From: Glaciimonas sp. PAMC28666
GTDB taxonomy: Bacteria > Pseudomonadota > Gammaproteobacteria > Burkholderiales > Burkholderiaceae_D
NCBI RefSeq assembly: GCF_016917355.1
Contig: NZ_CP070304.1
Location: 2,232,001-2,296,000, forward strand
DNA: 64,000 bases
Direction: 5' to 3'
Shown here piece by piece: positions 1 through 64,000 of the stretch (its first letter is position 1; each line of letters begins with the position of its first letter). A model generated the notes under the pieces. It ran no database searches, was not told where the DNA came from, and worked only from the letters and a program-made list of their open reading frames with translations. The translations under genes were made by a program, and so were the position numbers.

Positions 1-706
1 GGCTAATGAGGGACAGGCTGTCGTTGGGCGAGGCGTTGATGCCGCCGCCTTCGACCATAATCGCGCCACGGGTGACCCGGAACGCGGCCAGACTGCCTGC
101 GCCGCCGAATTGCGGCACCCCGGTGGTCAAGGTGACATGGCCGCCATTGATCACGCCAAATCCATTGATGGACAGGCCGTTGGGATTGGCGACAATGACG
201 TCGGCGCGTTGTCCGGCCACCTCAATATAGCCATTAAGGTGACTGGGCGAGACGCCGAGGGTTTCGTTGAGGATGACCTGCGCACCGGTATTGAGTTGGG
301 CATTGCCCTGAATGTAGCCGCCCAGCGTGGTGCTGACCGAGGTCGGGCTGTTGTTGAGAATTAAGCCGTTACTATCGACGTTGAAGGCGCTGTAACGATT
401 ATGACTGAGCCCTGTCGCGTTTGGCTGGACGATCTGCACCACCGGCACGCCGTTGGCGGCCCTGTCGATCATGGGCGCAGGCCCGCCATGTTTATAGGCG
501 ATGGTTTGTGCCTGTACCAGCGTGACGCGCCCGAAAGTGGCTGCCACCAACACCGCCAACAGCGCAAAACGCATCGGCAGGAAAGTGAATCCGGCGGGGG
601 CGTTGCCGCCCACCGAGCATTTACTGCGGCCCCGTGTGTTCTCGGCAACCGCGATATATTGACCGGAGGCATGGCTAAAGAGCGTACGATAAAACTGTTT
701 ATTCAT
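1..706 (-). CDS. Two-partner-secretion haemagglutinin (TpsA/FhaB-like), N-terminal part
   Basis: This is the 5' end of a large secreted adhesin or toxin carrier; it is open to the window edge with no stop over about 235 codons. It starts MNKQFYRTLFSHASGQYIAV, an extended signal peptide region (ESPR) typical of very large autotransporter and TpsA proteins. A hydrophobic signal core follows at about residues 50-70 and ends near VQAQ. The TPS secretion domain comes next, with ILNE, the segment LNGYIEVAGQRADVIVANPN and an NPNGL motif, which are family hallmarks. In known systems the TPS domain is recognised by a TpsB/FhaC outer-membrane transporter, whose gene is not in view. The ATG at 704-706 is preceded by a GGAG/GAGG Shine-Dalgarno. 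Whether it is a plain adhesin or a CdiA contact-dependent toxin cannot be told without the C-terminus. Confidence 0.9.
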   Translation of the reverse strand, partial: MNKQFYRTLFSHASGQYIAVAENTRGRSKCSVGGNAPAGFTFLPMRFALLAVLVAATFGRVTLVQAQTIAYKHGGPAPMIDRAANGVPVVQIVQPNATGLSHNRYSAFNVDSNGLILNNSPTSVSTTLGGYIQGNAQLNTGAQVILNETLGVSPSHLNGYIEVAGQRADVIVANPNGLSINGFGVINGGHVTLTTGVPQFGGAGSLAAFRVTRGAIMVEGGGINASPNDSLSLIS

Positions 707-1138
707 GCCTCAACTCCGGTGTTACAAATCTGATCTGATCTGCGAATGATGGGTAGAAAAATGCGGTGTTATCTACCGGCGACCACACCACGGGAACGGC
801 GTGAATTGGTCGATGGCAGGAGTTCAGTCAGAAGGGGGAGTTTGCAAAAAAAAGCGTGCTTGCCTATTTCCGTGCTGGCATTTGAGAGAACAGACTATGT
901 CTCAAAAGCAAGGCAATAAACGGTACTGGCGCTGACAGTTAGGTAAATTGCTTATGTTTGAATACGGAGTAGTAAAAAATTGCAGGTTGGGTGATAGAGC
1001 AGAAACAGAACATAAGTCGGACATAAAAAGCAGAACATAAGCAGGGCATGCAGATGTGCAGTTTCCGCCGAAAATCAACGCTTCACAGAAGTTGCTTTGA
1101 TGCCTTATACTGATTTCGTCCCTGACAAAGAGGGGAAC
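707..1138. other. Gene-free stretch upstream of tpsA
   Basis: I see no convincing gene here. It should hold the promoter of the minus-strand haemagglutinin. At 1006-1041 the 11-mer CAGAACATAAG occurs twice, separated by a degenerate copy, one of several short quasi-repeats in this window. Confidence 0.5.
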
Positions 1139-1155
1139 GGGTTTAGCAGCCAGAC
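1139..1155 (+). promoter_or_regulatory. Upstream TTTAGCAG element pairing with the C4-like RNA
   Basis: The sequence GGGTTTAGCAGCCAGAC is nearly complementary to CTGCTAACCC at 1274-1283 in the C4-like RNA. In phage P1 C4 RNA, short segments of the antisense RNA pair with nearby target copies; this may be one partner of such a pair. The role is inferred from complementarity only. Confidence 0.4.
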
Positions 1156-1226
1156 TTATCCAAAGCGCACAAACGGCGCAATGCCGTATTATTTTGTGCG
1201 TTCACTATTGTTGTGCCTTTTTGGGG

Positions 1227-1301
1227 GGCAATGGTGGGGAGGCTTCGGCCTGCCGGTTGCTTTGGATACTGGTCTGCTAACCCTGCCATTTGCCGCCCAC
1301 C
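1227..1301 (+). ncRNA. C4-like antisense RNA (candidate)
   Basis: The stretch folds by inspection into a closed multibranch structure. The outer stem is GGTGGG (1233-1238) with CCCACC (1296-1301). Inside it is a TTCG-capped hairpin AGGC/GCCT (1240-1251). A second hairpin pairs CCGGT (1253-1257) with ACTGG (1268-1272) and is followed directly by CTGCTAACCC. This order, with GGCTTCGGCC then GCCGGTT then GGTCTGCTAACC, matches my memory of the C4 antisense RNA of phages P1/P7 and its chromosomal relatives. CTGCTAA is complementary to TTAGCAG copies at 1139-1155 and 1305-1312, so the antisense and target elements are all local. It was not checked against a covariance model. Confidence 0.55.
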
Positions 1302-1317
1302 CCGTTTAGCAGCGGGG
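1300..1317 (+). promoter_or_regulatory. Hairpin displaying the TTTAGCAG target loop
   Basis: A 5-bp stem CCCCG/CGGGG encloses the 8-nt loop TTTAGCAG, the complement of the CTGCTAA segment just upstream. It lies about 33 nt before the start codon at 1350. In the P1 C4 system the equivalent target occludes the ribosome binding site of the leader ORF icd. Here the position suggests control of the 1350 leader ORF, which is an inference. Confidence 0.45.
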
Positions 1318-1349
1318 CGCGGATTAATCACTATCCGAAGGAAATAACA

Positions 1350-1436
1350 ATGCCGAGTATTACCACGTCCGCTCTCCGCCGTTTTCAGTCCATGACGCGG
1401 CTTATTAGCCACGCTAAAAAGGGGATGCAATCATGA
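1350..1436 (+). CDS. 28-residue leader peptide overlapping the next gene
   Basis: A short ORF begins at ATG 1350 behind a good Shine-Dalgarno (GAAGGAAAT) and encodes MPSITTSALRRFQSMTRLIS plus eight further residues. Its stop TGA (1434-1436) overlaps the ATG of the following ORF (1433-1435) as ATGA, the usual arrangement for translational coupling. The peptide is basic and has no recognisable domain. It sits where icd sits relative to C4 RNA in phage P1, but it is much shorter than Icd. I think its role is to pass translational control to the downstream gene. Confidence 0.5.
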   Translation: MPSITTSALRRFQSMTRLISHAKKGMQS

Positions 1437-1768
1437 AAAAGCCTGCCAATACAACTTCCTCATTCTCTACCGCATCAACACCAATACCAACACCAGAAGC
1501 AACCCATCAAGCCTTTTCATGGCTGCCTTCACACCATCAACATGATCAGAGCGCGCAGTTTTATGCCATGACGATCGATATCTGCCAGGGTGTCAAAACC
1601 TGCATCGATCTGGTGCAGGTAAGCAACGCGGACAGAGGCACTGATACGTTACCGATGTTGGATGTGAATGCCACCGAGCGCTTGCTGCGTCTCGCATTGA
1701 TGTCATCTCAGATGTTGGCGGAAGTGGCGGAGGGGCGCATTGATGGGCTAGCTCCTGCCAGCGATTGA
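1433..1768 (+). CDS. Small hypothetical protein downstream of C4-like RNA
   Basis: This 111-residue soluble protein is not recognised. The first 35 residues are rich in Ser, Thr and Pro and look disordered; the rest could form two or three helices, ending in MSSQMLAEVAEG. No membrane segment, signal or cysteine motif is visible beyond two scattered cysteines. The ATG overlaps the stop of the 28-residue leader and an AGGGG Shine-Dalgarno lies inside that leader. A strong hairpin at 1842-1869 closes the unit. The length and placement recall small DUF proteins that follow such RNA leaders in other proteobacteria, but I cannot assign a family. Confidence 0.6.
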   Translation: MKKPANTTSSFSTASTPIPTPEATHQAFSWLPSHHQHDQSAQFYAMTIDICQGVKTCIDLVQVSNADRGTDTLPMLDVNATERLLRLALMSSQMLAEVAEGRIDGLAPASD

Positions 1769-1841
1769 TCCGGCGACCGAGTAAGAACTTTATCGGAAAA
1801 AAATAGATATTTTATGTTTTCAAGATGGAACATAGAAACGA

Positions 1842-1869
1842 AAAGAGGGAGCGCATGCGCTCCCTCTTT
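1842..1869. terminator. Bidirectional palindromic terminator
   Basis: The 28-bp sequence is a perfect palindrome, with AAAGAGGGA and TCCCTCTTT arms around GCGCATGCGC. It lies between the plus-strand small gene (ends 1768) and the minus-strand ggt gene (ends 1910), so it can end transcription from both sides. Confidence 0.8.
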
Positions 1870-1909
1870 GTGCATTACAGTTCAGGTCGATGATCCGACC
1901 TGACAGGAC

Positions 1910-3679
1910 TTAGTAGCCCATGGCAGCGCCGGCAGGGCGACGGCCGTCGTTGGCACCGTAGAAGAAGCCCGGCAGAACTTTACCTGATACACCGGCATCA
2001 TTTCCAGAACTGGCTGCTGAAACACCGGCTGCACCTGGCAAGCCGATCATGATGACTTCAGCTGCGCCCCACGGGGTTTGTTCCGTCATTTTGTAGCCCA
2101 TTCCACGCAGGATTTTCAACGTATCCGCTGACATGCCGCGAGTTTCGTAATACACCTCATCCGGCAGCCATTGGTGATGGAAGCGTGGTGCATCAACTGC
2201 TTCTTGCGGACCCATGCCAAAGTCGATCACATTAAGCGCTGTTTCCAGGGTAATGGTGATAATGCGCGAACCGCCTGGTGAACCCAGCACCATGAAGGTC
2301 TTGCCGTCTTTGGTGATCAAGGTTGGTGACATCGAAGACAGCGGACGTTTGCCCGGTGCAATTGAATTGGTGGCACCTTGTACCAGACCGTACAGATTTT
2401 TTACACCGATTTTGACGGTGAAATCATCCATTTCGTCATTCAGGAAAAAGCCTGTTCCCGGCGCAATCACGACCGCACCAAAGCGACCATTGATCGTGTA
2501 GGTGGTTGATACTGCATTGCCGTCCTTATCGACGATGGAGTAGTGCGTGGTCTCAGGCTTTTCGTGCGGGGCCATACCGGGCTGCACTTCTGCCGATGGG
2601 GTGGCTTTATCGGCGCTGATTTTTTCGCGGATTGCTGCAGCGTAAGGCTTGCTCAACAGACGCTCGAGCGGGTTTTTCACAAATTCCGGATCGCCCAAAA
2701 ATGTGTTGCGGTCCATGTAAGCGTGGCGCATTGCTTCTGTCATGACATGCACTGCCGCTGCAGAATTAAAGCCCATCGATTTCAGGTCATAGCCTTCAAG
2801 CGTGTTGAGGATCTGACACATCGTCGCGCCGCCTGAACTCGGTGGTGGTGCGGACACGAAGACATAACCGCGATAATCGCAGGTCACAGGCGCAGTTTCG
2901 GTAATCTTGTAATCAGCAAAATCGGCCGCAGTGATGATTCCTTTGCCGCTCTTCGAAGCACGTTCAACGGCTTCTGGAATGGCACCTTTATAGAAAGCGT
3001 CAGGACCGCGGCGTGAAATAGCCTCAAGCGTTTTGGCCAGATCCTTTTGCACCAGACGGTCGCCCGGTTGCAAAGGTGAACCGTCGCGGCGCAAGAAAAT
3101 GCGGCTGGCTTCCGGGTCTTTTTTGAAGTATTTGATTGTCGTATCGAGAATGTCGGTATCGCCGCGATTCAGGATAAAGCCGTCACGGGCTAATTTGATT
3201 GCTGGCAGCATCACCTGTGCGCGGGTCAATTTGCCGTATTTACGCTGTGCAGTGTCGAGTCCCAGCACAGTGCCCGGAACGCCGACTGCCAGATAACCAT
3301 ACAGACTGGCGTCGCCGATGACTTTGCCGTCTGCATCCAGATACATATTGGCGCTGGCTGCTGCTGGTGCTTTTTCACGGAAGTTAATGAAAGTGTCACG
3401 TCCATCGGCCAGATGAATGGTCATGAATCCACCGCCGCCGATATTGCCGCAGCACGGATTGACGACTGCTTGTGCGTAACCAACCGCGACCGCCGCATCA
3501 ACTGCATTACCGCCCATTTTCAAAATATCGACACCGACTTGTGATGCTAAATGCTGAGAGGTCACGACCATCCCATTTTTTGCCTCGACCGCCGGTACCC
3601 CAACTGCGCCTGCATTACCAATTAAGGCCAGTACGAACACTGACGCAACCAACGGTTTTAACCAATTTTTGAGATGCAT
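1910..3679 (-). CDS. ggt: Gamma-glutamyltransferase, periplasmic
   Basis: This N-terminal-nucleophile hydrolase cleaves the gamma-glutamyl bond of glutathione and transfers the glutamyl group to water or amino acids. Its 589 residues fit the usual 560-590. A signal peptide covers residues 1-25 (ending GNAGA). The substrate-binding segment FREKAP lies near residue 100. The autoprocessing site and nucleophile Thr378 lies in TTHYSIVDKDGNA, which splits the precursor into large and small subunits. The small subunit carries PLSSMSPT and the GSPGGS turn, both oxyanion/substrate features of the family. No partner gene sits beside it. Its likely use is glutathione salvage or gamma-glutamyl peptide use in the periplasm. 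Confidence 0.95.
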   Translation of the reverse strand: MHLKNWLKPLVASVFVLALIGNAGAVGVPAVEAKNGMVVTSQHLASQVGVDILKMGGNAVDAAVAVGYAQAVVNPCCGNIGGGGFMTIHLADGRDTFINFREKAPAAASANMYLDADGKVIGDASLYGYLAVGVPGTVLGLDTAQRKYGKLTRAQVMLPAIKLARDGFILNRGDTDILDTTIKYFKKDPEASRIFLRRDGSPLQPGDRLVQKDLAKTLEAISRRGPDAFYKGAIPEAVERASKSGKGIITAADFADYKITETAPVTCDYRGYVFVSAPPPSSGGATMCQILNTLEGYDLKSMGFNSAAAVHVMTEAMRHAYMDRNTFLGDPEFVKNPLERLLSKPYAAAIREKISADKATPSAEVQPGMAPHEKPETTHYSIVDKDGNAVSTTYTINGRFGAVVIAPGTGFFLNDEMDDFTVKIGVKNLYGLVQGATNSIAPGKRPLSSMSPTLITKDGKTFMVLGSPGGSRIITITLETALNVIDFGMGPQEAVDAPRFHHQWLPDEVYYETRGMSADTLKILRGMGYKMTEQTPWGAAEVIMIGLPGAAGVSAASSGNDAGVSGKVLPGFFYGANDGRRPAGAAMGY

Positions 3680-3701
3680 ACATTCCCCTTTATGGACTGT
3701 T

Positions 3702-3725
3702 GTAATACCTGAAGTAATACCTGAA
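3702..3725. repeat. Perfect 12-bp tandem duplication
   Basis: GTAATACCTGAA occurs twice head to tail, just upstream of the ggt start codon (3679). It is a recent-looking slippage duplication in the ggt leader or promoter region. Confidence 0.85.
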
Positions 3726-4005
3726 GATAATTGAAAGCTGCTGACTGAAATCTCATTGAAGCCTGTTTGCAGCCTGTTAGCAGCCTATAAGTAGCATGTT
3801 GGTAGAGGGCGAAAACGTCTAAAATTCATCAAGGCTGGCTGAATGCGCCAGCCAGGGATACATCGGCGATACCGATGCGATCGGCAGTAATCAATGGATT
3901 TTAGAGGGTCTCTGATCTGCTTATGGTGGCCGACAGCTGTGCCATTGTAGCTAGGTGCGCTATTGTTGTGTGTAGTTTTTGTTGTTTCTGCGTAACAACA
4001 CGCGA

Positions 4006-4983
4006 CTACATCCAGGCCCATAAAAAATTCCAGAAGCCGGGTAAGTGGGTGTTTTGGTCTCCGCTCAGCACGCTTCTGCCCAAGGCAGCGCGTTCGGCTT
4101 CTTCCTTGTTGTCGTAAAAGGCTTTGGGGGCGGTTGGCAACGCTACGGCGCGGGCGCAATCCAGCAAAATTTGCAGATATTCCGCCATGTGGTCGGCGGT
4201 GTAGCCATTGATGTCGTGGAAAGTAACGACGACCGGGATGCTGCCATCGACTGCTGGCAGCTCGCCTGCGGCGATTCTTTCGCGTACGTCCGTCAGCATA
4301 TGCAACATATTCGAGCGTCGCCGTAAGCTGGCCTTAAAGCCGTAGATTTTGCCGTCATTCGCGCTGAGATCCGTCAGCAAAATATGCATGCCGTGTTCTT
4401 GATAAACGCCGAACGTGCGTTTGTCGTAGTTCCAGAATGGTGGCCGTACCAGCTTGGGTGCGCTGCCCTGAATGGCAACAATGTCGCCAATGCCGTCGTT
4501 GAGGGACGCTTCCAGTTTTTCCGGAGTGAGGAAGCGGTGATTCGCGTGGCGTGGCGTGGCAGTATGAAATCCCAGCAAATGTCCCTCGGCGACTTCACGT
4601 TCCAGGATGCTGCGCCCAAACGCTGTTTCCCCCGCGCCTGATGAGCGGGTTTGCACGAAAAAGAGTGCTTTTATACCGGGTTGCACCGGATTGAGCGCCA
4701 GCGTATTGAGGATCGAGAGCGTCGAGTTATCCGTCCTGGGCCGGGCCGGTCCGTCGTCAAAGGTGAGCAAAAAACGAATCGGTTGCTGAGTCTTTAACGC
4801 GGCCGCTGTTTGCGCTGACATCGGTACCGGCGTAATCGCGCAACCTGCTGCACCCAGCACCATCGAGACGATGATCACGCCGGTAATGATGTGTTTGAAC
4901 CGTCCTAAAATGCTGGAGACAGCCTTGGATGGGGCAGTCGACATGGCACGGAGGTGATTCTTTGGCGTAAGGAAAGTCATCAT
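4006..4983 (-). CDS. Polysaccharide deacetylase family lipoprotein
   Basis: This is a NodB-homology (carbohydrate esterase 4) protein that would remove acetyl groups from a polysaccharide or peptidoglycan. A hydrophobic stretch ends in LGAAGC near residue 48, a plausible but not ideal lipobox, so it is probably anchored in the envelope. RFLLTFDDGPARP supplies the catalytic base and first metal-binding Asp (motif 1). HTATPRHANH provides metal-binding histidines (motif 2), RPPFW is motif 3, and VVTFHDIN is the late His motif. The start at 4983 has no clear Shine-Dalgarno; ATG 4944 is an alternative. It is 77 bp downstream of the helicase gene on the same strand. The substrate is unknown. Confidence 0.85.
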   Translation of the reverse strand: MMTFLTPKNHLRAMSTAPSKAVSSILGRFKHIITGVIIVSMVLGAAGCAITPVPMSAQTAAALKTQQPIRFLLTFDDGPARPRTDNSTLSILNTLALNPVQPGIKALFFVQTRSSGAGETAFGRSILEREVAEGHLLGFHTATPRHANHRFLTPEKLEASLNDGIGDIVAIQGSAPKLVRPPFWNYDKRTFGVYQEHGMHILLTDLSANDGKIYGFKASLRRRSNMLHMLTDVRERIAAGELPAVDGSIPVVVTFHDINGYTADHMAEYLQILLDCARAVALPTAPKAFYDNKEEAERAALGRSVLSGDQNTHLPGFWNFLWAWM

Positions 4984-5060
4984 GGAGAGGAGCCGTTCGC
5001 AGCGAACTTGTCGCTTTTAACTGAAAAAAAATGAGAGCGTTGATGCCGCAATGCGTCCCA

Positions 5061-6368
5061 TCACTCTTTTTGGTTGAGCGCAGCCGCTTCACGCAGTTTG
5101 TCTTTTTTACTCTTGCGTTTGCCTTTTATGCCGCCATTCGCCGGATTATCCGGGGCGTTTTCGGATAGCGTATCGGCGTTCATCGTCCGGGCAATCGCAC
5201 TTGAAGTCTCGGAAGACAAGGTTTCCACCGGTTCGAACCCGGCGATTTCTTCGCGTGCGCAGCGCAGATCATGACGCTTTTCTATCAATCGAAAGTGCGC
5301 TTCAGTATCCGCGCTGATGAAGCTGACAGCGATGCCGGTTTCTCCCGCCCGACCGGTGCGGCCGATCCGGTGCGTGTAGTCGACGGCTGAACGCGGTAAG
5401 TCGTAGTTCAGCACGACCGGCAATTGCGGAATGTCGATACCGCGTGCGGCCACATCGGTTGCCACCAGCACTTGCAAGTCGCCAGCTTTAAATTCTGCCA
5501 ATATGCGGGTACGTGCTCCTTGGCTGAATTCACCGTGGAATGCGGCAGCTTTGATGCCGGAGCGATGCAATTTTTCCGTCACGTAATCGGCGGCGTATTT
5601 GGTGGCTACAAACGCCAGCACGCGCTCCCATTTGTTTTGTTTTAGCAAATGGACCAGTAATTGTGTCCGCCGTTTTGGATCAACGGCAATAGCGCGCTGA
5701 ACGATGTCAGGCTGGGAAGCCGGTTCTGGCGCGATCGCAATGCGCTTGGGGTTGCGCAATATCTTTTTGGACAGGGCTTCCACCGCAGGGGGAAATGTTG
5801 CCGAAAAGAAGACGTTTTGACGACGTTCGGGCAACAACGCCAAAATCCGTCCTATTTCATCCGCAAAGCCAAGGTCCAGCAGACGATCCGCCTCGTCCAG
5901 CACAAGGATCGACACGGCTGAAATGCTGAGTGCATTATGGTCCAGCAGATCTAACAAACGCCCTGGTGTGGCCACTACGATATCTGCCCCACCGCGCAGT
6001 GCCATCATTTGCGGATTGATCGATACGCCGCCGAACAAGGTCATGATCCTGAGCGGCTGCGAACTGTGTTGCGCAAGCAGCTGCAGTGCCTCGCCCACTT
6101 GTGCTGCCAACTCCCGCGTTGGCACCAGAACAAGCGCCCGCGTGGACCGATCCCGAGACTTTTCGACGGACGGAGTATTTAATAATTGCAACAAAGGCAA
6201 TGAAAAGGCGGCAGTCTTGCCGGAACCGGTTTGCGCCGATCCAACTACATCGTGACCTTGCAGAATGGCAGGGATGGCCGCGGCCTGAATGGCGGTGGGT
6301 TCAAGATAGCCTGATTCGCTAATGGCGTGCAAAAGTGAGGGCAGCAGACCTAATGAAGAAAATGGCAT
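5061..6368 (-). CDS. DEAD-box ATP-dependent RNA helicase (RhlE-like)
   Basis: This cytoplasmic RNA helicase unwinds or remodels structured RNA, as in ribosome assembly, mRNA decay or cold adaptation. All core motifs are visible: the Q motif PTAIQ (24-28), Walker A AQTGSGKT (45-52), PTRELA (83-88), TPGR (134-137), DEAD (158-161), SAT (189-191), the ARGID segment (308-312) and HRIGRTGR (333-340). The short C-terminal tail ends in a lysine-rich GKRKSKKDK, typical of the RhlE group. At 435 residues it is near family length. The start MPFSSLGL matches the family N-terminus, although no strong ribosome binding site precedes it. Confidence 0.92.
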   Translation of the reverse strand: MPFSSLGLLPSLLHAISESGYLEPTAIQAAAIPAILQGHDVVGSAQTGSGKTAAFSLPLLQLLNTPSVEKSRDRSTRALVLVPTRELAAQVGEALQLLAQHSSQPLRIMTLFGGVSINPQMMALRGGADIVVATPGRLLDLLDHNALSISAVSILVLDEADRLLDLGFADEIGRILALLPERRQNVFFSATFPPAVEALSKKILRNPKRIAIAPEPASQPDIVQRAIAVDPKRRTQLLVHLLKQNKWERVLAFVATKYAADYVTEKLHRSGIKAAAFHGEFSQGARTRILAEFKAGDLQVLVATDVAARGIDIPQLPVVLNYDLPRSAVDYTHRIGRTGRAGETGIAVSFISADTEAHFRLIEKRHDLRCAREEIAGFEPVETLSSETSSAIARTMNADTLSENAPDNPANGGIKGKRKSKKDKLREAAALNQKE

Positions 6369-6706
6369 AGGGGAATGATCGGATTCGATGTAAAAGTGAC
6401 TCAGAGAGTGACGCTGCGTGGCGGTGATGGCTAACTGTCATCAAAACCACATGGTTAGCTGCATGATGGTGGATTGTCCCTTGAATTGGGGGCTTTGACC
6501 ACCGGCATCGTCATTAAGAGTCGGGGAATGGGGATTGATTTGGATTGATGTTGCTGATTAAATAATAATTTGCGAGGCAAAAATGCGAGGCAAAAATGCG
6601 AGGCAATAATGCGTGGCAATAATGCGAGGCAATCGCGCGAACCGTTCGATCAACGCCCGGTTCGCGCTGTGGTAAGTTTTGGAGCATCGTTCAGCATTGA
6701 AAGCAA
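6369..6706. other. Intergenic region with 13-bp tandem repeats
   Basis: There is no gene here. The left end should contain the helicase promoter (minus strand). The middle holds the repeat array at 6571-6635. Confidence 0.6.
6571..6635. repeat. Five tandem 13-bp repeats
   Basis: The unit TGCGAGGCAAAAA is present five times with small changes; the third to fifth copies end in AATAA, AATAA and AATCG. The array sits between the helicase promoter and the 3' end of the VOC gene. It does not resemble CRISPR, because there are no spacers. Confidence 0.9.
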
Positions 6707-7132
6707 CTATTCCAAGGTATCGTTACGGTCTCTTTCACAGTTAATCATCCATGGAATGTTGAATTGATCGACCAGCATGCCGAAACGTTTCGCCCAGAAG
6801 GTTTCCGCTATCGGCATCTGGATCGTGCCGTTTTCCGCTAACGCGGCAAACACGCGTTCCGCTTCTTCCGGTTCGTCAATACCCAACATAACGTGGAAAC
6901 CTTTGGCGGGTTCGTAATGATCGGGTGGGCTATCGGCACCCATCAACATCTTGTCGCCCACCATCATGCGGGCGTGAATAATTTTGTCGTGAAAATCAGG
7001 CGATGTCTGTTCAGCCATCGGCGTCTCGCCATAGGTCATCATGGCGATGACTTCTCCGTCGAGGCAGGTGGCATAAAAAGTGAATGCGGCTTTACATTGT
7101 CCATTGAAGCCGAGGTAGGGATTGAGTTGCAT
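6707..7132 (-). CDS. VOC superfamily protein, PhnB/YjdN type
   Basis: This 141-residue cytosolic protein has the glyoxalase/bleomycin-resistance fold. It opens MQLNPYLGFNGQCKAAFTFY, the signature opening of the YjdN/PhnB subgroup, and carries DSPPDHYEPAKGFHV and AETFWAKRFGMLVDQFNIPW, the conserved C-terminal segment. YjdN-type proteins have no established reaction, although annotation pipelines often label them 3-demethylubiquinone methyltransferase-like. The neighbours give no clue and it appears monocistronic. A GAG-rich Shine-Dalgarno (AAGGAGTC) precedes the ATG at 7132. Confidence 0.85.
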   Translation of the reverse strand: MQLNPYLGFNGQCKAAFTFYATCLDGEVIAMMTYGETPMAEQTSPDFHDKIIHARMMVGDKMLMGADSPPDHYEPAKGFHVMLGIDEPEEAERVFAALAENGTIQMPIAETFWAKRFGMLVDQFNIPWMINCERDRNDTLE

Positions 7133-7329
7133 GGCAGACTCCTTGAGATATGTTCAAAATCACAATGACCATACCGCATTCTGGACTCTTCGCCGCGGCA
7201 AAACAAGGAGGATCAAACCTACAAATGAAAGGAATTTTTGCGCTCGAAATGGTGTTTTTCTGCGCTTGAGGACTTCTTCAGGGCGGCAACAAAGGCAGAG
7301 CAGCCGCTTGACCGCCCGCCCTCTCGGCA

Positions 7330-8076
7330 TCAATACCCGCTAGCTACCGCAACGTTAGTGTAGAGCTTCGGAAAGACGCGTTTCAGGTTGTCGATTTTGG
7401 GTAAGTCGTTATAGACGATATAGGGATAAGTCGGATTGTGCGCCAGGAAATCCTGGTGATACGCTTCAGCCGGATAAAACCCTTTGAGCGGGTCAACACG
7501 GGTCACGATGCTTGCGGGAAAGGCGTGTGCTTTCGTTAATTGCGCAATATATGCCTGTGCAATATTTTTTTGCGTGTCATCGGCATAGAAAATGTTGGAA
7601 CGGTATTGGCTGCCGCTATCAGGTCCCTGACGGTTTAATTGGGTCGGGTCCTGCGTCACAGAGAAGAACACCTGCAGCAGTTCGCCGTAGGACACTTCAG
7701 CCGGGTCGAAGGTGATCTGCACCGATTCAGCGTGGCCGGTTGTGCCCGAGCTGACGGTTTCATATTGGGCACTGTTCTTTTCGCCGCCAGAGTAGCCGGA
7801 GACAACTTTGCGCACTCCGCGAACATGTTCGAATACGCCTTGCACGCCCCAGAAGCAGCCGCCAGCAAATACGGCGGTTTGCGGCGCGCCTTTTACTTTA
7901 ACGTTGTTGATCGCGGGCGGGGCGATGATGACCGGTGCGTCCGCAGCGTAGGCCGATAGGGATGTTGTTGCTGCAATTGCGGTGAGGCCGCCGAACCCTG
8001 CCAATACCGTAAAAATAGCGCTTACCAGCGATGCCGTATAACGTGTTTTAAAAGAGAATGTACGCGGGGATTTCAT
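7330..8076 (-). CDS. msrA: Peptide-methionine (S)-S-oxide reductase, exported
   Basis: MsrA reduces the S form of methionine sulfoxide in oxidised proteins. The catalytic motif AGGCFWG is at 71-77 with nucleophile Cys74. GTTGHAE and YHQDFLAHNP are also conserved. The start at 8076 is chosen because GAGGAGC precedes it; this gives a 248-residue protein with a signal peptide of about 45 residues ending SAYAA. A longer frame would run into msrB. The protein is therefore predicted to be periplasmic. It follows msrB on the same strand by 41 bp, so the two stereospecific reductases form one exported repair unit. Unlike many MsrAB systems they are separate polypeptides here. Confidence 0.93.
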   Translation of the reverse strand: MKSPRTFSFKTRYTASLVSAIFTVLAGFGGLTAIAATTSLSAYAADAPVIIAPPAINNVKVKGAPQTAVFAGGCFWGVQGVFEHVRGVRKVVSGYSGGEKNSAQYETVSSGTTGHAESVQITFDPAEVSYGELLQVFFSVTQDPTQLNRQGPDSGSQYRSNIFYADDTQKNIAQAYIAQLTKAHAFPASIVTRVDPLKGFYPAEAYHQDFLAHNPTYPYIVYNDLPKIDNLKRVFPKLYTNVAVASGY

Positions 8077-8117
8077 TTGATGCTCCTCATGATGATGTAT
8101 TTTACCTTTGCAGCCGA

Positions 8118-8720
8118 TTAGCTGCGCGCGACGAAGTGCAGCGCCACTGAGTTCATGCAATAGCGTAATCCGGTTGGTTTGGGGCCGTCATCGAACACGT
8201 GCCCAAGGTGGGCATCGCAGAGTCGGCACGAGATCGCGTCGCGTTCCATGCCGAGACTATTATCGGAACTTTTGACGACATTGTGCGCCGATATCGGTTG
8301 CCAGAAACTCGGCCAGCCGGTGCCGGACTCGAACTTGGTTTTTGAATCGTAAAGTGCCGTATCGCAACAAATGCACCGAAAAATGCCATTCGCATGCGAT
8401 TCTGCATATTCGCCGGTAAAGGGGGTTTCTGTTCCAGCTTTGCGGGTGACTGCATAAGCGCTCGCAGAAAGTATGCGCCGCCATTCCGCATCGCTTTTAA
8501 CCAGTTTTGGCACTTGTGCCACCCTCAGGCTTTGGCCCGCTGGCGAAAAATATTCGATGCTGACTTCCTGATTGTTGACGGGCGCAACAAGGGAGGCTGC
8601 CATTGCCTTGCCAATTAATTTACTGGCGATAAAGGCGCTCACGCCGACCTTAAGAACCATCCTGCGGCCAGGCCACGTTTCGGCAGCGATGAGTGCCATT
8701 TTTTTATCTAATGAGCGCAT
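8118..8720 (-). CDS. msrB: Peptide-methionine (R)-S-oxide reductase, exported
   Basis: MsrB reduces the R form of methionine sulfoxide. Two CxxC pairs (Cys116/119 and Cys165/168) make the structural zinc site. ESGTGWPSFW and the catalytic Cys188 in LRYCMNSVALHF are canonical. The N-terminus has GRRMVLKVGVSAFIAS at about residues 18-33, a twin-arginine-like or ordinary export signal, with KAMAAS as a possible cleavage site. At 200 residues it is a normal MsrB plus signal. It is the first gene of the msrB-msrA pair. A hexanucleotide repeat (8749-8778) lies 28 bp upstream of its start. Confidence 0.93.
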   Translation of the reverse strand: MRSLDKKMALIAAETWPGRRMVLKVGVSAFIASKLIGKAMAASLVAPVNNQEVSIEYFSPAGQSLRVAQVPKLVKSDAEWRRILSASAYAVTRKAGTETPFTGEYAESHANGIFRCICCDTALYDSKTKFESGTGWPSFWQPISAHNVVKSSDNSLGMERDAISCRLCDAHLGHVFDDGPKPTGLRYCMNSVALHFVARS

Positions 8721-8748
8721 GATGCATCCTTATCGAAAGGTAGACGTT

Positions 8749-8778
8749 GCGTTTGCGTTTGCGTTCGCGTTTGCGTTT
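8749..8778. repeat. Hexanucleotide microsatellite (GCGTTT)5
   Basis: Five tandem copies of GCGTTT, the third being GCGTTC, lie directly upstream of the msrB start at 8720. On the msrB coding strand this reads AAACGC. Repeat-number change would alter promoter or leader spacing. Confidence 0.9.
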
Positions 8779-8914
8779 ATGTCACGTCGCGTCGCGCGTC
8801 GTAATGAGGGCTTCCACGGTGTTGCTGATGGTTGGTCGCATAGCGCGGCCAAGCCTTACACCTTATACGAGGCTTATTAATGATTGGATGAGGAGGATGC
8901 TTTTAAAGCCCGCT

Positions 8915-10099
8915 TTAACTGCTGCTTTTGCCATCATAGGTGACCCGATAAATCGCTCCTGCCAGATCGTCGCTAATCAGCAGAGAGCCATCCGGCAAGC
9001 CCAGTACGTCGACCGGACGGCCCCAGACGACTTCCTTGCCACTATTGTCGGTTTGCAACCATCCTTCAACGAACGGTTCTTGCTTCACCGCATGGCCCTG
9101 GCTGTCGAAAACCACGCGCATGACCCGATATCCGATTTTTTTGCCCCGGTTCCACGAGCCATGTTCAGCAATGAATGCATTGTTCCTATAGTCAGCCGGG
9201 AATTGCTTGCCTGTGTAAAAGCGCATCCCAAGCGACGCTACGTGCGGCCCCAGTTTGATCACTGGCGGCACGAATTCAGCGCACTTGCGGCCTTTGCCTA
9301 ATTCCGGGTCTAGCGTATCGCCCTGATGGCAATAGGGATAGCCGAAATGTTGACCTACTTTTTCCACATGGTTGAGTTTGTCGCTCGGCATATCGTCGCC
9401 CATCATGTCGCGGCCGTTGTCGGTGAACCATAAGGATTGATCGGTTGGATGCCAATCGAATCCGACCGAATTGCGCACGCCTCGGGCCACCACTTCGATA
9501 GCACTTCCGTCAGGTTTCATCCTCTGAATATTCGCAAAGCGGGCATCGGGATTGCAGATATTGCAAGGTGCGCCCACCGGCACATAGAGCCAGCCATCCG
9601 GGCCGAAAGCGATGAATTTCCAGCCATGATGGGTTTCGGTGGGGAAGCGGTCTGTTACGACGACGGGAGCGGGTGGATTCGACAATTTGTCGTCGATGTC
9701 ATCCAGACGAAGAATGCGGGACACTGCCGACACATACAATTGCCCGTTACGATAGGCGACGCCGACCGGCATTTCTAACCCCGTTGCAATGGTGTGCACC
9801 GCCTTCGCGTGGCCTTGATCCAATTCCACCGCGTATACTTTTCCGCCTGCCGACATACTGCCGACGTAAAGTATGCCGCGCCCGCCCGCATAACGACCCA
9901 GCGCCATCTCACGCGCGCTGGGCACGGCGTCAGTCAGTACCGTGATATGAAACCCCGGCGGTAAGCGCAGTTTATCGAGCATCAGGCTCGCAGCATTAGC
10001 AGCGCTTGGGGCAGGAGCAATCAGGGCGATTAATAACCCCATCAGGAGTAATAACAACCAACTTTTACGGCGCATAGGGCCGTTCATCGCGTGGCGCAT
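8915..10099 (-). CDS. PQQ-type sugar (sorbosone-like) dehydrogenase, exported
   Basis: This is a soluble beta-propeller dehydrogenase of the glucose/L-sorbosone dehydrogenase family, which oxidises aldoses in the periplasm with PQQ as cofactor. The start at 10099 follows GGAGC and gives a hydrophobic signal (KSWLLLLLMGLLIALIAP, then ANAAS). Family segments visible are LRLPPGFHITVLT, HHGWKFIAFGPDGWLYVPVG, FDWHPTDQSLWFTDNGRDMM, a GYPYCHQGD segment, an AEHGSWNR segment and DVLGLPDGSLLISDD. The upstream-extended frame to 10192 adds 31 residues that look non-coding. PQQ synthesis genes are not in view. The true substrate is unknown. Confidence 0.85.
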   Translation of the reverse strand: MRHAMNGPMRRKSWLLLLLMGLLIALIAPAPSAANAASLMLDKLRLPPGFHITVLTDAVPSAREMALGRYAGGRGILYVGSMSAGGKVYAVELDQGHAKAVHTIATGLEMPVGVAYRNGQLYVSAVSRILRLDDIDDKLSNPPAPVVVTDRFPTETHHGWKFIAFGPDGWLYVPVGAPCNICNPDARFANIQRMKPDGSAIEVVARGVRNSVGFDWHPTDQSLWFTDNGRDMMGDDMPSDKLNHVEKVGQHFGYPYCHQGDTLDPELGKGRKCAEFVPPVIKLGPHVASLGMRFYTGKQFPADYRNNAFIAEHGSWNRGKKIGYRVMRVVFDSQGHAVKQEPFVEGWLQTDNSGKEVVWGRPVDVLGLPDGSLLISDDLAGAIYRVTYDGKSSS

Positions 10100-10408
10100 G
10101 AGATGCTCCAATGGGGTGGATAAGGTTGATGGAGGCGAGGCAACTATTTTAGCCGTGCACTCTCGTATTTTAGATCGGCATGCCAAAGTCACAAGTTAAA
10201 CATACCAGACTTATGCTGATTGGTCGCAAAGGTGACAGCGATCAAGTCATGGAAAATCCTTGATATCAGCGTTATGTTTCCACGGGACTAACGTAATATA
10301 GTTTCGCTTGCTCGTTCGGTAGCAAAACGCACCTGTGGAATTTTCTTTAACGCGCACTGCGTATTGTCGCCGTAGCCGATTCTCTATTTTCACTACTTCA
10401 CTTGCTTC
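10100..10408. other. Intergenic region, nothing recognisable
   Basis: These 309 bases separate the minus-strand sugar dehydrogenase from the lysR remnant. They should hold both promoters. I see no ORF, terminator or clear palindrome. Confidence 0.4.
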
Positions 10409-10786
10409 ATGTTTTTAAGACAGCTCAAATATTTGGTCACATTGGCTGACATAGGACATTTCTCGCGGGCCGCAGAAGCGTGCCATGTCTCACAGCCAGC
10501 GCTTTCTAACGCTATTCGTAACCTTGAAAAGGAATGGAATCTGAGTCAGGTACGTCGCGGCAGGAACTATGAAGGGTTGACCGCTGAAGGAGAGCGCGTG
10601 GTCGGCTGGGCGCAGCAGATGCTGTCGAGTTACGCCGCCATGCGCCAGGAGACGGTTGATGCGCATAAAAACCCGTCCGGGACATTACGTATCCGTGCGA
10701 TCCCGACCACAATGCCGGTGGTCCTGCTGCTGACGCAATCTTGTGAGGAGAAATCCTTGAGTGCTACTTCGTACTCGGTCACCTGA
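10409..10786 (+). pseudogene. LysR-family regulator, N-terminal remnant
   Basis: The frame starts MFLRQLKYLVTLADIGHFSR, a standard LysR winged-helix start, and continues through SQPALSNAIRNLEKE to LRIRAIPTTMPVVLLL, the beginning of the effector-binding domain. LysR similarity ends at about residue 110 of a normal 300. The frame then runs 15-20 residues into unrelated sequence and stops. The DNA-binding half is intact and a small protein could still be made, but the sensor domain is gone. Immediately downstream is the tail of an HPP membrane protein, so the two genes were joined by a deletion. Similar LysR genes often sit near formate dehydrogenase operons in this order of bacteria; that is a recollection, not shown here. 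Confidence 0.8.
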
Positions 10787-11061
10787 TCGCGACAGTTGTG
10801 GGTTTAGCGGTCTTTCTGCTGGCGGGTAGCGGGATTTGGCAAATGGCTCTTTCCGTAGGACTCGCCATCGGCTTGATGCAGATTACTCGCAGCGTGCATC
10901 CACCGGCGGGGACCGATCCGCTTGTGATCATGTTGAGCGGCACGGCGACGCCATCATTTTTACTCTTTCCCGTACTCATCGGCGTAATGCTATTGCTGGG
11001 CATCGCTGTGCTGTTCAATAATTTCTTCCGAGAGCAGCGCTGGCCAAGCCAGTGGCATTAG
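10747..11061 (+). pseudogene. HPP-family membrane protein, C-terminal remnant
   Basis: From about 10765 the frame reads GHLIATVVGLAVFLLAGSGI, then RSVHPPAGTDPLVIML and FPVLIGVMLLLGIAVLFNNF. This is the C-terminal half of the HPP integral membrane family, including the His-Pro-Pro motif that names it. The frame is open only from an in-frame stop at 10744-10746, so the N-terminal half is missing. GTG 10798 could act as a start, but no complete HPP domain would result. The remnant keeps three apparent membrane segments. Confidence 0.8.
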
Positions 11062-11153
11062 AAAATTAACGCAATGAAATGATGGATTCGTTAGATAGCC
11101 GCCTTAGCTGACTTAGCAAAGGCGGCGTTTTGCGCTGAACGCGATGTAAGTCG

Positions 11154-11600
11154 TCATTCCAACGCCCCCAACAAGGCGCGTAATACAGGAATCGCGCGCT
11201 GAAGTTCCGATTGTTGCGTCGCGCTTAGTTGTTTAGAGGCTTGTTTGATGGCGGCCGCGCTAACCCGGTCGTAGCAGTTCAGCAGGTCGTGCGCCTTGGT
11301 GGAGGCTGTCAGCTTGACCGTCCGTAAATCGGTCGCCAAAGCGGTGCGTTCAACCAGCTCCGCCTTGCGCAAGGATCGGACCAGATTGCTGATAGTGGAG
11401 GGTGCCACCCTAAAGCGCGCAGCGGCCTCACCGGGGGTAACGCCTCCCGATTCTGCGATCAGTCGCAGCAGCGAAATTTGCGCGTCTGGCAAATCCGGAA
11501 GGGATGCGGCCTCGCGTGCTTTTTTCATCACAGCACGCCTTAACGGTCCCAATAAACGAGAAAACTCAGTAGCGGTATCCATACGCCGATTGTGCAGCAT
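11154..11600 (-). CDS. MarR-family transcriptional regulator
   Basis: This 148-residue winged-helix regulator has the MarR layout: an N-terminal dimer helix, DAQISLLRLIAESGGVTPGE, the recognition-helix region RFRVAPSTISNLVRSLRKAELVERT with wing residues DLRTVKLT, and a C-terminal dimer helix. MarR proteins usually sense small aromatic or lipophilic ligands and repress a neighbouring operon. It is divergent from the dehydrogenase operon beginning at 11979 across a 378-bp region with two palindromes, which suggests that it controls that operon or itself. An internal ATG at 11582 is an alternative start. Confidence 0.88.
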   Translation of the reverse strand: MLHNRRMDTATEFSRLLGPLRRAVMKKAREAASLPDLPDAQISLLRLIAESGGVTPGEAAARFRVAPSTISNLVRSLRKAELVERTALATDLRTVKLTASTKAHDLLNCYDRVSAAAIKQASKQLSATQQSELQRAIPVLRALLGALE

Positions 11601-11621
11601 GCAACTTTTCCCGTCAATTTA

Positions 11622-11637
11622 GTTTTGCTTACAAAAG
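11622..11637. promoter_or_regulatory. Candidate MarR operator 1
   Basis: The inverted repeat TTTTG-ctta-CAAAA lies 22 bp upstream of the marR start, where autorepression would act. Confidence 0.4.
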
Positions 11638-11648
11638 TTCTTTACTTT

Positions 11649-11672
11649 ATAGTTACTTTGCATGCAAACTAT
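11649..11672. promoter_or_regulatory. Candidate MarR operator 2
   Basis: The perfect 12-bp palindrome TTTGCATGCAAA (11657-11668) is nested in wider arms ATAGTT (11649-11654) and AACTAT (11667-11672), whose axis is shifted by 2 bp. The size fits a dimeric winged-helix regulator. Confidence 0.45.
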
Positions 11673-11978
11673 GTTTTTGTGGAAATGCGATAGGGTATTG
11701 TCGGCGTTTTCAATTACGCCAGCGGCGCGAAGTAGCAATTGAGTTTTAGTTATTTTTTGCTGCATTGCAATAATGTCCCAAAATATAATCCCTCGGCATA
11801 CATTTTTCACTTTGGTCCTTTCATAGCCGGTTGGTCCTTTCAAAGCCTTAACGATGCAGTTTCACAACAGAAATATCAAGTCACTACTATTCATAATTGC
11901 AATGGAATAATATGTGCACAAAGGAAATAAATTGTGCGCCGCAGCAAGTGTTAAAAAATCACCTTTCAAGGAGCCTTC

Positions 11979-12671
11979 ATGAAAATTATCGGCATTTCGC
12001 CTCATCGCCGTAACTTCTTGCGTAAAGCGGTAGCGGCTGCGCCAGCCGTTGTTCTGCTGGTCGGCGGTGCCTCTGGCGTAGCCTCAGCCGTGTCGACCGG
12101 AGAGAGCGCCTATAAGCCGACGTATTTCAATGATGAAGAGTGGGCGGTGCTCGGCGCGCTGGTTGACGGTCTGATCCCGGCCGACGCGGAAGGGCCCGGT
12201 GCCCTTGAGGCTGGCGTCCACGAGTTTATCGATCTGCAGATGAAAACGCCCTACGCGTTTGGTGCGTTGTGGTACATGCAAGCGCCGTTTGTCGCGTCAG
12301 CAGAACAGTTTGGTTATCAGTTTCATATGAATCCGCGTGAAATGTATCGCAGTGCTCTCGTCGGCCTGAACCAGGCGGTGCAAACAAAATTGGGTAAATC
12401 GTTTCCACAACTCGATCCCGCACAACGCGATGCCGTTATCGGTGAACTGGAGCAAGGCACGCTGAATATTGGCGAGGTGCCGCCCAAGACTTTCTTCGCG
12501 CAATTGCTACAAAACACCCATGAGGGCTATTTTTGCGATCCTAAGCATGGTGGAAACAAACATATGGCGGCGTGGAAGATGATCGGTTTCCCTGGCGCAC
12601 GCGCAGATTATATGGACTGGGTGTTGCAGTACGGCAAAAAATATCCGCTGCCACCTGTCTCAATCGCTTAA
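11979..12671 (+). CDS. Gluconate 2-dehydrogenase subunit 3 family, Tat-exported small subunit
   Basis: This is the small (gamma) subunit of a membrane-bound FAD sugar/gluconate dehydrogenase. Its N-terminus has a twin-arginine signal (HRRNFLRKA at about 9-17, then a hydrophobic run ending ASA), which in these complexes carries the folded flavoprotein across the membrane. The mature part has YFNDEEWAVLGALVDGLIP, typical of the family, and a C-terminal GYFCDPKHGGN followed by GFPGARADYMDWV. At 230 residues the length is normal. An AAGGAG site precedes the ATG. It is the first gene of a three-gene operon with the flavoprotein 15 bp downstream. Confidence 0.92.
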   Translation: MKIIGISPHRRNFLRKAVAAAPAVVLLVGGASGVASAVSTGESAYKPTYFNDEEWAVLGALVDGLIPADAEGPGALEAGVHEFIDLQMKTPYAFGALWYMQAPFVASAEQFGYQFHMNPREMYRSALVGLNQAVQTKLGKSFPQLDPAQRDAVIGELEQGTLNIGEVPPKTFFAQLLQNTHEGYFCDPKHGGNKHMAAWKMIGFPGARADYMDWVLQYGKKYPLPPVSIA

Positions 12672-12686
12672 CGAAAGCAGAATCTT

Positions 12687-14465
12687 ATGGCCGATTTAAA
12701 AATGAAGCATGTCGACGCCGTCATTGTCGGTTTCGGTTGGACCGGCGCGATTATGGCCAAGGAACTGACCGAGGCTGGCTTGACCGTTGTGGCACTTGAA
12801 CGGGGCGAATATCGCGATACCTATCCTGATGGCGCGTACCCCAAAACTCTGGATGAACTGACCTATCTGCAGCGGACCAAGTTGTTTCAGGATATGTCTA
12901 AAAGCTCGTTTACGTTTCGCCACAATATCGCCAGCACGGCGGTTCCCTATCGACAGATTGGTGCATTCAAACCGGGGGAAGGTGTGGGGGGCGCGGGATT
13001 GCATTGGTCCGGCCAGCATTGGCGCGTGTTGCCTGAAGAGCTGCAACTGAAAACCCATTACGAACAGCGCTACGGAAAGAAGTTTATTCCGGAAGGAATG
13101 ACGATTCAGGATTTCGGGGTTTCCTATGCTGAACTGGAACCGCATTTTGATTTCGTAGAAAAAGTCTTCGGCACCTCCGGCATTGCGTATAGCGTCAAAG
13201 GCAAAGTGGTCGGGGATGGCAATTTCTTTGAAGCGGATCGTTCGGACCATTACGCGTTACCGCCACAAAAAGTACCGTACACCGCCAGTCTGTTTCAGAA
13301 AGCCGCAAAAGAAGTGGGCCTGCATCCGTTTGTTGAGCCATCTGCGAATGCCTCGCAGCCCTACACCAATCCGTACGGGTGTCAGATGGGGCCATGTAAT
13401 TTTTGCGGCTTTTGTTCAGGCTTCGCATGCTATAACTATTCCAAGGCTTCGCCCAACGTCAACATTATGCCGGCGCTGCGTCAGGTCGCCAATTTTGAAT
13501 TGCGGCCGAACAGCAATGTCTTGCGTATCAATCTCGATAGCACCAAAACCCGCGCCACCGGGGTAACCTATATCAACGCCGATGGCAAGACGGTCGAACA
13601 GACCGCCGATCTGGTCATTTCTGCCACCTTCGCCTACAACAACGCCCATTTATTCCTGTTATCCGGGATCGGGAAACCCTACGATCCGGTCAGCGGTGAA
13701 GGTGTCGTGGGACGCAATATTGCCTATCAGATGATGTCCACGGTCCAGATGTTTTTTGATCTTGACAAGAACACCAACCCTTTTATTGGCTCGGGCGGGA
13801 CCGGCGTCGCGGTCGATGACTATAACGGTGACCATTTCGACCACGGCCCATTGGGTTTCGTCGGTGGCTCTCCTGCCTGGTGTAACCCGGCGGGCGTCAA
13901 ACCGATCTCCGGCATTCCCGTTCCACACGGGACGCCTGCCTGGGGCAGCGGTTGGAAAAAAGCGGTTAAAGACAATTATGTCAACACCGTTTCGTTCGAT
14001 ATCCACGGCGCAAACATGGTGTATCGCGATTGTTACGTCGATCTTGACCCGACCTATACCGATAAATTCGGTCAAAAATTGCTGCGCTTTACTTTCGACT
14101 GGAAAAACAACGACATCAAGATGAGTCGCTACGTGACTGACAAAATGCTCAACGTCGCACGCGCCATGAATCCAAAATCGATGAACGTGTCGGTGAAAAA
14201 TTTTGGCGACAAGCTTGATCTGCGAAATTATCAGACCACGCATTGGGCGGGCGGTACCCCGATGGGGACCGACCGCAAAACCAGTGCATTGAACCGCTAT
14301 CTGCAAAGCTGGGATGTGCATAACGTGTTTGCGGTGGGATCGAGCGTGTTTCCGGTCGGTATCGGTTATAACCCAACCGGTCTCGCCACTGCGCTGACCT
14401 ATTGGTCGGCTAAAGCAATTCGCGAGCAATATCTGAAAAACCCGCGTCCATTGGTTGAGGCTTGA
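12687..14465 (+). CDS. GMC oxidoreductase, catalytic flavoprotein of gluconate/sugar dehydrogenase
   Basis: This is the large FAD subunit that oxidises a sugar or sugar acid in the periplasm. The FAD-binding GxGxxG-type motif is VDAVIVGFGWTGAIMAKELT at the N-terminus. GGAGLHWSGQHWR is the GMC signature region. The active-site region is THWAGGTPMG plus the C-terminal IGYNPTGLATAL. Five cysteines cluster at 232, 237, 240, 243 and 248 (GCQMGPCNFCGFC), resembling the Cys group that holds a 3Fe-4S cluster in bacterial FAD-glucose and fructose dehydrogenases. It has no signal of its own and would be carried by the Tat signal of the small subunit. Gluconate, glucose, sorbitol or fructose are all possible substrates. 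Confidence 0.92.
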   Translation: MADLKMKHVDAVIVGFGWTGAIMAKELTEAGLTVVALERGEYRDTYPDGAYPKTLDELTYLQRTKLFQDMSKSSFTFRHNIASTAVPYRQIGAFKPGEGVGGAGLHWSGQHWRVLPEELQLKTHYEQRYGKKFIPEGMTIQDFGVSYAELEPHFDFVEKVFGTSGIAYSVKGKVVGDGNFFEADRSDHYALPPQKVPYTASLFQKAAKEVGLHPFVEPSANASQPYTNPYGCQMGPCNFCGFCSGFACYNYSKASPNVNIMPALRQVANFELRPNSNVLRINLDSTKTRATGVTYINADGKTVEQTADLVISATFAYNNAHLFLLSGIGKPYDPVSGEGVVGRNIAYQMMSTVQMFFDLDKNTNPFIGSGGTGVAVDDYNGDHFDHGPLGFVGGSPAWCNPAGVKPISGIPVPHGTPAWGSGWKKAVKDNYVNTVSFDIHGANMVYRDCYVDLDPTYTDKFGQKLLRFTFDWKNNDIKMSRYVTDKMLNVARAMNPKSMNVSVKNFGDKLDLRNYQTTHWAGGTPMGTDRKTSALNRYLQSWDVHNVFAVGSSVFPVGIGYNPTGLATALTYWSAKAIREQYLKNPRPLVEA

Positions 14466-14467
14466 GC

Positions 14468-15853
14468 ATGCAACTGACAATTCAATTAAAACCCGTAGTG
14501 GCCAAGGTCGTCACCGCCCTCGGATTGGTGTTGGTCGCTGGCTCCGGCTGGGCGGCAAATGCAGATCAGCAATTGATCAGGCAGGGCGAATATCTGGCAC
14601 AAGCCGGTGACTGCATTGCTTGTCACAGCACGGTCAAGGGCAAGCCTTTCGCTGGCGGACTGGCCATCGGAACCCCGATAGGCAAGATATATTCGACCAA
14701 CATTACGCCGGATAAGCAAGCCGGAATCGGCACCTGGAGTTTCGACGATTTCGACAAATTAATGCGTACCGGCGTGACGAAACAAGGCTACACGGTGTAT
14801 CCCGCGATGCCGTATCCATCCTATTCTCGTCTGAGCCAGTCTGATATGCATGCGCTGTATGCGTATTTCATGCAGGGCGTGCAAGCTGACCCGACGCCAA
14901 ACAAAGAAGCGGATATTCCCTGGCCGTTGTCGATGCGCTTTCCGCTGGCGATCTGGCGCTGGGCTTTCGCGCCCAAGCCGGAACCTTATCTGGCGACAGG
15001 CAATAGCAGCGGCACCAGCGCTCAGTTATTACGCGGCGCCTATCTGGTCGAGGGGCTAGGACACTGTGGTGCTTGTCATACACCGCGCGGAGTGGGCTTT
15101 CAGGAAAAGGCACTGACCGATGTCGGTAATCGTGATTATTTGTCTGGCGGTGCACCGATAGACGGCTGGACCGTTCCCTCCTTGCGCAATGAACACGGGG
15201 GCGGATTAGCCCGCTGGACCAATGCGGATATTGCGGACTTCCTGAAATCCGGCCGCAACAATCACACCGCATCATTCGGTGCCATGAACGATGTGGTGGC
15301 GCATTCGATGCAGCATATGACCGATGTCGATCTGGACAGCATCGCGCTGTATTTAAAGGCGCTCCCGGCGAAAAATACCGAGGCGGCAGCATTCAAGCCA
15401 GATAACAAAGTTGCCGCGGCTTTATCCAACGGCGTGGTGAACACAGCCGGAGCGCAGATTTATCTGGACCGATGCGCCGGTTGTCATCGTTCGGACGGGA
15501 ACGGTTACAGCAAAGCATTTCCGGCGTTGGCAGGGAACGCTGTGCTGCAAACTGGTGACCCCACTTCTGCGATCAATATTGTGTTGTCTGGAGGGGCGGT
15601 ACCGGCAACCAGAACGGCCCCGTCAGCGCTCACCATGGCACCGTATGCCGAGTTGCTGAACGACGAGCAGGTGGCGCAAGTGGTCAGCTTTATCCAGACC
15701 AGCTGGGGCAACCAGGGCGGCAACGCCACGGCTGCACAAGTTGCCAAAGTCAGGAAGACCTCGGTTCCAGTCAAACCGCTTACCGAAACCTCATTTGCAC
15801 CCGGGCGTTCAGGCACCTTTGCTGCGTCTTTAGTGGGGACTGCTCCGAAGTAA
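14468..15853 (+). CDS. Tri-haem cytochrome c subunit of the dehydrogenase
   Basis: This subunit takes electrons from the flavoprotein and passes them to ubiquinone or a terminal oxidase. It has an N-terminal signal (residues 1-29, ending SGWA) and three haem sites: CIACH (49-53), CGACH (200-204) and CAGCH (336-340). ATG 14468 is chosen over TTG 14462 because GAGG lies 7 bp before it; it starts 2 bp after the flavoprotein stop. The length of 461 fits the cytochrome subunits of gluconate, sorbitol and alcohol dehydrogenases. An 11-bp duplication covers its stop codon. Confidence 0.93.
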   Translation: MQLTIQLKPVVAKVVTALGLVLVAGSGWAANADQQLIRQGEYLAQAGDCIACHSTVKGKPFAGGLAIGTPIGKIYSTNITPDKQAGIGTWSFDDFDKLMRTGVTKQGYTVYPAMPYPSYSRLSQSDMHALYAYFMQGVQADPTPNKEADIPWPLSMRFPLAIWRWAFAPKPEPYLATGNSSGTSAQLLRGAYLVEGLGHCGACHTPRGVGFQEKALTDVGNRDYLSGGAPIDGWTVPSLRNEHGGGLARWTNADIADFLKSGRNNHTASFGAMNDVVAHSMQHMTDVDLDSIALYLKALPAKNTEAAAFKPDNKVAAALSNGVVNTAGAQIYLDRCAGCHRSDGNGYSKAFPALAGNAVLQTGDPTSAINIVLSGGAVPATRTAPSALTMAPYAELLNDEQVAQVVSFIQTSWGNQGGNATAAQVAKVRKTSVPVKPLTETSFAPGRSGTFAASLVGTAPK

Positions 15854-15877
15854 CTCCGAAGCAATACGCCGAGGTAA
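15843..15877. repeat. 11-13 bp tandem duplication across a stop codon
   Basis: CTCCGAAGTAA (with the TAA stop of the cytochrome gene) is followed directly by CTCCGAAGCAA and then the diverged TACGCCGAGGTAA. Confidence 0.8.
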
Positions 15878-15932
15878 TCACATGAGTAATGTCCTAAGTA
15901 CTGCTTTGTTCGTCTGGCCTGTCTTGATGAAA

Positions 15933-15965
15933 GAAAGCTCCCGAATATACGGGAGCTTTCTTTTT
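15933..15965. terminator. Strong bidirectional terminator
   Basis: The 11-bp stem GAAAGCTCCCG/CGGGAGCTTTC has a 6-nt loop and is followed by a T run. It separates the plus-strand dehydrogenase operon from the minus-strand porin gene that ends at 16005. Confidence 0.9.
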
Positions 15966-16004
15966 CAGAACAAATAAGCCAAAAGCGGGCTATTTTGCCG
16001 CTGG

Positions 16005-17369
16005 CTAAAACTCAGCGTGTAGGCGGACAGTGCCGACATTGACCGGACCGCGATCTGCGTTATAAGCGGGGTTCGCGATACGCTGAACGTCAAACATCAA
16101 ATAAGTCTCTTTATAAAGATTGATGTTGTAATACGCTTCCAGTATTTTTTCCGGTTTGTAGCTAATCCGTCCGTCTCCAATAAAAGCGCCGAGGCCGCCC
16201 AACGCCAGATAGTCCTGATGGGCTTTGCTCAATCCATTCTGCGCAACCGCGACGCCGACAGTGTCTCTAGAGCGGCCCCAATGTTCGCCTTTGACCGCAA
16301 CCCCGGCGGTGACCGAGCGTTCGATTTCGGTGAAAGAATACGTTTCGGTCTTGCCGTCGTTGCGGCTAGCCCGTGCGAACAAACCAATGTCAGAACGCAG
16401 CGCATGTTCAAGACTCACGCCATAGCCCACTTTGAAGCTGTCTTTCCGCACATTGGCGACCGAAGGCACGCCGCCGCTGTCGGCGGCGATAGCGTCGCGG
16501 AAACTGCCCATATTTTCTTTATTGCGAAACATCAGGAATTTGACTTTTCCTTCTTGAGCGCCCAGTTTGTAGCTGTGTTCAATTTCAATCTGATCGCCGT
16601 AGTACTTGGCCAGACGGGTTTCCAGTGGCTGTCCGTTTGACATAATCGGGACCATGAATCGACCGTAACGAAAGGCCCAGTCGTCGTAATAATATTCTGC
16701 CGCACCGCCCCAGGTATAACCACGCGCATCACCCGCATAGTCGAAGGCACCATAGGTCAAGAACGACCAGTTCACAAATTGCGTGCGGGCATCATGCGCG
16801 TACGCGTTGTTATCGAAAATATCGGTCACGCTAACATTGCCCAGCGTCACGACCAGTCTCCGCTTATCGACCATCCCGGCCAGTTGGTTTTGTCCCGATT
16901 CGACTGCCTCCTGTGCGCCACCAAAGTCGAATGTTTGCCTGAGGAACAAACGTGCACGATAGAATTTCGGGTTAGGGCCGCTGGTCTTTTGCTGTTCGCT
17001 GTTGGTCATCCCTCCCAGACCATGCAAACCTGATAGCGGCACTGCCTGCACCATCTCCGGATCGAAATACAGCTCCGCACCGCCCCATAAGCGAAGACCA
17101 AAAAAGCCGGTCGCCGTGAGAGAGTAAGCCTTTTCACGCTCGGGCGACAAACTATTGGCGCCGCTATAGGGCGCGTTGAACGATGGCTTGCGTTGCCAGA
17201 TGTAGGTCGACTGGAAGTGCGCGTTCCAGTTCTCGGGCGCCATGATTTCTTCCGCTTCCAGCGCAGCTGGTGCAGAGTCGGCCTCGGCATGCGCCGTTAT
17301 TGGCAGGCTAAATAGGCGCGCTGCCGCCAACAGGCTGCCGAAAAGGATCTTATTTTTACTTTTAAACAT
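16005..17369 (-). CDS. OprB-family carbohydrate-selective porin
   Basis: This is an outer-membrane beta-barrel that lets sugars into the periplasm. It has a signal peptide (ending ITAHA), then APENWNAHFQSTYIWQRKPSF, the typical OprB opening, and LRLWGGAELYFDPEM. The later segments include DFAGDARGY-like DYAGDARGYTWGG and GVAVAQNGLSKAHQDYLALGG. The protein ends in RLHAEF with the terminal Phe needed for BAM assembly. Length 454 is normal. It lies next to the periplasmic sugar dehydrogenase operon (convergent), which makes sugar supply to that enzyme plausible, although that link is an inference. Confidence 0.9.
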   Translation of the reverse strand: MFKSKNKILFGSLLAAARLFSLPITAHAEADSAPAALEAEEIMAPENWNAHFQSTYIWQRKPSFNAPYSGANSLSPEREKAYSLTATGFFGLRLWGGAELYFDPEMVQAVPLSGLHGLGGMTNSEQQKTSGPNPKFYRARLFLRQTFDFGGAQEAVESGQNQLAGMVDKRRLVVTLGNVSVTDIFDNNAYAHDARTQFVNWSFLTYGAFDYAGDARGYTWGGAAEYYYDDWAFRYGRFMVPIMSNGQPLETRLAKYYGDQIEIEHSYKLGAQEGKVKFLMFRNKENMGSFRDAIAADSGGVPSVANVRKDSFKVGYGVSLEHALRSDIGLFARASRNDGKTETYSFTEIERSVTAGVAVKGEHWGRSRDTVGVAVAQNGLSKAHQDYLALGGLGAFIGDGRISYKPEKILEAYYNINLYKETYLMFDVQRIANPAYNADRGPVNVGTVRLHAEF

Positions 17370-17575
17370 AGGGGCTCCGAGAACACCGCGAGTCTATTGG
17401 TGGCCTTTTTTTTAGTCAAGCAGTAAGTCGGTTAACGAAACCGGCTTCCTTCGAAGTCGTTGCAATACGACGACAATGACATAATGCGGTAGCATATCTA
17501 TGCCCAATACCAGCGAATATCGTTGTTTGATAACGCTGGCAGGAACAATTGCGATTGAGCTTAAAAACTAAAATG

Positions 17576-18985
17576 TTAAATTCTTTTCCGGAAAAACAGC
17601 GTGTCGCCCAGCCACACAAGCAGCATCGAAACCCCCATCATTGGAAATAAAATACCCATGACCGCCAGGAACCCTCTCCAGCGGTGGATGGAAGGTGGCG
17701 GGTTCAGCACCCGTTTAGGTGCCCCTATCGATCTGGCGGGACGGCGTTTCCACCACATCACAAAGCCTGTGATCGCCATGCCGAGAAGTGCCAATGATAT
17801 TGCCGCGCAAATCAGCTGATTTGCTAATCCAAAATATTCGCCCATATGCAAGGCCACGCCAAGCGTGACCGCTTTAGACACAGGGTTGTAGTCTGAAAAA
17901 CGCATATCTTTCAAAATTTTCCCGCTGTATTGGTCAATATGCAGCGTTCGTTGTCGATCAAGATCAGAGCGTAAAAATTCTGACGCGCCCGGCGCATACG
18001 ATGCGGTAAAAACGCTCGCTGTTTTGGTGGGCAATGCCAATTGATAGGTCAGCATGCCGTTGCGTGCCGCGATCGCCGCAACCTGATCGATGGATAGGCG
18101 TTGCGGTGGCATCACATGGGGATGCGACATCGGTACGGTTGTCGCACCCACCGCCCAAGGGATATCGGCCAGAGGCAAATTGCGCATTTTCATCGGGATT
18201 GCTGACGGTTCAGCGGCATGCACATGTTCAGGTTCAGCCGCTTTTGCTGAACTGTCAACGCTCGCCCAAGTGACGATAGCCTGAAAATTTTTGCCCCAAA
18301 AACTGGACCAGGGCAGCCCGGTTAAAATGAAGAACAGGGCACCGATTGCAACCCATAATCCTACCACCATGTGCAACTCGCGCCATATCGCACGGCCGCG
18401 TAAGTGAAGGCGGGGAAGCAAGGTGCCCCGCACCGAAAATGCGGTTCTCGGCCACCACAAAGCGATGCCGGTTCCGAGCATGATCAAGGTCCAGCAAGCG
18501 GCCAGTTCCATCAGCCATCCGCCCCATTTTCCCAGCATCAGATCGCGATGAATTTGGCGCACCTGATTCATAATACGATGTTCTACGCTGAGCGTTCCCA
18601 AGACCTTGCCGGTGGTCGGATTCACATACACACTGGTGCTCTCGCCGGACGCCAGGCGGAACACCGCTTCGGTGCTGCGCTGTGGATTGTTGCTGACGCT
18701 GATTGAGGTGGCGACCGCCTCCTCGGGCACAGCGCTGGCAGCAATCGTTAATTGCTTGTCGTAACTGATCGGCGATTGCGTGCTGGCCGCGACGAACAGT
18801 TTGTCGGCATAGAGCGCAGCATCTATCTGCGGCTTGAAGACATAGATTGTGCCGGTGATGGCCAGTGCAATCAGAAATGGCATGACAAATAATCCGGCGT
18901 AGAAATGCCAGCGCCATAAAATGCGGTAATTGCGCGATGCAGACAATGCTGGATCGACGGATGAAAATTGTAGTGGTGTTCGCAT
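17576..18985 (-). CDS. PepSY-associated transmembrane protein
   Basis: This inner-membrane protein has four main hydrophobic segments: one at about residues 30-52, one near 165-185, one at about 210-230, and a C-terminal pair around VMWWKRRPAR and MGILFPMMGVSMLLVWL. PepSY domains lie in the periplasmic loops (VNPTTGKVLG and IDQYSGKILKDMRFSDYNP). The family is often encoded with TonB receptors and is thought to reduce ferric siderophores or cupric ions at the inner membrane. It is the third gene after the DUF2946 gene and the TonB receptor, 80 bp below the receptor. The His/Glu-containing periplasmic stretch EPEHVHAAE could bind metal. Confidence 0.85.
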   Translation of the reverse strand: MRTPLQFSSVDPALSASRNYRILWRWHFYAGLFVMPFLIALAITGTIYVFKPQIDAALYADKLFVAASTQSPISYDKQLTIAASAVPEEAVATSISVSNNPQRSTEAVFRLASGESTSVYVNPTTGKVLGTLSVEHRIMNQVRQIHRDLMLGKWGGWLMELAACWTLIMLGTGIALWWPRTAFSVRGTLLPRLHLRGRAIWRELHMVVGLWVAIGALFFILTGLPWSSFWGKNFQAIVTWASVDSSAKAAEPEHVHAAEPSAIPMKMRNLPLADIPWAVGATTVPMSHPHVMPPQRLSIDQVAAIAARNGMLTYQLALPTKTASVFTASYAPGASEFLRSDLDRQRTLHIDQYSGKILKDMRFSDYNPVSKAVTLGVALHMGEYFGLANQLICAAISLALLGMAITGFVMWWKRRPARSIGAPKRVLNPPPSIHRWRGFLAVMGILFPMMGVSMLLVWLGDTLFFRKRI

Positions 18986-19065
18986 GGGTTGCTGCTCTTA
19001 CTGAAAGGGTTTTCAAGGAGAATATCAATGCCGGGATCGTCACTCGGCGGAGCCGTTGCAAGGCA

Positions 19066-21465
19066 TCACATACTGACCTTTGCCTCCAGGTAGAAGGTTC
19101 TGCCCGGATACGGGTAGTAGACGTAATAGCGACGGTCCGTCAGATTGTCGACCCCGAGGCCAATTTCGGTATGCTTCGTCGGCTTGAACGTCAGCTTGGT
19201 GTCGAATACCAGGAACGAACTGGTTCCTCCAAAAGTATCGGGATTAATGTCGGTGTTGGTGAGCGTATTGAACTGCCGCCCGGAAAAGCGCCCGCCCAGC
19301 ATCGCGCTGGCTTTTTCGTCAATGCGATAAGTGCCGACCAGATTCGCCCGCCACAACGGAATGCGATAAAAATTCTTCCCGACAGTCGCCGGATTTTTAC
19401 TATTTTCCAGGATAATCGATCGGGTGTAACCAACGCTGGCGCTGAGATCAAGCCCACGCAACATCACATTTTCCGCGGAATAACTAAGCTCAATTCCGCG
19501 TGAACGGACCCGATCAATATTCTGGATATTGGTCACGTTCGGAAACACCGCTGTATTGGTTTGACTGAACAACGTGTTCTTCACATCGTCTTCGAAGACA
19601 GACATACGGAGGAGTCCGTTGGATTGCGCCCATTCCGCACTGAGTTCTTTGGCCAGATCATTTTCCGGTTTCAGGTTCGGATCATTACTCACCAATGTCG
19701 ATCCGGTGAGGCTGCCTTGAAACAGTTCGCTGACGGTCGGAAATCGATAAGCGCGGCCGGTGGAAAAGCGGAAAGTAAGATCGGGTGTGGCCTGATACGA
19801 TAACGCCGCTTTTGGCGACCAATTGGATTGCGTGCGATTGCTATAAGCCTGCGAAGAACCGACTATCGCGCGCACACCATCATAAGCGCGCCAATCTTCA
19901 TAACGCAATCCATACGTCAACTTCCAGCGCGAGAATAACTGCCACGCGTCCTGCGCATAGAGTGCCTGAGTTTCCGTTTTTCCAGCGAAAGCGTTATTAA
20001 ATCCACCGCCGTCATCGTTGCGCCAGTTGCTCAGATTGCGCGTGGTGTTTTGCAGGAAATAATTGTCGTAGTGATAGCCGAAAGTCGGCCAGTGGGACCC
20101 GGCCTGGACGATGACCGGTTTGTAGTCCATCGTCAGGTCAAGTGTCTTCCAGCCGGAACCATCACCAAAAGTTGCCGCGCCGGTGGGATCGTTGGGTAAC
20201 CCACTATTGGCTGAACGGAAAATGCTCTTTGAAATGTCGAAATAGGAGGCAATTGCTGAATAATTCCAGCCATTTTGATGTTGGGTTTTAAGCGTCAATC
20301 CAAGCAGTTGATTTTCGCTTTCGCTGGCGGCCGGGGCAAAAAATCCATTTGGTAGAGTGTATTGATAACCACCGATATTTACCAACCCGGCGTAGACCGG
20401 ATTGCCGTTAGCATCGCGCAGGAAGGTCGCCGTGTTGTTGCTCACCTGCTGATGCCAATAGCCAAAAGTGAGTCCCGCCTGCAAAGTCGGCGTTATATCA
20501 AGAATGGCTTTGAACTTGAATTGATCCTGCACCACTCTTTCAGCACCTTCTGAGTTCACCCCAAAAATGGTCGCGGGTGCGCCGTTAGGATTCATATATT
20601 GATAAGCGCCGGTAACAGGAATAGCCGCGCTGGTGGCCGCGGTAGTGGATCGCAACTGGTTGCCATAAACGAACGGTTGCCCGGCGTTGCTGAGATGATC
20701 AATACCGAGCAGGAAGGAAAAATTGCCCACTTTATTACCTATCGAGGCGGTAGTTTTATTGCCATCGAAATGACTATTGATGCCGAACAGGTTAAATTGC
20801 TGACTGAATACCTGCGCCTTCGCCAGGGCCTCTAATTTGGTTGGCATTTTCGTCGTGATTGCCACGGTCGAACCCATCGAATTGCCGGGATATAGGGCTG
20901 AAAATGGACCATACATCACATCGACCTGCGCAATATCTTCTGGAAAAACCATCGACCAATGCGGAGGGAAGCTGAACGTATTCCCAAGAAAATTACTCAG
21001 TAGCAAGCCATCCGCATACACGAGGCCGCGCGCGGTCTGTGAATTGCCATTGCCGCGCACGGAAATGGTCGCGTTTTCATCCCCGATGAAGCGCTTGCGA
21101 ATCGCCATGTTCGGCATGTATTTCAAGGCATCTTCGGTGTTCACTACGTTCAAATTTTCCAACTGCCGGGCGGTGATACGTTCACTGGTGGCTGGCAAAT
21201 TGACGTCGAACGCCTGGGTTTGTCTGGCACCTGTGACCACGACCTCGGGTACAACCAGATCGCTCGGTTCAGCGGCAACTGCATTTTGAAAAAATATCGG
21301 TAAGACGAAACAAGACAGCGGTAGTAAGGCTGCCCTTAAATACGTCGACTGATTGCATGATGCGTGTGGTGCGTGTGGTGCGTGTGGTGCGTGTGTTGCC
21401 CGATGCGCATTTGCACGCCGTTCAGAACGCACGATTCCCTTAGTTTGCGAAGGCAAATTAAGCAT
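19066..21465 (-). CDS. TonB-dependent outer-membrane receptor with HAP-repeat leader
   Basis: This 799-residue receptor has a plug domain (VVVTGARQTQAFDVNLPATS, DALKYMPNMAIRKR, SVRGNGNSQTARGLVYADG, DVMYGPFSALYPGNSMG) and a 22-strand barrel ending in a C-terminal FYLEAKVSM region. The ligand is probably a metal chelate or copper, judging by the DUF2946 and PepSY neighbours. The N-terminus is unusual: before the hydrophobic signal (YLRAALLPLSCFVLPIFF, cleaved near AVAAEP) lies a basic segment with HAPHAPHAPHA. That stretch is encoded by a 9-bp tandem repeat. No later methionine is available before the signal, so the extended leader seems real, unless a non-ATG start is used. Confidence 0.9.
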   Translation of the reverse strand: MLNLPSQTKGIVRSERRANAHRATHAPHAPHAPHASCNQSTYLRAALLPLSCFVLPIFFQNAVAAEPSDLVVPEVVVTGARQTQAFDVNLPATSERITARQLENLNVVNTEDALKYMPNMAIRKRFIGDENATISVRGNGNSQTARGLVYADGLLLSNFLGNTFSFPPHWSMVFPEDIAQVDVMYGPFSALYPGNSMGSTVAITTKMPTKLEALAKAQVFSQQFNLFGINSHFDGNKTTASIGNKVGNFSFLLGIDHLSNAGQPFVYGNQLRSTTAATSAAIPVTGAYQYMNPNGAPATIFGVNSEGAERVVQDQFKFKAILDITPTLQAGLTFGYWHQQVSNNTATFLRDANGNPVYAGLVNIGGYQYTLPNGFFAPAASESENQLLGLTLKTQHQNGWNYSAIASYFDISKSIFRSANSGLPNDPTGAATFGDGSGWKTLDLTMDYKPVIVQAGSHWPTFGYHYDNYFLQNTTRNLSNWRNDDGGGFNNAFAGKTETQALYAQDAWQLFSRWKLTYGLRYEDWRAYDGVRAIVGSSQAYSNRTQSNWSPKAALSYQATPDLTFRFSTGRAYRFPTVSELFQGSLTGSTLVSNDPNLKPENDLAKELSAEWAQSNGLLRMSVFEDDVKNTLFSQTNTAVFPNVTNIQNIDRVRSRGIELSYSAENVMLRGLDLSASVGYTRSIILENSKNPATVGKNFYRIPLWRANLVGTYRIDEKASAMLGGRFSGRQFNTLTNTDINPDTFGGTSSFLVFDTKLTFKPTKHTEIGLGVDNLTDRRYYVYYPYPGRTFYLEAKVSM
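21361..21396. repeat. 9-bp tandem repeat encoding HAP repeats in the receptor leader
   Basis: Four consecutive units, TGCGTGTGG three times and then TGCGTGTGT, lie inside the TonB-receptor gene. On the coding strand they read as Pro/Ala/His triplets. The unit is a multiple of three, so copy changes keep the frame. Confidence 0.92.
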
Positions 21466-21602
21466 AAAACTCCCCTGGTTTCACTCAGCCGACTGGTGGC
21501 TAAGCAAATGAATGAATAAATAAATGCGCAAGCTCGCACGCACCGCGAACGCAAATGCAGCGGCTGCGACACTACGGTGTCATCAATTGGATAAACGAAA
21601 AA

Positions 21603-22046
21603 TCAGAGGCGTTTCGGAGGAGGATCGAGCGGATTGGTTTGCCCGCGAAAGGGGCGAGGTGGAGAATAGTCGTACAGCAGCGGTCGCTCATGTGCCATCG
21701 CGGCTGCAGATGCGACCACCAGATTGACATAGCTGGTGACAAGCGGGCTATGCGCCATGAGTGAGCAATAACCGCAGGCGTCGCCATGATTGCCATGTCC
21801 CTGATGATCGCCGCGATTTCCAGCATCGCCACCTGTCGGTAACGAGGCGTTGGCATCGAGATGCACCATCCCTGAGGAGGTACAGAAGTCGTTAAACATC
21901 TGCGCATTCCCGCGCGCCTGCACCGATTGCGAAATCGCAGGCATGAACAAGCTTAGCCACAAGGCTATCAGGCAAGTCCAGATAATGCGTTTTTGCCAGC
22001 GGGTAAGTGACATAGGGTACTTACGGAGAGAGAATCGACTGCCCAT
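21603..22046 (-). CDS. DUF2946-family protein (copper-associated)
   Basis: This small exported or membrane-anchored protein has a hydrophobic segment IIWTCLIALWLSLFMPAISQ near the N-terminus, then the family's Cys/His features: DFCTSSG, a His-rich linker with HQGHGNHGD, and ACGYCSLMAHSP. A second hydrophobic stretch follows. DUF2946 proteins are commonly found beside copper-linked TonB receptors; their exact function is unknown. It is the first gene of the DUF2946/receptor/PepSY set, 137 bp above the receptor. The start may instead be ATG 22013 (MSLTRW); neither start has a clear ribosome binding site. Confidence 0.8.
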   Translation of the reverse strand: MGSRFSLRKYPMSLTRWQKRIIWTCLIALWLSLFMPAISQSVQARGNAQMFNDFCTSSGMVHLDANASLPTGGDAGNRGDHQGHGNHGDACGYCSLMAHSPLVTSYVNLVVASAAAMAHERPLLYDYSPPRPFRGQTNPLDPPPKRL

Positions 22047-22205
22047 GTGACCGGGCTAAAAAATATCGCTCGATCATGACGACGAAGCTTCGTCAGCAAA
22101 GAAAACCAACGACGAAGCCACGCTCAGGCTCTCGCATTTTATTGTGAAGGTGGAGGAAACACAAGTTGAAGTGCAGGAGAAGTGCAACCAGCGCCTAAAC
22201 CGGAA

Positions 22206-22245
22206 CAAAAAAAAGCCAACGCCACGTTGAGAGTGGTGTTGGCTT
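22206..22245 (-). terminator. Rho-independent terminator after the tartrate dehydrogenase gene
   Basis: On the minus strand a 13-bp stem AAGCCAACACCAC/GTGGCGTTGGCTT (one wobble) is followed by a run of T. It lies between the dehydrogenase stop (22332) and the DUF2946 start (22046). Confidence 0.88.
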
Positions 22246-22331
22246 CTGACCGACTGCGACGCCGATCAGTCGGTACCGTCGCAAAATATAGCACAGAGGT
22301 ACGCCCGCTTTAAGCGAGGCACGCCATTACA

Positions 22332-23429
22332 TCAGGGAGCTTCCGATACCAGACGAGCAATGGCTTCACCCATCGCTGTGGTGGAGGCGGTACCGCCCAG
22401 ATCAGCCGTATGCGGCCCCGCTGCCAGTGCCGATTTGATCGCCGCCAGGATGGCGTCATGCGCCTGGCGACCTTGGCTGTCGCTGCCGCCACCACCCAGA
22501 AAATCGAGCATCATCGCGCCCGACCAGATCATGGCAATCGGGTTGGCGATATTCTTGCCATAGATATCCGGTGCCGAACCGTGGACCGGTTCGAACAGAG
22601 ACGGAAAATTGCGCTCGGGATTCATGTTTGCCGATGGTGCCAGACCAATGGTGCCGGTGCAGGCAGGGCCGAGGTCTGACAGGATGTCGCCAAATAAATT
22701 GGACGCCACCACTACGTCGAAGCGTTGCGGCTGCAGGACAAAGCGTGCGCATAGGATATCGATGTGTTGCTTGTCCCAGCTGATATCCGGATATTGGCTT
22801 GCCATCTCGGCCGCGCGGGTATCCCACCACGGCATGGAGATCGAAATGCCGTTACTTTTGGTGGCAACGGTGACGTGTTTGCGGGCACGTTTTTTTGCCA
22901 GTTCGAATGCGAATTTAAGCACGCGATCACTGCCACGACGTGAAAATATCGCTTGCTGCATCACGATTTCATTCGGCGTTCCTTCATACATAATCCCGCC
23001 TACGGAGGAATATTCACCTTCGGTATTTTCGCGCACGATCATCATGTCGATATCGCCAGCACCGCGATTCGCCAATGGACTCGGCACCCCCGCAAATGTC
23101 TGGGCCGGGCGCAAGTTGATGTATTGGTCGAACTCGCGCCGGAATTTTAGCAGCGAACCCCATAATGAGATGTGGTCCGGCACAATGTCCGGCCAGCCGA
23201 CTGCGCCAAAGTAGATCGCATCCATTCCCATCAACTGGGCCTTCCAGTCGGCTGGCATCATGTTGCCGGTTTCCGCGTAATAGTCGCAGCTGGCCCAGTT
23301 GAATTCAGTCAGTTCGAGAGTGATGCCGAAACGTTTTGCAGCAGCGTTGACGACACGGAGGCCTTCGGGCATGACTTCTTTACCGATGCCATCTCCTGCA
23401 AGTACGGCGATTTTGTATGTGGTGTTCAT
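22332..23429 (-). CDS. ttuC: Tartrate/D-malate dehydrogenase (decarboxylating)
   Basis: This member of the isocitrate/isopropylmalate dehydrogenase family uses NAD and a divalent metal to oxidise tartrate or D-malate. It begins YKIAVLAGDGIGKEVMPEGL, carries the substrate motif LLKFRREFDQYINLRPAQ with the Arg residues, and has NLFGDILSDLGPACTGTIGL with the metal-binding Asp residues. EPVHGSAPDIYGKNIANPIA is the NAD site. The variants match TtuC/DmlA rather than LeuB (SLWGSLLKFRREFDQY). Length 365 is usual. It is divergent from a DmlR-like LysR gene 97 bp away, the standard arrangement for this enzyme, so substrate induction through that regulator is likely. Confidence 0.9.
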   Translation of the reverse strand: MNTTYKIAVLAGDGIGKEVMPEGLRVVNAAAKRFGITLELTEFNWASCDYYAETGNMMPADWKAQLMGMDAIYFGAVGWPDIVPDHISLWGSLLKFRREFDQYINLRPAQTFAGVPSPLANRGAGDIDMMIVRENTEGEYSSVGGIMYEGTPNEIVMQQAIFSRRGSDRVLKFAFELAKKRARKHVTVATKSNGISISMPWWDTRAAEMASQYPDISWDKQHIDILCARFVLQPQRFDVVVASNLFGDILSDLGPACTGTIGLAPSANMNPERNFPSLFEPVHGSAPDIYGKNIANPIAMIWSGAMMLDFLGGGGSDSQGRQAHDAILAAIKSALAAGPHTADLGGTASTTAMGEAIARLVSEAP

Positions 23430-23526
23430 GGGTTATCTCCTAAAGCGTCGGTGACGCAGACGGTTATTATATTCATTCCGTTTGATACTATAATTGCGAT
23501 TTTAGTTAAAGCATTGTGCACACATC

Positions 23527-24444
23527 GTGAATAAACTTCCAACGCCTGAGGACTTGCGCGTATTTATAGCCGTCGTACGAAAATCAAGCTTCTCCGCAGC
23601 GGCGGATGAGCTGGGTAGCTCGCCTGCGTATATCAGCAAACGTATCCGGATATTGGAAGAAGAGCTGGCTACTCGCTTGTTTCAGCGTACCACGCGTAGC
23701 GTTGTGATTACGGAGGAAGGCGAGCGTGTCTATCACTGGGCGCAACGGATTTTGGACGACATCGATCATTTGATGCAAGAAGTCTCAATCACGCGCGAGG
23801 CCCCGCGTGGGGCCTTGCGAATCAGCAGCAGTTTCGGCTTTGGCCGCAACGTGATGGGTCCGGCCATTTCAGCATTGATTGCGCGTTATCCCTTGTTGAC
23901 CGTCCGCTTTGAAGTGTTTGATCGGTTGGTTGACGTCGCCAGCGAGGGATTCGATCTCGATGTCCGCATCGGAGACGAGATCGCGCCCCATTTACTTGCC
24001 CGGCGCTTAGCTTCGAATCATCGCGTGCTATGCGCCTCTCCGGCATACCTGGCGCGGCGCGGCCAACCGCAAGCACTTAGCGAACTGGCGCAACATGACT
24101 GCCTTGTCATCAAGGAGCGCGATCATCCTTTCGGCGTATGGAAATTGCGGGTCGGCGGGGAGGAGCAGACCGTCAAGGTGACCGGCCCGTTGTCCACCAA
24201 TCATGGGGAGATCGCGGTGCAGTGGGCGATTGACGGACGGGGAGTTGTGCTGCGCTCGATCTGGGATATCGAAGGCTTTTTGCAAAGCGGCCAGCTGGTC
24301 AGAATATTACCCAACTGTCGACAGGAAGCCAATATCTGGGCAGTGTATCCCTCACGTCTGAGCAATTCAGCCAAGGTGCGGGTATGTGTGGAGTTTTTGC
24401 AGGAGTTTTTTGTGCAGGCGAATGTGGCTGAACAATTGAAGTAA
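23527..24444 (+). CDS. LysR-family regulator (DmlR-like) of the divergent dehydrogenase
   Basis: A 305-residue LysR regulator starting with GTG at 23527. The winged helix contains FSAAADELGSSPAYISKRIRILEEELATRLFQRTTRS. The effector domain follows (ALRISSSFGFGRNVMGPAIS, ARYPLLTVRFEVFDRLVD, DLDVRIGDE), and the IVQWAIDG-like AVQWAIDGRGVVLRSIWDI segment is typical of the DmlR/TtuA group. It is divergent from the tartrate/D-malate dehydrogenase gene and probably activates it with the substrate as ligand. Its ATG-free start is supported by the family N-terminus; the Shine-Dalgarno is weak. Confidence 0.9.
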   Translation: MNKLPTPEDLRVFIAVVRKSSFSAAADELGSSPAYISKRIRILEEELATRLFQRTTRSVVITEEGERVYHWAQRILDDIDHLMQEVSITREAPRGALRISSSFGFGRNVMGPAISALIARYPLLTVRFEVFDRLVDVASEGFDLDVRIGDEIAPHLLARRLASNHRVLCASPAYLARRGQPQALSELAQHDCLVIKERDHPFGVWKLRVGGEEQTVKVTGPLSTNHGEIAVQWAIDGRGVVLRSIWDIEGFLQSGQLVRILPNCRQEANIWAVYPSRLSNSAKVRVCVEFLQEFFVQANVAEQLK

Positions 24445-24652
24445 AAATGGGTGCGCTCATATCCATCCAAAAGGCAGTCAAAAAAATCTGCCCATAAGTT
24501 TGCCACCACGCTTGCGTATCTCGTTCCCCACCCTGCATCCGGTGCCAGGCAATCGGCCATCCACTTGAGGAATAGATGTAACGGGTTGTAATGCGCGTCA
24601 ACGCTATCTTCGCGAGCTCGTTAATATCGGTAACTCCTCGAGATTGACTTGA

Positions 24653-24668
24653 GGTTATCAAGATAACC
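24653..24668. promoter_or_regulatory. Perfect palindrome before the Ala-rich protein gene
   Basis: GGTTATC-AA-GATAACC is a perfect inverted repeat directly upstream of the Shine-Dalgarno AAGGGA and 12 bp before ATG 24681. It could be an operator or a small 5'-UTR hairpin. TTGACT at 24644 may be part of a -35 box. Confidence 0.45.
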
Positions 24669-24680
24669 AAGGGACACAAA

Positions 24681-24983
24681 ATGAATAAATTACACGCTGT
24701 TTTAATCGCTGGCTTGCTCGCTACAACTGCTTTTGCGCAAGCCGCAATGCCGACAGCAGCCGCCAATGCCGCCACATCAACTTCGGTATCTGCGAACCCG
24801 GATGTTAAAACGCCGAACGCAGTGGTAGCCGCGGATGCAAATGCAAAAACCAAGGTAGCGGGCGCAAAGAGCGACGCTACGGCAACGGCGAAGAAAGTGC
24901 ACCATACTTCCCTCAACACCAAAGCAAAAGCTAACGCTGGCGGTGTGAATGCAGGTGTTGGTGCATCAGCGACCGTTAAGTAA
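24681..24983 (+). CDS. Small secreted Ala/Lys-rich protein
   Basis: This 100-residue protein has a clear signal peptide (MNKLHAVLIAGLLATTAFAQ, cleaved near AQA-AM). The mature part is low complexity, rich in Ala, Thr, Asn, Val and Lys, with repeated NA/KAK motifs such as ADANAKTKVAG and NTKAKANAGG. It should be disordered and basic. I do not recognise a family. It has a good ribosome binding site and its own terminator at 24999-25026, so it is a genuine monocistronic gene. Acid-shock-like or envelope-associated small basic proteins look similar, but nothing here proves that role. Confidence 0.75.
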   Translation: MNKLHAVLIAGLLATTAFAQAAMPTAAANAATSTSVSANPDVKTPNAVVAADANAKTKVAGAKSDATATAKKVHHTSLNTKAKANAGGVNAGVGASATVK

Positions 24984-24998
24984 TTAAGGTGAAATATG

Positions 24999-25026
24999 AA
25001 AAGACAGGCGCGTCCTGTCTTTTTTA
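24999..25026 (+). terminator. Rho-independent terminator
   Basis: The 10-bp stem AAAAGACAGG/CCTGTCTTTT with a 5-nt loop runs into a T stretch, 16 bp after the Ala-rich protein gene. Confidence 0.92.
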
Positions 25027-25175
25027 TTCTCTATTTTTTTATGTAAAAAAGCACCGCAGCGTTATATCTGAAGAATTATTTTGGTCACAGTGGGACATCA
25101 TTGGATATCCGCGCAAATAAGGGCAACATGCGAGCCGGATCGGTGTCCAAATGATCCCAGCCGAAGGAGAACAGT

Positions 25176-25559
25176 ATGAAAAAGCAACTTGGTATTGCAG
25201 CAGGTCTGATCGCAAGCGCGGTAATTTTGTTGGCAGCAGGTCCCGCTATGGCGCATGTGGATGTGGGTATTAATATCGGTGTGCCGGGCGTGTACGTGGC
25301 TCCCGAGCCGGTGTATGTTCAACCGCGTCCAGTCTACGTCGAACCGCGTCCCGTCTATGTGCAGCCGCGTCCGGTATATATCGAACCCGACCGCGAATCC
25401 GAATGGCGTGAACGGAATATGCGCGCGCGCGAGTGGCGTGAACGTCAGTGGCAAGAAAGCCATCGCCGTGACGGTCATCAGGACGATCGCCATGATGACC
25501 ATCGCGATGATCATCACGACCACCGTGATCATGATGATGGCCATTACCATAACGATTGA
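25176..25559 (+). CDS. Secreted protein with PVYV(Q/E)PR repeats and His/Asp-rich tail
   Basis: This 127-residue exported protein starts with a signal peptide (ending GPAMA at about residue 26). HVDVGINIGVPGVYVAPEPV follows, then four 7-residue repeats of PVYV(Q/E)PR (DNA 25308-25391). A charged Arg/Glu segment with EWRERQW comes next, and the C-terminus is a tail of His and Asp (DDRHDDHRDDHHDHRDHDD). Proteins with this PVYVxPRPVY plus acidic/His layout are widespread in proteobacteria with no fixed function; the tail could bind divalent metals. The Shine-Dalgarno AAGGAGAA is strong. It stands alone between other genes. Confidence 0.8.
   Translation: MKKQLGIAAGLIASAVILLAAGPAMAHVDVGINIGVPGVYVAPEPVYVQPRPVYVEPRPVYVQPRPVYIEPDRESEWRERNMRAREWRERQWQESHRRDGHQDDRHDDHRDDHHDHRDHDDGHYHND
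25308..25391 (+). repeat. Four in-frame 21-bp repeats
   Basis: Four 21-bp units encode PVYVQPR, PVYVEPR, PVYVQPR and PVYIEPD. Synonymous differences (CCG/CCA/CCC, GTG/GTC/GTA) show that the array is not newly expanded. Confidence 0.9.
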
Positions 25560-25614
25560 GGCTAGTTACCTATGCGCTAATCAATGAAATCATCCACTAA
25601 ATGAAATTCAAATT

Positions 25615-26238
25615 TTAGCCTTGGGGGGGGATCTGTCCAGAAAGCGACATTTCTCCACCCCAGAGTGAGCGAATTCCCGCAATCCCATAGGCACCGTTTG
25701 TTTGCGCGTAATCCAGCAATTGCGGGGTCAATCCGCCAAGTGCATAAACGGGAAGTTTGGTTTGCGCCGCAAGGATGGCGAAATTTTGCCAACCTAACGG
25801 TGCTGCTTCTGGATGACTCGCGGTAGGTAATACGGGTGATAAAGTCACGAAATCCACACCCAGCGCTTCCGCTTTCTTCAACTGCTCCAGCGTATGACAA
25901 GCGGCCGAGATCAGCCTGTTGGAGTCGAGTGGTCGACGCTGGCAGGTCGCAAGGCGTATCCCGTCCAGATGCACACCTTGAGCATCAACTTCGTTTAAAA
26001 GTTCGGGATCTGCATTCAGCAATAGTTGAACGTCATATTGCTGACAACACGCCAGCACTTCGATCGCCAGTTTCTTGTACAAAGCCGGACTGAGCGTTTT
26101 TCCACGCAGCTGTACCAGCCGAATACCGGCAACGAGTGATCTTTCCAGCTGATCCATAAAACCTGTAACGTCACTTTTATTATCAAGCTCCGGCGTCACC
26201 AGATAGTGAAAAGGTAGCGATAGTTGTGATTTTTCCAT
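25615..26238 (-). CDS. ThiE/TenI-like phosphate-synthase domain protein
   Basis: This 207-residue TIM-barrel protein resembles thiamine phosphate synthase: RLVQLRGKTLSP (pyrophosphate-side loop), LLLNADPELLNEVDAQGVHL, ISAACHTLEQLKKAEALGVD, FVTLSPVLPTASHP and YALGGLTPQLL are aligned blocks. The wording LPTASHPEAAPLGW and GIAGIRSLWG is that of the ThiE-like C-terminal domain often fused to a MutT/Nudix hydrolase in beta- and gammaproteobacteria; here it stands alone. The start at 26238 (MEKSQL) is chosen because the longer frame to 26355 has no family similarity. Whether it makes thiamine phosphate or acts in nucleotide sanitation is unknown. Confidence 0.8.
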   Translation of the reverse strand: MEKSQLSLPFHYLVTPELDNKSDVTGFMDQLERSLVAGIRLVQLRGKTLSPALYKKLAIEVLACCQQYDVQLLLNADPELLNEVDAQGVHLDGIRLATCQRRPLDSNRLISAACHTLEQLKKAEALGVDFVTLSPVLPTASHPEAAPLGWQNFAILAAQTKLPVYALGGLTPQLLDYAQTNGAYGIAGIRSLWGGEMSLSGQIPPQG

Positions 26239-26403
26239 AAATGATTGACCTGCGGCTGAGGGCGACGGCATCACATGGATGCACCCGGAGCGTGAATTAG
26301 CTACGTGAATGGTGTGAACAAATCGGGTGATCGAACATCGCGGATGCGCGTACAACGGTCAAGCCTATAGGTCGATATTAACCCTCGAGTTCAACCCGCG
26401 ATA

Positions 26404-26868
26404 TCAACCCTCAAAATTCACTGGCTCCGTACCTTTGTTCTTTTTACGAACAACCACTGTGCCCGCCAGTTTGTCGTGCCATCCCTGCTTTCTTCTATCC
26501 AGGCCAACCCAGATAAAACCAAGACAAAAGAAAATCGTCGAAAGATAATAGCCAAGATAGCGAATCACATGTTGCCTGAGGCTCGGTGGGGCACCGGTTT
26601 TGGCGTCGACGATGGATGCGCCTATCACCATTTTCCCCGGCGTTGCATGTCTTGCGGTCCAGAACGCGATCACCACGACGGCCGGCAGAACATAAGAAAT
26701 CAGAATATTCGAGGCACCTGTAAACGTCACGCCGGATGCCATTTGTACGCGCCCATAGATGGCGAACATGATCGGTAGAATGACGATTAACATCAAAACG
26801 GTGTCGATCAAACTGGCCCAGACGCGCGCCCAAAATCCTACGTATTCAAGCTCGGTAGATATGATCAT
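26404..26868 (-). CDS. RDD-family membrane protein
   Basis: This 154-residue inner-membrane protein has three hydrophobic segments: LIDTVLMLIVILPIMFAIYG, ILISYVLPAVVVIAFW and YLSTIFFCLGFIWVGL. The RDD-type motif region is FWARVWASLIDTVLM, with the conserved Arg and Asp; ATPGKMVIGASIVDAKTG and the QGWHDKLAGTVVV ending are standard. Some RDD proteins are sodium/proton antiporters, but most are uncharacterised. It is monocistronic on the minus strand. Confidence 0.88.
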   Translation of the reverse strand: MIISTELEYVGFWARVWASLIDTVLMLIVILPIMFAIYGRVQMASGVTFTGASNILISYVLPAVVVIAFWTARHATPGKMVIGASIVDAKTGAPPSLRQHVIRYLGYYLSTIFFCLGFIWVGLDRRKQGWHDKLAGTVVVRKKNKGTEPVNFEG

Positions 26869-27057
26869 AAGTGGACTCCCTTTCGGTCAATTGCTCATTT
26901 AAAAATTTCGCACGCGCTGGCGATAGATGCTCGATAGTGCAATGAATACCGAACATACCCGAAGAAGGGGCGTGCCGAGCGGCGATTGATGGATGGATTG
27001 TGCCATGTTTTTACGACGCGAAGTAGGTCGTAACAACGTTCCGGTGTAGTACACGGA

Positions 27058-28419
27058 TCAAATTGGCAGCCGGATAACCGCTTTTAATCCGAAAGGAGCC
27101 ACTGTCCGTGCATGCTGTAAGGTGACGGTGCCGTGCAGTCGCAGGACGATTGATTTGACGATCGAAAGCCCCAGCCCCGAACCTTCGCTATCGTTGCCGA
27201 GGATGCGGTAAAAAGGGTCAAAGACGCGTTCGCGTTCCGCCTCTGGAATACCTGGACCGGTATCCTCAACTTCGATCAAAAGCGTGCCAGATTGCGCCCG
27301 TACCCGAACATCGACGGTCCCGCCGACGGGTGTGTAGCGTATGGCGTTTTCAAGCAAGTTACGCAGGAGAGCAACGATATCAACTTCTGGTGCAAACAAT
27401 ACAACGTTGACGTCGGCATCCGAGCCTGTATCCGCAGCCACGCCGATGTCGATCCTTTTCTCCTCAGCCAGCGGCAGCATATCTTCCATCACATGCCGCA
27501 ACACGACCGGAACCGACAGGGTTGTGGCTTGTGCGCCACCCGTATTTTGAGATCGTGCCATGGTGAGCAACTGTTCGAGCAACGTTTTGGCACGTTTTAA
27601 GCCTTGCCGCAGAGGGATCAGGCGCGCTTGCGATTTGTCCGAAAGACCGGTGGCGGCCAGATTTTCTGCCTGCAGTGATAGCGCAGTCAAAGGCGAGCGC
27701 AACTCATGTGCAGCATCAGCAATAAATCGGCGCTGCACGTCCATCGCCACAGCGACCCGCCGCAATAAGCGATTGATCGACGCGATCAATGGCCGTATTT
27801 CATCCGGTACGTGTTGGTCGTCAAGCGGCCTGATGTCCTGCTCATCGCGCTGGTCGACTTCGTGGGAAAGTCTGGCGACGGGTAACAACATCCTCCGTAC
27901 CATCAGGCTCACCAGCCCGATCAGCAGGGGGATCAGCACCATCAGTGGCATCACCGTTCTCAGCCCGCCGTCACGCGCAATTTCGTCCCGCACAGCAGTT
28001 TGCTGACCAACCGCCAGCCGTTGACCGGAACTAATGCTGCGCACGAATAAGCGCCACGGGACATGATGCACCTTGACCGTTTGCATGCCATCCGGCAGGT
28101 TATAGGGCAACGCCAGCTGCCCGGCGGGGATCGGCGAATACGTGTGGATATCGCTTAAGGTCTGGATGATTACGCGCGACTCTTCATCCATTATTGGTCC
28201 CACGCTGGCAGGAGTGGGCGTTACCAGAGGAAGACCGCGGCTATCGACCAGTGCGGCAACCTGGCGTAACTGATCGTCCTGCAGATCATTGGCTTCGCGG
28301 AATGCCGAGATAAATGAAAACACGCCGGCCAGTATCGCCATCACCAAAATCGTAAGTGATAGCCATAGCGACAAGCGAAACTGCAACGAGCGGTTTAGTT
28401 TTGCTTTGACACCATCCAT
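27058..28419 (-). CDS. Sensor histidine kinase (two-component)
   Basis: This inner-membrane kinase pairs with the response regulator just upstream. It has a first transmembrane segment at about 16-38, a periplasmic sensor domain to about 155, and a second transmembrane segment at about 157-178. HAMP-like linker sequence and the phosphoacceptor His238 in FIADAAHELRSPLTAL follow. The ATPase domain has NLLENAIRYTP (N box), DTGPGIP (G1) and GSGLGLSIVKSI (G2). The start overlaps the regulator's end by 25 bp, so the two are translationally linked. The layout resembles QseC/PmrB-type sensors; the signal is unknown. Confidence 0.92.
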   Translation of the reverse strand: MDGVKAKLNRSLQFRLSLWLSLTILVMAILAGVFSFISAFREANDLQDDQLRQVAALVDSRGLPLVTPTPASVGPIMDEESRVIIQTLSDIHTYSPIPAGQLALPYNLPDGMQTVKVHHVPWRLFVRSISSGQRLAVGQQTAVRDEIARDGGLRTVMPLMVLIPLLIGLVSLMVRRMLLPVARLSHEVDQRDEQDIRPLDDQHVPDEIRPLIASINRLLRRVAVAMDVQRRFIADAAHELRSPLTALSLQAENLAATGLSDKSQARLIPLRQGLKRAKTLLEQLLTMARSQNTGGAQATTLSVPVVLRHVMEDMLPLAEEKRIDIGVAADTGSDADVNVVLFAPEVDIVALLRNLLENAIRYTPVGGTVDVRVRAQSGTLLIEVEDTGPGIPEAERERVFDPFYRILGNDSEGSGLGLSIVKSIVLRLHGTVTLQHARTVAPFGLKAVIRLPI

Positions 28420-29057
28420 CCCAACCCCCTGACATTTTTGATCGATGTTGCACCCAATTTTTTACGAATCGAATGGATCAAAAATTCGACGGCGTTGCTC
28501 TCCACTTCTTCATTCCACCCGTAAAGGCGGTTTTCCAGCTCTTGCCGCGATAAAATCGCCCCCGGGCGCAACAACAGCGCATGCAGCAGCGAAAACTCAC
28601 GTGCCGATAATCGGGTGGCGTTCCCGTCAACCGTCACCTCTCGGGTACTTGGGTCCAGACTCAAAACACCATTGCTCATCATTGGCGTCGCGCTGCCTGC
28701 CTGCCGACGTATTAGGGCACGCATACGCGCCAGTAACTCACCCATTTCGAACGGCTTGAGCACGTAATCGTCTGCACCCAGATCCAGTCCATGTATCCGA
28801 TCTTCCACCGCATCGCGCGCGGTGACAATCAGAACCGGCAACGCATCACCCCGCTGTCGTAACTGACGCAGCACCTCAAGACCATCCAGGTGCGGCAATC
28901 CGAGGTCAAGCAGCATCAGGTCGTAGGCCTCAGTTTGGGTCGCAACCAGCGCTGCGGCACCATCATGCGCCCAGTCCACCGCGTAGCTGGCGTCTTTCAA
29001 GGCCATTTTCACGGCCTCACCGATCATGCGATCATCCTCAACCAGCAATACCCTCAT
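28395..29057 (-). CDS. OmpR-family response regulator
   Basis: This 220-residue DNA-binding response regulator has a receiver domain starting MRVLLVEDDRMIGE, phosphoacceptor Asp51 (LMLLDLGLP), conserved Thr79 and Lys101 (DDYVLKPFE). A C-terminal winged helix ends in VRGLGWMV. The start at 29057 is chosen for its GGAGGAAGC ribosome binding site; the longer frame to 29090 adds an unlikely 11 residues. It overlaps the downstream sensor kinase gene. It follows the BcrC-type phosphatase gene by 86 bp on the same strand, so that phosphatase may be both its operon partner and its target, as in polymyxin-response systems. Confidence 0.93.
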   Translation of the reverse strand: MRVLLVEDDRMIGEAVKMALKDASYAVDWAHDGAAALVATQTEAYDLMLLDLGLPHLDGLEVLRQLRQRGDALPVLIVTARDAVEDRIHGLDLGADDYVLKPFEMGELLARMRALIRRQAGSATPMMSNGVLSLDPSTREVTVDGNATRLSAREFSLLHALLLRPGAILSRQELENRLYGWNEEVESNAVEFLIHSIRKKLGATSIKNVRGLGWMVSKQN

Positions 29058-29143
29058 GATGCTTCCTCCTGATCCGTCTCTGCGTGGCAAGTTGCTGTGT
29101 CATTCGTTGCCTCATCATAAGCCAGTTACAGTTCGCCCTCGCG

Positions 29144-29740
29144 TTACTTCATCAGCCAGCCTCGACGAATGAAAGGCGCAAACAAGCGGCGATGGATTGC
29201 CGTTGCGCAACGAAACGTTTGCCCGACATACCACTTTGCCGTCCATAAGCCGAGACCCGCGCTGATGGCGGCAACCACTGCGGCTCCCAACATATCAAAG
29301 GGGAAATGCACGCCGACGTAAACCCGCGCCCATGCAACCGGAACGCCCATAAGAGCAAACATAAGGCCAATTACCCGGACGCGTTGATGGAGAACAAAGC
29401 TGAATGCAACCGACCAGAGCAATGTCAAATGGTCGCTCGGAAACGAAGAATCTGCAGTGTGCAGTACATAATTGTGTCCCAGTCCAATCATAAATGGTCG
29501 GGGGTGCTGCCAGAGGATACCAATTATCTGGCTAAGCAACATGCCAATGACAGCCGATACGGCCGCCTGCAGCATAATTTTGCGGGTCTTTTCGGGACCG
29601 CAAAGCCAACCGAGCAGCACCGCAATCGGGATGAGCCAAATCAGCTGTTCAGCGCATATTTTGGCGAATATCAAGAGCGTGGGATCGGGATGGGCCGGTG
29701 CATTGATCAACAAAAAAAGTTTTTGATTTAATTCTTCCAT
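29144..29740 (-). CDS. Undecaprenyl-diphosphate phosphatase, PAP2/BcrC type
   Basis: This integral membrane phosphatase recycles undecaprenyl pyrophosphate for cell-wall and LPS synthesis and can confer bacitracin resistance. The three PAP2 motifs are present: the KxxxxxxRP-like segment with HPRPF, SSFPSDH, and RVYVGVHFPFDMLG. About five hydrophobic helices are visible. Start 29740 (MEELNQKLF) is chosen because GAGG precedes it, which gives 198 residues, the same size as E. coli YbjG. It is the first gene of a cluster with the response regulator and sensor kinase. Confidence 0.88.
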   Translation of the reverse strand: MEELNQKLFLLINAPAHPDPTLLIFAKICAEQLIWLIPIAVLLGWLCGPEKTRKIMLQAAVSAVIGMLLSQIIGILWQHPRPFMIGLGHNYVLHTADSSFPSDHLTLLWSVAFSFVLHQRVRVIGLMFALMGVPVAWARVYVGVHFPFDMLGAAVVAAISAGLGLWTAKWYVGQTFRCATAIHRRLFAPFIRRGWLMK

Positions 29741-30077
29741 AGAGACCTCAAAAAAAATCACGCAGCAAAATCCGGATAACCGATCCGTTTGCCAAGATAT
29801 GTTGTAAGGATAAACATCAAGACTTAGCAGAGACTGAGGTTGGTGCGCCGGGTGTGGTTCAGCACGAACCTGGGTTGCCAGAGAATTGAAAATGTTAAGA
29901 AGAATAGGGAATTATTCCATTCCGGGTGGCGAAAAAAATCGCTACCGCGATGCCATCAGACCGCTCACTTTTTCTGTCACCGGGAGAAGACCACAATGTT
30001 TCCCCGAAGTTTCAAAGGTGTTTAAACTTTGCTTCACGTCACGCTTGCATCACGCTCAAATCACGGCTACATCACGT
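29741..30077. other. Intergenic region, no gene seen
   Basis: These 337 bp lie between galM (ends 30078) and the bcrC-like gene. They hold an imperfect hairpin GGTGGCGA/TCGCTACC at about 29926-29947. Near 30035-30090 are several degenerate copies of a CATCACG-centred element. I see no ORF of interest. Confidence 0.45.
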
Positions 30078-31145
30078 TCACATCGCGCAATCCCGAACTT
30101 GCAGACGATACACCGTGGTTTGCCGATAGGTTTGCCCGGGTCGCAATATAACTGCTTCAGCGTCGGGGCCGTTGATTTGGTTGGGGAACGCTTGCGCTTC
30201 CAGGCAAAAACCGTCATGTGCTGCATACGGTTTGGGGCCGCGGCCTTTGACGCCTCCAAGATAATTTCCGCTATAAAACTGCAGTCCGGTTTCCGTGGTG
30301 GCGACCGTTAACGAGCGTCCGGAACCGGGATCATAGACGCTGGCGACGTCGCGTAATGCGCCTTTTTCCACCCCCTCGCGCCAATGCAGGCAGTAGCAAT
30401 GATCGAACCCGCCAGCGATTGCTATCTGCGCGTCCGGCCAGCTTAATCGCGGGCCGATAGGTGCCGATTGACGGAAGTCAAACGTACTTCCGGCGACCTC
30501 GGCGCGTTCTATCGGGATCAATTTTTGATCGACTTTCAGGAAATGATCGGCATCGATCGATAGCAAATGATCGCCGATACCGCTGCATCCGCCGTTCAGA
30601 TTGAAGTAGGCATGCGAGGTCAGATTGATCGGCGTCGGCGCGTCCGTGATCGCCTGATAGTCGATTGTCAGACTTCCATTGTCGGCGAGTTGATAACGCA
30701 CTTCAACCTGAAGGTTCCCAGGAAAGCCTGCTTCGCCTTCTGCCGACGTGAGCGTGAAGCGCAAGCCATCCTCTTCCGGATAGGCCTGCCACATCGCCAG
30801 ATGGAAGCCCGCGTCGCCACCGTGCAGGTGATTCGAGCCGTTATTCTGATCGACCAGAAAGTCGGCACCGTCCAGCGTAAAGTGACCATCGGCAATCCGG
30901 TTGCCCCAACGTCCGATCAGTCCGCCGAAGTAGGTTGGATTGGTGACATACCCTTGCGTGTCTGGATAGCCGAGCAGGACATCGGCGATACGATCATAGC
31001 GGTCAGGAGCGTGCCACGAGATCATCGCCGCACCGCGATTGCTGATGACGACGCGCATCTCGTGCGAATTCTGCAAGGTGTACAACGTTTCGCCGCTGTC
31101 GGTTTTGGTACTGGTAATTGGAAATTGGTTCATTGTCGCGGTCAT
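30078..31145 (-). CDS. galM: Aldose 1-epimerase (galactose mutarotase)
   Basis: This cytosolic mutarotase interconverts alpha and beta anomers of aldoses, here probably xylose before isomerisation. Family motifs are GGLIGRWGNRIADGHF, NHLHGGDAGFH with a catalytic His, NLTSHAYFNLNG with the second His, and the late Glu region FCLEAQAFPNQIN. Length 355 is normal. Its ATG overlaps the xylR stop as ATGA, so the two are co-translated. MNQFPIT at 31133 is an alternative start. Being in an operon with xylR and divergent from xylAB points to a pentose role. Confidence 0.93.
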   Translation of the reverse strand: MTATMNQFPITSTKTDSGETLYTLQNSHEMRVVISNRGAAMISWHAPDRYDRIADVLLGYPDTQGYVTNPTYFGGLIGRWGNRIADGHFTLDGADFLVDQNNGSNHLHGGDAGFHLAMWQAYPEEDGLRFTLTSAEGEAGFPGNLQVEVRYQLADNGSLTIDYQAITDAPTPINLTSHAYFNLNGGCSGIGDHLLSIDADHFLKVDQKLIPIERAEVAGSTFDFRQSAPIGPRLSWPDAQIAIAGGFDHCYCLHWREGVEKGALRDVASVYDPGSGRSLTVATTETGLQFYSGNYLGGVKGRGPKPYAAHDGFCLEAQAFPNQINGPDAEAVILRPGQTYRQTTVYRLQVRDCAM

Positions 31146-32386
31146 GGGTTAATGATTTCTTTTGTCGCATGCTGGGCTTGATCTGCTGCCGTTGCAGAAG
31201 TGTGCGCTGCGCGCTCCTGATATTCGCGCGGCGTGCAGCCCAGTTCGCGTTTGAATACGGCGTGCATGTATTGAACTGACGTGAATCCGCAGGTGACGGC
31301 GATGTCCGCAATGCTGCGGGATTCGTGCTCCAGGATGGTCTTCGCCGCGTCAAGTTTAAAGCGCAGAATTTCATCATGTACGCTGCGGCCCAGCTCACGG
31401 CGAAAGTAGGTTTCCAGAGACGAGCGCGATACGCCGACATAATCGGCAACCTGTTCGGTTTTTATTCCCTGACAAGCATATTGACGAATGAAGTGCAGCG
31501 CCTGCATCACATGCGGATGGCTCAGCGGCTCGTGTTGGCTGGATGCCAGCACGTTAATGCCGACCGGCGGCACCAGAATGCGGGTGCCGGTGAGACGCAC
31601 GCCGTGTAGCATCTGATGCAGCAAATGTGCGGCGGTTCGCCCCATTTCTTCAGAACCCTGAATCACTGAGCTCAGCGCTATGCGCGTCAGTGAACGTCCG
31701 AGCGGATCGTCGTCTATCCCGATTAACGCCACCTGTTCCGGGACCGCGATACCGGCACTTAGGCACGCTTGCAGCAGTTGTCTGGCGCGGGCATCGCTGA
31801 CCGCGATAATACCAATTGGTTTGGGCAAACTGTGCAGCCAGGCGATCAGTTGTTCGACTGCAGCGTTCCAGACCGGCGCACTGGTGCTAAGGCCGCGATA
31901 GATGAAGCTTTTGTCCCCTTCCATGCCATCCCGCTGCATCAGCCGTTGAAACGCCATCTCGCGTTCCTGCGCCCAACGATTGACCGAGGCCTCCGGCAGA
32001 CTGAAACAGGCAAAGCGCGTCAGCCCCGCTTCGATCAGATGGTCATAGGCCAGCTTGATGAGCTTGAAATTATCAGTTGCAACGTAAGGAATTTCGCGCG
32101 GGTAATCGGTCTCCGCATCATATGAACCACCGACGGCAACGACTGGAATCGGGCTGTTCGCCAGCGCTTCGCAGACTGCCGGATCGTCAAAGTCAGCAAT
32201 GATGCCGTCACCGTGCCAGCGTTCTATACCGGACAGGCGGCAGCGAAAATCCTCCTCCAAAAACAGATCCCACGAAGCACGCGTGCTACTCAAATAATGA
32301 CCGATGCCGGTAATAATGCCGCGGTCATAGATCTTGTTGGCATTGAACAGCAAGGCAATGCGATGCGTGGTCGGCAATTTCTTCAT
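31142..32386 (-). CDS. xylR: Xylose operon regulator XylR (AraC family)
   Basis: This is the D-xylose-responsive activator. The N-terminal two thirds are a periplasmic-binding-protein-like sugar domain (IALLFNANKIYDRGIITGIG, HGDGIIADFDDPAV, LIGIDDDPLGRSLTRIALSS). The C-terminal AraC domain has two helix-turn-helix units (TEQVADYVGVSRSSLETYFR and DIAVTCGFTSVQYMHAVFKR followed by LGCTPREYQ). Length 414 is close to E. coli XylR (392). It is divergent from xylA, with its binding sites expected in the 361-bp region between. It also governs galM through the ATGA overlap. Confidence 0.94.
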   Translation of the reverse strand: MKKLPTTHRIALLFNANKIYDRGIITGIGHYLSSTRASWDLFLEEDFRCRLSGIERWHGDGIIADFDDPAVCEALANSPIPVVAVGGSYDAETDYPREIPYVATDNFKLIKLAYDHLIEAGLTRFACFSLPEASVNRWAQEREMAFQRLMQRDGMEGDKSFIYRGLSTSAPVWNAAVEQLIAWLHSLPKPIGIIAVSDARARQLLQACLSAGIAVPEQVALIGIDDDPLGRSLTRIALSSVIQGSEEMGRTAAHLLHQMLHGVRLTGTRILVPPVGINVLASSQHEPLSHPHVMQALHFIRQYACQGIKTEQVADYVGVSRSSLETYFRRELGRSVHDEILRFKLDAAKTILEHESRSIADIAVTCGFTSVQYMHAVFKRELGCTPREYQERAAHTSATAADQAQHATKEIINP

Positions 32387-32747
32387 ATAGACAAGGTCCT
32401 GATGGGCAACGCAACAATCGTCATTGGGCTATGGGGGCACCGGGTCGCCGGACCGCCGGCCGCTGAATACCGTGGCGACATCTTGCGCCGTAATACGTCC
32501 GCCGTAATACATCTTTTATAGATGTCTTTTTAATAAGTTTCGTTAATCTGGGCCAACAGTATAAATTGTACGCAGCATGGGGCAGCGCGTCTGGTTAACT
32601 ATGCTTATGTGCAACTGCAATAGAAAGAATCGGAATCACCGTTGGTGAATTTCATAATGTTGGGACGCCGATCTCATTGTTAGTATGCGACCACGGTTTG
32701 TTTTTAGCGACCATTGGCATTTACACCAGATTTTGACAGGAGACACC
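32387..32747. promoter_or_regulatory. Divergent promoter region xylR / xylA
   Basis: There is no gene here. An AT-rich block at 32515-32580 includes TATAAATT. TAGAAAGAATCGGAATCACC at 32621-32640, with the following GTTGGTGAATTTC, has GAAA-type elements reminiscent of XylR half sites and a short TCACC/GGTGA inverted repeat. Exact sites are not established. Confidence 0.5.
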
Positions 32748-34064
32748 ATGTCCTACTTCCCGAATGTCGCACCCATCCGTTTTGAGGGAACCGAATCCAT
32801 CTCACCGCTGGCGTTTCGTCACTACGATGCTGACAAGCTGATCCTCGGCAAATCGATGCGCGAGCATCTGCGCATGGCGGCCTGCTATTGGCATACTTTT
32901 GTATGGCCGGGATCGGATGTATTTGGCGCAGGCACGTTCAACCGTGCGTGGCAGGAGAGCGGTGACCCATTGGTGATGGCGCGCAAAAAAGCCGATGCGG
33001 CGTTTGAATTCTTCTCCAAACTTGGTATCGACTATTACACTTTCCACGACACGGATGTCGCGCCCGAAGGCGCGAGCCTGGCTGAGTATCGTAACAATCT
33101 GGCGGCGATGGTGGATGTGCTGGAGCGCAAGCAAGCGGAGACCGGAATTCGGCTGCTGTGGGGGACGGCAAATTGCTTTAGCAATCCACGTTTCTCTGCC
33201 GGTGCGGCGAGTAATCCTAATCCTGAAATGTTTGCCTATGCCGCGGCGCAGGTGTTCAGCGCAATGAACGCAACGCAACGTCTTGGGGGTGCCAATTATG
33301 TTCTATGGGGCGGCCGCGAAGGTTATGAAACCTTGCTCAACACCGATCTCAGGCGCGAGCGTGAACAATTGGCATGCTTTATGCGGATGGTGGTCGACCA
33401 CAAATACAAGATCGGCTTCAAAGGCTTGATTCTGATTGAGCCGAAACCCCAGGAACCGACCAAGCATCAATACGACTACGACAGCGCCACCGTGTATGGT
33501 TTCTTGAAGCAATACGGCCTGGAAAACGAGATCAAGGTCAACATCGAGGCCAACCACGCCACGCTCGCCGGACATAGTTTTCAGCACGAAATCGCCACCG
33601 CCGCTTCGCTTGGGATACTCGGCAGCATTGATGCCAATCGCGGCGATCCGCAAAATGGCTGGGATACCGATCAGTTCCCTAACAGTGTCGAAGAGTTGAC
33701 ACTGGCGACCTACGAAATCCTGAAGGCTGGCGGATTCACCAGCGGCGGTTTCAACTTTGACTCCAAAGTGCGACGTCAGAGTCAGGATGAAATTGATCTG
33801 TTTCACGGTCACGTCGGCGCGATGGACGTGTTGGCGCTTTCGTTGGAACGCGCAGCAGGTATGATCGAAAACGATCTGCTGGCCAAATTCAAGGCCGAGC
33901 GCTATGCCGGATGGGACGGCCAGTTTGGGCGTGATGCGTTGGCAGGAAAATTCAGCCTGTCCGAGGTAGCTGAGTATGCCTTCAGCAACAACCTCAATCC
34001 GCAAGCGGTTAGTGGGCGGCAGGAAATGCTCGAAAATCTGGTGAATCGTGCTATTCATAAGTGA
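32748..34064 (+). CDS. xylA: Xylose isomerase
   Basis: XylA converts D-xylose to D-xylulose in the cytosol using two Mg/Mn ions. The start MSYFPNV at 32748 follows CAGGAGAC; the upstream in-frame extension is dismissed. Family blocks are [32 protein letters not shown] with the catalytic His, [46 protein letters not shown] with metal-binding Glu and the Lys, [29 protein letters not shown] and [11 protein letters not shown]. Length 438 matches the class II enzyme of E. coli (440). It is the first gene of xylABFGH. Confidence 0.97.
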
Positions 34065-34101
34065 ACCATCCACGTAACCCCAGATAACCACAAGCGACCA
34101 T

Positions 34102-35592
34102 ATGTTTATAGGAATTGATCTAGGCACCTCCGGCGTAAAGGCGATTCTACTGGACCGCCAGGATAATTTGCGCGGCAGTATCACGATGCCGCTTTCGGTC
34201 AGCCAACCGCATCCATTGTGGCGTGAACAAACGCCATCCGACTGGTGGGACGCCTGTGAGCGAGCAGTGGTGGCGTTGCTGCTTGCGGCTGCAACGGAAG
34301 GTATTCCGGCCGCATCCATTGAGGCGATTGGCCTGACCGGGCAAATGCATGGTGCCACGGTGCTTGACGCCAATGGCGACGTTTTGCGTCCGGCTATTCT
34401 ATGGAACGATGGGCGTTCTTTTGAAGCGTGTATTGAACTGGAACGGCGGGTTCCGGCTTCGCGCACCATCACCGGCAATCTGATGATGCCGGGCTTTACT
34501 GCTCCTAAATTGCTGTGGATGTCCGAGTTTGAGCCGGAAATATTCAAACAGGTGGCGATGGTGTTGCTGCCAAAGGATTGGCTGCGCTATCAACTGAGTG
34601 GTGACTTTGCCAGTGATATGTCAGACGCCGCAGGTACGATGTGGCTGGATGTGGGCCGGCGTGACTGGAGTGACGAAATGTTGCACGCGACCGGCCTCAC
34701 GCGTAAGCACATGCCGAAGTTATATGAAGGAACGCAGGTTACCGGAACGCTGAAGCCAGAATTGGCGCAGCGTTGGGGCATGCAGCAAGTTCCGATTGTC
34801 GCGGGCGCTGGGGACAACGCAGCAGGGGCAATCGGTGTCGGTGTCGTCAAGCCAGGTCAGGCGATGTTCTCGCTGGGCACCTCGGGCGTTTATTTCGCGG
34901 CCAGTGACGGCTTTCATGCCAATCCGGAGCGTGCCGTGCATAGCTTTTGCCATGCGTTACCGAATACCTGGCACTTGATGTCGGTGATGTTGTCAGCGGC
35001 GTCGTGCCTCGACTTCACGGTGCAGCTGACCGGTTATGCTGATGTGCCAGCATTGCTCGCCGCGGCCGAAGCCCGCAGCCTTAGCGCCAGCGTGGATAGC
35101 AGCGCACCGTTATTTCTGCCCTATTTAAATGGTGAGCGAACACCCCATAACAATCCGTCTGCGCAGGGCGTTTTCTTCGGATTGAACGCCAGCACCAAGC
35201 CTGCCGATCTGGCATATGCCACGCTGGAAGGTGTTGGCTTTGGATTGGCCGACGGCATAGACGCGCTGGAGTCGACCGGACTGATCCCGACCGATATCAC
35301 GCTCATCGGCGGCGGCTCCCGGAGCGCATTCTGGGTTCAGATGCTGTCCGACATCAGCAACAAAGCGTTAACCCGACGTCAGGGCGGTGAAGTCGGCCCG
35401 GCGCTCGGTGCGGCACGACTGGCGCGGCTGGGCGTCGCGCACCTGAATGGCGATACCGCGACGCTGAGCGAGATTTGCGCGGTCCCGCAAAAGATCGCCA
35501 TTCATACGCCGGACCCTGATCGGCATCATCGTTTTATACCGCGCAGAAAAAAATTCAACGCTGTGTACGAACAGTTGAAATCTGTGTTCTGA
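34102..35592 (+). CDS. xylB: Xylulokinase
   Basis: XylB phosphorylates D-xylulose to xylulose 5-phosphate for the pentose phosphate pathway. This FGGY kinase starts MFIGIDLGTSGVKAILLD (phosphate 1 loop), with EAIGLTGQMHGATVLD, the catalytic Asp in GAGDNAAGAIGVG, and the FGGY-C signature region ITLIGGGSRSAFWVQMLSDI. Length 496 is close to E. coli XylB (484). It begins 37 bp after xylA. It completes the isomerase pathway together with XylA. Confidence 0.95.
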   Translation: MFIGIDLGTSGVKAILLDRQDNLRGSITMPLSVSQPHPLWREQTPSDWWDACERAVVALLLAAATEGIPAASIEAIGLTGQMHGATVLDANGDVLRPAILWNDGRSFEACIELERRVPASRTITGNLMMPGFTAPKLLWMSEFEPEIFKQVAMVLLPKDWLRYQLSGDFASDMSDAAGTMWLDVGRRDWSDEMLHATGLTRKHMPKLYEGTQVTGTLKPELAQRWGMQQVPIVAGAGDNAAGAIGVGVVKPGQAMFSLGTSGVYFAASDGFHANPERAVHSFCHALPNTWHLMSVMLSAASCLDFTVQLTGYADVPALLAAAEARSLSASVDSSAPLFLPYLNGERTPHNNPSAQGVFFGLNASTKPADLAYATLEGVGFGLADGIDALESTGLIPTDITLIGGGSRSAFWVQMLSDISNKALTRRQGGEVGPALGAARLARLGVAHLNGDTATLSEICAVPQKIAIHTPDPDRHHRFIPRRKKFNAVYEQLKSVF

Positions 35593-35670
35593 GTTTGAAG
35601 TGTAGTGGCATGTCTGTTTGCATGCTTTGTTGGCTGTTTTATCTAAAATAACAACGAAGGAGACGCAGTA

Positions 35671-36687
35671 ATGACTATTTTCTTGAATCCCCGTTTGAAA
35701 TCATTGTTGATGGCGACCGTGTTGGTCTCCCTCAGCGGCGCAGCCTTTGCCGACGCGAAGAATCCAAAAATTGGCTTTTCAATTGATGATCTGCGGGTTG
35801 AGCGTTGGGCACGAGACCGTGACTTCTTTACTGCCGCGGCGACGAAGTTGGGAGCAAAAGTGTATGTACAATCCGCCGATGCCAGCGAAGAGCGCCAGAT
35901 TTCTCAGATCGAAAATCTGATCTCACGCGGTGTGGATGCAATCGTGATTGTGCCATTCAATGCCACGGTATTAAACAATGCGGTAGCCGAAGCCAAAAAG
36001 GCTGGCATCAAAGTGATTTCTTATGATCGCCTGATTCTGAATGCCGACGTCGATGCCTACATCTCATTCGATAACGAAAAAGTCGGCGAGATGCAGGCCG
36101 CGGGCGTATTGAAGGCGCAACCGAAAGGCAACTACTACTTGCTGGGCGGATCGCCCACGGATAATAACGCCAAGATGTTGCGCGAAGGTCAGATGAAGAT
36201 TCTTAAACCGTCCATCGATAAAGGTGACATCAAGATAGTCGGCCAGCAATGGGTCAAGGACTGGAGTCCAACCGAAGCATTGACCATTGTCGAGAATGCG
36301 CTGACCGCGAACAACAATAAAATTGATGCCATCGTGGCCTCTAATGACGGCACTGCGGGCGGTGCCATTCAGGCACTCGCCGCGCAAAAGTTGGCTGGCA
36401 AGGTGCCGGTGTCCGGACAAGATGCGGATCTGGCGGCGATCAAGCGGGTGGTGGCGGGAACGCAGGTGATGACCGTCTACAAACCACTTAATCTGATTGC
36501 CTCCGAAGCGGCCAAACTGACCGTGCAGCTAGTGCGGAATGAAAAGCCAGCTTACAACTCACAATACGATAACGGTCTTAAAAAAGTCGATACCGTACTG
36601 CTGAAACCAACCACCCTAACCAAGGCCAATGTCGGCTTGCTGGTGAAGGATGGTTTCTATACTCAGGCGCAGATAGACGGAAAATAA
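35671..36687 (+). CDS. xylF: D-xylose ABC transporter substrate-binding protein
   Basis: This is the periplasmic binding protein of the high-affinity xylose importer. A signal peptide ends AAFA-DAKN near residue 28. The mature part starts PKIGFSIDDLRVERWARDRD, matching XylF, and includes DAIVIVPFNATVLNNAVAEA, KVISYDRLI, and YFNLGGSP-like NYYLLGGSPTDNNAKM. Length 338 is standard (E. coli 330). A stem-loop lies in the 160-bp gap before xylG, which may keep the binding-protein mRNA more abundant than the rest. Confidence 0.96.
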   Translation: MTIFLNPRLKSLLMATVLVSLSGAAFADAKNPKIGFSIDDLRVERWARDRDFFTAAATKLGAKVYVQSADASEERQISQIENLISRGVDAIVIVPFNATVLNNAVAEAKKAGIKVISYDRLILNADVDAYISFDNEKVGEMQAAGVLKAQPKGNYYLLGGSPTDNNAKMLREGQMKILKPSIDKGDIKIVGQQWVKDWSPTEALTIVENALTANNNKIDAIVASNDGTAGGAIQALAAQKLAGKVPVSGQDADLAAIKRVVAGTQVMTVYKPLNLIASEAAKLTVQLVRNEKPAYNSQYDNGLKKVDTVLLKPTTLTKANVGLLVKDGFYTQAQIDGK

Positions 36688-36729
36688 GCATGGGTTAGAT
36701 CGATCAAAGTGTAACCCGGCGTAGAAAAT

Positions 36730-36765
36730 CGGGCGGCACTGTGCAGTGTGGTTTACTGCTGCCCG
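36730..36765 (+). promoter_or_regulatory. Intercistronic stem-loop between xylF and xylG
   Basis: The 9-bp stem CGGGCGGCA (36730-36738) pairs with TGCTGCCCG (36757-36765) with one G-U; the 18-nt loop contains CACTGTGCAGTG. No U run follows. Such hairpins after binding-protein genes commonly stabilise the upstream message or partly terminate transcription. Confidence 0.6.
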
Positions 36766-36847
36766 TTGGCGCTCTGTCCGGTATGCGGTTTATCCTATGA
36801 TTGATAAATTTTAATACACTCCAAATGCAATCTTAACGAGAAGCCGC

Positions 36848-38395
36848 ATGTCTGATTATTTGCTCGAAATGACGGGCATCGTCAAGCAGTTTGGCGGTGT
36901 TCGCGCGCTCAATGGGATTGACATCAAAGTCAAAGCCGGAGAGTGTATGGGCCTCTGCGGTGAAAACGGCGCGGGTAAATCGACTCTCATGAAAGTATTG
37001 TCCGGCGTCTATCCGCACGGAACCTGGGACGGTGAAATTCTATGGGATGGATTGCCACTAAAAGCGCTCTCCATCCGGGACACCGAAGCAGCCGGGATCA
37101 CCATTATTCACCAGGAACTGATGCTGGTGCCGGAATTATCCGTCGCTGAAAATATCTTCATGGGGCATGAAATAACGCTCCCGGGCGGACGCATGAATTA
37201 TCCGGCGATGTATCATCGCGCGGGTGAACTGATGCGCGAATTAAAGATGCCCGAGATGAATGTCGCGCTGCCGATAATGCATTTTGGCGGCGGTCATCAG
37301 CAACTGGTCGAAATTGCCAAAGCGCTCAACAAAAAGACACGCCTGTTAATTCTCGATGAGCCGTCGTCGTCGCTGACTGCGTCTGAAATCGCCGTGCTGC
37401 TCGATATTATCCGCGACCTGAAGGCCAAAGGCGTAGCCTGCGTATACATCTCACATAAGCTCGACGAAGTCGCCGCAATCTGCGATACCGTTTCGGTGAT
37501 TCGCGATGGTCAGCACATTGCCACCACGCCGATGAAAGAGTTGAGCGTTGAGCGCATCATCTCGCAAATGGTGGGGCGAGAGATGCGGAATATGTATCCA
37601 AAGGAACCGCATGCGATTGGTAACGTCGTGTTTGAGGCGCGCCATATCAACTGTTATGACCTCAACAATCCGGCGAGAAAGCGCGTCGATGACATCTCGT
37701 TTACCCTGCGTAAAGGAGAAATACTGGGGATCGCGGGTTTGGTTGGTGCAGGCCGCACCGAGTTGGTTTCTGCTTTGTTTGGCGCTTATGCAGGACGCCA
37801 TGACGGCGACGTCTGGCTGGATGGAAAACCTGCGGATACCAGTTCGCCGTTGAAGTCGATACGTGCCGGATTATGCATGGTGCCGGAAGATCGTAAGCAT
37901 CATGGCATCGTGCCCGATCTCAGCGTCGGCCAGAATATCACGTTGGCAGTCCTGCAGAAGTTTGCCCGATACACCAAAATCGATAGCGAAGCGGAGCTGC
38001 ACTGCATTCATCAGGAAATCGACCGAATGCAGCTTAAAACAGCCAGCCCTTTTCTGCCCATCACCAGTTTGTCGGGTGGCAATCAGCAGAAAGCGGTACT
38101 GGCCAAAATGCTGTTGACCAAACCGCGCGTGCTGATTCTGGACGAGCCGACCCGTGGCGTCGATGTCGGGGCAAAGTATGAAATCTATAAATTGATGTTC
38201 GCGCTTGTTAAGGAAGGTGCGTCCATCAGTATGGTGTCCTCGGAACTGGCTGAAGTACTCGGCGTATCGGACCGCGTGTTGGTGATCGGAGAGGGCAAGC
38301 TACGCGGTAACTTTGTGAATAAAGACCTGACCCAGGAAATCGTACTGGCTGCTGCACTGGATGCCGCGCCTGGCCAATCTGTGACCGCGCAATGA
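36848..38395 (+). CDS. xylG: D-xylose ABC transporter ATP-binding protein
   Basis: This is a double-domain sugar ATPase. The first nucleotide-binding domain has [12 protein letters not shown] (Walker A) and [11 protein letters not shown] (Walker B), with the unusual signature [15 protein letters not shown]. The second has [16 protein letters not shown] and a canonical signature [16 protein letters not shown] followed by [15 protein letters not shown]. Such asymmetry between halves is normal in this family. Length 515 matches E. coli XylG (513). It pairs with XylH at the inner membrane. The xylH gene begins 48 bp later. Confidence 0.95.
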
Positions 38396-38443
38396 CACGT
38401 AAAATTAACCTGTCAGGCAGTAACACATCCATCGGGAACTCGC

Positions 38444-39586
38444 GTGAGATCACTTAATATCAAACAGTTTTTTAGCCGCTACAAGATCCTCGCGTTGCTG
38501 ATGGCAATCGCCATTATTTGGGCGTTCTTCTTCTGGAAAACCGAAGGCGGCTTTTTGTCGCCGCGCAATCTTTCGAACCTGTTACGACAAATGTCCATCA
38601 CCGGCATTCTCGCATGCGGAATGGTGTTGGTGATCGTCGGCGGGGAGATCGACTTATCGGTCGGCTCGCTGCTGGGTTTGTTGGGCGGTATCGCCGCCGT
38701 CCTTAACGTGACTTATCATTTGCCGCTGCCATTAAATCTGGCAATAGTGCTGCTATGCGGATTATTGCTGGGGCTGTTCAATGGCTATCTGACTGCCTAC
38801 ATGAGAATCCCCTCGTTCATCGTCGGCCTCGGCGGCATGTTGGCTTTTCGTGGCGTGCTGCTCGGGGTAACCGGCGGGATGACCATCGCACCGGTGTCGA
38901 CCAATCTGGTGTATCTAGGCCAAGGTTATCTGTCGCCTAGGCTCGGCGTCATACTGGGCCTGTTGTTGTTCGCCCTGACGGTGTTCTTAAGCTGGCGTCA
39001 ACGCAGCAATCGTGCGCGGCACGCGTTGGCGGCCGTTCCCTACTGGCGCGATGGAATACGGGTGCTGGCAATTGGCGCGGTGATATTTGCCTTTGTTCGC
39101 ACGCTCAATAGTTATGACGGCATCCCGGTGCCGGTGTTGCTGTTGTTGGCATTGTTGGGCATTTTTAGTTACGTCACTAGCCAGACTGTATTTGGTCGCC
39201 GCATCTATTCCGTTGGCAGCAACATGGAAGCGACCAGGCTTTCGGGCGTGAATGTACAAGCGGTAAAGATGTGGATTTTCGGCATCATGGGCGTGATGTG
39301 CGCGCTGGCCGGTCTGGTCAACACGGCGCGGCTGGCCGCCGGTTCACCTTCGGCCGGTAACATGGGCGAACTGGATGCAATCGCGGCATGTTTTATTGGG
39401 GGCACCTCCATGCGCGGCGGTTCGGGAACCGTTTACGGCGCATTGATCGGCGCTCTGGTAATGGCCAGCCTGGATAACGGCATGTCAATGCTGGATGTAG
39501 ATACGTTCTGGCAGATGATCGTTAAAGGCAGTATTTTGATTCTGGCAGTGTGGGTTGATGTCACTACGCGCGGTAGTCGCACGTGA
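38444..39586 (+). CDS. xylH: D-xylose ABC transporter permease
   Basis: This inner-membrane permease of the xylose importer has about ten hydrophobic helices. Family signatures are LLRQMSITGILACGMVLVIV, GEIDLSVGSLLGLLG, YMRIPSFIVGLGGMLAFRG, and the EAA-like loop SGVNVQAVKMWIFGIMG. GGTSMRGGSGTVYGALIGAL near the end is typical. Length 380 is normal (E. coli 393). The start is GTG at 38444 with a weak Shine-Dalgarno. It is the last gene of xylABFGH and meets the nucleoside permease gene convergently after 65 bp, with no obvious terminator. Confidence 0.95.
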   Translation: MRSLNIKQFFSRYKILALLMAIAIIWAFFFWKTEGGFLSPRNLSNLLRQMSITGILACGMVLVIVGGEIDLSVGSLLGLLGGIAAVLNVTYHLPLPLNLAIVLLCGLLLGLFNGYLTAYMRIPSFIVGLGGMLAFRGVLLGVTGGMTIAPVSTNLVYLGQGYLSPRLGVILGLLLFALTVFLSWRQRSNRARHALAAVPYWRDGIRVLAIGAVIFAFVRTLNSYDGIPVPVLLLLALLGIFSYVTSQTVFGRRIYSVGSNMEATRLSGVNVQAVKMWIFGIMGVMCALAGLVNTARLAAGSPSAGNMGELDAIAACFIGGTSMRGGSGTVYGALIGALVMASLDNGMSMLDVDTFWQMIVKGSILILAVWVDVTTRGSRT

Positions 39587-39651
39587 GGAGATGCCCCCGC
39601 ATGACTCACCAAGCCGATGAACCATGCAGCGAATGATTTTTCTATACTTTC

Positions 39652-40581
39652 TCAAGCATCGGGATGGAAACTCCGACCGAGCGATACCGGTTGATTGAGC
39701 AAAATGGTTTTAGGATCGCGGCAGATTATCACCAATACGATGATGGTTGCGACGTAAGGCAGCATCGATAGGATTTGGGACGGCACGCCCAGACCGAAGC
39801 CTTGCGCGTAAAGTTGCAGGACGGTGACGCCACCGAACAGATAGGCACCGAACACGACCCGGAGCGGCTTCCACGTTCCGAACACGACCAGTGCGAGTGC
39901 AATCCAGCCTTTGCCGGCAGTCATTCCTTCGACCCACATTGGGGTTTGTACGATCGAGAGATAAGCACCGGCAATTCCTGCGGTGGCGCCGCCGAACATG
40001 ACTGCCAGATAGCGGATCAGGATGACAGGATGACCGATGGCGTGCGCTACGGCAGGCGATTCGCCCACTGCACGCATTTTCAGACCGGCGTGACTTTTGG
40101 TGAGAAACCAGTAGACACCGGCGCACAAGGCTAAGGACAGATAAACCATGATGTCGTAGCGAAATAATAGTTGGCCGAGCACTGGAAGATCGGATAACAC
40201 TGGAATGGTGATGCCTCTCAAGCCTTGAATTGGGGTACCGGCTAAATCATGCCCAAGAAAAGCCGACAGGCCAATCCCGAATAGCGTCAGCGCCAGGCCG
40301 GTGGCGACTTGATTGGCTTGCATGCTGAGCGTTAAAAAGGCAAAAATTAACGACATCAGCACGCCTGCAGCTGCCGCAGCGACGAAGCCTGCGGTCGCGC
40401 TGCCGGTGGTCAATGCCGCGGCGAAACCGGCGACGGCACCGACCAGCATCATGCCTTCGATACCGAGATTCAGAACGCCTGCTTTTTCAACGACGGTTTC
40501 ACCGATGGCGGCATAAATTAACGGCGTGGCCGCAATTACGGTGCTGGTGATGATAGGAAGAATGGGGCTGGCGGGATTCAT
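39652..40581 (-). CDS. Nucleoside/purine ABC transporter permease 2 (NupQ/YufQ-like)
   Basis: This 309-residue inner-membrane permease is of the BMP-type nucleoside importer family. It begins IITSTVIAATPLIYAAIGE and has VEKAGVLNLGIEGMMLVGA, the family hallmark, plus GTPIQGLRGITIPVLSDLP, AGLKMRAVGESPAVAHAIG (cytoplasmic coupling loop) and VEGMTAGKGWIALALVVFG. Its ATG overlaps the stop of the upstream permease gene by ATGA. It is the last gene of the ATPase-permease-permease operon on the minus strand. Confidence 0.92.
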   Translation of the reverse strand: MNPASPILPIITSTVIAATPLIYAAIGETVVEKAGVLNLGIEGMMLVGAVAGFAAALTTGSATAGFVAAAAAGVLMSLIFAFLTLSMQANQVATGLALTLFGIGLSAFLGHDLAGTPIQGLRGITIPVLSDLPVLGQLLFRYDIMVYLSLALCAGVYWFLTKSHAGLKMRAVGESPAVAHAIGHPVILIRYLAVMFGGATAGIAGAYLSIVQTPMWVEGMTAGKGWIALALVVFGTWKPLRVVFGAYLFGGVTVLQLYAQGFGLGVPSQILSMLPYVATIIVLVIICRDPKTILLNQPVSLGRSFHPDA

Positions 40582-41678
40582 GCTGCTTCCTTGGTGATAA
40601 CGAGCGCGGCAGATTTGCGGACAACGCGGACATTTTTTAATCTGAAGGTAATGAACAAATCGGCGGCCAGCAAATAAAACAGGAGTAGTCCTTGAAACAA
40701 GCCGGTGATCGCCGATGGGAGTGCCATTTGCATCTGAGCCGATTCACCCCCGAGGTATAACAACGACATGAGTAACGCGCCAAGCACGATACCGACCGGA
40801 TGCAAGCGCCCGATCCATGCCACGATGATGGCGGCGAAGCCGTAGCCGGGCGATATCTGTGACTGTAACTGGCCGATGGGGCCTGCCACTTCACACAACC
40901 CGGCTAGTCCGGCGGTCGCACCGCTGATGAGCAGGGCGGTCCAGACGTTACGTTTATTCGAAAAACCGGCATACGCGGCGGCCGCGGGTGCCAGTCCAGC
41001 GACTTGCATGCGGTAACCGGCATAGGTTTTGCTGGAAAACAACCAGGACGCAACGGCCAACAATAATCCGAGGATAAAGCCCCAATTGGTACGTGCACCT
41101 TCGATCAACAATGGCACCAGATGGGCGTCGCTGAAGGTTTTGGATTGTGGGAAGTTAAAACCCTGGGGGTCGCGCCATGGTCCGTGCACCAGATACGATA
41201 ATAATAGCTGGGCGATATAGACCAGCATCAGCGTGACCAGAATTTCGCTGGTGTTAAATCGATTCCGCAGAAATGCCGGGATCGCTGCCCACACCATGCC
41301 GCCAAGCGCGCCAGCCAGAAACATTAGCGGCAGGCCCCAGATTGCGGTGCTGTCACCCAGCCAGAGCGCCACGCCGCCACCGGCAATCGCGCCCATGGTG
41401 AGTTGGCCTTCGGCACCAATGTTCCAGACATTGGCGCGAAACCCGAGGGCCAGGCCGAGCGCACATAACAACAAGGGCGTGGCTTTTAGCAGCAGTTCGC
41501 CGACGCCGTACAGAGTCGAGAGTGGCTTGATAAAAAATACGTAAAATGCTTGCTGTGGGTCTTTGCCCAGTATCGTAAAGATGACGATGCCGGTAAGCAG
41601 CATCGCCAGCGCTGCAATCAGCGGTGAGGCGACGCGCATGATCGGCGATGGAACCGCGCGGCGTTCAAGTTTGAGCAA
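40578..41678 (-). CDS. Nucleoside/purine ABC transporter permease 1 (NupP/YufP-like)
   Basis: This is the partner permease of the importer, with about ten hydrophobic helices (SPLIAALAMLLTGIVIFTIL, GVGELLLKATPLLLCALGLA, NVWNIGAEGQLTMGAIAGG and later segments). Its start is best placed at TTG 41678: AGGAGAG lies 7 bp before it and the protein then begins with the LLKLERR sequence typical of the family. The computed longer frame to 41744 lies inside the ATPase gene. The start overlaps the ATPase 3' end by 14 bp and the stop overlaps the next permease, so all three are translationally coupled. Confidence 0.9.
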   Translation of the reverse strand: MLKLERRAVPSPIMRVASPLIAALAMLLTGIVIFTILGKDPQQAFYVFFIKPLSTLYGVGELLLKATPLLLCALGLALGFRANVWNIGAEGQLTMGAIAGGGVALWLGDSTAIWGLPLMFLAGALGGMVWAAIPAFLRNRFNTSEILVTLMLVYIAQLLLSYLVHGPWRDPQGFNFPQSKTFSDAHLVPLLIEGARTNWGFILGLLLAVASWLFSSKTYAGYRMQVAGLAPAAAAYAGFSNKRNVWTALLISGATAGLAGLCEVAGPIGQLQSQISPGYGFAAIIVAWIGRLHPVGIVLGALLMSLLYLGGESAQMQMALPSAITGLFQGLLLFYLLAADLFITFRLKNVRVVRKSAALVITKEAA

Positions 41679-43302
41679 GATGGCTCTCCTGTTTGATCTG
41701 TTTATTCTGATTGTGCGGTGGAAGTACGGATGCGGCCGGGTCACCGGAGTGAGCGGAGTCGCCGGAACCCGGTGGCAGGTCGTCGAAATTGCCGCTCATC
41801 CAGTTGCCGATTTGCTCGATGCTGGTGTCGGCCAATCTGACGGCCGGTGATAAGCGCCCTGCGGCGAGCACGCAAATACGGTCGCTGATGGTGAACAATT
41901 CTTCCAGTTCTTCGGAAATCACCAGCAAAGCAACGCCTTGTAAACGCAGATCGATCAGCGCCTGCCGAATCAATTGCGCTGCGCCGACATCGACTCCCCA
42001 GGTTGGTTGGGCGACGATCATCATTTTGGGATTCAACATGGTTTCACGGCCAACGATGAATTTTTGCAGATTGCCGCCCGACAGACTGGAAGCGGGAGAT
42101 TGTTCGCCGCCGCATTTGACACCGAAGCGGGTAATGACGTCTTTGGCAAACTGACGAATCGCCGCATGCCGCATCAGGCCCTTGCGGACCATGCCATGGC
42201 GAGCGCCGGTCAGCAGGGCATTTTCGGCCAGCGTCATGGCGGGGACTGCGCCGCGTCCCAGCCGTTCTTCGGGAACAAATGTGAGACCGAGGCGACGCCG
42301 TTGGGCGGGGTTCAATTGGCCGACCTGCTGGCCCATCAGTGTGATCATCGGTCCGTGCGGGCTGAGGGCTTCGCCGGAGAGTGCTGCCAGCAATTCTTTT
42401 TGGCCGTTGCCGGAGACGCCCGCAATTCCCAGAATTTCACCGCTTTTAACTGCGAGACTGATGTCCTTTAGCGTGGTGCCAAATGGATCGATGGTGCCTA
42501 GCGATAATTGTTCCAGCGCCAGCCGGACTTCACCGGTGGCTTGCGGCGTCAGATGGCATTCCGCCAGTTCGCCGCCGATCATCATGCGGGCCAGACTGTC
42601 GTTGGTCTCGTTCCTCGGGATGGCGGTACCGCTGACACGCCCGCCGCGCAAGACGGTGGCGGTGTCACATAAAGCCCGAATCTCATCAAGCTTATGGCTG
42701 ATATACAGGATGCTGCAGCCTTCAGCGGCCAACTGCCGCAAGGTAGCGAACAGGACGAGTACCGCCTGCGGCGTCAGGACGGATGTTGGCTCGTCCATAA
42801 TCAACAGCTTCGGCTCCTGGAGCAGACAACGAACGATCTCGACCCGTTGGCGCTCGCCGACCGACATGCTGTGCACCAGTCGATGCGGGTCGATTGGCAG
42901 GCCGTACTTTTCGGATACTTCGCTAATTCTTGCGGCCAGCATGCCTGGAGCCATTTGGGCATCGAGCGCCAGCGCGATATTTTCCGCAACGGTGAGCGTT
43001 TCGAATAACGAAAAATGTTGGAACACCATACCGATTCCCAGACGTCTCGCCTGAGACGGGCTGGCGATGTCCAGATAGCGTCCTTCCCATAAGATGCTTC
43101 CGGCATCGGGCTTGGTGACGCCATAGACAATTTTCATGAGCGTGCTTTTTCCGGCACCGTTCTCGCCGAGCAAGGCATGAATCTCGCCGGGCCTGACGCT
43201 CAGACCGATGTCGTCGTTGGCGACTACCGTGGGATAACGTTTGGTGATACCGGTCAAGACAAGGCGTGGCGGCAAATCCGCAAACACCGGCAGGAGGTCC
43301 AT
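41665..43302 (-). CDS. Nucleoside/purine ABC transporter ATP-binding protein (NupO/YufO-like)
   Basis: This tandem ATPase drives the importer. Domain 1 has [12 protein letters not shown], the signature SMSVGERQRVEIVRCL and LLIMDEPTSVLTP. Domain 2 has GVSGNGQKELLAALSG, the signature SLSGGNLQKFIVGRE and MMIVAQPTWGVDVGAA, where the Walker B Glu is replaced by Gln as is usual in this group. The start at ATG 43302 (MDLLPVF) is chosen; the frame extends to a GTG at 43344. The 545-residue length is typical. It is the first gene of the importer operon and is divergent from the channel and binding-protein genes. Confidence 0.93.
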   Translation of the reverse strand: MDLLPVFADLPPRLVLTGITKRYPTVVANDDIGLSVRPGEIHALLGENGAGKSTLMKIVYGVTKPDAGSILWEGRYLDIASPSQARRLGIGMVFQHFSLFETLTVAENIALALDAQMAPGMLAARISEVSEKYGLPIDPHRLVHSMSVGERQRVEIVRCLLQEPKLLIMDEPTSVLTPQAVLVLFATLRQLAAEGCSILYISHKLDEIRALCDTATVLRGGRVSGTAIPRNETNDSLARMMIGGELAECHLTPQATGEVRLALEQLSLGTIDPFGTTLKDISLAVKSGEILGIAGVSGNGQKELLAALSGEALSPHGPMITLMGQQVGQLNPAQRRRLGLTFVPEERLGRGAVPAMTLAENALLTGARHGMVRKGLMRHAAIRQFAKDVITRFGVKCGGEQSPASSLSGGNLQKFIVGRETMLNPKMMIVAQPTWGVDVGAAQLIRQALIDLRLQGVALLVISEELEELFTISDRICVLAAGRLSPAVRLADTSIEQIGNWMSGNFDDLPPGSGDSAHSGDPAASVLPPHNQNKQIKQESHLAQT

Positions 43303-43976
43303 AGAAGCATCCGTAAAGGTAATAGCACTTACGCAAAATTGCACTACGGCATTTTGTTGCCTAACCTTACTTGCGAATTTGCTTCATCCGCGGGCTTGGT
43401 CAGCCAGTTGCCGGAACAGTCTTGTGTGAGTCCTGTGTAAATAAAAAAGCCAATATCAATCAACAGGAAATGCAATTGTTGTGCCAGTTCCGCCAGCGCT
43501 TCTTTATGGCACGCCGCCTGCAACCCATATAAACAATCTGATCGGATTATGTGCTTTACCCCACGCCAGCGCCAACGGTGAAAGCAAATTTCGAATACTT
43601 TGTCGACAAAAAACATCGTTTATTGCAGGAAATATTCCCACATTATTTCGCCAATCCGTTCGCTAAACCTCCCTTTTGGGTTACGCTTTTTGCACCGCAA
43701 CAGTGCGCTTGTCGGAGAGAAAGCGCCAATTTAATGCAATTTATTGATGCGTCGCACCGATAGACGTCATCCCAAAATTAGCACTGAGTCCAAATAAATA
43801 AATTTCTCCTATGGCTAGTAATTGTCAACAATTGGCACGAGAATTGCTGAGAATAAAACAAACAGATTTAGGCATAGTAATTTTTTAAATACGGCAAGTT
43901 TTACATAATCATCGTAATAGGGAGAAACGGGGCTCCTTAATTCCTTTTTTGTATTATTAACACTCTTGGAAAAAAA
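43303..43976. promoter_or_regulatory. Divergent promoter region of the nucleoside uptake locus
   Basis: This 674-bp gene-free region lies between the ATPase gene (minus) and the Tsx-like channel gene (plus). It is AT-rich towards the right end. A perfect palindrome lies at 43820-43833. The short frames inside show no protein similarity that I recognise. Confidence 0.6.
43820..43833. promoter_or_regulatory. Candidate GntR-type operator
   Basis: AATTGT-CA-ACAATT is a perfect 14-bp inverted repeat, 143 bp before the channel gene start. The TTGT...ACAA layout suits a FadR/FCD GntR dimer, and such a regulator is encoded at 46451. The pairing of site and regulator is inferred. Confidence 0.5.
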
Positions 43977-44813
43977 ATGGCAAAGCAAGCAGCAGCAAAA
44001 ATGGGGAAGTTGGCGATCAACGCGTTGACGGTGGCAGCAGCTCTGGCCAGTGTTCAACATGTCAATGCAGCGGAGTGGAGCGATACCTCGATTGGTTATC
44101 GTTACGGAACGCAGTTTGCTGAGCCGTACGTCGGGACCGGGATTGCGAAGAACATCATCAATTTGACCCACGCTAGTGGCTACAAATACGGTACAAACTT
44201 TTTTAACGTGGATTTGCTGGAATCAAATAATAAAGACAGCGGCGCGCAAGAAGCTTATATCGTTTACCGCAACACGTTGGATTTGGCTAAGGTCACCGGT
44301 GCAAACTTGGCCTTTGGCCCGGTTCGTAGCTTGGGCGTGACTGCCGGTTTTGACTGGAACACCAAGAATGATCCAGGTTACGCTTCCAAAAAACGTATGT
44401 TGGTTTTAGGCCCTACGGTGATGATGGAAGTCCCGGGCTTTTTGAATATCAGCTTGCTGCTGCTTCAGGAAAGCAATCAACCAGTTGGCATTTCTAGCCG
44501 TTATACCTACCGTTTGCATCCTATGTTAACCGCAGCATGGGGAATTCCTATCGCTTCGACCGGCTTTGCCTTTGAAGGTTACATGGATTACATCGCTGCT
44601 AAGGGCACCAACGAGTTCGGTGGTGGCACAGCGCCAGAACTGAACATTGATGCGCAGGTAATGTATGACCTGGGCACGCCTTTAGGTATGGGTAAAAATA
44701 CCCTGCGCGCTGGTTTTGAATATCAATACTGGCGCAATAAGTTCGGTACGCCATCGAACGTGCGTGGTTCATTGGCGAAAACACCGATGGTGCGGGTCGA
44801 ATACCATTTCTAA
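43977..44813 (+). CDS. Tsx/OmpK-like nucleoside-specific outer-membrane channel
   Basis: This 278-residue outer-membrane barrel has a signal peptide (ending HVNAAEW near 31). WSDTSIGYRYGTQFAEP, NIINLTHASGYKYGTNFFNVDLL, and GTPLGMGKNTLRAGFEYQYW are alternating beta segments of the Tsx/OmpK superfamily, and it ends in VEYHF with terminal Phe. Family members pass nucleosides across the outer membrane. Position between the ABC importer genes and the BMP binding protein supports that substrate. Start ATG 43977 is preceded by a GGAAAAA site. Confidence 0.85.
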   Translation: MAKQAAAKMGKLAINALTVAAALASVQHVNAAEWSDTSIGYRYGTQFAEPYVGTGIAKNIINLTHASGYKYGTNFFNVDLLESNNKDSGAQEAYIVYRNTLDLAKVTGANLAFGPVRSLGVTAGFDWNTKNDPGYASKKRMLVLGPTVMMEVPGFLNISLLLLQESNQPVGISSRYTYRLHPMLTAAWGIPIASTGFAFEGYMDYIAAKGTNEFGGGTAPELNIDAQVMYDLGTPLGMGKNTLRAGFEYQYWRNKFGTPSNVRGSLAKTPMVRVEYHF

Positions 44814-44967
44814 ATCAGGATCGTCGGCGGTCATCAGTGGTTTGATGGCTGCCTGCAGTGCTGCTATTTGATCTTGTGACAGGTTTTTTTAGATTGGCCT
44901 GCGCAATTTTTTCCGGTTTTTTCGCAAGTCTTACTGCGGATGATCGGTTCACGTAAAGGAGTTCACG

Positions 44968-46053
44968 ATGTTTCGATTACGCTCTACATTAGCTGCTATT
45001 GCTGCGGCTACCGGCCTGATTTTAGGAGTACTTCCTGTAGCGCAAGCTGCCGAGCCGCTGAAGGTGGCTTTTGTTTATCTGGGACCGGTCGGTGACGGTG
45101 GCTGGACTTTTCAGCACGATCAGGGGCGCCGCGCTTTAGAGAAAGAATTTGGCAGCAAAATCAAGACAACTTTTGTCGAAAATGTGCCAGAAACAGCGGA
45201 TGCTGAACGCGTGATTCGCCAGTTGGCGGTTGATGGCAATCAGATGATCTTTACGACTTCATTTGGTTATATGGACCCAACGATGAAGGTTGCAAAATCC
45301 TTCCCGAAAGTCCATTTCATGCATGCTACAGGTTACAAGACTGCGGCCAATGTCGGCACGTACCAAACCCGTTTTTATGAAGGCGCTTACCTGCTCGGTA
45401 TGATCGCTGGAAAAATGACGAAGACCAACACATTAGGTTTCGTCGGTTCGTTCCCGGTTCCGGAAGTAGTGCGCAATATCAATGCTTACACTTTGGGTGC
45501 CCAAAGCGTCAATCCTAAGATCAAAACCAAAGTGGTCTGGGTAAACACTTGGTACGACCCAGGCAAAGAACGTCAGGCTGCGGAAACATTGGTAGCGCAG
45601 GGTGCGGACATGCTGGCACAAAATACCGATTCGCCAGCCGTCGTTCAGGTTGCCGAAGAAAAAGGTGTTCACGCATTCGGCTGGGATACCGATATGGCTA
45701 AATATGGTCCTAAAGCTCATTTGACTGCCAATACAGAAAACTGGGGCGTCTATTACATCCAGGAAGTCAAACGCGAGTTGGCGGGAACCTGGAAGCCAGA
45801 GCAAACGCTGTGGGGCATCAAAGAAAATCTGGTTGTTTTGTCGCCTTTGAATGCATCGGTTCCGGCGGATGTATCGAAGCTGTTCAATGAGAAGAAAAAA
45901 GACATCGTTGACGGTAAATTGATACCGTTTGCCGGTCCGCTTAAAGACAATACTGGTGCTGTGAAAGTTGCCGCTGGCGCTGTCTTGCCAATGGGCGACC
46001 TGATGAGCATTAACTGGCTTGTCAACGGTGTAGAAGGCTCATTGCCTAAGTAA
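44968..46053 (+). CDS. BMP-family nucleoside/purine-binding lipoprotein-like periplasmic protein
   Basis: This is the periplasmic substrate-binding protein of the importer. A signal peptide ends VAQA-AEPLK near residue 28, with no lipobox Cys, so it is soluble. The mature part starts LKVAFVYLGPVGDGGWTFQHDQGRR, typical of BMP family proteins, followed by DGNQMIFTTSFGYMDP, HFMHATGYKTAANVGTYQTR and FYEGAYLLGMIAGKMTKTN. The C-terminus is standard. AAAGGAG precedes the ATG. It follows the channel gene and is closed by a terminator at 46074-46108. Confidence 0.93.
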   Translation: MFRLRSTLAAIAAATGLILGVLPVAQAAEPLKVAFVYLGPVGDGGWTFQHDQGRRALEKEFGSKIKTTFVENVPETADAERVIRQLAVDGNQMIFTTSFGYMDPTMKVAKSFPKVHFMHATGYKTAANVGTYQTRFYEGAYLLGMIAGKMTKTNTLGFVGSFPVPEVVRNINAYTLGAQSVNPKIKTKVVWVNTWYDPGKERQAAETLVAQGADMLAQNTDSPAVVQVAEEKGVHAFGWDTDMAKYGPKAHLTANTENWGVYYIQEVKRELAGTWKPEQTLWGIKENLVVLSPLNASVPADVSKLFNEKKKDIVDGKLIPFAGPLKDNTGAVKVAAGAVLPMGDLMSINWLVNGVEGSLPK

Positions 46054-46073
46054 CCTTTGGCTTTAGCCAATTA

Positions 46074-46108
46074 CATGCTCCTCGGGTTGTTGTAGCGCGA
46101 GGAGCATG
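46074..46108 (+). terminator. Hairpin terminator of the channel/binding-protein unit
   Basis: The perfect 11-bp stem CATGCTCCTCG/CGAGGAGCATG has a 13-nt loop and is followed by ATTATTT. Confidence 0.8.
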
Positions 46109-46450
46109 ATTATTTGCATGCCGGAAATGTGCATTTATATTACACTTCTTTCCGAAATCAACGTTGCTTGTAACTTTGCGTCAGCTGTCGATCCGGTGGT
46201 TGGACTTAAAAGCATTTATTGCTGGCGATGTATTACTGACGAGTTTTTGCTAATGTTAAGCAATTATCTAAACACACACTATCAATATTTCTTTGAGTAA
46301 ACTTTTTTGCTCATCGCAAGTCGAATAACCGTTTTTCATCTTTTCATCAAAATAGTCTAATTCGGTCCTGCGCAACACCAGGTGATTGAGTTTTTAAATA
46401 GTCGATATCGGCAAGACATCATCGATACGTCTGTTTCCAATGTGATAAAT
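46109..46450. other. Upstream region of the GntR gene
   Basis: This AT-rich stretch has no recognised gene and presumably holds the gntR promoter. The frame in it from GTG 46382 extends gntR but has no family similarity in the added residues. Confidence 0.45.
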
Positions 46451-47173
46451 ATGAATAAATCAGTCAAACCACTACGTCTTGCCTCCGCCCCGATTACCAA
46501 GCCGCACGCTAATGCCGAAGAGCGTATGTATCACGATGTGTACGATGCCATCATGGAACATAGGCTGCCGCCGCGCACCAAATTGACTGAGCAGGTGCTT
46601 TGTCAGATTTACGATACGGCGCGCCACACGGTGCGAAAAGTTCTGATTCGTCTGGAGACCGAGGGACTGGTTGAATTGGAGGCCAATCGCGGTGCCTTCA
46701 TTGCCAGCCCGACCAGCGCCGAAGCCAAGGATATGTTCGAGCTGCGCAATATTATCGAACACGCCACCCTCGAAAAAGTCGCTCACAACGCGACCGCCAA
46801 GCAGTTGGCAGCGCTCAGAAAGTGCGTCGATGAAGAGCGGGCCGCCTATTTGAGCGGCGACCGTCCGCGCTGGATCCGGTTATCTGCGCAATTTCATCTC
46901 GAGCTGGCAGAGCTGACCGACAATGCGATGCTGGTCGAAGTGCTGCGCAAGCTGGTATCTCGCACCACGTTGCTGATCGCCAAGGTGGACGCCCCCGGGC
47001 AAAATGCCTGTTCTTTTGACGAGCACGAGAGCGTATTGGTGGCCCTGGAAAACGGCGATGCTGCGCTGGCGCAAAAACAAATGGCGCATCATTTACATAA
47101 CTGCGAAGAGCGGATTTTACCGGATCAATCGGCAAATTTCGACCTAAGGGCAGCGCTGGGAAAACCCGGATAA
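46451..47173 (+). CDS. GntR-family regulator with FCD domain
   Basis: This 240-residue DNA-binding repressor has an N-terminal winged helix (YDAIMEHRLPPRTKLTEQVLCQIYDTARHTVRKVLIRLETEGLVE, with the typical LxPGxxLxE-like start) and a C-terminal all-helical FCD ligand domain (FELRNIIEHATLEKVAHNAT, RLSAQFHLELAELTDNAML, EHESVLVALENGDAALAQKQMAHHL, with metal-binding His residues). It lies just after the nucleoside/purine importer locus and may regulate it via the palindrome at 43820. ATG 46451 is preferred over GTG 46382 on family similarity, although no strong Shine-Dalgarno precedes either. Confidence 0.88.
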   Translation: MNKSVKPLRLASAPITKPHANAEERMYHDVYDAIMEHRLPPRTKLTEQVLCQIYDTARHTVRKVLIRLETEGLVELEANRGAFIASPTSAEAKDMFELRNIIEHATLEKVAHNATAKQLAALRKCVDEERAAYLSGDRPRWIRLSAQFHLELAELTDNAMLVEVLRKLVSRTTLLIAKVDAPGQNACSFDEHESVLVALENGDAALAQKQMAHHLHNCEERILPDQSANFDLRAALGKPG

Positions 47174-47386
47174 AAAACCTCAGGTAATTCGGTGCCGGAT
47201 ACTTTGGGTATGCTGATAAACGGACCCTTCGACACCGCATTAAGTTGGCTGCCATAATGGTGACATCGTAATCACATTGCAGAAGCATCGCAGGAGCATC
47301 GCGGCACCGTCTATCCGCATCGCCGCCTTCGTATAAAGCCTTCGCATGGACTACGCGGCCCCCAACCCACCATCAAGGAACGCACC

Positions 47387-48139
47387 ATGGCAGATAAACC
47401 ATCCCAACAAGTCGCAATCGTCACCGGCGCATCACGCGGGATTGGTGCCGCCATTGCCGCAAAACTCAGCAACGATGGTTACGCGGTGATTGTCAATTAC
47501 AGTGGCAACGCGGCCGAAGCGCAAAAAGTGGTGGACGCCATTGTCGCCTTGAAGGGTGAAGGGCAAGCTATTGCGGTGCGTGCGGATGTTGCCGATCCCG
47601 TTGCGGTGGAGGCGATGTTTCAGCAAGCGCTGTCCTTTTTTGGACGGGTCGACGTGCTAATTAATAACGCCGGCATCATGCCCTCACATCTGCCGATGCT
47701 TGCCGACACCGACGACGCGACGTTTGATCGCCTGATCGCAGTCAACCTGAAAGGGAGCTTTAACACCATGCGTGCGGCTGCCCATCATCTGCAAACCGGC
47801 GGCCGGATCGTGAACTTTTCCACCAGTGTCATCGGTCTGGCACTGCCTGGTTATGCTGTATATGCCGCGACCAAGGCGGCTATCGAGGTCATGACGAACA
47901 TCATGGCGAAGGAACTGCGCGGTAAGCAGATTACTGTCAACGCCATTGCGCCCGGACCTACGGCGACCGCATTGTTCCTGAATGGCAAAACTCCGGAACT
48001 GATCGAACGCATGGCAAAAGCTGCGCCGTTGGAACGTTTGGGGTCGCCGGAAGAGATCGCTGAAGCGGTCAGTTTTTTTGCCAGTCAGAACAGCTGGATC
48101 AACGGGCAGACTTTGCGTGCCAATGGCGGATTGGTCTGA
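47387..48139 (+). CDS. Short-chain dehydrogenase/reductase
   Basis: This 250-residue NAD(P)-dependent SDR reduces or oxidises an unknown alcohol or carbonyl. It has the nucleotide motif TGASRGIG (13-20), NNAG, the catalytic Ser in FSTSVIGLALPG and Tyr/Lys in YAVYAATKAA, and ends in a family-typical GQTLRANGGLV. The A-rich TGxxxGxG region with a following Arg suits NADPH. It closely resembles FabG-like stand-alone reductases of unknown substrate. AAGGAAC precedes the ATG at 47387. No operon partner is obvious. Confidence 0.9.
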   Translation: MADKPSQQVAIVTGASRGIGAAIAAKLSNDGYAVIVNYSGNAAEAQKVVDAIVALKGEGQAIAVRADVADPVAVEAMFQQALSFFGRVDVLINNAGIMPSHLPMLADTDDATFDRLIAVNLKGSFNTMRAAAHHLQTGGRIVNFSTSVIGLALPGYAVYAATKAAIEVMTNIMAKELRGKQITVNAIAPGPTATALFLNGKTPELIERMAKAAPLERLGSPEEIAEAVSFFASQNSWINGQTLRANGGLV

Positions 48140-48651
48140 TCTGTTCAAACGCGGCACGTTTATTTGAAATGCAAAGTTTTTCGCGCCATCGCGCCAAACT
48201 GCACTTTTGGCAGACTTGCATCTAATTCTTGAAATGAGAGTAATCTCACGAGATTGATGAAAAGTAACTTTTAGCACATCCATCAAATGTATCGGCAAAT
48301 TTCACGACGCGCCGAGCCTCTCGAACCCTGCCGCCTTCGACCTAAGCCCGAATCTGAGTCATTGGCGAGCAATGGCACGACGTAGCGTTGCTCTGTATTG
48401 GATCAGGGCACACGCTTAACCATCCAACTAACCTTTCAAGGTCGTTATACACCTTTACTGGCGCTACAACGTGCGCTCTGGATTCGCCGCGGGTAAAAGC
48501 TTTGTATTACGTCGGATATAACGCCGGAGATAAAGCAGGATTAAACGCCGGATAAACGCCGGATATAACGAGAGCCGTACAACCTCGCTGAATCATGTAG
48601 GCGGAAGTCCTGCGAATATATTTTTAACAGTTTCTCAACGAAAGAAGAACC
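48140..48651. other. Intergenic region with 12-bp repeats
   Basis: These 512 bp have no convincing gene. The 12-bp array at 48514-48570 is the main structure, and the right end carries the iorAB promoter. Confidence 0.5.
48514..48570. repeat. Five degenerate 11-12 bp tandem repeats
   Basis: Units are GGATATAACGCC, GGAGATAAAGCA, GGATTAAACGCC, GGATAAACGCC and GGATATAACG. They lie about 80-140 bp before the start of the molybdenum hydroxylase operon. Confidence 0.85.
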
Positions 48652-49119
48652 ATGGTCAGCCTGAACATTAACGGTAAGGATACGCAAATCGATGCGCCTG
48701 CCGACATGCCTTTGTTATGGGCGTTGCGCGATGTTGCCAATCTCACTGGTACCAAATTCGGTTGCGGTATGTCGCTCTGCGGCGCTTGCACCGTTCATCT
48801 GGACGGCGCGGCAATCCGCTCTTGCGTAACCCCGATCTCAGCCGTAGCGGGGAAAAAAATCACCACCATTGAAGGTGTTGACGCCGGTCATGAAGGTCAC
48901 GTCGGCCAAGCAGTGCAGGCAGCGTGGCGTAAACTTGACGTGGTCCAATGCGGCTATTGTCAGTCCGGCCAGATCATGTCTGCGGTCTCGCTGTTGAGCC
49001 AGAACAAACGCCCGACGGATGCTGATATCGACCAGGCCATGAGCGGCAATATCTGTCGTTGTGCCACTTACGTGCGCATCCGTGCAGCGATTCACGAAGC
49101 CGCTAAAACGCTGGCCTAA
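48652..49119 (+). CDS. iorA: [2Fe-2S] small subunit of an isoquinoline oxidoreductase-type hydroxylase
   Basis: This 155-residue iron-sulfur subunit passes electrons from the molybdopterin subunit. The plant-type cluster is held by Cys38, Cys43, Cys46 and Cys58 ([11 protein letters not shown]). The second cluster is held by Cys100, Cys103, Cys135 and Cys137 (CGYCQSG and NICRCATY). IorA is among the smallest subunits in the xanthine oxidase family and fits this length. AAGAAGA precedes the ATG. It is 12 bp upstream of the large subunit. Confidence 0.92.
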
Positions 49120-49131
49120 CAGGAGACCAAC

Positions 49132-51438
49132 ATGAAATCTATTGATCGCGCTTTTCAGTCAGCATCGCGCCAGTTGACCTCTCCGGAGGCTGGCAATTTT
49201 CGCATCGCCAATGTTAGCCACGAAGTTAGTCACCCGGTTAGTCACCCAGTTAGCCGCCGACGTTTTATGCAAGTCTCGGGCGGGCTTGTCCTGGGTCTGC
49301 AAATGGGTTCGCTGATGGCCGCCACCGGCGTATTGGGAGCACCGGCCCCATTTGAGCCGAATGCCTTTGTTCAGATCGGCAGCGATGGCAGCGTCACCAT
49401 CCTGGCTAAACATCTGGAAATGGGACAGGGCGTGTATACCGGCCTTGCCACCTTGATTGCCGAGGAACTGGATGCCGACTGGAGCCACGTCCGGGTTGAG
49501 GGTGCGCCAGCCGACGTCAAACTTTATGCGAATACCGGATGGGGCATTCAGGGAACCGGAGGCAGCAGTTCAATTGCCAATTCATACGACCAGATGCGCA
49601 AGGCAGGCGCGACGGCTCGCGCGATGCTGGTAGCGGCAGCGGCGGTTAAATGGAAAGTTGCGCCGGAGAGCATCACCGTCAGCAAAAGCGTGGTGCATCA
49701 CGTCGCAACCGGCCGTAAGGCCGCATTTGGTGAACTGGCCGCGGCAGCAGCGACGCAACCGGTGCCGACCGACGTCAAATTGAAAGCCCCAAAGGACTTC
49801 AAGCTGGTGGGGAATGCGAAATTGCCGCGTCTGGATAGCTTTGCCAAGACCAACGGCACAGCGATATTTACGCAGGATTTCAAGTTGCCGGGCATGTTAG
49901 TGGCGGTGCCATTACATCCTGTGCGCTTCGGAGCGACGGTCAAAAGTGTCAACGCAACCAAAGCCAAGGCAATTCCCGGTGTTGTGCAAGTGGTGCAGTT
50001 CGCGGGCACGCCACGCAGTTTTGCCGGTGTTGCGGTGCTGGCCACCAATACCTGGGCCGCCCGTCAGGGCCGCGATGCACTGGAAGTAGAGTGGGATGAA
50101 ACCCACGCCTACAAGAAGGGTTCCCCCGAAATCCTTGCGCAGTACCGTGCAGCACTGGAGAAGCCCGGTATGATTGCGCGTAAGGTCGGTGACGTCGATG
50201 CGGCGTTGGTCAAACCGGCGATCCTGATTGAAGCCGACTACGAAGTCCCGTTCTTGGCGCATGCCGCGATGGAACCGTTGAACTGTCTGGTCCAGTTGGG
50301 CGACGGACAATGCGAAATCTGGAACGGCGAACAATTTCAGACTATTGATCAAGGTTCTATGGCGAAGTTTTTGAATATGCCAGCAGACAAAATCAAGATC
50401 AATCAGCTGTATGCAGGTGGCAGTTTTGGACGACGTGCCAATCCCCACAGTGACTATCTGCTGGAGGCTGTGTCGATTGCCAAAGCAGCACGTGAACAGG
50501 GCGTCAAAGTCCCGGTCAAAATGGTCTGGATGCGGGAAGACGATACGCGCGGTGGCTATTACCGTCCGTTGAATGTGCATCGTGCCCGACTGGCATTGGA
50601 TGCGCAGGGCCGATTGTCGGCCTGGCACGTCAGAATGGCGGGGCAATCAATCATGGAAGGCTCGGCATTTGCGGGGGTCATCAAGGACGGTATCGATCCC
50701 ACCTCGGTCGAAGGGCAGGCTGATTTGCCTTACGATGTGCCGAACTTTCAGGTGGAGTTGTACACGCCGACGGATGTTGGCGTGCCGATCCAGTGGTTCC
50801 GTTCTGTCGGTCACACGCACAGCGCTTTTTCTTCCGAGGGTTTGATTGATGAAGCGGCGATTGCCGCTGGTAAGGACCCCCTAGCGTTTCGTCTGGCGAT
50901 GCTGGCTAAACATCCGCGCCATAGTGGCGTATTGCAATTGGCCGCGCGTCAGGCCGGATGGTCGAAACCGCTGGCACCAGGTGCCAAAGGTGAGCGACGC
51001 GGGCGCGGTCTGGCGGTGCACGAATCCTTCAATACGTTCGTCGCCCAGGTTGCCGAAATTACGGTGAAGGCGGACGGTACTTTCAAGGTCGATCGGATTG
51101 TCTGCGCGGTCGATTGCGGCGTCACCGTTAATCCGGATGTGATCAAAGCGCAAATGGAAGGTGGGATTGGTTTTGGTCTGGCTGCAGCGCTGCACGGCGC
51201 TATCACGCTAAAGGATGGTGTGGTTGAGCAATCGAACTTCCATAACTACCAGGTCTTGCGCATCAACGAGATGCCGAAGATTGAGGTGGTTATTGTGGCC
51301 TCAACCGAAAAAGCGAGCGGCGTTGGTGAGCCGGGTGTGCCACCGGTAGCGCCAGCGGTCGTCAATGCGATTTTCAATGCAATGGGAAAACGGCTACGCA
51401 CGCTTCCAATTGGAGATCAGGTGACGACGAAGGCTTGA
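49132..51438 (+). CDS. iorB: Molybdopterin-binding subunit of isoquinoline oxidoreductase-type hydroxylase
   Basis: This 768-residue exported subunit belongs to the IorB branch of the xanthine dehydrogenase family, which hydroxylates N-heterocycles or oxidises aldehydes. An unusual N-terminus has 12-bp-encoded repeats ([14 protein letters not shown]) leading straight into a twin-arginine motif [16 protein letters not shown]. The mature part has [32 protein letters not shown]-like regions, the Mo-site [16 protein letters not shown] and [16 protein letters not shown] with the catalytic Glu. Export fits periplasmic use. A cytochrome subunit, found in some relatives, is absent. The substrate is unknown. 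Confidence 0.92.
49213..49260 (+). repeat. Four in-frame 12-bp repeats beside the Tat motif
   Basis: Units GTTAGCCACGAA, GTTAGTCACCCG, GTTAGTCACCCA and GTTAGCCGCCGA encode [12 protein letters not shown] and VSRR. The last unit provides the first arginines of the Tat motif. Confidence 0.93.
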
Positions 51439-51524
51439 GCAGCGATAACCTGATGCTCACATATTAATCGTTGTGACTAATTGCTGTGATGATTTGCTGT
51501 AATTAAACGCTGTAATTAATATCG

Positions 51525-51553
51525 CCGCCGCTGCTAACAGCGGCGGTTTTTTT
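51525..51553 (+). terminator. Rho-independent terminator of iorAB
   Basis: The 9-bp stem CCGCCGCTG/CAGCGGCGG with loop CTAA is followed by seven T. It separates iorB from the convergent LysR gene. Confidence 0.95.
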
Positions 51554-51589
51554 ATGTGGATTTCCCCTTGAAGCCCTGCAGCCGTGAAG

Positions 51590-52555
51590 CTAAAGTCGCG
51601 CATCCGTTAAATGCTTAGTCCGCAACGAAGGCCACTTCCCACTCTCCGAAAGCGTTCCGACCAACTGCGTTATCAGATTGAACACCGCACGTTTCGCATT
51701 CGTCGTCGGGATTTTGTTCGACATGCAAATGCCTAAGGTGCGCGATATCTGGTTCGGATCAATGCGTTTGGCTTTAAGCCGTCCTTGCATGACCTCCTGG
51801 TGCACCAGTGCCAGAGGCAGGATGGTATTACCCTGGCCCGCTTCGACGGCAATCTTCAGAATATGCACGGAGTTGATTTCGGCGAACAACGATGGCATTT
51901 GCATGCCAAGCTTGAGAACGGTCTCTTCAACGATGCTGCGGATGCAGTGACTGTGTTGCAATCCAGACAGCATTAATTGTCCGGAAAGCGCCTCTTCCAA
52001 TGAGACATCACCTTCTTCGCAGGTTTTGGACTTCGGGCCCCTGGCGGGCATCACCAGATAAAAGTCCTCGTGCGCTATCGGCGTGAAAGAAAATCCCTCC
52101 AACTTGATATTTGACGTAAAAACCGCGAGATCGACCCGTCCCTGCCATAGTTGTTCCAGCAGATTGCCAGTCAGTTCTTCGTTGATATGCAGAGAAACAT
52201 TCGGTAATTGCGCCTGTACCGCATTGATCAAGGGCAACGCGAGTGCTGCCGATGCGCTTTGCGGCACCCCAATGACGACGTTGCCGACGATGGCTTCGCT
52301 AGAAAAATGCACCGCTTCGCGGGCATCGCCGATCTGTTTCAGGATCGCTTTACCATTTTCATAAAACACCTTGCCGCTTTCAGTGGGAAAAACACCGCTG
52401 CGCGTGCGGTGCAATAACTGAACATCAAGATCGACTTCCAGATCTGATATCTGTTTGCTCAGGGCCGATTGGGCCACGAATAGTCGACCTGCCGCACGCG
52501 AGACGCTGCCGCTGTCGACCACGGCCAGGAAGTATTTGATTTGCCTGATTTCCAA
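51590..52555 (-). CDS. LysR-family regulator (Nac/Cbl-like architecture)
   Basis: This 321-residue regulator begins MEIRQIKYFLAVVDSGSVSR, with the helix-turn-helix AAGRLFVAQSALSKQISDLE. The effector domain follows (VVIGVPQSASAALALPLINA, GRVDLAVFTSN). It is divergent from the FAD-linked hydroxyacid dehydrogenase gene (52853) across 297 bp, and convergent with iorB. The divergent neighbour pair is its most likely target. The inducer is unknown. Confidence 0.92.
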   Translation of the reverse strand: MEIRQIKYFLAVVDSGSVSRAAGRLFVAQSALSKQISDLEVDLDVQLLHRTRSGVFPTESGKVFYENGKAILKQIGDAREAVHFSSEAIVGNVVIGVPQSASAALALPLINAVQAQLPNVSLHINEELTGNLLEQLWQGRVDLAVFTSNIKLEGFSFTPIAHEDFYLVMPARGPKSKTCEEGDVSLEEALSGQLMLSGLQHSHCIRSIVEETVLKLGMQMPSLFAEINSVHILKIAVEAGQGNTILPLALVHQEVMQGRLKAKRIDPNQISRTLGICMSNKIPTTNAKRAVFNLITQLVGTLSESGKWPSLRTKHLTDARL

Positions 52556-52852
52556 CTGGTTGTCTCCGGAGCCGTCATAATGTTAATGGCCCGTTATTTG
52601 ATAAATTAATATTTAAGATTTAATAATTTAATATCTTGTTAAGCTGCGCGGGTTTGCAACGCTCTCTATGCCCTGTTTTGGGCTTGGAGCAGCTTCAGGT
52701 AGGGAATTGAATGTTCAGCCATCTCGAAACGAGAACGAAGAATATGCAATCGATATTACCACCGGCTCTTGTTTCCACAGTAATCTGATTTTTTAATTGA
52801 GTACGCCCAAGAACCGTTCGAGTTCGGCGCTGCGATTTACCGGAGATGTCTC

Positions 52853-54268
52853 ATGACTGCAATGCCAAAACTGACCAATTTAGACGCCAGAGTTCTTCCC
52901 GTCGCATTCTGCGAGGCCATGTCAGCCTTACTCGCGACCCGTTTCTCCCTTTCGCTGCCGGTACGCGAACATCACGGCAAGGACGAATCGCCGTTCGGGA
53001 TCATCGCGCCCGATGCCGTGGCATTTGTGAATAGCACGGAAGAGGCGGCCGCCGTCATGCGCCTATGCGCCGAACACCGCGTGCCGTTGATCCCGTTTGG
53101 TGCGGGCACTTCCATTGAGGGCCATATATTGGCACCACACGGCGGCATCAGTCTTGATCTCAGCGGGATGAACGCGTTAATTGCGATCCATGCGGAAGAT
53201 TTGACCGTGACCGTGCAGGCAGGCGTATTGCGCAAGCAATTGAACGAAGAAATCAAACATAGCGGGTTATTCTTTCCGATTGATCCGGGTGCGGACGCTT
53301 CTATCGGCGGCATGTGCGCCACCCGTGCCTCAGGAACCAACGCGGTGCGTTATCAGACCATGCGTGAAAATGTGTTGGCCCTGACCGTGATCACGCCCGA
53401 AGGTAAGATCATTCACACCGGAACCCGGGCGAAAAAGTCTTCAGCCGGGTACGATCTGACCCGTATTTATATCGGCAGCGAAGGTACGCTCGGCATCATC
53501 ACCGAGATCACGTTACGTGTGTATCCACAACCGGAAGCGATTTCCGCGGCTGTGTGCGCTTTCCCGACGTTGAGCGATGCGGTGCAGACGGTTATTGAAA
53601 CGATCCAGATGGGCGTGCCGATTGCGCGGGTTGAATTTGTCGATGCGTTGTCGATCAAGGCGATCAACCGACATGACAAGCTGGAACTGGTGGAGCTGCC
53701 GACCTTGTTTTTCGAATTTCACGGAAGCGACAATGGCGTCAAGGAGCAAGCCGAGACCGTGCAGCAGCTTGCCGCAGAACACGGCGGCCATCAGTTTGAA
53801 TGGGCGACCCAGCCGGAAGATCGCAAAAAATTGTGGAATGCACGGCATAACGCTTACTTCGCCGCGTTGCAGCTTAAGCCTGGTTGTGTGGCGGTCGTGA
53901 CCGACGTTTGCGTCCCGATTTCACGTTTGGCCGAATGCGTGATGGCAACCGATGTGGACTTGCAAGCGTCATCGCTCCCCTGCCCGATTGTGGGCCACGT
54001 CGGGGACGGCAATTTCCACGTCATTATTCTGGTGGATCCGAATAAGCCTGAAGAGCGGATAGAGGCCGAACGCATCAACGCCAACATCGTCGAGCGCGCT
54101 CTCGCGGTGGGCGGCACGTGTACCGGCGAACATGGTATCGGCCTGCACAAGATGGGATTTTTGCAGACCGAGCATGGGGACGATGCGTTAGATGTCATGC
54201 GCGCGATCAAGCGCGCACTCGACCCGTTGAATTTGATGAATCCGGGAAAGATATTTGAGTTGAAATAA
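52853..54268 (+). CDS. FAD-linked D-2-hydroxyacid (D-lactate) dehydrogenase
   Basis: This 471-residue flavoenzyme of the GlcD/Dld/LDHD group oxidises D-lactate or a related D-2-hydroxyacid to the keto acid. The FAD-binding PCMH domain has VPLIPFGAGTSIEGH, FFPIDPGADASIGGMCATRA, SGTNAVRYQTMRENVL and the KKSSAGYDLTRIYIGSEGTLGI segment. The C-terminal domain has GHVGDGNFHVIILVD and GEHGIGLHKMGF, with metal-binding His and Glu. It lacks the glycolate oxidase partner subunits. The next gene is an MFS carboxylate transporter in the same direction, and a LysR is divergent, which makes a small uptake-and-oxidation unit. Confidence 0.92.
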   Translation: MTAMPKLTNLDARVLPVAFCEAMSALLATRFSLSLPVREHHGKDESPFGIIAPDAVAFVNSTEEAAAVMRLCAEHRVPLIPFGAGTSIEGHILAPHGGISLDLSGMNALIAIHAEDLTVTVQAGVLRKQLNEEIKHSGLFFPIDPGADASIGGMCATRASGTNAVRYQTMRENVLALTVITPEGKIIHTGTRAKKSSAGYDLTRIYIGSEGTLGIITEITLRVYPQPEAISAAVCAFPTLSDAVQTVIETIQMGVPIARVEFVDALSIKAINRHDKLELVELPTLFFEFHGSDNGVKEQAETVQQLAAEHGGHQFEWATQPEDRKKLWNARHNAYFAALQLKPGCVAVVTDVCVPISRLAECVMATDVDLQASSLPCPIVGHVGDGNFHVIILVDPNKPEERIEAERINANIVERALAVGGTCTGEHGIGLHKMGFLQTEHGDDALDVMRAIKRALDPLNLMNPGKIFELK

Positions 54269-54403
54269 TGCTCGGATAAGGGGTCTGGATCGGCTGCATG
54301 GATTTCAGAATAAACCGCGGTACTGGAATTGGTTGTTGGGGAGGACGTTGACGGCAGGATTTAACGTTAGTATCGCGGCATCGCTTAGTGACACTATTAA
54401 AAA

Positions 54404-54417
54404 CCGGTTCTAACCGG
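54404..54417. promoter_or_regulatory. Palindrome before the MFS gene
   Basis: CCGGTT-CT-AACCGG is a perfect 14-bp inverted repeat 20 bp before ATG 54438. It may be an operator or a leader hairpin. Confidence 0.4.
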
Positions 54418-54437
54418 ATAACAACATCGGAGACACA

Positions 54438-55733
54438 ATGAATGACACCACCGCGGAAGGCGTGCGTTTTAGCGCGACCACCAGCACTGACAAGATCTTC
54501 AAAAAAATAAGCGTGAGGCTAATACCGTTTTTGTTGCTTTGCTATGTCCTGTCGTATCTGGATCGCGTCAACATCGGTTTCGCCAAACTACAAATGCTGG
54601 GCGATCTGAACTTCACGGACGCGGTCTACGGACTCGGCGCCGGTATATTTTTTATCGGCTATTTTTTCTTTGAAGTTCCTAGCAATATCATCATGCACAA
54701 GGTCGGCCCGCGCCTCTGGATGACCCGCATCCTGATCACCTGGGGTTTCTTGTCGGCCGCGATGATGTTCGTTCAGGGCGCGACGTCGTTTTATGTCTTG
54801 CGGTTTTTGTTGGGCATTGCTGAAGCGGGCTTTTTCCCCGGCATCATTTATTACCTCACCCGCTGGTATCCGTCTGAACGACGCGGTCGGGCGATGTCGC
54901 TATTCCTGTTGGCGCTGCCTTTGGCCGGGGTCATCGGTGGTCCATTATCCGGCTGGATTTTGCGCGACACCAACGGTATGGCGGGGTTGGCAGGCTGGCA
55001 ATGGATGTTCCTGATCGAAGGACTTCCTACCGTGCTTGCGGGGATTTTCCTGTTTCGCTATCTGGATGACAATGTCGCTGATGCCAAGTGGCTGAGCGCT
55101 GCAGAAAAACGCGAATTAATAGCGATCATGCAAAAAGAAGAAGCAACCAAGACACATTCCGGCACCGGCAAGGCTTTTGGCAGCGCACGCACCTGGTTGC
55201 TGAGCCTGATTTACTTTCTGTTCGTGTTCTCTTTGTACGGTATCAGTTTCTGGTTGCCAACCATCATCAAGGCAGCGGGCGTAAAAGATGCGCTCGATAT
55301 CGGCTTGTTGAGCGCATTGCCGTGGGCGGCTGGCGTAGTGCCGATGTTATTGATCGCCCGCAGCGCCGACCGCCGTAATGAGCGGCGCTGGCACATTTTT
55401 ATCCCGGCTGTGATCGGAACGATCGGCTTTATCATCAGCGTAAAGTTTAGTGCCAACATACCGATTGCGTTGATCGGCATGGCAATTGCCACGATGGGAA
55501 TTTTGACTGTGTTGCCGATTTTTTGGAGTTTGCCTACTGCTTACCTGGGTGGAGCGGGAGCGGCAGCTGGCATTGCGTTGATTAATTCTTTCGGTAACCT
55601 GTCGGGGTTCGTCGGCCCAACGTTAATGGGCTGGGTCAAGGGAATCACCGGCACGCTCGACAGCGGCGTGTATATGCTGGCCGGATGCTTGTTTCTCGGC
55701 GGTTTGTTGACGCTGTTTGCAAAATCGAAGTAA
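54438..55733 (+). CDS. MFS transporter, anion:cation symporter (ACS) family
   Basis: This 431-residue importer with 12 hydrophobic segments moves an organic anion with protons. ACS features are the early YVLSYLDRVNIGFA with the conserved Asp-Arg, FFIGYFFFEVPSNIIMHKVG, RWYPSERRGRAMSLF, and FLIEGLPTVLAGI. The family covers phthalate, tartrate, glucarate and hydroxyphenylacetate transporters. Position after the D-2-hydroxyacid dehydrogenase gene (170 bp away) suggests uptake of that substrate. Start ATG 54438 follows GGAG. Confidence 0.9.
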   Translation: MNDTTAEGVRFSATTSTDKIFKKISVRLIPFLLLCYVLSYLDRVNIGFAKLQMLGDLNFTDAVYGLGAGIFFIGYFFFEVPSNIIMHKVGPRLWMTRILITWGFLSAAMMFVQGATSFYVLRFLLGIAEAGFFPGIIYYLTRWYPSERRGRAMSLFLLALPLAGVIGGPLSGWILRDTNGMAGLAGWQWMFLIEGLPTVLAGIFLFRYLDDNVADAKWLSAAEKRELIAIMQKEEATKTHSGTGKAFGSARTWLLSLIYFLFVFSLYGISFWLPTIIKAAGVKDALDIGLLSALPWAAGVVPMLLIARSADRRNERRWHIFIPAVIGTIGFIISVKFSANIPIALIGMAIATMGILTVLPIFWSLPTAYLGGAGAAAGIALINSFGNLSGFVGPTLMGWVKGITGTLDSGVYMLAGCLFLGGLLTLFAKSK

Positions 55734-55763
55734 CAGTCCCTGGCCGCTCGGTTTGCGGCCACC

Positions 55764-56222
55764 TTAAAGCGGCGGCGCATTTCGCATCAGGACAGTTTTC
55801 AGCGCAAAACTGGATTTGATGTGCGCCACCCCCGGAATGCGGGTCAGCGTATTGGTCAGGAAGGCTTGGTAATTGTGCAAATCCTTGACCACCACGCGTA
55901 GCAAATAATCTGCATCTCCCGTCATCAGGAAGCAACTCATCACTTCCGGCACTTGCGCAATGCGTTCCTCAAAATGGGTCAACGCTTCAAGCGCCTGCTT
56001 GTCCATCGCGACAGACACAAACACCACTAATCCTCCTCCCAGCCTGGCTTCATCGAGGCGCGCAATATAGCCCTGAATATAGCCTCTTTCCTCGAGCAAA
56101 CGCACGCGCCGCAACGTCGGCGTCAGCGACAGGCCGATGGTATCGGCCAACTCGCGCCAGCTGATTCGCCCATCATTTGCCAGAATATTGAGAATTTTGA
56201 CGTCGAATTTATCTATTTTCAT
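55764..56222 (-). CDS. Lrp/AsnC-family regulator
   Basis: This 152-residue feast/famine regulator has an N-terminal helix-turn-helix (DKFDVKILNILANDGRISWRELADTIGLSLTPTLRRVRLLEERGYI) and a C-terminal ligand-binding (RAM) domain (GGLVVFVSVAMDKQALEALTHF, VMSCFLMTGDADYLLRVVVKD). It likely senses an amino acid, such as an aromatic one, because it is divergent from the indolepyruvate ferredoxin oxidoreductase gene with 134 bp between starts. This arrangement is common in Burkholderiales. Confidence 0.92.
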   Translation of the reverse strand: MKIDKFDVKILNILANDGRISWRELADTIGLSLTPTLRRVRLLEERGYIQGYIARLDEARLGGGLVVFVSVAMDKQALEALTHFEERIAQVPEVMSCFLMTGDADYLLRVVVKDLHNYQAFLTNTLTRIPGVAHIKSSFALKTVLMRNAPPL

Positions 56223-56356
56223 TTTTAATGCACTACAAAATGCTAGTTTGTTAGTCGAAACACGTTAAAAAACTGTTTTAGCGTAGTCCTTTTTGGTCCC
56301 AATTGCTAGTCCTTGCGTCCTATACTTTTTTAACTATAAAAAAGAGTGGAGATCGT

Positions 56357-59300
56357 ATGGCACAAGTTGATCTGACGTATTCGGCTGAAGACGTGTATAC
56401 GCGCAAAGACGGCCGTATTTATCTCACCGGGACGCAGGCATTGGTGCGTTTGCCGATGATGCAACGGACCCTGGATCGTGCCCGTGGGTTGAACACCGCC
56501 GGTCTGGTATCGGGGTATCGCGGTTCTCCGCTCGGGACCTACGATCTACAACTCTGGAAAGCTTACAAGGCGCTGGCCGCGCACGATATTGTGTTTCAGC
56601 CGGGGCTGAATGAAGACCTGGCCGCGACCGCTTTATGGGGCGCGCAGATGCACAAGGCATACGGCGACACTAAAGTCGATGGTGTGTTCGGCATCTGGTA
56701 CGGGAAGGGGCCGGGCGTCGACCGTACCGGAGACGTTTTTCGCTCTGCCAATATGCTGGGAACTTCAGCGCTGGGCGGTGTTCTTGCGGTGTCCGGTGAT
56801 GATCATTCGGCCCAGTCTTCCATGTATCCGCACCAGAGCGATGGCATCTTTTCGGCGGCGTCGATTCCCGTGTTGCAGCCATCGAATCTGGCAGAAATTC
56901 TCGAATTTGGATTAGCGGGGATTGCGTTATCGCGGTTTTCGGGTTTGTGGGTATGTCTTAAGACCATTGCCGAGGTCATCGAAACCGCAGGATCACTGCA
57001 ATTGCCGCCGTTACCACGCTACGTGACACCGGAAGATTTCATTGTGCCGGCGCACGGTTTGAACTGGGACCCGCGCATCGCGTGGCCAGCCGAGCGCGCC
57101 GAACTGGAACGACGACTGATCAACGAGCGATTGCCTGCCGCGTTGGCATGGGCACGTGCTAATAAGCTTGATCGGACCATCGTGTCGGCACAAGGCGGCT
57201 GGCTCGGGATTGTGACCGTGGGCAAGGCGCATCAGGATTTGATGCAAGCGGTCGAAGATCTCGGCCTGAAAACCGCTGATCTGAGTGCGCTTGGTATCGC
57301 GATTTATAAGGTGGCAATGAGCTGGCCGCTCGAAACCATCGGCATGAAAGAGTTTGTTGAAGGCCGTGAAGAAATATTTGTGGTGGAGGAAAAGCGCGCC
57401 ATCGTCGAGGGGCAAATCAAGGAAGCCTTGTTTCATGAAACCGGTGGAAAGCGTCCCTGTGTGGTGGGCAAGACGGATCAGTTCGGCAAACTACTACTAC
57501 CGGAAATATCCGAATTCACGCCGCTGATGCTGGCACGGGCATTGGTGGCACGAATCGGCCACCGGTTGCCCGCGCTGCACGGCAGGCTGGCTGCGCTTGA
57601 AGCGCGTTTATTGCCGCCACAGCGCACGGTGATTCCGATTCGTCGTCCGTATTTTTGCTCGGGTTGTCCCCACAATACCTCGACTAAATCGCCAGACGGT
57701 TCGATCTCTGGCGGCGGGATTGGCTGCCATGTCATGGCGTTATCCGATCCGAAATTAAAGACCACTACCTTTAGCCAGATGGGCGGAGAGGGGGCGCAAT
57801 GGGTTGGCGCGGCACCGTTTTCTGCGACCACGCACGTTTTCCAGAATCTGGGCGACGGCACTTACCAACATTCTGGCTTATTGGCAATCCGGGCTGCACT
57901 TGCCGCAAAAACCAATATTACCTACAAGATTTTGTACAACGATGCTGTGGCAATGACTGGCGGCCAAACCGCCGAAGGTCAGATGGACCCGTTACGCATT
58001 ACGCGCCAGTTACAGGCGGAAGGCGTGGAAACAATCGCATTTGTCTCGGACGATCCCGAGCGCTGGGAAGGCAATCCGGATTTGGCAAAAGGCGTCGAGG
58101 TCTATCATCGCGATGCGTTGGACGATGTACAGCGTAAGTTGCGCGAAGTTGCTGGCGTCAGTGCCATCGTCTACGAGCAAACCTGCGCCTCGGAAAAACG
58201 CCGTCGCCGCAAGCGCGGCGCTTTCCCCGATCCAGACAAGCGCTTGTTCATCAATCCACGCGTCTGCGAAGGATGCGGCGATTGCTCGGTGCAATCCAAC
58301 TGTATCGCGGTACAGCCGCTAGAAACCGATTTTGGCCGCAAGCGTGAAATCAACCAGAGCGCCTGTAACAAAGATTTCTCCTGCGTGAAAGGTTTCTGCC
58401 CAAGTTTTGTAGAAATCGATGGCGTGCAACTACGCAAGCCCGATGCCAAACGCCTGCAATCGCTGGAAGCACAGACGTTACTGTCGTTACCTGCCGTCAA
58501 AGTGCCTATGCTAAACGGCCCCTACAATGTCTATGTCACAGGTATCGGTGGGACCGGCGTTTTAACGCTGGGCGCATTGTTGGGTGCCGCCGCTCACATC
58601 GAGGGCAAAGGGGCGAGTGTGCTCGACTTTACCGGGCTGGCGCAAAAAAATGGTGCCGTGGTCAGTCAGGTGCGCATTGCAGCAATGGCAGAGGATATTA
58701 ATGCGGTGCGCATCGGTACCGGCGCTGTTGATTTGCTGATTGGCACCGATCTGGTGGTGGCTGCGGCTGCCGACAATCTCGGGCGTTTTGCCGCGGACCG
58801 GACGGCGGCGATCGTCAATCTGGATCAGACCCAGACCGCCGATGTCGTCTCGCAACGCGACGCTAGTCTGCCAGTGGAAGAAATGCTGGAGCGGGTGCGC
58901 AACCGGAGCGTTACCGATCAGTTTTATACTTTCAATGCCAGCACCTTGGCGCAAACCTTATTTGGTGACACGGTCGCCGCGCATACGCTAATGCTGGGTT
59001 ATGCGTGGCAGTCAGGGCTGGTACCGCTGTCATTGGAAGCGTTGACTAGGGCGATTGAGCTGAACGGCGCTGCGGTGGGTATGAACAAGAGCGCGCTGGC
59101 CTGGGGCCGTATTGCCGCCGCCAGTCCTGAAACGCTGATCAAAATTGATGCGTTCGATCACGCTGATGCTGCTGTTGCACCAAGCCGCCCAAAAGATTTC
59201 GAAGGTTCGGTTAATTACTTTGCGAATGAACTGGTTGCTTACCAAAGCGGCAATTATGCGCGACGTTATCGTAATTTGATCATGCAGGCACGTCAGGCAG

Positions 59301-59872
59301 AACAGCGTCTGGGGAACGGATCGGACGCTTTTGCCAGGGCTGTGGCAGAGCAGGCGTTCCGTTTGATGGCGTATAAGGACGAATACGAAGTGGCGCGGCT
59401 GTATGCCGCGCCAGAATTCAAGGCGGGGCTGACAAAGCAGTTTTCGACCGCAAAAAAGCTTTCGGTCTGGTTGTCGCCACCGTTGATTTCGCGCATTGAT
59501 CCCGCTACCGGCCGGCCAAAAAAGCGCCGCTTCGGACCGTGGATATTTTCCGCATTTTCGGTTTTGGCAAAGTGCCGCGGCGTACGCGGTACGCATTTCG
59601 ACCCGTTCGGTTATACCGAAGAGCGAACCAATGAGCGGCGTTTGATCGTTGACTATTTTTCGATGATTGAAAAGCTCTGCAGCAAACTCAGCAAGAGCAA
59701 TCATCTGGCAGCGGTCACCTTGGCCCAATTACCCTCCGAGATTCGTGGTTTTGGTCCGGTCAAGCACGCCGCTATTGTGAAATACGCGAAAGATAATACG
59801 ATATTGCTGGAACAATTCGATAAGCCGGTTGATCTATCCGGCTATAAACCTATATCGTTTAAAGCGGCTTAA
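56357..59872 (+). CDS. Indolepyruvate ferredoxin oxidoreductase, fused subunits
   Basis: This 1171-residue fused alpha-beta-gamma enzyme oxidatively decarboxylates aryl pyruvates (from Trp, Phe, Tyr) or branched 2-oxoacids to acyl-CoA with ferredoxin. The start at 56357 follows GAGTGGAG; the frame to 56303 is not used. The N-terminal part has GYRGSPLGTYDLQLW. A thiamin diphosphate region contains SGCPHNTSTKSPDG and the GGIGCHVMAL segment. A [4Fe-4S] region has PRVCEGCGDCSVQSNCIAV followed by CNKDFSCVKGFCPSF. The gamma domain holds GIGGTGVLTLGALLG. Control by the divergent Lrp regulator is likely. Confidence 0.95.
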   Translation: MAQVDLTYSAEDVYTRKDGRIYLTGTQALVRLPMMQRTLDRARGLNTAGLVSGYRGSPLGTYDLQLWKAYKALAAHDIVFQPGLNEDLAATALWGAQMHKAYGDTKVDGVFGIWYGKGPGVDRTGDVFRSANMLGTSALGGVLAVSGDDHSAQSSMYPHQSDGIFSAASIPVLQPSNLAEILEFGLAGIALSRFSGLWVCLKTIAEVIETAGSLQLPPLPRYVTPEDFIVPAHGLNWDPRIAWPAERAELERRLINERLPAALAWARANKLDRTIVSAQGGWLGIVTVGKAHQDLMQAVEDLGLKTADLSALGIAIYKVAMSWPLETIGMKEFVEGREEIFVVEEKRAIVEGQIKEALFHETGGKRPCVVGKTDQFGKLLLPEISEFTPLMLARALVARIGHRLPALHGRLAALEARLLPPQRTVIPIRRPYFCSGCPHNTSTKSPDGSISGGGIGCHVMALSDPKLKTTTFSQMGGEGAQWVGAAPFSATTHVFQNLGDGTYQHSGLLAIRAALAAKTNITYKILYNDAVAMTGGQTAEGQMDPLRITRQLQAEGVETIAFVSDDPERWEGNPDLAKGVEVYHRDALDDVQRKLREVAGVSAIVYEQTCASEKRRRRKRGAFPDPDKRLFINPRVCEGCGDCSVQSNCIAVQPLETDFGRKREINQSACNKDFSCVKGFCPSFVEIDGVQLRKPDAKRLQSLEAQTLLSLPAVKVPMLNGPYNVYVTGIGGTGVLTLGALLGAAAHIEGKGASVLDFTGLAQKNGAVVSQVRIAAMAEDINAVRIGTGAVDLLIGTDLVVAAAADNLGRFAADRTAAIVNLDQTQTADVVSQRDASLPVEEMLERVRNRSVTDQFYTFNASTLAQTLFGDTVAAHTLMLGYAWQSGLVPLSLEALTRAIELNGAAVGMNKSALAWGRIAAASPETLIKIDAFDHADAAVAPSRPKDFEGSVNYFANELVAYQSGNYARRYRNLIMQARQAEQRLGNGSDAFARAVAEQAFRLMAYKDEYEVARLYAAPEFKAGLTKQFSTAKKLSVWLSPPLISRIDPATGRPKKRRFGPWIFSAFSVLAKCRGVRGTHFDPFGYTEERTNERRLIVDYFSMIEKLCSKLSKSNHLAAVTLAQLPSEIRGFGPVKHAAIVKYAKDNTILLEQFDKPVDLSGYKPISFKAA

Positions 59873-59982
59873 GATTGGCGGAAAAGAATTGGTTGGATGA
59901 ATAGCAGGACTAAATGAACGGTCGACATAAAAAGCACTGTTTCTGGTGTCGACACAGTGATAAAAATACCATCGGAGACAAC

Positions 59983-61119
59983 ATGATTTTGACCGAAGAG
60001 CAACAAATTATCCGCGAAGCCATACGCAGTTTTGCGCAGGAGCAGTTAGCCCCCTTTGCCGAAAAGTGGGAATCGGACGCGCTCTTCCCTCGTGATGCAT
60101 TGAAAGCACTTGGCGGCCTGGGTGCCATGGGCGTGACGGTTAGCGAACAATACGGTGGCGCGGGAATGGATTACGTAACGTTGGCGGTGGTACTGGAAGA
60201 AATCGCGGCCGGACATGGCGCTACGTCGACCATCGTCTCGGTGCAAAATTCACTGATCTGCGGTATCACTGAGAAATTCGCCTCGGAATCGCAAAAAGCG
60301 CGCTATCTGGAGGGCTTCGCCAGTGGACGTTTGCTGGGATGCTTTTGTCTGACCGAACCTCAGGCTGGTTCAGATGCCTCAGCATTGAAGACCAGTGCGC
60401 GCCGTGATGGCGACGCTTGGGTCATCAATGGCGTCAAGCAATTCATCACCACCGGCCGTGAAGCCGATGTGGCGATTGTGATCGCAGTCACCGATTCTGA
60501 AAAAGGGAAACGAGGCATGTCCTGCTTCTTGATTCCGACCGACACACCCGGATATCGGGTTGCCGGTATTGAAAAAAAGCTGGGACAACATGCGTCGGAT
60601 ACCGCTCAGATCAGCTTTGAAAATTGTCGGGTACCACTCGAAGCGCTAGTCGGCGAAGAAGGGCAGGGCTACAAAATTGCGTTGTCGAATCTGGAAGCGG
60701 GGCGCATCGGGATTGCCGCACAATCAATCGGTATGGCGCGTGCTGCATATGAAGCAGCGCTGGCCTATGCGAAGGATCGGCTATCTTTTGGCGTGCCTTT
60801 GATAACGCATCAGGCGGTGGCATTTCGGCTCGCGGATATGGCGATGACCATCGAAGCATCGCGCCAGCTCACATTGCACGCGGCGGCGCTGAAAGACGCC
60901 GGATTGCCTTGTCTGAAAGAAGCTTCAATGGCCAAGTTGTTCGCCTCCGAGGGTGCCGAGAAAGTCTGCAGCGCCGCGCTACAAACTTTGGGTGGTTACG
61001 GCTACACCCGGGATTTTCCGGTCGAACGGATTTATCGGGACGTGCGTGTAACGCAGATTTATGAAGGCACCAGCGATATTCAGCGGATGGTGATTGCGAA
61101 GGCGATTGCGGGTGAGTAG
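59983..61119 (+). CDS. Acyl-CoA dehydrogenase
   Basis: This 378-residue FAD flavoenzyme introduces a 2,3 double bond into an acyl-CoA. The start MILTEEQQII at 59983 follows CGGAGA; the upstream in-frame extension is not supported. Family motifs are GCFCLTEPQAGSDASALKT, WVINGVKQFITTG, and the C-terminal QTLGGYGYTRDFPVERIYRDVRVTQIYEGTSDIQR with the catalytic Glu in YEGT. Length and signature match short/branched-chain-type enzymes. It follows the indolepyruvate oxidoreductase gene by 110 bp and could oxidise an acyl-CoA made by it. The exact chain is unknown. Confidence 0.93.
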   Translation: MILTEEQQIIREAIRSFAQEQLAPFAEKWESDALFPRDALKALGGLGAMGVTVSEQYGGAGMDYVTLAVVLEEIAAGHGATSTIVSVQNSLICGITEKFASESQKARYLEGFASGRLLGCFCLTEPQAGSDASALKTSARRDGDAWVINGVKQFITTGREADVAIVIAVTDSEKGKRGMSCFLIPTDTPGYRVAGIEKKLGQHASDTAQISFENCRVPLEALVGEEGQGYKIALSNLEAGRIGIAAQSIGMARAAYEAALAYAKDRLSFGVPLITHQAVAFRLADMAMTIEASRQLTLHAAALKDAGLPCLKEASMAKLFASEGAEKVCSAALQTLGGYGYTRDFPVERIYRDVRVTQIYEGTSDIQRMVIAKAIAGE

Positions 61120-61204
61120 CAATGCCAGCGCAGGCGTAACAGGAAGTTGATCAAATAAGACTTTATTTAAATAGACAAAGAAGAAACTTCGTAAGTTTCC
61201 TTGG

Positions 61205-61241
61205 GTGAGTTGCCAAGTGAGTTGCCAAATTAGTTGGCCAA
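61205..61241. repeat. 12-13 bp direct repeats
   Basis: Two perfect tandem copies of GTGAGTTGCCAA are followed by ATTAGTTGGCCAA. Confidence 0.88.
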
Positions 61242-61264
61242 AGTACTTGCCAGCTAAGGGACGT

Positions 61265-61324
61265 ATGGCAGCCTCACCCTGGATCGGGCTAACGAGTGAA
61301 GAAGTAAAAAAGCAGTTAAAGTAG
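61265..61324 (+). CDS. Possible 19-residue small ORF
   Basis: The frame encodes MAASPWIGLTSEEVKKQLK and has a good Shine-Dalgarno AAGGG 4 bp before the ATG. The Lys-rich C-terminus could form an amphipathic helix. Nothing else supports expression; a leader peptide for nemA or a chance ORF are both possible. Confidence 0.2.
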   Translation: MAASPWIGLTSEEVKKQLK

Positions 61325-61431
61325 GCGGCATCCAGTTTGTTCTGGAAATTTTTAGCAAAGCCGCAACTTTTAGCCAGGATGGGATTTTTTCCCTACCCGT
61401 TTAACCGCTTTTTCTTAATTCAGGAGCTCCC

Positions 61432-62556
61432 ATGCCAGCCGAGACAAATTCTATTAATGCCAATAACGAACGCCTCTTCGAAAGCGTCCAGCTCGGTCCT
61501 TATCTTCTGCGTAATCGGATCGTAATGGCACCGTTGACACGCAGCCGCGCCACTGAGGGCGACGTGCCGAGCGAGATGGCGATCTTGTATTACGCGCAAC
61601 GCGCCAGTGCGGGTTTGATCATCGCCGAGGCTACGCAAATCTCGCCGCAAGGCAAAGGTTATGTCTTTACGCCGGGCATTTATAACCAGACACAAGTTGA
61701 CGCCTGGAAAAAAATCACCGAAGCGGTGCATGCCAAGGATGGTCGGATCTATTTGCAGCTATGGCACGTCGGTCGTATCTCTCATCCCTCGATTCAACCC
61801 AATAACGAATTGCCGGTAGCACCTTCAGCGATCACACCGGAGGGACAAGCCTACACCAACGACGGTTTCGTCCCGCTGGTGACACCCCGCGCCTTGCGCC
61901 TGGAGGAAATGCCCGGCATTGTCGAACAATATCGTCAGGCGGCAAAGTATGCTTTGGCTGCTGGTTTCGATGGCGTCGAAATCCATGCTGCAAACGGTTA
62001 TTTGCTCGATCAGTTCTTGCGCGATAAGACCAATCAACGCACGGATGCCTATGGCGGAAGTATCGAAAACCGCGTACGCCTTCTGGTCGAGGTGACGGAA
62101 GCCGTCACGGCCGTTTGGGGCGGCAATCGGGTCGGCTTAAGGATTTCACCGTTAAGCAAGTTTGGCGATATTTGGGATAGCAATCCACAGGCGCTGTTTA
62201 CGCACGTGGTGGAAAAGCTGAACGCATTCAAGCTTGCTTATCTTCATGTCATTGAAGGCGATACCGGCGGCGAGCGTGAGGTAGCGGGCGGCTTTGATCT
62301 GCAGATACTACGTGCTTTGTTTAATGGCGCGTATATGGCAAATAACGGCTACGACGCAGCTTTGGCAGATCATCGGTTAGATGCTGGAAAGGCGGATTTG
62401 ATTGCATTTGGTCGGCCGTTCATCTCGAATCCGGATCTGGTCGAGCGCATGCGTACTTCGGCACCACTCAGTGAGCCAGATCCGAAGACGATGTATGGCG
62501 GTGATGGCCACGGTTATATCGATTATCCAACATTGTCTGGCAGCGTCGCAGCGTAA
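61432..62556 (+). CDS. nemA: Old Yellow Enzyme-type alkene reductase
   Basis: This 374-residue FMN-dependent reductase uses NADPH to reduce activated alkenes and nitro compounds, such as N-ethylmaleimide. Family blocks are YLLRNRIVMAPLTRSRA, LIIAEATQISPQGKGYVFTPG, LQLWHVGRISHPS, FDGVEIHAANGYLLDQFLRD with the catalytic His-Asn pair, and NRVGLRISPL. Length matches NemA (365). The Shine-Dalgarno CAGGAGC precedes the ATG. Such genes often answer to electrophile stress through nearby regulators, but none is seen here. Confidence 0.92.
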   Translation: MPAETNSINANNERLFESVQLGPYLLRNRIVMAPLTRSRATEGDVPSEMAILYYAQRASAGLIIAEATQISPQGKGYVFTPGIYNQTQVDAWKKITEAVHAKDGRIYLQLWHVGRISHPSIQPNNELPVAPSAITPEGQAYTNDGFVPLVTPRALRLEEMPGIVEQYRQAAKYALAAGFDGVEIHAANGYLLDQFLRDKTNQRTDAYGGSIENRVRLLVEVTEAVTAVWGGNRVGLRISPLSKFGDIWDSNPQALFTHVVEKLNAFKLAYLHVIEGDTGGEREVAGGFDLQILRALFNGAYMANNGYDAALADHRLDAGKADLIAFGRPFISNPDLVERMRTSAPLSEPDPKTMYGGDGHGYIDYPTLSGSVAA

Positions 62557-62576
62557 ACTGGTAGTGGACTGGTAGC
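62557..62576. repeat. 11-bp duplication just after the nemA stop
   Basis: ACTGGTAGTGG is followed by ACTGGTAGC, and a further TTAAGTAGACTTAA motif follows. Confidence 0.7.
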
Positions 62577-62782
62577 ACTTAAGTAGACTTAAAATACTCC
62601 CAGGCAGCAGCCGGAAGTGACATGTTTTGTCGTCGGAATTGCGCCGCATATGGCAACATTCCAAGGGCAAAACTGTCTATACGTTATATCAAAATCTGGT
62701 GTGGTCAGCGATCTCGTTGATGATCTGCGAATTGGGTCACGCCAGATTAACGCACAGACAACCAAACAGCTGAGAGATAAAT

Positions 62783-63754
62783 ATGAGCATGAACGATAAC
62801 GATAACCTGAGCTTCGGTGACGTACAACAGGCCGCACAAAGAATTAAGGGCGCGGCGCATCGTACGCCGGTCATGACTTCTAAAACGGCCAATGATATTG
62901 CCGGCGCTGAACTATTTTTTAAGTGCGAAAATCTGCAACGCATAGGCGCGTTCAAGTTTCGCGGTGCCTACAATGCTTTGTCTCAGTTTACGGAAGAGCA
63001 GCGCCACAACGGTGTACTGACTTTTTCGTCCGGCAACCACGCCCAGGCCATCGCTTTAGCTGCCAAACTTCTCGGAATCCGGGCAGTGATCATCATGCCG
63101 GAAGATGCGCCCGCACTGAAAATCCAAGCGACCAAAGGCTACGGCGCTGAGGTGATCACCTATAACCGCTATACAGAAGACCGCGAAGCCATTGCGCGTC
63201 AACTCGCGGAAGAAAAGAACATGACGTTGATTCCACCGTATGACCATCCCGACGTTATCTGCGGCCAGGGCACTGCCGCAATGGAATTGTTCGAAGAAGT
63301 GGGCGAGCTGGATGTATTGCTGGTGTGCCTTGGTGGCGGCGGCTTGCTGGCCGGTTCGGCGCTTGCCGCATCAGGATTGAGTCCACGTTGCGAAGTCATC
63401 GGGGTCGAGCCGGAACGTGGAAACGATGGGCAGCAATCATTCCGTAAAGGGGAAATTGTGCATATTTCCGTGCCGGACACCATTGCTGATGGCGCAAAGG
63501 TAACGCATCTCGGACACCATAATTTTGCAGTGATTCAGCGCCATGTGCATGACATCGTGACGGTGTCCGATGCGCAACTTATCGAAACAATGAAATTTTT
63601 TGCTGAAAGGATGAAGATCGTGGTCGAACCAACAGGGTGCCTGGCGGCGGCGGCGGCTCTTCATGCGGCTTATCCGATAGCCGGAAAAAGAGTTGGGATC
63701 ATCCTCAGCGGCGGTAACGTAGACCTGTCATCTTTCGCACAATTTATATCTTGA
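62783..63754 (+). CDS. Threonine/serine dehydratase-like PLP enzyme
   Basis: This 323-residue fold-type II pyridoxal-phosphate enzyme deaminates Thr or Ser, or acts on 3-hydroxyaspartate or as a serine racemase. PLP-Lys58 lies in IGAFKFRGA. SSGNHAQAIALAAKLLGI is the substrate loop and LGGGGLLAGSAL binds the phosphate. EPTGCLAAAAAL, then the final LSGGNVDL, are family standards. It lacks the regulatory ACT domain of biosynthetic IlvA, so a catabolic role is likelier. It starts after GAGAGA. The next gene is a convergent ammonia-lyase fragment, consistent with amino-acid use. Confidence 0.9.
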   Translation: MSMNDNDNLSFGDVQQAAQRIKGAAHRTPVMTSKTANDIAGAELFFKCENLQRIGAFKFRGAYNALSQFTEEQRHNGVLTFSSGNHAQAIALAAKLLGIRAVIIMPEDAPALKIQATKGYGAEVITYNRYTEDREAIARQLAEEKNMTLIPPYDHPDVICGQGTAAMELFEEVGELDVLLVCLGGGGLLAGSALAASGLSPRCEVIGVEPERGNDGQQSFRKGEIVHISVPDTIADGAKVTHLGHHNFAVIQRHVHDIVTVSDAQLIETMKFFAERMKIVVEPTGCLAAAAALHAAYPIAGKRVGIILSGGNVDLSSFAQFIS

Positions 63755-63769
63755 GGTGTGCCGTAGTTA

Positions 63770-63798
63770 AGTCGCGCAAGGACCAACCATGCGCGACT
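63770..63798. terminator. Possible hairpin between convergent genes
   Basis: The 8-bp stem AGTCGCGC (63770-63777) / GCGCGACT (63791-63798) has a 13-nt loop and no long T run. It lies between the dehydratase stop and the lyase stop, so it may end transcription from either side, weakly supported. Confidence 0.4.
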
Positions 63799-63837
63799 AA
63801 ACGGGGTGGACGAGGTGATGCAACGATGAGGTCTGGA

Positions 63838-64000
63838 TTAGTCGCTGTACAAATCGGAGAATAGTGCGCGGCAGCTATGACTAACCGCGCCTTGCAGTAC
63901 CAGTTGTTTGGCTGCTTCGATATCGGGTGCGAAGAATCGGTCTTTATCGTAAAACGCTACTTTCTCGCGCAAGCGTTGCTGCACCTGTGCCAGCATCGGT
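63838..64000 (-). CDS. Probable histidine/aromatic ammonia-lyase, C-terminal fragment
   Basis: These are the last 54 codons of a minus-strand gene that enters from the right edge. They read [19 protein letters not shown], then [18 protein letters not shown] and a tail ending LYSD. The [13 protein letters not shown] phrase is typical of the C-terminus of HutH-type ammonia-lyases, which deaminate His, Phe or Tyr. The catalytic MIO loop lies outside this window, so the substrate cannot be judged. It is convergent with the dehydratase gene. Confidence 0.55.

Follow-up and report, generated by a model that had tools for sequence, protein, structure and literature searches.

Analysis of a 64,000-nucleotide stretch of the Glaciimonas sp. 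PAMC28666 chromosome (hereafter the window) indicated, with a probability that we place at roughly three in four, that the locus at positions 1082 to 1768 is a C4/isrK-type antisense switch which derives from a phage-like integrative element and was multiplied in the chromosome, and in which the C4 RNA would repress and a short RNA would titrate it. In phages, C4-type RNAs are known as single immunity switches; here a control unit known from viruses seems to have given rise to a whole set of switches with separate addresses, serving a protein family without a name. The module is one of 26 and not a single relic, and nearly all addresses differ. The elements, their pairings, the joint variation of the paired parts and the constraint on the protein can be read from the DNA itself.

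The features of the window locus are listed in Table 1. A sequence-only reading had proposed a C4 layout with two copies of TTTAGCAG facing CTGCTAA, followed by a 28-codon leader ORF overlapping the next ORF by ATGA; the Rfam scan returned the C4 model well above its curated cut-off, and all of these elements were located where they had been placed. Absent from that reading were the second arm b' with b1 and b2, the hairpin at 1173-1187 and the other 25 C4 matches.

Table 1. Features of the C4 module in the window, positions counted from the first nucleotide of the window.
Feature	Position	Strand	Basis
Sigma-70-like promoter, TTCACA-18-TATACT	1082..1111	+	Consensus scan, 10/12 matches; weak alone
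isrK-like leader RNA with a1 and b1, terminator-like hairpin at its end	1118..1193	+	RF01394, weak
a1, eight-base address loop TTTAGCAG, heptamer TTAGCAG at 1143-1149	1142..1149	+	Complementary to a'
b1, target of the second antisense arm	1157..1165	+	Exact 10-base complement of b' in the window copy
Intrinsic-terminator-like stem, tail ATTATTTTGT	1173..1187	+	Terminator scan, fold
C4 antisense RNA	1217..1304	+	RF01695 (cmscan), 57.1 bits, cut-off 45, E 2.2e-8, whole model length
b', antisense arm CTTTGGATA, loop of the second hairpin	1260..1268	+	Complementary to b1, partly to b2
a', antisense address CTGCTAA	1274..1280	+	Covaries with a1 and a2
a2, address copy TTTAGCAG (TTAGCAG at 1306-1312), CCCCG/CGGGG hairpin loop	1305..1312	+	
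b2 (1332-1340) and ribosome-binding site of the leader ORF	1332..1343	+	AAGGAA ends 6 bases before ATG
28-codon leader ORF	1350..1436	+	ATGA overlap with the next gene at 1433-1436
111-aa protein ORF, unnamed family	1433..1768	+	17 own-genome members

The antisense arms a' and b' are complementary to a1/b1 and to a2/b2, b2 only in part in the window copy, where b2:b' consists of five exact bases followed by a mismatch; in other copies, L001, L005 and L015 for example, it extends over 9-11 bases. Similarity of the window copy to the other copies in blastn starts at about 1064, and shuffling the scanned stretch yields on average about 0.9 promoter-like and about 0.9 terminator-like sites. The fold of 1217-1352 was more stable than its shuffles (z -3.05; 2/200 as stable), and that of 1212-1310 alone was unremarkable (z -1.37; 18/200 as stable). 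The isrK model (RF01394, cut-off 50 bits) gave 25.1 bits (E 0.25) at the window copy and 47.0, 49.1 and 49.8 bits at the same place in L017, L020 and L023, the last being the best of the 20 of 26 own-genome loci scanned; the cut-off was exceeded at L043 and L045, both from other genera. For the c4-a1b1 model (RF03163, cut-off 46.7 bits) no match to E 1 was found at the window copy, and other copies reached at most 31.0 bits.

Pairing was analysed in units from the genomes G000, G004 and G001, 58 in all, of which 51 were aligned by MAFFT with pairing ignored and seven without an upstream or a downstream part (L016, L018, L022, L025, L076, L090 and L101) were left out. Full complementarity to a' was found for a1 in 49/51 units and for a2 in 42/51, one of the misses being a unit with a four-base address core lying one column out of register; with a model match and a conserved pairing both present, the C4 proposal stands. 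The a1:a' helix was paired in 98.6% of cells, with two-sided changes at five of the seven pairs and no one-sided changes, and a':a2 in 94.1%, while b1:b' was paired in 72.4% of cells (eight pairs) and 89.6% (the ninth), with two-sided changes at all nine. The stems flanking the loops were paired in 94.6% (a1) and 95.5% (a2) of cells; taken jointly, with eight-base loops, 95.1% of cells were paired and two-sided changes occurred at six of the eight pairs.

The covariation score of a1:a' and b1:b' together was 0.570 against a shuffled mean of 0.207, that of a':a2 was 0.656 against 0.204, and neither was reached by any of 500 shuffles, which ignore relatedness. With the partner shifted by one to three columns, the scores were at most 0.160 and 0.193, respectively; this control keeps relatedness but favours a structure taken from one sequence, here the window copy. 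The number of pairs with double changes did not stand apart from the shuffles (equalled in 35 and 333 of 500) and the number of pair types was not clearly apart from them (74 and 36 of 500). In the 26 own-genome units the longest stretch of a' matching the upstream region of the same unit averaged 6.77 bases against 5.10 for permuted partners, the largest of 20000 partner permutations being 5.92, and the other three comparisons were alike. A seven-base match is weak by itself and could be a chance resemblance, but the E value of the model match (2.2e-8), the 26 matches in the genome and a covariation score that none of 500 shuffles reached stand against chance, which we count as refuted.

By analogy with P1 C4, Gifsy-1 IsrK and P4, C4 is expected to block translation of the leader; most likely it thereby blocks the coupled gene, and the a1/b1 RNA counters C4. 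Transcription, processing, repression, titration and origin are the steps that we infer here. A phage-like integrative element would have been stripped to promoter, RNA and one gene and then multiplied in this chromosome. A single transcript would start near 1115; part of it would stop at the hairpin 1173-1187 as a short RNA carrying a1 and b1, and the remainder would read through and be trimmed by the host to C4. Excision from a longer transcript by RNase P is a mark of C4 RNAs. The a' and b' arms of C4 would pair with a2 and b2, covering the start of the leader ORF and keeping the ATGA-coupled protein off, and the short a1/b1 RNA would titrate C4 and so turn the protein on. Since each copy has its own two-part address, the copies would act largely on themselves. 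Counted in favour of the switch are the C4 model match and the 26 matches in the genome, the pairings with two-sided changes, the b arm that differs between species at L005/L073 but matches within each, the constrained main protein with its freer leader, the joint presence of integrase, C4, coupled protein and replication gene in L137, L139 and L141, and the isrK match at L045; counted against it are the weak isrK match in the window, the five-base b2, an own duplex that is not always strictly the best, and 10 incomplete units of 26.

The order of the elements would also suit a control of the P4 type, in which C4 binds a1/b1 while the transcript is still growing and promotes a stop at 1173-1187, so that the gene is left untranscribed and the block of the leader is secondary. 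We regard this as possible, if somewhat doubtful, and it may work together with the blocking of the leader. The terminator-like hairpin is placed between a1/b1 and C4, the upstream site is the better kept one (a1 matching a' in 49/51 units, a2 in 42/51), and in the account of P4 outlined in PMC4825925 the antisense RNA pairs upstream and downstream and causes termination. A hairpin with a T-run is found at this position in many aligned copies, but the T-run is short or broken in some, the window copy included, and neither b2 at the ribosome site nor the covariation of a2 is needed for an upstream stop alone.

The coupled protein of about 100 aa, whose start overlaps the stop of the leader as in isrK-orf45-anrP-type coupling, belongs to a family with 17 aligned members in the own genome and 22 invariant positions. 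A leader, the ATGA overlap and a main ORF of at least 60 codons occurred together in 16/26 own-genome units and in 15/23, 7/9, 0/2, 0/1 and 4/20 units of the other five genomes. The 10 remaining own-genome units do not have the full set, some being broken and some having another gene. In genome G274, from another genus, three of the four full sets have leaders of just 4-8 codons and 16/20 units have an ORF of 108-145 codons that starts directly 42-51 bases after C4; the leader is therefore not universal.

Analysis of 11 hand-chosen pairs gave main-ORF dN/dS values of 0.11-0.29 in seven of the eight G000 and G004 pairs (the eighth was not finite) and of 0.31, 0.38 and 0.81 in the three G001 pairs, the last resting on almost no changes. 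For the leader, values ran from 0.29 to 1.03 across the same eight G000 and G004 pairs; two of the G001 pairs gave 2.28 and 2.04, and the third was not finite. These ratios point to a main protein under constraint and to a leader whose amino acids are weakly constrained.

No accepted match of the window protein was found in Pfam (best E 0.11) and none in NCBIfam; the 17 own-genome members likewise gave no accepted match (lowest E 0.11 in Pfam and 0.065 in PHROGs; nothing to E 1 among PDB sequences), nor did 31 wider relatives (lowest E 0.1 in Pfam, 0.52 in PDB and, with one member, 0.017 in NCBIfam), in agreement with the earlier reading, in which the coupled gene had no assigned function. AlphaFold2 with five sequences predicted two long helices at low confidence, and the mean pLDDT of 67 made the model too uncertain for a fold search. 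At L004, L017 and L020 the usual protein is replaced by a second type of 74-78 aa carrying 'LHSR.SAILA', for which neither an accepted family nor a detectable kinship to the usual protein was found. From its place in the elements described below, our guess is that the coupled protein is a small early-acting or host-directed protein.

The own genome (5.23 Mb) contains 26 C4 matches, 25 of them over the cut-off; the exact upstream target is kept in 23 copies and the exact downstream target in 21. C4 matches numbered 26, 9, 2, 1 and 23 in five genomes of the genus. In a sample of the family 40/195 genomes had a match, mostly one to three each, and in a sample of the class 24/369, with 11 candidates scored per genome, so that copy numbers there are lower bounds. 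G274 had 24 matches, of which 20 were fetched, and close relatives of the coupled protein were found at four loci in Collimonas. In nine of the 20 fetched G274 units (L107, L108, L110, L111, L113, L116, L117, L119 and L120) a1 is an exact match to a' and no matching a2 was found; from their sequences these look like a second class of module. Some modules lie in pairs about 280-690 bases apart on one strand and with different addresses (L017/L018, L019/L021, L002/L022 and L024/L026).

Blastn revealed that the sequence common to the copies extends from about 150 bases before to up to about 630 bases after the C4 start. A larger mobile unit was considered and rejected, as similarity is confined to the module; the exceptions are overlapping tandem loci, L007 and L015. 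At L007 similarity begins at -189, with a weak C4 remnant just upstream, and on its minus strand L007:985-1049 carries a xanthine riboswitch-like match (34.9 bits, just under the cut-off of 36). At L015 the segment +674 to +988 from the C4 start, beyond the module, shares 77% identity with a portion of the L002/L022 locus and may be another repeated sequence.

There are 52 flanking ORFs at the 26 copies, some shared by tandem loci, and the 43 that were scanned gave metabolic, transport and regulatory Pfam families, ORFs with no Pfam match not being counted. No phage structural or replication family was present among the flank families listed (43/52 ORFs, one list holding 25 of 28 families), in line with the chromosomal setting without a phage gene that the sequence-only reading had described; PF10136, named 'Site-specific recombinase', adjoins L017/L018. 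The gene next to the window module codes for a gamma-glutamyltranspeptidase on the opposite strand, and G004, G001 and G003 have this gene as well (94-97% identity), there with no C4 match nearby. On the other side of the module, window positions 1-705 on the minus strand hold the start of a gene with a two-partner-secretion domain; in three relatives an ORF that by eye is barstar-like stands beside the gamma-glutamyltranspeptidase gene in its place.

The copies might be decaying relics of old elements with no present function, an explanation that we hold to be very improbable. Units without an upstream part exist (L016, L018, L025, L076 and L090), as do units with a2 lost or the ORF broken, and flank ORFs of the two richest genomes match in just eight combinations, three of them long and on the same side; against this, main-gene dN/dS is 0.11-0.29 in the finite G000 and G004 pairs, and the addresses keep matching while they change.

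Outside the genus the module was found in a different setting. The coupled protein was detected in 47/392 genomes of the family, at most 12 candidates being scored per genome. Among other genera that encode it, C4 was present in 26 of the 40 genomes searched (of 43); it lay at most 1.3 kb upstream on the same strand for 43/70 protein matches and not within that distance for the other 27. In L137, L139 and L141 a Pfam-confirmed tyrosine integrase, C4, the coupled protein and a primase/helicase or AAA protein follow in succession, with a Rha-type regulator between integrase and C4 in L137, and in L140 and L142 C4 and the coupled protein are followed by an AAA or primase gene. The isrK-positive L043 and L045 correspond to L142 and L137, respectively. 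As the coupled protein follows C4 in such integrase-bearing elements, they are a likely source of the module.

Two further RNA families were detected near these loci. Int-alpA RNA (RF02996) scored over its cut-off near C4 at L033 and near the coupled protein at L058 (in L134) and L063 (in L135), which agrees with integrative elements. At L070:1377-1464 sRNA-Xcc1 (RF02221; 65.4 bits against a cut-off of 53) is found 36 bases ahead of a member of the coupled-protein family, so that the two RNAs, sRNA-Xcc1 and C4, may be variants of a single type of switch.

Searches of phage and plasmid records with the window protein gave no match, nor did phages with one relative and plasmids with another as query. 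Among viral contigs neither the window protein nor A1 found a match, and A4 found one weak relative (28% identity); that relative is encoded near genes that by eye are repressor-like and Rha-like.

Comparison of the copies points to an address that changes faster than the rest of the module. In G001 the genes of L095 and L099 hardly differ, 99-100 columns in every 100 being identical along most of their length, and the scaffolds differ by 4.3%; yet three of five address bases are different, alike at a1, a' and a2. The six within-genome pairs with less than 10% scaffold difference, all from G001, had a mean address difference of 0.53 against 0.54 for distant pairs; one of them, L095/L097, has an identical a and a different b. 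L005 and L073 occupy one conserved place in the chromosome (79% identity over 1888 bp); there a is kept and b differs between the species, with b1, b' and b2 matching within each species. At the other two places followed, L001/L091 and L008/L082, a and b, or b alone, differ, and a2 is lost in both L008 and L082. Gene conversion or swapping of short segments could also explain the fast change of the address.

Within a genome each (a, b) address was unique in 26/26 units, in 22/22 parsed (L088 of 23 units was unparsed), in 9/9, and in G274 in the 20/20 fetched of 24. Across six genomes, none of 104 within-genome pairs with b differing by at most two bases shared a, where 6.5 were expected by shuffling (P 0.001); the same shuffle at zero and one b differences gave P 0.168 and 0.027, and these cut-offs were compared after the data had been seen. 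Between genomes 15/226 pairs with b differing by at most two bases shared a (genome-label permutation P 0.011, and 0.0055 within the genus), and at three b differences 7/205 within-genome pairs shared a against 30/529 between genomes. A claim of insulation from any single test was rejected because P varies with the b cut-off and 7/205 pairs share a at three differences. By duplex energy the own a1+b1 was strictly best in 14/22, 15/21 and 7/8 units and the own a2+b2 in 16/22, 16/21 and 7/8; as the own target is strictly best in part of the units, cross-talk among copies may occur. Taken together, the address comparisons suggest that the copies are likely, but not settled to be, insulated from one another, and argue with moderate strength for selection against address sharing within a genome.

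A further-reaching and tentative proposal is that the copies are mutually insulated, self-addressed antisense switches whose addresses are driven apart in each genome, like plasmid incompatibility groups. A copy with an address already present would be silenced or lost, so that copies would survive only with a new address. If so, each unit, guarded by an RNA of its own, would be a small element, either selfish or tamed by the host, and the change of address would be an arms race visible inside single genomes.

The same address counts bear on immunity in trans, according to which the chromosomal C4 RNAs would mainly silence incoming integrative elements or phages with the same address, much as C4 acts in phage superinfection, the coupled protein being cargo. 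We consider this rather unlikely. No whole address is common to two parsed units within a genome and 15/226 similar-b pairs between genomes share a, other genera have both C4 and the coupled protein in elements with an integrase, and a like role is proposed for Acinetobacter baumannii in the excerpted text of PMC5320573. Yet the protein is still constrained in the chromosomal copies, most modules keep their own targets, and the viral contigs yielded one weak relative and the phages and plasmids none. The self-addressed C4/isrK-type switch stays our preferred reading.

In the immI operon of phages P1 and P7 (c4-icd-ant; RF01695) icd precedes ant. The window locus resembles this operon in its model match over the cut-off, in its a'/b' arms and in having targets on both sides of C4, and its leader ORF precedes the main gene as icd does in the account given in PMC8198154. 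It differs in that no antirepressor gene was found adjacent, the downstream protein having no accepted family match, so that it is not assigned to the P1/P7 immI type with icd and ant downstream; the target is the unnamed family of about 100 aa, and 26 matches with nearly all addresses different occur in one genome.

The isrK-orf45-anrP locus of the Salmonella prophage Gifsy-1, as far as it is described in the available text of PMC4825925, shares with the module a short terminated upstream RNA, a read-through mRNA and an AUGA overlap, the RNAs being predicted here; there, the short IsrK activates the coupled orf45-anrP in trans, and the amino-acid sequence of orf45 varies like that of the leader here. 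Unlike in Gifsy-1, the main gene is no known antirepressor, the isrK match in the window is under the cut-off, and the module is chromosomal and multiplied. The P4 CI RNA with seqA and seqC, as retold in PMC4825925, is likewise an antisense RNA between two targets. The units of other genera recall satellite phage P4 in that replication genes of integrase-bearing elements come after them. P4 works by terminating transcription, a step that in the module would depend on the terminator-like hairpin.

For Burkholderia cenocepacia, dRNA-seq results presented in PMC4603805 include an 81-nt isrK with a terminator and a 90-nt C4 in one transcription unit, and C4-like RNAs of A. baumannii appear to be processed according to the excerpted PMC5320573. 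The Group 1 RNAs of A. baumannii AB5075 (21 C4-like sRNAs in the same excerpt) are similar in being many per genome and in varying chiefly in the a' loop; the excerpt names neither adjacent targets nor a joint variation of a1, a' and a2, whereas most copies here carry targets and gene. In the titles and opening lines of abstracts of the part of the literature covered, no description of multiplied C4 units with their own targets was found.

With many copies that carry their own targets and gene, specificity, cross-talk and the speed of address change become measurable in one genome. The copies supply antisense pairs, matched as well as mismatched, that arose in nature; they may guide the search for the logic by which other multi-copy C4 families choose their targets, and they suggest how a control unit of mobile elements can persist as a chromosomal gene family. 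Multi-copy C4-like RNAs are already known from A. baumannii; beside these, and within the literature covered, the copy number, the separate addresses and the target gene of the Glaciimonas modules appear to be new.
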